From positions 1 to 8,647 of the forward strand of contig JACUUP010000060.1 of the NCBI GenBank assembly GCA_014859225.1: a stretch of 8,647 bases of DNA, in the 5' to 3' direction. The translations under genes were made by a program, and so were the position numbers. Source of the DNA: Candidatus Aerophobota bacterium. GTDB taxonomy: Bacteria > Aerophobota > Aerophobia > Aerophobales > B3-G15. Under the pieces are notes generated by a model. That model was not told the origin of the DNA, did no database searches, and saw only the letters and a list, made by a program, of their open reading frames with translations. The number at the start of each line of letters is the position of its first letter. Position 1 is the stretch's first letter. Below, piece by piece: positions 1-8,647 of this stretch.

Positions 1-57
1 CTGATTCGCTACTATTATTAATACTCTTTTTTGTTCAGGAACATAAAACTTGGACAT
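1..57 (-). CDS. N-terminal fragment of an unidentified gene running off the left edge
   Basis: An ATG at 57-55 opens a frame that stays open to the window edge and encodes MSKFYVPEQKRVLIIVANQ. A GGAG Shine-Dalgarno core (complement of 67-70) lies 9 nt upstream. The start is 37 nt beyond the stop of the LacI-family repressor gene on the same strand, and I see no terminator between them, so co-transcription is likely. Genes next to LacI-family regulators often encode enzymes or transporters of the regulated pathway. The run of hydrophobic residues after KR (VLIIVA) resembles the first beta strand of an alpha/beta fold. Nineteen residues are too few to name a family, and no function is assigned. 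Confidence 0.55.
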   Translation of the reverse strand, partial: MSKFYVPEQKRVLIIVANQ

Positions 58-94
58 AGCAAATCGCTCCGTGTAATAAGTTAATCAAAGTGCC

Positions 95-1114
95 TCATTT
101 AGCACCACATTTAGCACCACAGGATTGCCTGATAATTAGTTCTGTTTTTAGAGTGATATTTTGCCTGGTTTGAGGTCCTTCCTTCAATATCCTTTGCATA
201 AGTATTTGAGCTGCTGTAGCCCCTATGGTGTAGTTAGGTTGGGAGACTACTGTCGGAGTTGGAGCGAGAGCCTCAGCCCAGTCAAAATCATCAAAGCCTA
301 TAACGGCGATATCTTCTGGAATTCTCTTTTTTAATTTTTTCAGGGCTATGTATGTACCTATCAGCATTAAATTGTTGGCAGAGAAAATGCAAGTGGGTGG
401 AGATTTCAGTTTAAATAAGCTTTTAGTAGCTTCTATACTTCCCTGAATTGTAGAGTTTCCCCTGACTATTAAAGATAAATCTTTCTCAATCCCGTAGCGA
501 GTTAAAGCATCTAAGTAACCTTTAAGTCTTTCCTCAGTGGTTGCAATTCCTTTTATCCCGGTGACAATGGCAACTCTCTTGTGACCCAGCTTAATTAAAT
601 GTTCAGTTGCCATAAATGCTCCATGAGCATTATCCACACAAACCGTATCCGCTTCTATATTCTCAAGGGATCTGTCAATACAAACAATGGGTATATTTCT
701 TATCTCAAACATTTTGAGAATGGGAATCTTAGGACTGGTCGGTGATACAATTAAACCATCAATTCTTTTTTCCAGCATTATTTTGAGGTACTGTTCCTCT
801 TTTTTTGTATCCTCATCTGTATTGCAGAGAATTATACTATAAGCAAATTTATTGACAGTATTCTCAATTCCTCTTATCAGGGGAGGATAAAAGGGGTTGG
901 ATATATCAGAAACACTTACCCCTATTGTCTTTGTCTCCTTTTTAACCATAGCCCTTGCACCGCTGTCGGGAAAGTAACCCATCTTTTTCACATGCTGGAG
1001 AACCCTTTTTGTTGTCTCAGGGCTAATGTTGGCTTTCCCCCGCATGACTCTGGAAACAGTACTTGCTGAAACTCCTACTTTCCTTGCCACATCTTTTATT
1101 GTTATGTTTTCCAT
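95..1114 (-). CDS. LacI/PurR-family transcriptional repressor
   Basis: A 339-residue protein of standard LacI-family length. Residues 3-24 form the N-terminal helix-turn-helix (ITIKDVARKVGVSASTVSRV), with the recognition helix at about 16-24. The hinge region follows (YFPDSGARAM, 47-56); Met56 stands where many family members have the Leu that intercalates at the operator centre. The rest is a periplasmic-binding-protein-like effector domain, starting near TIGVSVSDISNPFY (63-76) and containing IGFDDFDWAEALAPTPTVV near its end. Such proteins bind DNA as dimers and respond to a sugar, nucleoside or purine-like ligand; the ligand cannot be told here. The ATG at 1114 puts the helix-turn-helix at the usual position. 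The Shine-Dalgarno is weak (GAGAAAG) and lies in the 12-bp palindrome AGAAAGCTTTCT (1117-1128). A consensus promoter and an operator-like site lie upstream, suggesting autoregulation. The last codons contain a tandem duplication giving CGAKCGAK. The family call is secure; the regulon is unknown. Confidence 0.95.
   Translation of the reverse strand: MENITIKDVARKVGVSASTVSRVMRGKANISPETTKRVLQHVKKMGYFPDSGARAMVKKETKTIGVSVSDISNPFYPPLIRGIENTVNKFAYSIILCNTDEDTKKEEQYLKIMLEKRIDGLIVSPTSPKIPILKMFEIRNIPIVCIDRSLENIEADTVCVDNAHGAFMATEHLIKLGHKRVAIVTGIKGIATTEERLKGYLDALTRYGIEKDLSLIVRGNSTIQGSIEATKSLFKLKSPPTCIFSANNLMLIGTYIALKKLKKRIPEDIAVIGFDDFDWAEALAPTPTVVSQPNYTIGATAAQILMQRILKEGPQTRQNITLKTELIIRQSCGAKCGAK
98..121. 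repeat. Tandem 12-bp duplication at the 3' end of the LacI-family gene
   Basis: TTTAGCACCACA occurs twice in direct succession (98-109 and 110-121). It is in frame on the minus strand and repeats the tetrapeptide CGAK at the extreme C-terminus of the repressor, just before the stop codon at 97-95. The unit is a multiple of three, so the frame is kept. It looks like a recent slippage duplication. Confidence 0.9.
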
Positions 1115-1133
1115 TTAGAAAGCTTTCTCGTTT

Positions 1134-1149
1134 ATGCAAACGTTATTAT
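1134..1149. promoter_or_regulatory. Candidate LacI/PurR-type operator, autoregulatory
   Basis: ATGCAAACGTTATTAT contains the CG-centred core GCAAACGTT typical of LacI/PurR-family operators. It matches 11 of 16 positions of the PurR consensus ACGCAAACGTTTGCGT as I recall it. It lies about 5-20 nt downstream of the predicted start of the lacI-family transcript (about 1153), where a bound repressor would block transcription. It shares the 10-mer TGCAAACGTT with the second site at 1295-1310. Binding by the adjacent repressor is inferred. Confidence 0.55.
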
Positions 1150-1159
1150 AAACATTTTT

Positions 1160-1188
1160 ATTATATATTTACAAAGCCCCACTGTCAA
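1160..1188 (-). promoter_or_regulatory. Consensus sigma-70-type promoter of the LacI-family gene
   Basis: On the minus strand, TTGACA (complement of 1183-1188) and TATAAT (complement of 1160-1165) are separated by exactly 17 nt. Both hexamers match consensus perfectly. Predicted transcription start is near 1153, giving a leader of about 40 nt before the ATG at 1114. The operator-like site at 1134-1149 follows directly, which fits a strong promoter held in check by its own product. Confidence 0.85.
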
Positions 1189-1198
1189 GAGGGCGCGT

Positions 1199-1216
1199 TT
1201 GTTATTTTGTTAACAG
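1199..1216. promoter_or_regulatory. Candidate Rex operator
   Basis: TTGTTATTTTGTTAACAG matches 12 of the 14 fixed positions of the TTGTTAA-N4-TTAACAA form of the Rex consensus. It keeps the TGTTA-N6-TAACA symmetry and spacing. It lies just upstream of the -35 of the lacI-family promoter and about 240 bp upstream of clpB. A rex gene is present in the window. The region is AT-rich, so chance resemblance is quite possible. Confidence 0.3.
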
Positions 1217-1260
1217 ACTAAAGGAAAAAAGCGGGAAAAATAAAGGCACAACACTACAAT

Positions 1261-1290
1261 TTGTCAACTAAATATATCAATCACAATAAA
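1261..1290 (+). promoter_or_regulatory. Weak candidate promoter for clpB
   Basis: TTGTCA (1261-1266, 5 of 6 consensus positions) is followed after 18 nt by AATAAA (1285-1290, 4 of 6). A start near 1297 would fall on the operator-like site at 1295-1310, a typical repression geometry, and would give a leader of about 155 nt. I saw no CIRCE element and no well-spaced sigma-32 pair, the usual heat-shock signals for clpB. The call is tentative. Confidence 0.3.
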
Positions 1291-1294
1291 ATCA

Positions 1295-1310
1295 ACGAAA
1301 ACGTTTGCAA
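1295..1310. promoter_or_regulatory. Candidate LacI/PurR-type operator upstream of clpB
   Basis: Read on the minus strand this is TTGCAAACGTTTTCGT, which matches 13 of 16 positions of the PurR consensus as I recall it. It is centred on AAACGTTT, a perfect 8-bp palindrome. It shares TGCAAACGTT with the site at 1134-1149, whose centre is about 161 bp away. Both share that core on the same (minus) strand. The pair could serve the two divergent genes separately or support repressor looping. It is the stronger of the two operator candidates. Confidence 0.6.
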
Positions 1311-1363
1311 CCTTCTAAGAAACTTCTCACCCGCTTATCTACCCCTTCTTTGGAAAATGATTT

Positions 1364-1400
1364 GAGAAGAAGATTGGGTGGTTGACCCCATCTTCTTTTT
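1364..1400 (+). terminator. Rho-independent terminator-like hairpin in the clpB leader
   Basis: AAGAAGAT (1367-1374) pairs with ATCTTCTT (1390-1397). After one T/C mismatch, GGG (1376-1378) pairs with CCC (1386-1388), leaving a 7-nt loop. The 3' side runs into TTTTT (1396-1400). It lies on the plus strand, 53 nt before the clpB start codon, with no coding gene before it. It may attenuate clpB, or end a short RNA from the divergent region. CTTCTCA (1323-1329) could pair with TGAGAAG (1363-1369), an arrangement that would compete with the terminator stem. Confidence 0.55.
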
Positions 1401-1452
1401 AAATAGAATTTCAGGAGTGAGTTCAAAATTAAATATCTAAAAGGTGATATAA

Positions 1453-4035
1453 ATGTTTAAATGGGATAAATTAACTATAAAAGCTCAGGAGGCTGTTCAA
1501 AAAGCTCAGGAAATAGCAGAGCAAAAAAATAGTCAGGAAATTACTCCAGAACACCTACTCCTTGCTTTGCTGGAAGATAAAGAGGGAGTAGCAACCTCTG
1601 TTTTGCAAAATCTGGGGGTCAGCCAGGTTCAGCTAATGAACAAAATAAATTCAGAGCTGGATAGACTGCCTAAAGTTCTTGGAGGAGGAACAGGCATTTA
1701 CATATCCGCTAACTTAAAAAAAACTCTGGAGAGGGCAGGAAAAGAGGCAGCGAATCTTAAAGACGAGTATATAAGCACAGAACATCTGCTTCTGGCACTT
1801 TCTGAGGATACAAGCTTTCCTGCAGGGAAAATTTTAAAGGAAGTTGGTGCTAACAAAGATAATCTCTTAAAATCCCTTGCAGGTATAAGGGGAACCCAGA
1901 GAGTTACTGACCAGAGTCCCGAGGAAAAATATCAGGCTCTGCAAAGATTCACCCGCGACCTAACCCAACTTGCCTCTCAGGGAAAGCTCGACCCTGTCAT
2001 AGGAAGAGATACTGAAATAAGAAGAGTTATTCAAATCCTCTCAAGGAGAACCAAAAACAATCCTGTGCTAATTGGCGAACCCGGGGTGGGAAAAACTGCC
2101 ATTGTGGAAGGACTTGCACAAAGAATTGTGGCGGGAGATGTTCCGGAGGGACTGAAGAATAAAAAAGTGCTTGCTCTTGACATGGGAGCGCTTATAGCGG
2201 GAACTAAATTTCGTGGAGAATTTGAAGACAGGCTCAAAGCCCTGTTAAAAGAGATAAAAGAAAAAGAGGGTCAAATCATCCTCTTTATTGATGAGCTGCA
2301 TACAGTTGTAGGTGCAGGTGCAGCCGAAGGAGCGGTAGATGCATCAAATATGCTAAAACCGGCTCTTGCCCGGGGAGAGCTTCGCTGTATTGGAGCAACC
2401 ACCCTTGATGAGTACAGGAAACATATAGAAAAAGATGCGGCACTTGAGAGAAGATTCCAGATTGTGATTACAAGAGAGCCAACGTTGGAGGAGACCGTGG
2501 CAATCCTCAGAGGACTTAAAGAAAGATACGAAGCACACCACGGAGTCAAAATAAAAGATTCTGCTCTGGGAGCTGCGGCTACACTTTCTCACAGGTATAT
2601 AACTGATAGATTCCTGCCTGATAAAGCGATTGACCTCGTGGATGAGGCAGCGGCGAGAATTAGAATGGAGATAGACTCAAGACCAACGGAAATAGATGAG
2701 ATTGAACGCAGGATAATGCAACTTGAAATTGAGCGCCAGGCTTTAAAAAAGGAAAAAGATGAAGCATCCAGGAAAAGATTGGAAAAATTAGAGGAAGAAC
2801 TTGCTAATTTAAAAGAAGAAGTTAATGGCCTCAAAGCCCACTGGCAAAAGGAAAAGGAAATAATCCAGAAGATAGGTAACATTAAAAGAGAAATAGAGAC
2901 TACCCGGGACAAGTCAGTTAGAGCAGAAAGAGAGGGGAATCTGGAAAAGGCAGCCGAGCTTCGCTATGGAAAACTAATTCAATTGGAAAACCAGCTTAAG
3001 GAAGAAAATAAAAAACTAACAGAACTGCAAAAAGAAAGAAAAATGTTGAAAGAAGAAGTTGAGGAAGAAGATATTGCAGAGATTGTATCCGAATGGAGAG
3101 GTATACCCCTCACAAGACTTCTGGAGGGAGAAAGAGAAAAACTTACCAGGATGGAAGAGAGAATAAAAACAAGGGTCGTGGGACAGGATGAGGCAGTTGT
3201 TGCGGTATCCAATGCCATAAGGAGAGCAAGAGCTGGATTACAGGACCCCAACAGACCCTTAGGCTCTTTCATATTCTTGGGACCAACAGGTGTGGGGAAA
3301 ACAGAACTTGCGAAAGCTCTGGCTGAATTTCTCTTTGATGATGAACAGGCTATGATTAGATTTGATATGTCAGAGTATATGGAGCGCCACACCGTATCAA
3401 GACTAATCGGTGCACCCCCGGGATATGTAGGATATGAAGAGGGAGGTCAGTTAACCGAACCTGTTCGGCGAAGACCCTACACCGTCATTTTATTTGACGA
3501 AATTGAAAAGGCACATCCTGATGTTTTTAATATCCTTTTGCAAATTCTGGACGATGGTAGACTAACCGACGGACAGGGAAAAATAGTGGATTTCAAAAAT
3601 AGTGTAGTAACAATGACATCAAATGTGGGTAGCAAGTGGATTGAACAGTTGAGTGAAAAAGAAGAGATAAAGCAAAAAATAAGAGAAGCTCTTAGAGCCC
3701 AGTTTCGCCCTGAATTCTTGAACCGTATTGACGAGATAATTGTATTCAACAGATTAACCCAGGAAAATCTCAGAAAAATAGTGGACATTCAAGTTAGACT
3801 TGTTCAGAAAAGACTTTCTGATAAACATATTGAAATTTTCTTAACACCCAGGACAAAGGAATTTATAGCCGAAAAAGGTTACGACCCGGTATTTGGAGCA
3901 AGACCCCTAAAAAGAATCATGCAAAAAGAAATCCTCGACCCCCTTGCCATGAAAATTTTAGAAGGAGAGTTTAAAGAAGGAGACCGTATCAAGGTGGATT
4001 TTCCTGATGGAAGGGTTATCTTTGAGAAAAATTAG
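1453..4035 (+). CDS. clpB: ATP-dependent disaggregase ClpB (Hsp100)
   Basis: A cytoplasmic hexameric AAA+ chaperone that, with DnaK, pulls polypeptides out of aggregates. The 860-residue length matches the family. Residues 1-145 are the Clp N-domain with its two repeats ([21 protein letters not shown], then [11 protein letters not shown]). The first AAA+ domain has Walker A GEPGVGKT (208-215), Walker [10 protein letters not shown] (Asp280, Glu281) and the arginine pair ERR (333-334). The long coiled-coil M-domain at about 405-530 separates ClpB from ClpA and ClpC. The second AAA+ domain has Walker A GPTGVGKT (610-617), Walker [12 protein letters not shown] (Asp682, Glu683) and sensor-2 GARPLKR (Arg817). 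The ATG at 1453 has AAGGTGAT 5-6 nt upstream and gives the family's usual N-terminus, [14 protein letters not shown]. All catalytic residues are present, with no frameshift. It converges on rnfG, and its TAG stop lies within the left arm of the inverted repeat. A LacI-type operator candidate and a leader hairpin precede it. Confidence 0.98.
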
Positions 4036-4136
4036 AGGGGTCAGGTCTTGCAATATCACATATCTACTCAGTTTCAATCTAATACATGAACTACATAAAT
4101 GCCAAAATGTTATATTGCAAGACCTGACCCCTCTAA
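4027..4136 (-). terminator. Possible terminator of the hyp-rex-rnf transcript formed by the inverted repeat
   Basis: Read on the minus strand, the long stem made by the repeat arms is followed directly by TTTTT (complement of 4027-4031). This is the layout of an intrinsic terminator just after rnfG. The 45-nt loop is longer than usual, so efficiency is uncertain. On the plus strand no T-run follows the stem. Confidence 0.35.
4032..4136. repeat. 105-bp inverted-repeat element (MITE/REPIN-like) between convergent genes
   Basis: Left arm 4032-4061 and right arm 4107-4136 are reverse complements over 30 bp, with one mismatch (4057 against 4111); the outer 25 bp are perfect. The arms begin TTAGAGGGGTCAGGTCTTG and enclose a 45-nt AT-rich centre with no frame of note. 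The left arm carries the clpB stop codon (TAG, 4033-4035). The right arm encodes the last eight residues (181-188, LEGSGLAI) and the stop of RnfG. Ends of the GGGGTCAGGTCTTG kind are, from memory, seen beside IS200-like or REP-associated (Y1) transposases in environmental genomes. There is no transposase here, so it would be non-autonomous. Target-site duplication is not evident. Confidence 0.75.
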
Positions 4137-4676
4137 AAGTTCTCTTACCTTGTTTATAGTTGAGTTCACTATACTTACAACTGTTTCTGAGGAAATAGTA
4201 GCGCCGGTTATAGCCTGAATTTGGTTAGGAGCAACAGGTTCTCTCTTAACAAGTTCTACATAAGGCGTGATATGTAACCCATGGAACTGCTGACGAAATC
4301 CAGGCTCATCTATCTTCTGGCCAAGCCCGGGAGTTTCTACAGATTCAAGCACCTGGATAGCGAATGTCTTTTTAAATTCAGGCTCAACTCCAATCATAAG
4401 CTTTATTATGCCCTGATATCCAGGAGCTTCTCCCACGAATGCATAACCTACAATATTTCCTGCAGAATCAATCCCCTGATATATCTTTTTTTCATCTTTA
4501 ATGATAGTTTCATAGCGCTCAGCTCCGGGTAAGACTTGAAAAATCGCTTCTTCCAAAGCTTTTTGCCGATTAGCCTCTATTGCAGGATAAGTATAGGTAT
4601 AAACTCCTACCAGGGCACCGCTGGAGATAACTCCAATTAAGGTTAAAGTAAGAATCATATGATGAGATTTTTTCAC
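4110..4676 (-). CDS. rnfG: RnfG-type electron transport complex subunit G, covalent FMN protein
   Basis: A 188-residue protein with one N-terminal membrane segment (about residues 7-28) and an FMN-binding domain expected outside the cytoplasmic membrane. It carries the conserved ETPGLG (114-119) and the flavinylation motif ITGATISS, with Thr160 the likely FMN attachment site through a phosphoester bond. In Rnf complexes this subunit relays electrons between ferredoxin and NAD+ in an ion-pumping route. Flavin attachment needs an ApbE transferase, not seen here. The GTG at 4676 is chosen because GGAGG (complement of 4687-4691) lies 10 nt upstream. An ATG at codon 7 would cut into the membrane segment. 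The gene starts 3 nt after the rnfD stop, so translation is probably coupled. The last eight codons lie in the inverted repeat, so the original C-terminus was probably replaced; the FMN motif is untouched. NqrC is the alternative family, but it is usually longer. Confidence 0.9.
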   Translation of the reverse strand: MKKSHHMILTLTLIGVISSGALVGVYTYTYPAIEANRQKALEEAIFQVLPGAERYETIIKDEKKIYQGIDSAGNIVGYAFVGEAPGYQGIIKLMIGVEPEFKKTFAIQVLESVETPGLGQKIDEPGFRQQFHGLHITPYVELVKREPVAPNQIQAITGATISSETVVSIVNSTINKVRELLEGSGLAI

Positions 4677-4679
4677 TTT

Positions 4680-5642
4680 TCATCCACCTCCCAATACTCT
4701 TGATTTTATATATCTGTTTAAAATTGGAGTAACCGCATTCATAAAGAGAATGGAAAACATTACCCCTTCTGGATAACCTCCCCACAACCTTATAACGACA
4801 ACCAGAACTCCCGCTCCCACGGCAAATATTATTCTTCCTTTTTTGGAGACCGGTGTAGTAACAGGGTCGGTAGCCATAAAAAAAGCTCCTAAGATAAGTC
4901 CCCCTGCAAGAAGATGAAATAAAGGACTTCCATAGTTAGGGTTAAAGAGGAAGGTAATGCCAGTAAAAACGGCAGCTGTAGCAAGATAAAAAACAGGGAT
5001 TCTCCAATCTATACATCTTTTAACAAAAAGATAAACTGCTCCAATTAAAAGGGCAAATGTAGATGTTTCACCCAGGGAACCTGATACATTTCCCCAAAAA
5101 AGGCTGTATATAGAGGTTAGCTGAGATTCAAATTTCATAAGTCCAAGTGGCGTAGCACCTGTTACAGCATCCAGAGTGAAAGGCAATGCCCAGGTAGTCA
5201 TAAGTACAGGAAAAGTAGCCATCAGGAAAGCTCTTCCTATTAAAGCTGGATTAAATATATTGTAACCCAGACCTCCAAATATCTGTTTTCCAAAAATTAC
5301 GGCAAATACAGCCCCCATAGCTGCAGCCCACAGAGGAAGATTGGGAGGAAGAACTAAAGCCAGAAGAATACCAGTTAAAAGAGCGCTGGATTCTTTGGGC
5401 AAAGCTTTACGCCGCAATTTTAAGAAAGCATACTCAGAAACCACACTAAAAAAAGCACAGGTTAAAATAAGCTCAACCGCTCTTAAGCGAAAAAAATAAA
5501 TACTGAAACCCATAGCCGGTAAAAGAGCAATAATTAAATCCCGCATCAAACGAGAAACCGCTAATCTGTCCTTTATATGAGGAGAGACGGAAAGAAAAAA
5601 TATTTTTTTCTCCTGCTCAGTTTCTACCTTTTGTTTTCTCAT
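4680..5642 (-). CDS. rnfD: RnfD-type electron transport complex subunit D, membrane flavoprotein
   Basis: A 320-residue polytopic membrane protein of the RnfD/NqrB family with several hydrophobic helices (for example about 36-51, 57-72, 87-118 and 210-310). The motif LDAVTGATPLG (158-167) holds the covalent FMN site at about Thr164. Other family signatures are FGGLGYNIFNPALIGRAFL (122-140), ATDPVTTP, and GGYPEGVMFSILFMNAVTP near the end. The length suits RnfD better than NqrB, which is over 400 residues. RnfD is a core ion-translocating subunit that passes electrons across the membrane with RnfG. The ATG at 5642 overlaps the rex stop by 4 bp (ATGA), so translation is coupled to Rex. Normal operons run rnfC-D-G-E-A-B; here rex lies upstream and only rnfG follows. 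Whether the protein acts in a full Rnf complex encoded elsewhere or in a smaller two-protein conduit cannot be told. Confidence 0.93.
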   Translation of the reverse strand: MRKQKVETEQEKKIFFLSVSPHIKDRLAVSRLMRDLIIALLPAMGFSIYFFRLRAVELILTCAFFSVVSEYAFLKLRRKALPKESSALLTGILLALVLPPNLPLWAAAMGAVFAVIFGKQIFGGLGYNIFNPALIGRAFLMATFPVLMTTWALPFTLDAVTGATPLGLMKFESQLTSIYSLFWGNVSGSLGETSTFALLIGAVYLFVKRCIDWRIPVFYLATAAVFTGITFLFNPNYGSPLFHLLAGGLILGAFFMATDPVTTPVSKKGRIIFAVGAGVLVVVIRLWGGYPEGVMFSILFMNAVTPILNRYIKSRVLGGG

Positions 5643-6289
5643 GTTCTACCCTTTGCCTTTCTGTGTTTAGCTTCTTTTGCTAAAAAATAAGACAGAGCCT
5701 CAAGTTCCATGGACAAATCCACATTCTTTAGCTTTATCTTTTCAGGAATCTTTAAATGAACAGGGGCGAAATTTAAAATACCCCTCACACCCCCTTCTAT
5801 CATTTTATCTACCACGCTCTGAGCCACGTCTGCTGGAGTTGTCAGTATCCCTATCTTTACCTCATATTCAAGCAAGATATCAGTTATCTTCTCCACAGGT
5901 TCAATCGTTATCCCTTCTACTTTCTTGCCTATCTTTTTAGGGTCATTATCAAAAACAGCTATAATTTTAAATTCCTCTCTTTTAAATCCAGGATAAGCAA
6001 GAAGAGCTGTGCCCAGTTTACCCGCTCCCACCAGAGCCAATCTCCACTCCTTATCAACTGCAAGAATATGTCTGATTTCCTGTTTTAACTTTCCAATATT
6101 ATATCCCTGCCCGGGTATCCCAAACTCTCCGAAATAAGCAAGGTCTTTTCTAACCTGAGCCGCCGTAGTCCCAACTAATCTTGCCAATCCCTGCGAGGAA
6201 AGAATGCCCTCATCTGTAAATTTTTTCAAAGCTCTAAGGTAAATAGAAAGCCGCTGAATTGTAATTTCTGGCACCTTAAATCCTGGCAC
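5639..6289 (-). CDS. rex: Redox-sensing transcriptional repressor Rex
   Basis: A 216-residue homodimeric repressor that leaves DNA when the NADH/NAD+ ratio rises. The N-terminal winged helix (1-80) has the recognition-helix signature AAQVRKDLAYFGEFGIPGQGY (43-63). The C-terminal Rossmann domain has the dinucleotide loop VGAGKLG (87-93), with the acidic strand end IIAVFDND after it. The last helix, SMELEALSYFLAKE, is the domain-swapped C-terminal helix of the family. The start is GTG at 6289: AAAGGAG lies 6 nt upstream (GGAG is the complement of 6296-6299) and the N-terminus VPEITIQRL is typical. It lies 21 nt after hypE and overlaps rnfD by 4 bp, so it is embedded in the redox operon. Rex usually controls fermentation and hydrogenase genes, so it may control its own operon. 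A weak Rex-like site is at 1199-1216; the operon promoter lies outside the window. Confidence 0.97.
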   Translation of the reverse strand: MPGFKVPEITIQRLSIYLRALKKFTDEGILSSQGLARLVGTTAAQVRKDLAYFGEFGIPGQGYNIGKLKQEIRHILAVDKEWRLALVGAGKLGTALLAYPGFKREEFKIIAVFDNDPKKIGKKVEGITIEPVEKITDILLEYEVKIGILTTPADVAQSVVDKMIEGGVRGILNFAPVHLKIPEKIKLKNVDLSMELEALSYFLAKEAKHRKAKGRT

Positions 6290-6310
6290 TTTTTGCTCCT
6301 TTTATCATAT

Positions 6311-7327
6311 TCAGCATATTCTGGGCAGTTGGTCTTCAATTAACATATCAAGAACTCTTTTTGTTCCAATGCTTGTTTCAAGGTATACCTTCCCCACCGG
6401 CTCAGCTACAATTTCACCTATTATGTTAGCATTTTTTCCCAGGGCATGAATACGCAGAGCCTTTAAAATATCTTCTGCCTTTTCCCTTTCAACAAAAAAA
6501 ATAATCTTACCTTCATTTGCAAGATAAAGAGGGTCAATCCCCAGAAGCTCGCACAAAGCTTTTGTCTCCTCTCTCAGGGGAACATTTTCTTCTTGAATTT
6601 TAATAGCAAAATTTTGTCCCTGTGCAATTTCGTTTGAAATTCCTGCTATCCCCCCCCTTGTTGGGTCCCTCATAAACTTGATGAACCTCCACCATGGTTT
6701 AATTGCCTTTACCAAATCATAAAGAGGAGCACAATCACTTTCTATGGATTCTTCAAATCCGAGCTCTTCTCTACTGGAAAGAACGGCAACCGAGTGGTCA
6801 CCCACTGTCCCGTTTATTATTATGTAATCGCCAATTTTAAGCGATGCGATTTTTAAATTTATTTGCGGGGGAATGACTCCTATACCAGTTGTATTGATAA
6901 ATATACCATCGGCACTTCCCTTTTCCACCACTTTTGTATCTCCAGCTACAACCTCAACCCCGGCACATCTTGCTGTTTGTTCAATAGATGATACTATTTT
7001 CTTGAGAGCTGCCAAAGGCAGCCCTTCCTCTATAATGAACCCACAGGTGATAAAAACAGGCTTTGCCCCAGCCACGGCAAGGTCATTTATTGTTCCTGCA
7101 ACAGACAATTTCCCTATGTCTCCACCCGGGAAAAAAAGCGGCTTTATTACATAAGAGTCGGTAGTAAAGGCAAACTTCACTCCATTCATTTCAACAACCG
7201 CAGAATCAGTGAGGGGAGCAAGAAAAGGATTATTAAAGGAGGGTAGAAAAAAGTTCTTTATAAGTTCCTGAGTTAACTTACCACCGCTACCGTGAGCTAA
7301 GCTAATTACTTCTTTCATTTTAGTCAT
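6311..7327 (-). CDS. hypE: Hydrogenase maturation factor HypE, carbamoyl dehydratase
   Basis: A 338-residue ATP-dependent enzyme of the PurM/AIR-synthetase fold. It dehydrates the thiocarboxamide that HypF makes on its C-terminal cysteine to a thiocyanate, then hands cyanide to the HypC-HypD iron centre. Features are LAHGSGGKLTQELI near the start, PLFFPGGDIGKLSVAGTINDLAV (64-86), AGDTKVVEKG (128-137), DPTRGG (221-226) and the required C-terminal PRIC with Cys338. The length matches the family. The ATG at 7327 overlaps hypD by 8 bp and has a weak AGG 5 nt upstream. An ATG at 7318, one base past the hypD stop, is equally possible. A longer frame back to 7444 exists, but it is only out-of-frame hypD sequence and adds a hydrophobic stretch foreign to HypE. 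An 8-G run encodes the RGG of DPTRGG; the frame is intact. HypF is not in the window. Confidence 0.96.
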   Translation of the reverse strand: MTKMKEVISLAHGSGGKLTQELIKNFFLPSFNNPFLAPLTDSAVVEMNGVKFAFTTDSYVIKPLFFPGGDIGKLSVAGTINDLAVAGAKPVFITCGFIIEEGLPLAALKKIVSSIEQTARCAGVEVVAGDTKVVEKGSADGIFINTTGIGVIPPQINLKIASLKIGDYIIINGTVGDHSVAVLSSREELGFEESIESDCAPLYDLVKAIKPWWRFIKFMRDPTRGGIAGISNEIAQGQNFAIKIQEENVPLREETKALCELLGIDPLYLANEGKIIFFVEREKAEDILKALRIHALGKNANIIGEIVAEPVGKVYLETSIGTKRVLDMLIEDQLPRIC

Positions 7328-8417
7328 ATTTGCCTGCAAAGCGATAATAAATATTACAGGCGCCTTCAATAGAAACCATACAGGGACCAGAGGGATTTGA
7401 AGGATTACAAAAATTCCCAAATAAGCTGCATTCCTCAGGCTCAATTAAACCCCTCAGCACTTCACCGCACCTGCAACCTTCCATCTCCCTGGATGAGATA
7501 ATCTCAACAGGAAAACGAAGCTGAGCATCATAAAAAGCATAATTTTCAGCTAAACTAAGACCACTATCCTCAATCTCTCCTATACCTCTCCACTCGGAAC
7601 TGTTCAAATTAAATACTTTTGCCATAAGCTCCTTAGCCTTTAGATTACCCTGTGGCGTAACTACCCTCGTATATTCATTCTCCACTTTTGCCTCACCGTG
7701 ACAAATCTGAGAGAGGAGAAGATATATTGCCTGAAGAATATCCACAGGCTCAAAACCTGCCACCACACAGGGAATGTTATAATCTCTGGCTATAAATTCA
7801 TAAGCTTTGCTCCCGATAATACTGCTCACATGGCCGGGGCAAAGAAAACCATCTATCTTAACTTCATCCGCTTCAACAAGAGCTTTCATTGCCGGTGGAA
7901 TGAGCTTGTGCCCGCAAAGAACCATAAAGTTTTTGATATTTTGCTGACGAGCCAAAGATATTGAAGCTGCCACTGTAGGAGCGGTAGTTTCAAAACCAAT
8001 TCCCAAAAAAACAACCCTTTCTTCTGGAAAAGATGCAGCCAATTTTAAAGCATCCATAGAGGAGTAGACTACCTTTACCTTTCCTCCCTTGGATTTTTCC
8101 TCACTTAAACTACCATCAGAGCCAGGAACTTTCATCATATCCCCAAAGGTTGCTATTAAAAAACCTTTTCTTGCATAGGCACAGGCTGTATCTATATATA
8201 GATTGGGAGTAACACATACCGGACATCCAGGACCCGATAAGAGTTTCACGCTAAGAGGAATCAGCTGCCTTATTCCAAACTTAAGAATAGCCATGGCATG
8301 GGTTCCACATACCTCCATAAGCTTTACCTTTCTTCCCACATCCTGAGCTATTCTTTCTATTTTACGGCTGATATGCTCAACCAGTTTCTTTTCTCTAAAC
8401 TCAGAAATATATTTCAT
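7320..8417 (-). CDS. hypD: Hydrogenase maturation factor HypD, iron-sulfur scaffold
   Basis: With HypC, this 365-residue protein is the scaffold on which the Fe(CN)2CO unit of [NiFe]-hydrogenases is assembled. Conserved elements appear in order: EVCGTHAM with Cys37, GPGCPVC with Cys65 and Cys68, GFETTAPTVA, CPGHVS, and GFEPVDIL. The C-terminal region is rich in cysteines (315, 317, 330, 337, 346, 354; for example EGCRCGEVLRG and GPCMVSIEGAC), four of which would hold the [4Fe-4S] cluster. The family's key cysteines are all present. The ATG at 8417 gives an N-terminus of normal length, 10 nt after the hypC stop. No strong Shine-Dalgarno is seen, so translation may depend on coupling to hypC. 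The hypE start overlaps its 3' end. The gene implies that a [NiFe]-hydrogenase is encoded elsewhere in the genome. Confidence 0.98.
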   Translation of the reverse strand: MKYISEFREKKLVEHISRKIERIAQDVGRKVKLMEVCGTHAMAILKFGIRQLIPLSVKLLSGPGCPVCVTPNLYIDTACAYARKGFLIATFGDMMKVPGSDGSLSEEKSKGGKVKVVYSSMDALKLAASFPEERVVFLGIGFETTAPTVAASISLARQQNIKNFMVLCGHKLIPPAMKALVEADEVKIDGFLCPGHVSSIIGSKAYEFIARDYNIPCVVAGFEPVDILQAIYLLLSQICHGEAKVENEYTRVVTPQGNLKAKELMAKVFNLNSSEWRGIGEIEDSGLSLAENYAFYDAQLRFPVEIISSREMEGCRCGEVLRGLIEPEECSLFGNFCNPSNPSGPCMVSIEGACNIYYRFAGKYD

Positions 8418-8427
8418 GCTATGTCAT

Positions 8428-8637
8428 TCACTTTATTGTGGATAAAAGCTCAAATAACTCCTGTGCCTCTTTTTCTTCAACTTTGCTTATGGCAAATCCC
8501 GCATGGACAAGAACATAATCACCTACCTTTGCCTCAGGTAAAATAGCAAGACTTATCTCTCTTTGGATATCACCTATTTTGACCCAACCTCTATCTTGCT
8601 CTTTTGCAGCTAATTTAACTGGTATTGCCAGACACAT
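8428..8637 (-). CDS. hypC: Hydrogenase maturation chaperone HypC
   Basis: A 69-residue HypC/HupF-family protein that carries the iron cofactor between HypD and the hydrogenase large subunit. It has the invariant N-terminal MCLAIPVK, where Cys2 becomes the iron ligand after Met removal, and GDYVLVHAGFAIS with the conserved His45. The rest is the small beta-barrel and acidic C-terminal helix usual for the family. The ATG at 8637 is fixed by the need for Cys at position 2, and GGGGTGA precedes it (complement of 8641-8647) at the window edge. It is the first visible gene of the minus-strand operon. Upstream genes, possibly hypF, hypA or hypB, and the promoter would lie to the right of the window. 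Confidence 0.98.
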   Translation of the reverse strand: MCLAIPVKLAAKEQDRGWVKIGDIQREISLAILPEAKVGDYVLVHAGFAISKVEEKEAQELFELLSTIK

Positions 8638-8647
8638 TTTTCACCCC

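Follow-up and report, generated by a model that had tools for sequence, protein, structure and literature searches.

Genes for a complete Rnf complex lie scattered at conserved sites across most of the Aerophobota

In bacteria, the rnf genes nearly always form one operon. The Rnf complexes of Acetobacterium woodii, Clostridium tetanomorphum and the Thermotoga type (rnfCDGEAB) share with the complex described here the same six subunits, FMN motifs in RnfD and RnfG, a long RnfB, and ApbE. The difference lies in the gene order: relative to canonical rnfCDGEAB, the genes occupy five loci in place of one operon, and rnfDG has rex and hyp genes upstream of it. A precedent for such a split comes from the Chlamydiae, whose nqr operon occurs in three fragments (PMC4014512); there, likewise, a homologous ion-pumping complex is encoded in separate pieces, although it is Nqr and not Rnf, belongs to another phylum, and is divided into three pieces as against four or five. 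In Clostridium ljungdahlii, rnf expression during autotrophic growth requires rseC, a gene located upstream of rnfC (PMC9124969). An rseC gene adjoins rnf here too, but at the rnfE piece only and in two genomes; by analogy with the acetogen, its product may regulate rnf. The literature that we searched contained no description of a dispersed rnf operon; its coverage was incomplete, with most subscription papers outside it.

The canonical neighborhood is close to universal among the loci that we examined outside the phylum. We collected 79 RnfD loci, the nearest relatives from a one-genome-per-species collection, a sample skewed to sequences resembling our RnfD and no census. rnfC lies directly upstream of rnfD in 66 of the 67 loci with enough upstream sequence, rnfE or rnfA lies downstream in 71 of the 72 with enough downstream sequence, and all 60 loci assessable on both sides have rnfC and/or rnfE/A neighboring rnfD.

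The rex-rnfDG locus and the remaining subunits

The window that we analyzed is an entire 8.6-kb contig (C158) from a genome of 1.81 Mb in 273 contigs, 91% complete. Its minus strand carries hypC-D-E-rex-rnfD-rnfG, all in one direction and with names backed by family models (Table 1); rex overlaps rnfD by 4 bp, 3 bp separate rnfD from rnfG, and clpB converges on rnfG, with 74 bp between the two gene ends. On gene order, overlap, intact FMN motifs and convergence with clpB, our coordinates and family models agree with the initial annotation of this DNA.

Table 1. Positions of the features discussed. C, contig of the window's genome (G000) unless another genome is named; L, locus.
Feature	Position	Strand	Description
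hypC	C158:8428-8637	-	69 aa; PF01455 2.1e-25
hypD	C158:7320-8417	-	TIGR00075 480 bits
hypE	C158:6311-7327	-	[NiFe]-hydrogenase maturation; TIGR02124 459 bits; start at ~7327, whereas the listed ORF begins at 7444 (TIGR02124 match starts at residue 47 of that longer ORF)
rex	C158:5639-6289	-	216 aa; redox-sensing (NADH/NAD+) repressor; NF003993 260.7 bits (cut-off 217), Rex equivalog
rnfD	C158:4680-5642	-	320 aa; membrane flavoprotein subunit; TGATPL attachment motif
rnfG	C158:4110-4676	-	188 aa; FMN-binding subunit; TGATIS attachment motif
Palindromic repeat element	C158:4024-4144	.	38-nt arms, 89% complementary, around GGGGTCAGGTCTTGCAATAT; between clpB and rnfG
clpB	C158:1453-4035	+	Converging neighbor, outside the system; Pfam ClpB domains
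rnfE	C155:594-1211		PF02508; flanked by rseC and smpB
rnfA	C80:1182-1760		PF02508; flanked by pyrG and an HU gene
rnfC	C133:5970-7280		558 bits; flanked by a thiF-like gene and argD
rnfB	C121:8222-9031		Model score over cut-off; flanked by moeA and the 582-aa transposase-like ORF
582-aa ORF	L095:9274-11022 (G000:C121)		Directly upstream of rnfB; no Pfam hit
ATP synthase A-B-D	L334:3869-7711 (G000:C223)		A/V-type; behind tig-clpP-clpX
Hydrogenase, MetV-like, MetF-like	L335:6030-10058 (G000:C131)		[NiFe]/[NiFeSe]-type hydrogenase
Fused RnfC-like gene, related gene, metF-like gene	L220:6140-9652; L219; L156		RnfC2-MetV-MetF type; fused gene found in G004, G014 and G013

Both flavoprotein subunits clear the rnf models and score under the cut-offs of the NqrB/NqrC-type models, which argues against assignment to Na+-NQR. 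RnfD scores 339 bits with TIGR01946 (cut-off 207; PF03116 NQR2_RnfD_RnfE 1.6e-114), and RnfG passes TIGR01947 narrowly (103.9 bits, cut-off 102; PF04205 FMN_bind 2.8e-14). Their best solved homologues are the corresponding chains of one structure, 7zc6_D for RnfD (5.7e-82) and 7zc6_G, the RnfG of C. tetanomorphum, for RnfG (4.3e-17), and alignment to these chains shows the flavin-attachment threonine motifs of both to be intact.

rnfC, rnfE, rnfA and rnfB are absent from the window, and the initial annotation described D and G as alone. That holds for the locus and fails for the genome, where each of the four occurs in one copy on a further contig, internal to it and with unrelated genes on both sides (rnfA lies 1.2 kb and rnfB 2 kb from a contig end). 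Nor do the four sit together in a second locus, an outcome that had been named as grounds for giving up the stand-alone reading; they are scattered instead. rnfD is single-copy, the genome holds exactly two PF02508 genes, RnfE and RnfA, and the one-operon arrangement that is typical of Rnf, and not required for membership, does not occur in it. All six subunits have open reading frames, a namesake in 7zc6 or 9eri as best solved homologue, and conserved cofactor residues: RnfA and RnfE each keep the two cysteines of the membrane Fe-S site when aligned to the 9eri chains, RnfB is of the long, multi-cluster form with an FeS domain and Fer4 clusters, and RnfC has RnfC_N, the FMN/NADH-binding part and two 4Fe-4S sites. 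ApbE is the flavin transferase that attaches the flavins; its gene is partial here, at a contig start, and whole in most relatives. All six rnf genes are single-copy and intact, and, rnfDG apart, no two of them are linked on a contig.

Two further elements lie beside rnf genes in this genome. The palindromic element next to rnfG alters or replaces the last residues of RnfG; it is missing at the equivalent place in G011, and more copies occur on contigs C133, C16, C191 and C93 of the window's genome. The 582-aa ORF upstream of rnfB occupies the position of rnfA in relatives and, by eye, resembles a transposase.

A shared scattering and its history

Is this arrangement peculiar to one fragmented genome? 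Among 17 genomes of Aerophobota, 15 bear Rnf, and in 12 of these, from five families, it is dispersed at orthologous sites. One of the 17, G013, matches QMPZ01000050.1 ('Candidatus Aerophobetes bacterium') with 100% identity over 9.3 kb, which makes this phylum assignment very probable. rnfA sits behind an accD-ispG-pyrG block, accompanied by rnfB in every dispersed genome except the window's; this separation of rnfA from rnfB makes five pieces here, as against four in most relatives. rnfE precedes smpB (smpB-dapB) in all nine genomes with a whole rnfE, with an RseC_MucC gene immediately upstream of it in the window's genome and G011; rnfC is solitary, with argD adjoining in 6 of 10; and rnfD and rnfG stay together in 11 of 11. 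The order rex-rnfD-rnfG is found in six of the nine assessable dispersed-Rnf genomes, the window's included, five of the six also having the hyp link, and because it recurs in this way the grouping is not due to chance. The complete six-subunit set is present in 8 of the 12 dispersed genomes, counting the window's own, and the absence of one or more subunits from the other four (69-92% complete) is probably due to genome incompleteness.

We rejected the idea that the scattering reflects a loss of operons in general, since rpoB-rpoC, hypCDE, accD-ispG-pyrG and an acetyl-CoA-pathway gene block are still clustered. The A/V-type ATP synthase appears to be split too, a counterexample to the otherwise clustered operons: its A-B-D genes have no other ATP synthase subunits adjacent, and the arrangement is the same in relatives, those with an intact rnf operon included.

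In a tree of A+C+D+E (55 rows, 40 from outside the phylum), all 12 dispersed sets fall into a single clade (100 SH-aLRT), and G009 and G010, with their single-operon Rnf, are sister to it. The species tree (rpoB, rpoC, pyrG, ispG, accD) instead puts G010 with G016 and the family of the window's genome and, less firmly (82/96), G009 with G001-G006; constraining the Rnf tree to these groupings gives trees that are rejected (p-AU 8e-5 and 4e-41). In the concatenated trees, G009 pairs firmly with G010, contrary to the species tree. The dispersed clade itself is weaker (88/91) in a phylum-only Rnf tree rooted on the very long G013 branch, and, taken singly, E and G give trees that nest the G009/G010 pair within it. 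accD, ispG and pyrG, directly ahead of the rnf operon in G010, track the species tree.

Ancient duplication followed by differential loss is an alternative history. The simplest reading of the trees is that the operon was broken up once, in the ancestor of most of the phylum, and the conflict of the single-operon Rnf with the species tree suggests that an operon later took the place of the scattered set, both in G010 and in the genus to which G009 belongs. Recombination at the G010 site is possible, because the operon there occupies the rnfAB position. The operon of G013 is far more divergent and probably of separate origin; it, too, lies near pyrG, and the contigs that carry it (C50 and C6) overlap within rnfG.

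What the dispersed genes encode

We regard it as very probable that rnfDG belongs to a complete Rnf of six subunits, as one fragment of an operon that came apart in an ancestor of most of the phylum. A split Rnf operon was the second option of the initial annotation, which had it right and underestimated how wide the split was. Since that disruption the pieces have kept to orthologous sites, and the six proteins, made at separate sites, would most parsimoniously assemble into a normal Rnf. Electrons would pass from ferredoxin to RnfB, through the Fe-S and flavin centers of A/E, D and G, and by way of RnfC to NAD+, or in reverse, and this flow would pump Na+ or H+. Given that the genome has hydrogenases and a gene block resembling the acetyl-CoA pathway, the probable role of Rnf is to balance ferredoxin against NADH while making or consuming an ion gradient. 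For deep-sediment Aerophobota, the Wood-Ljungdahl pathway with hydrogen oxidation has been inferred (PMC12766754, PMC13335318).

Co-transcription of rex with rnfDG may also let the NADH/NAD+ ratio influence the rnfDG piece, and gene order makes Rex control of rnfDG plausible. This regulatory step is the weak part of the scheme, because the search for a Rex operator gave no convincing site at the rnf pieces: a scan of 53 rnf-bearing loci for TTGTKAAnnnnTTMACAA, allowing up to two mismatches, gave scattered matches, none common to the rnf pieces, and one two-mismatch site 16 bp ahead of rex in G011 only.

Two other gene neighborhoods were noted in these genomes. In the window's genome, a [NiFe]/[NiFeSe]-type hydrogenase is directly followed by MetV- and MetF-like genes, which suggests that it is tied to methylenetetrahydrofolate reductase. 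Three relatives carry a second RnfC-like gene as a fusion with the C-terminal domain of methylenetetrahydrofolate reductase; a related gene and a metF-like gene come after it.

Could RnfD and RnfG instead form a reduced, stand-alone flavin conduit with ties to hydrogenase and to NADH sensing, with the other subunits serving elsewhere? This was the leading suggestion of the initial annotation, and the recurrent company of rex and hyp, the inseparability of D and G, and the presence in this genome of two large subunits of [NiFe]-hydrogenase along with one that is NuoD-like would all suit it. However, the same genome encodes every other subunit, intact and in single copy, leaving no second set for a normal Rnf, and the usual Rnf sequence features are kept. 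Across the phylum, rnfDG has neither rex nor hyp beside it in G005, G014 and G016 and has rex without hyp in G006, and no [NiFe]-hydrogenase match was obtained in G005, G006 or G016. With three rnfDG-bearing relatives lacking such a match, no obligatory link to hydrogen is supported, and the hyp genes beside rnfDG are explained by the hydrogenases of the genome. We therefore consider a separate conduit very unlikely.

Still less probable is that the pieces are decaying remnants of a pump on its way out, a reading to which the recent additional split of rnfA from rnfB, the transposase-like ORF and the altered RnfG C-terminus in the window's genome lend some color; six open frames, with strong matches to both the family models and the solved subunits, speak against it, as does the persistence of the set across five families. 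We hold it to be extremely improbable that faulty assembly or binning produced the scattering. The genome is indeed fragmented, and rnfA and rnfB lie near contig ends, but the same pieces have identical neighbors in 12 species genomes, on contigs of up to 70 kb (in G003), and this shared synteny rules out misassembly. Mis-binning is unlikely as well, since A, C, D, E and G, each in a tree of its own, consistently group the copy of the window's genome with its family members G011 and G012, and the G+C of the contigs is 40-41.5% throughout.

The dispersed rnf genes are a real, conserved gene-order variant of a known complex, and no new electron conduit. We speculate that the stable scattering could itself be functional, separate transcription units setting Rnf sub-assemblies at different levels and Rex NADH sensing making D-G a limiting or partly independent module, though we think this unlikely. 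An intact operon is often what annotation relies on to infer Rnf, so that a genome of this kind can be misread as holding a partial complex. Moreover, most of a phylum here encodes a membrane pump of six subunits at four or five separate places, a natural test of how far such complexes need operon clustering for their assembly, and the single-operon lineages, which appear to have replaced the scattered set, offer paired comparisons.
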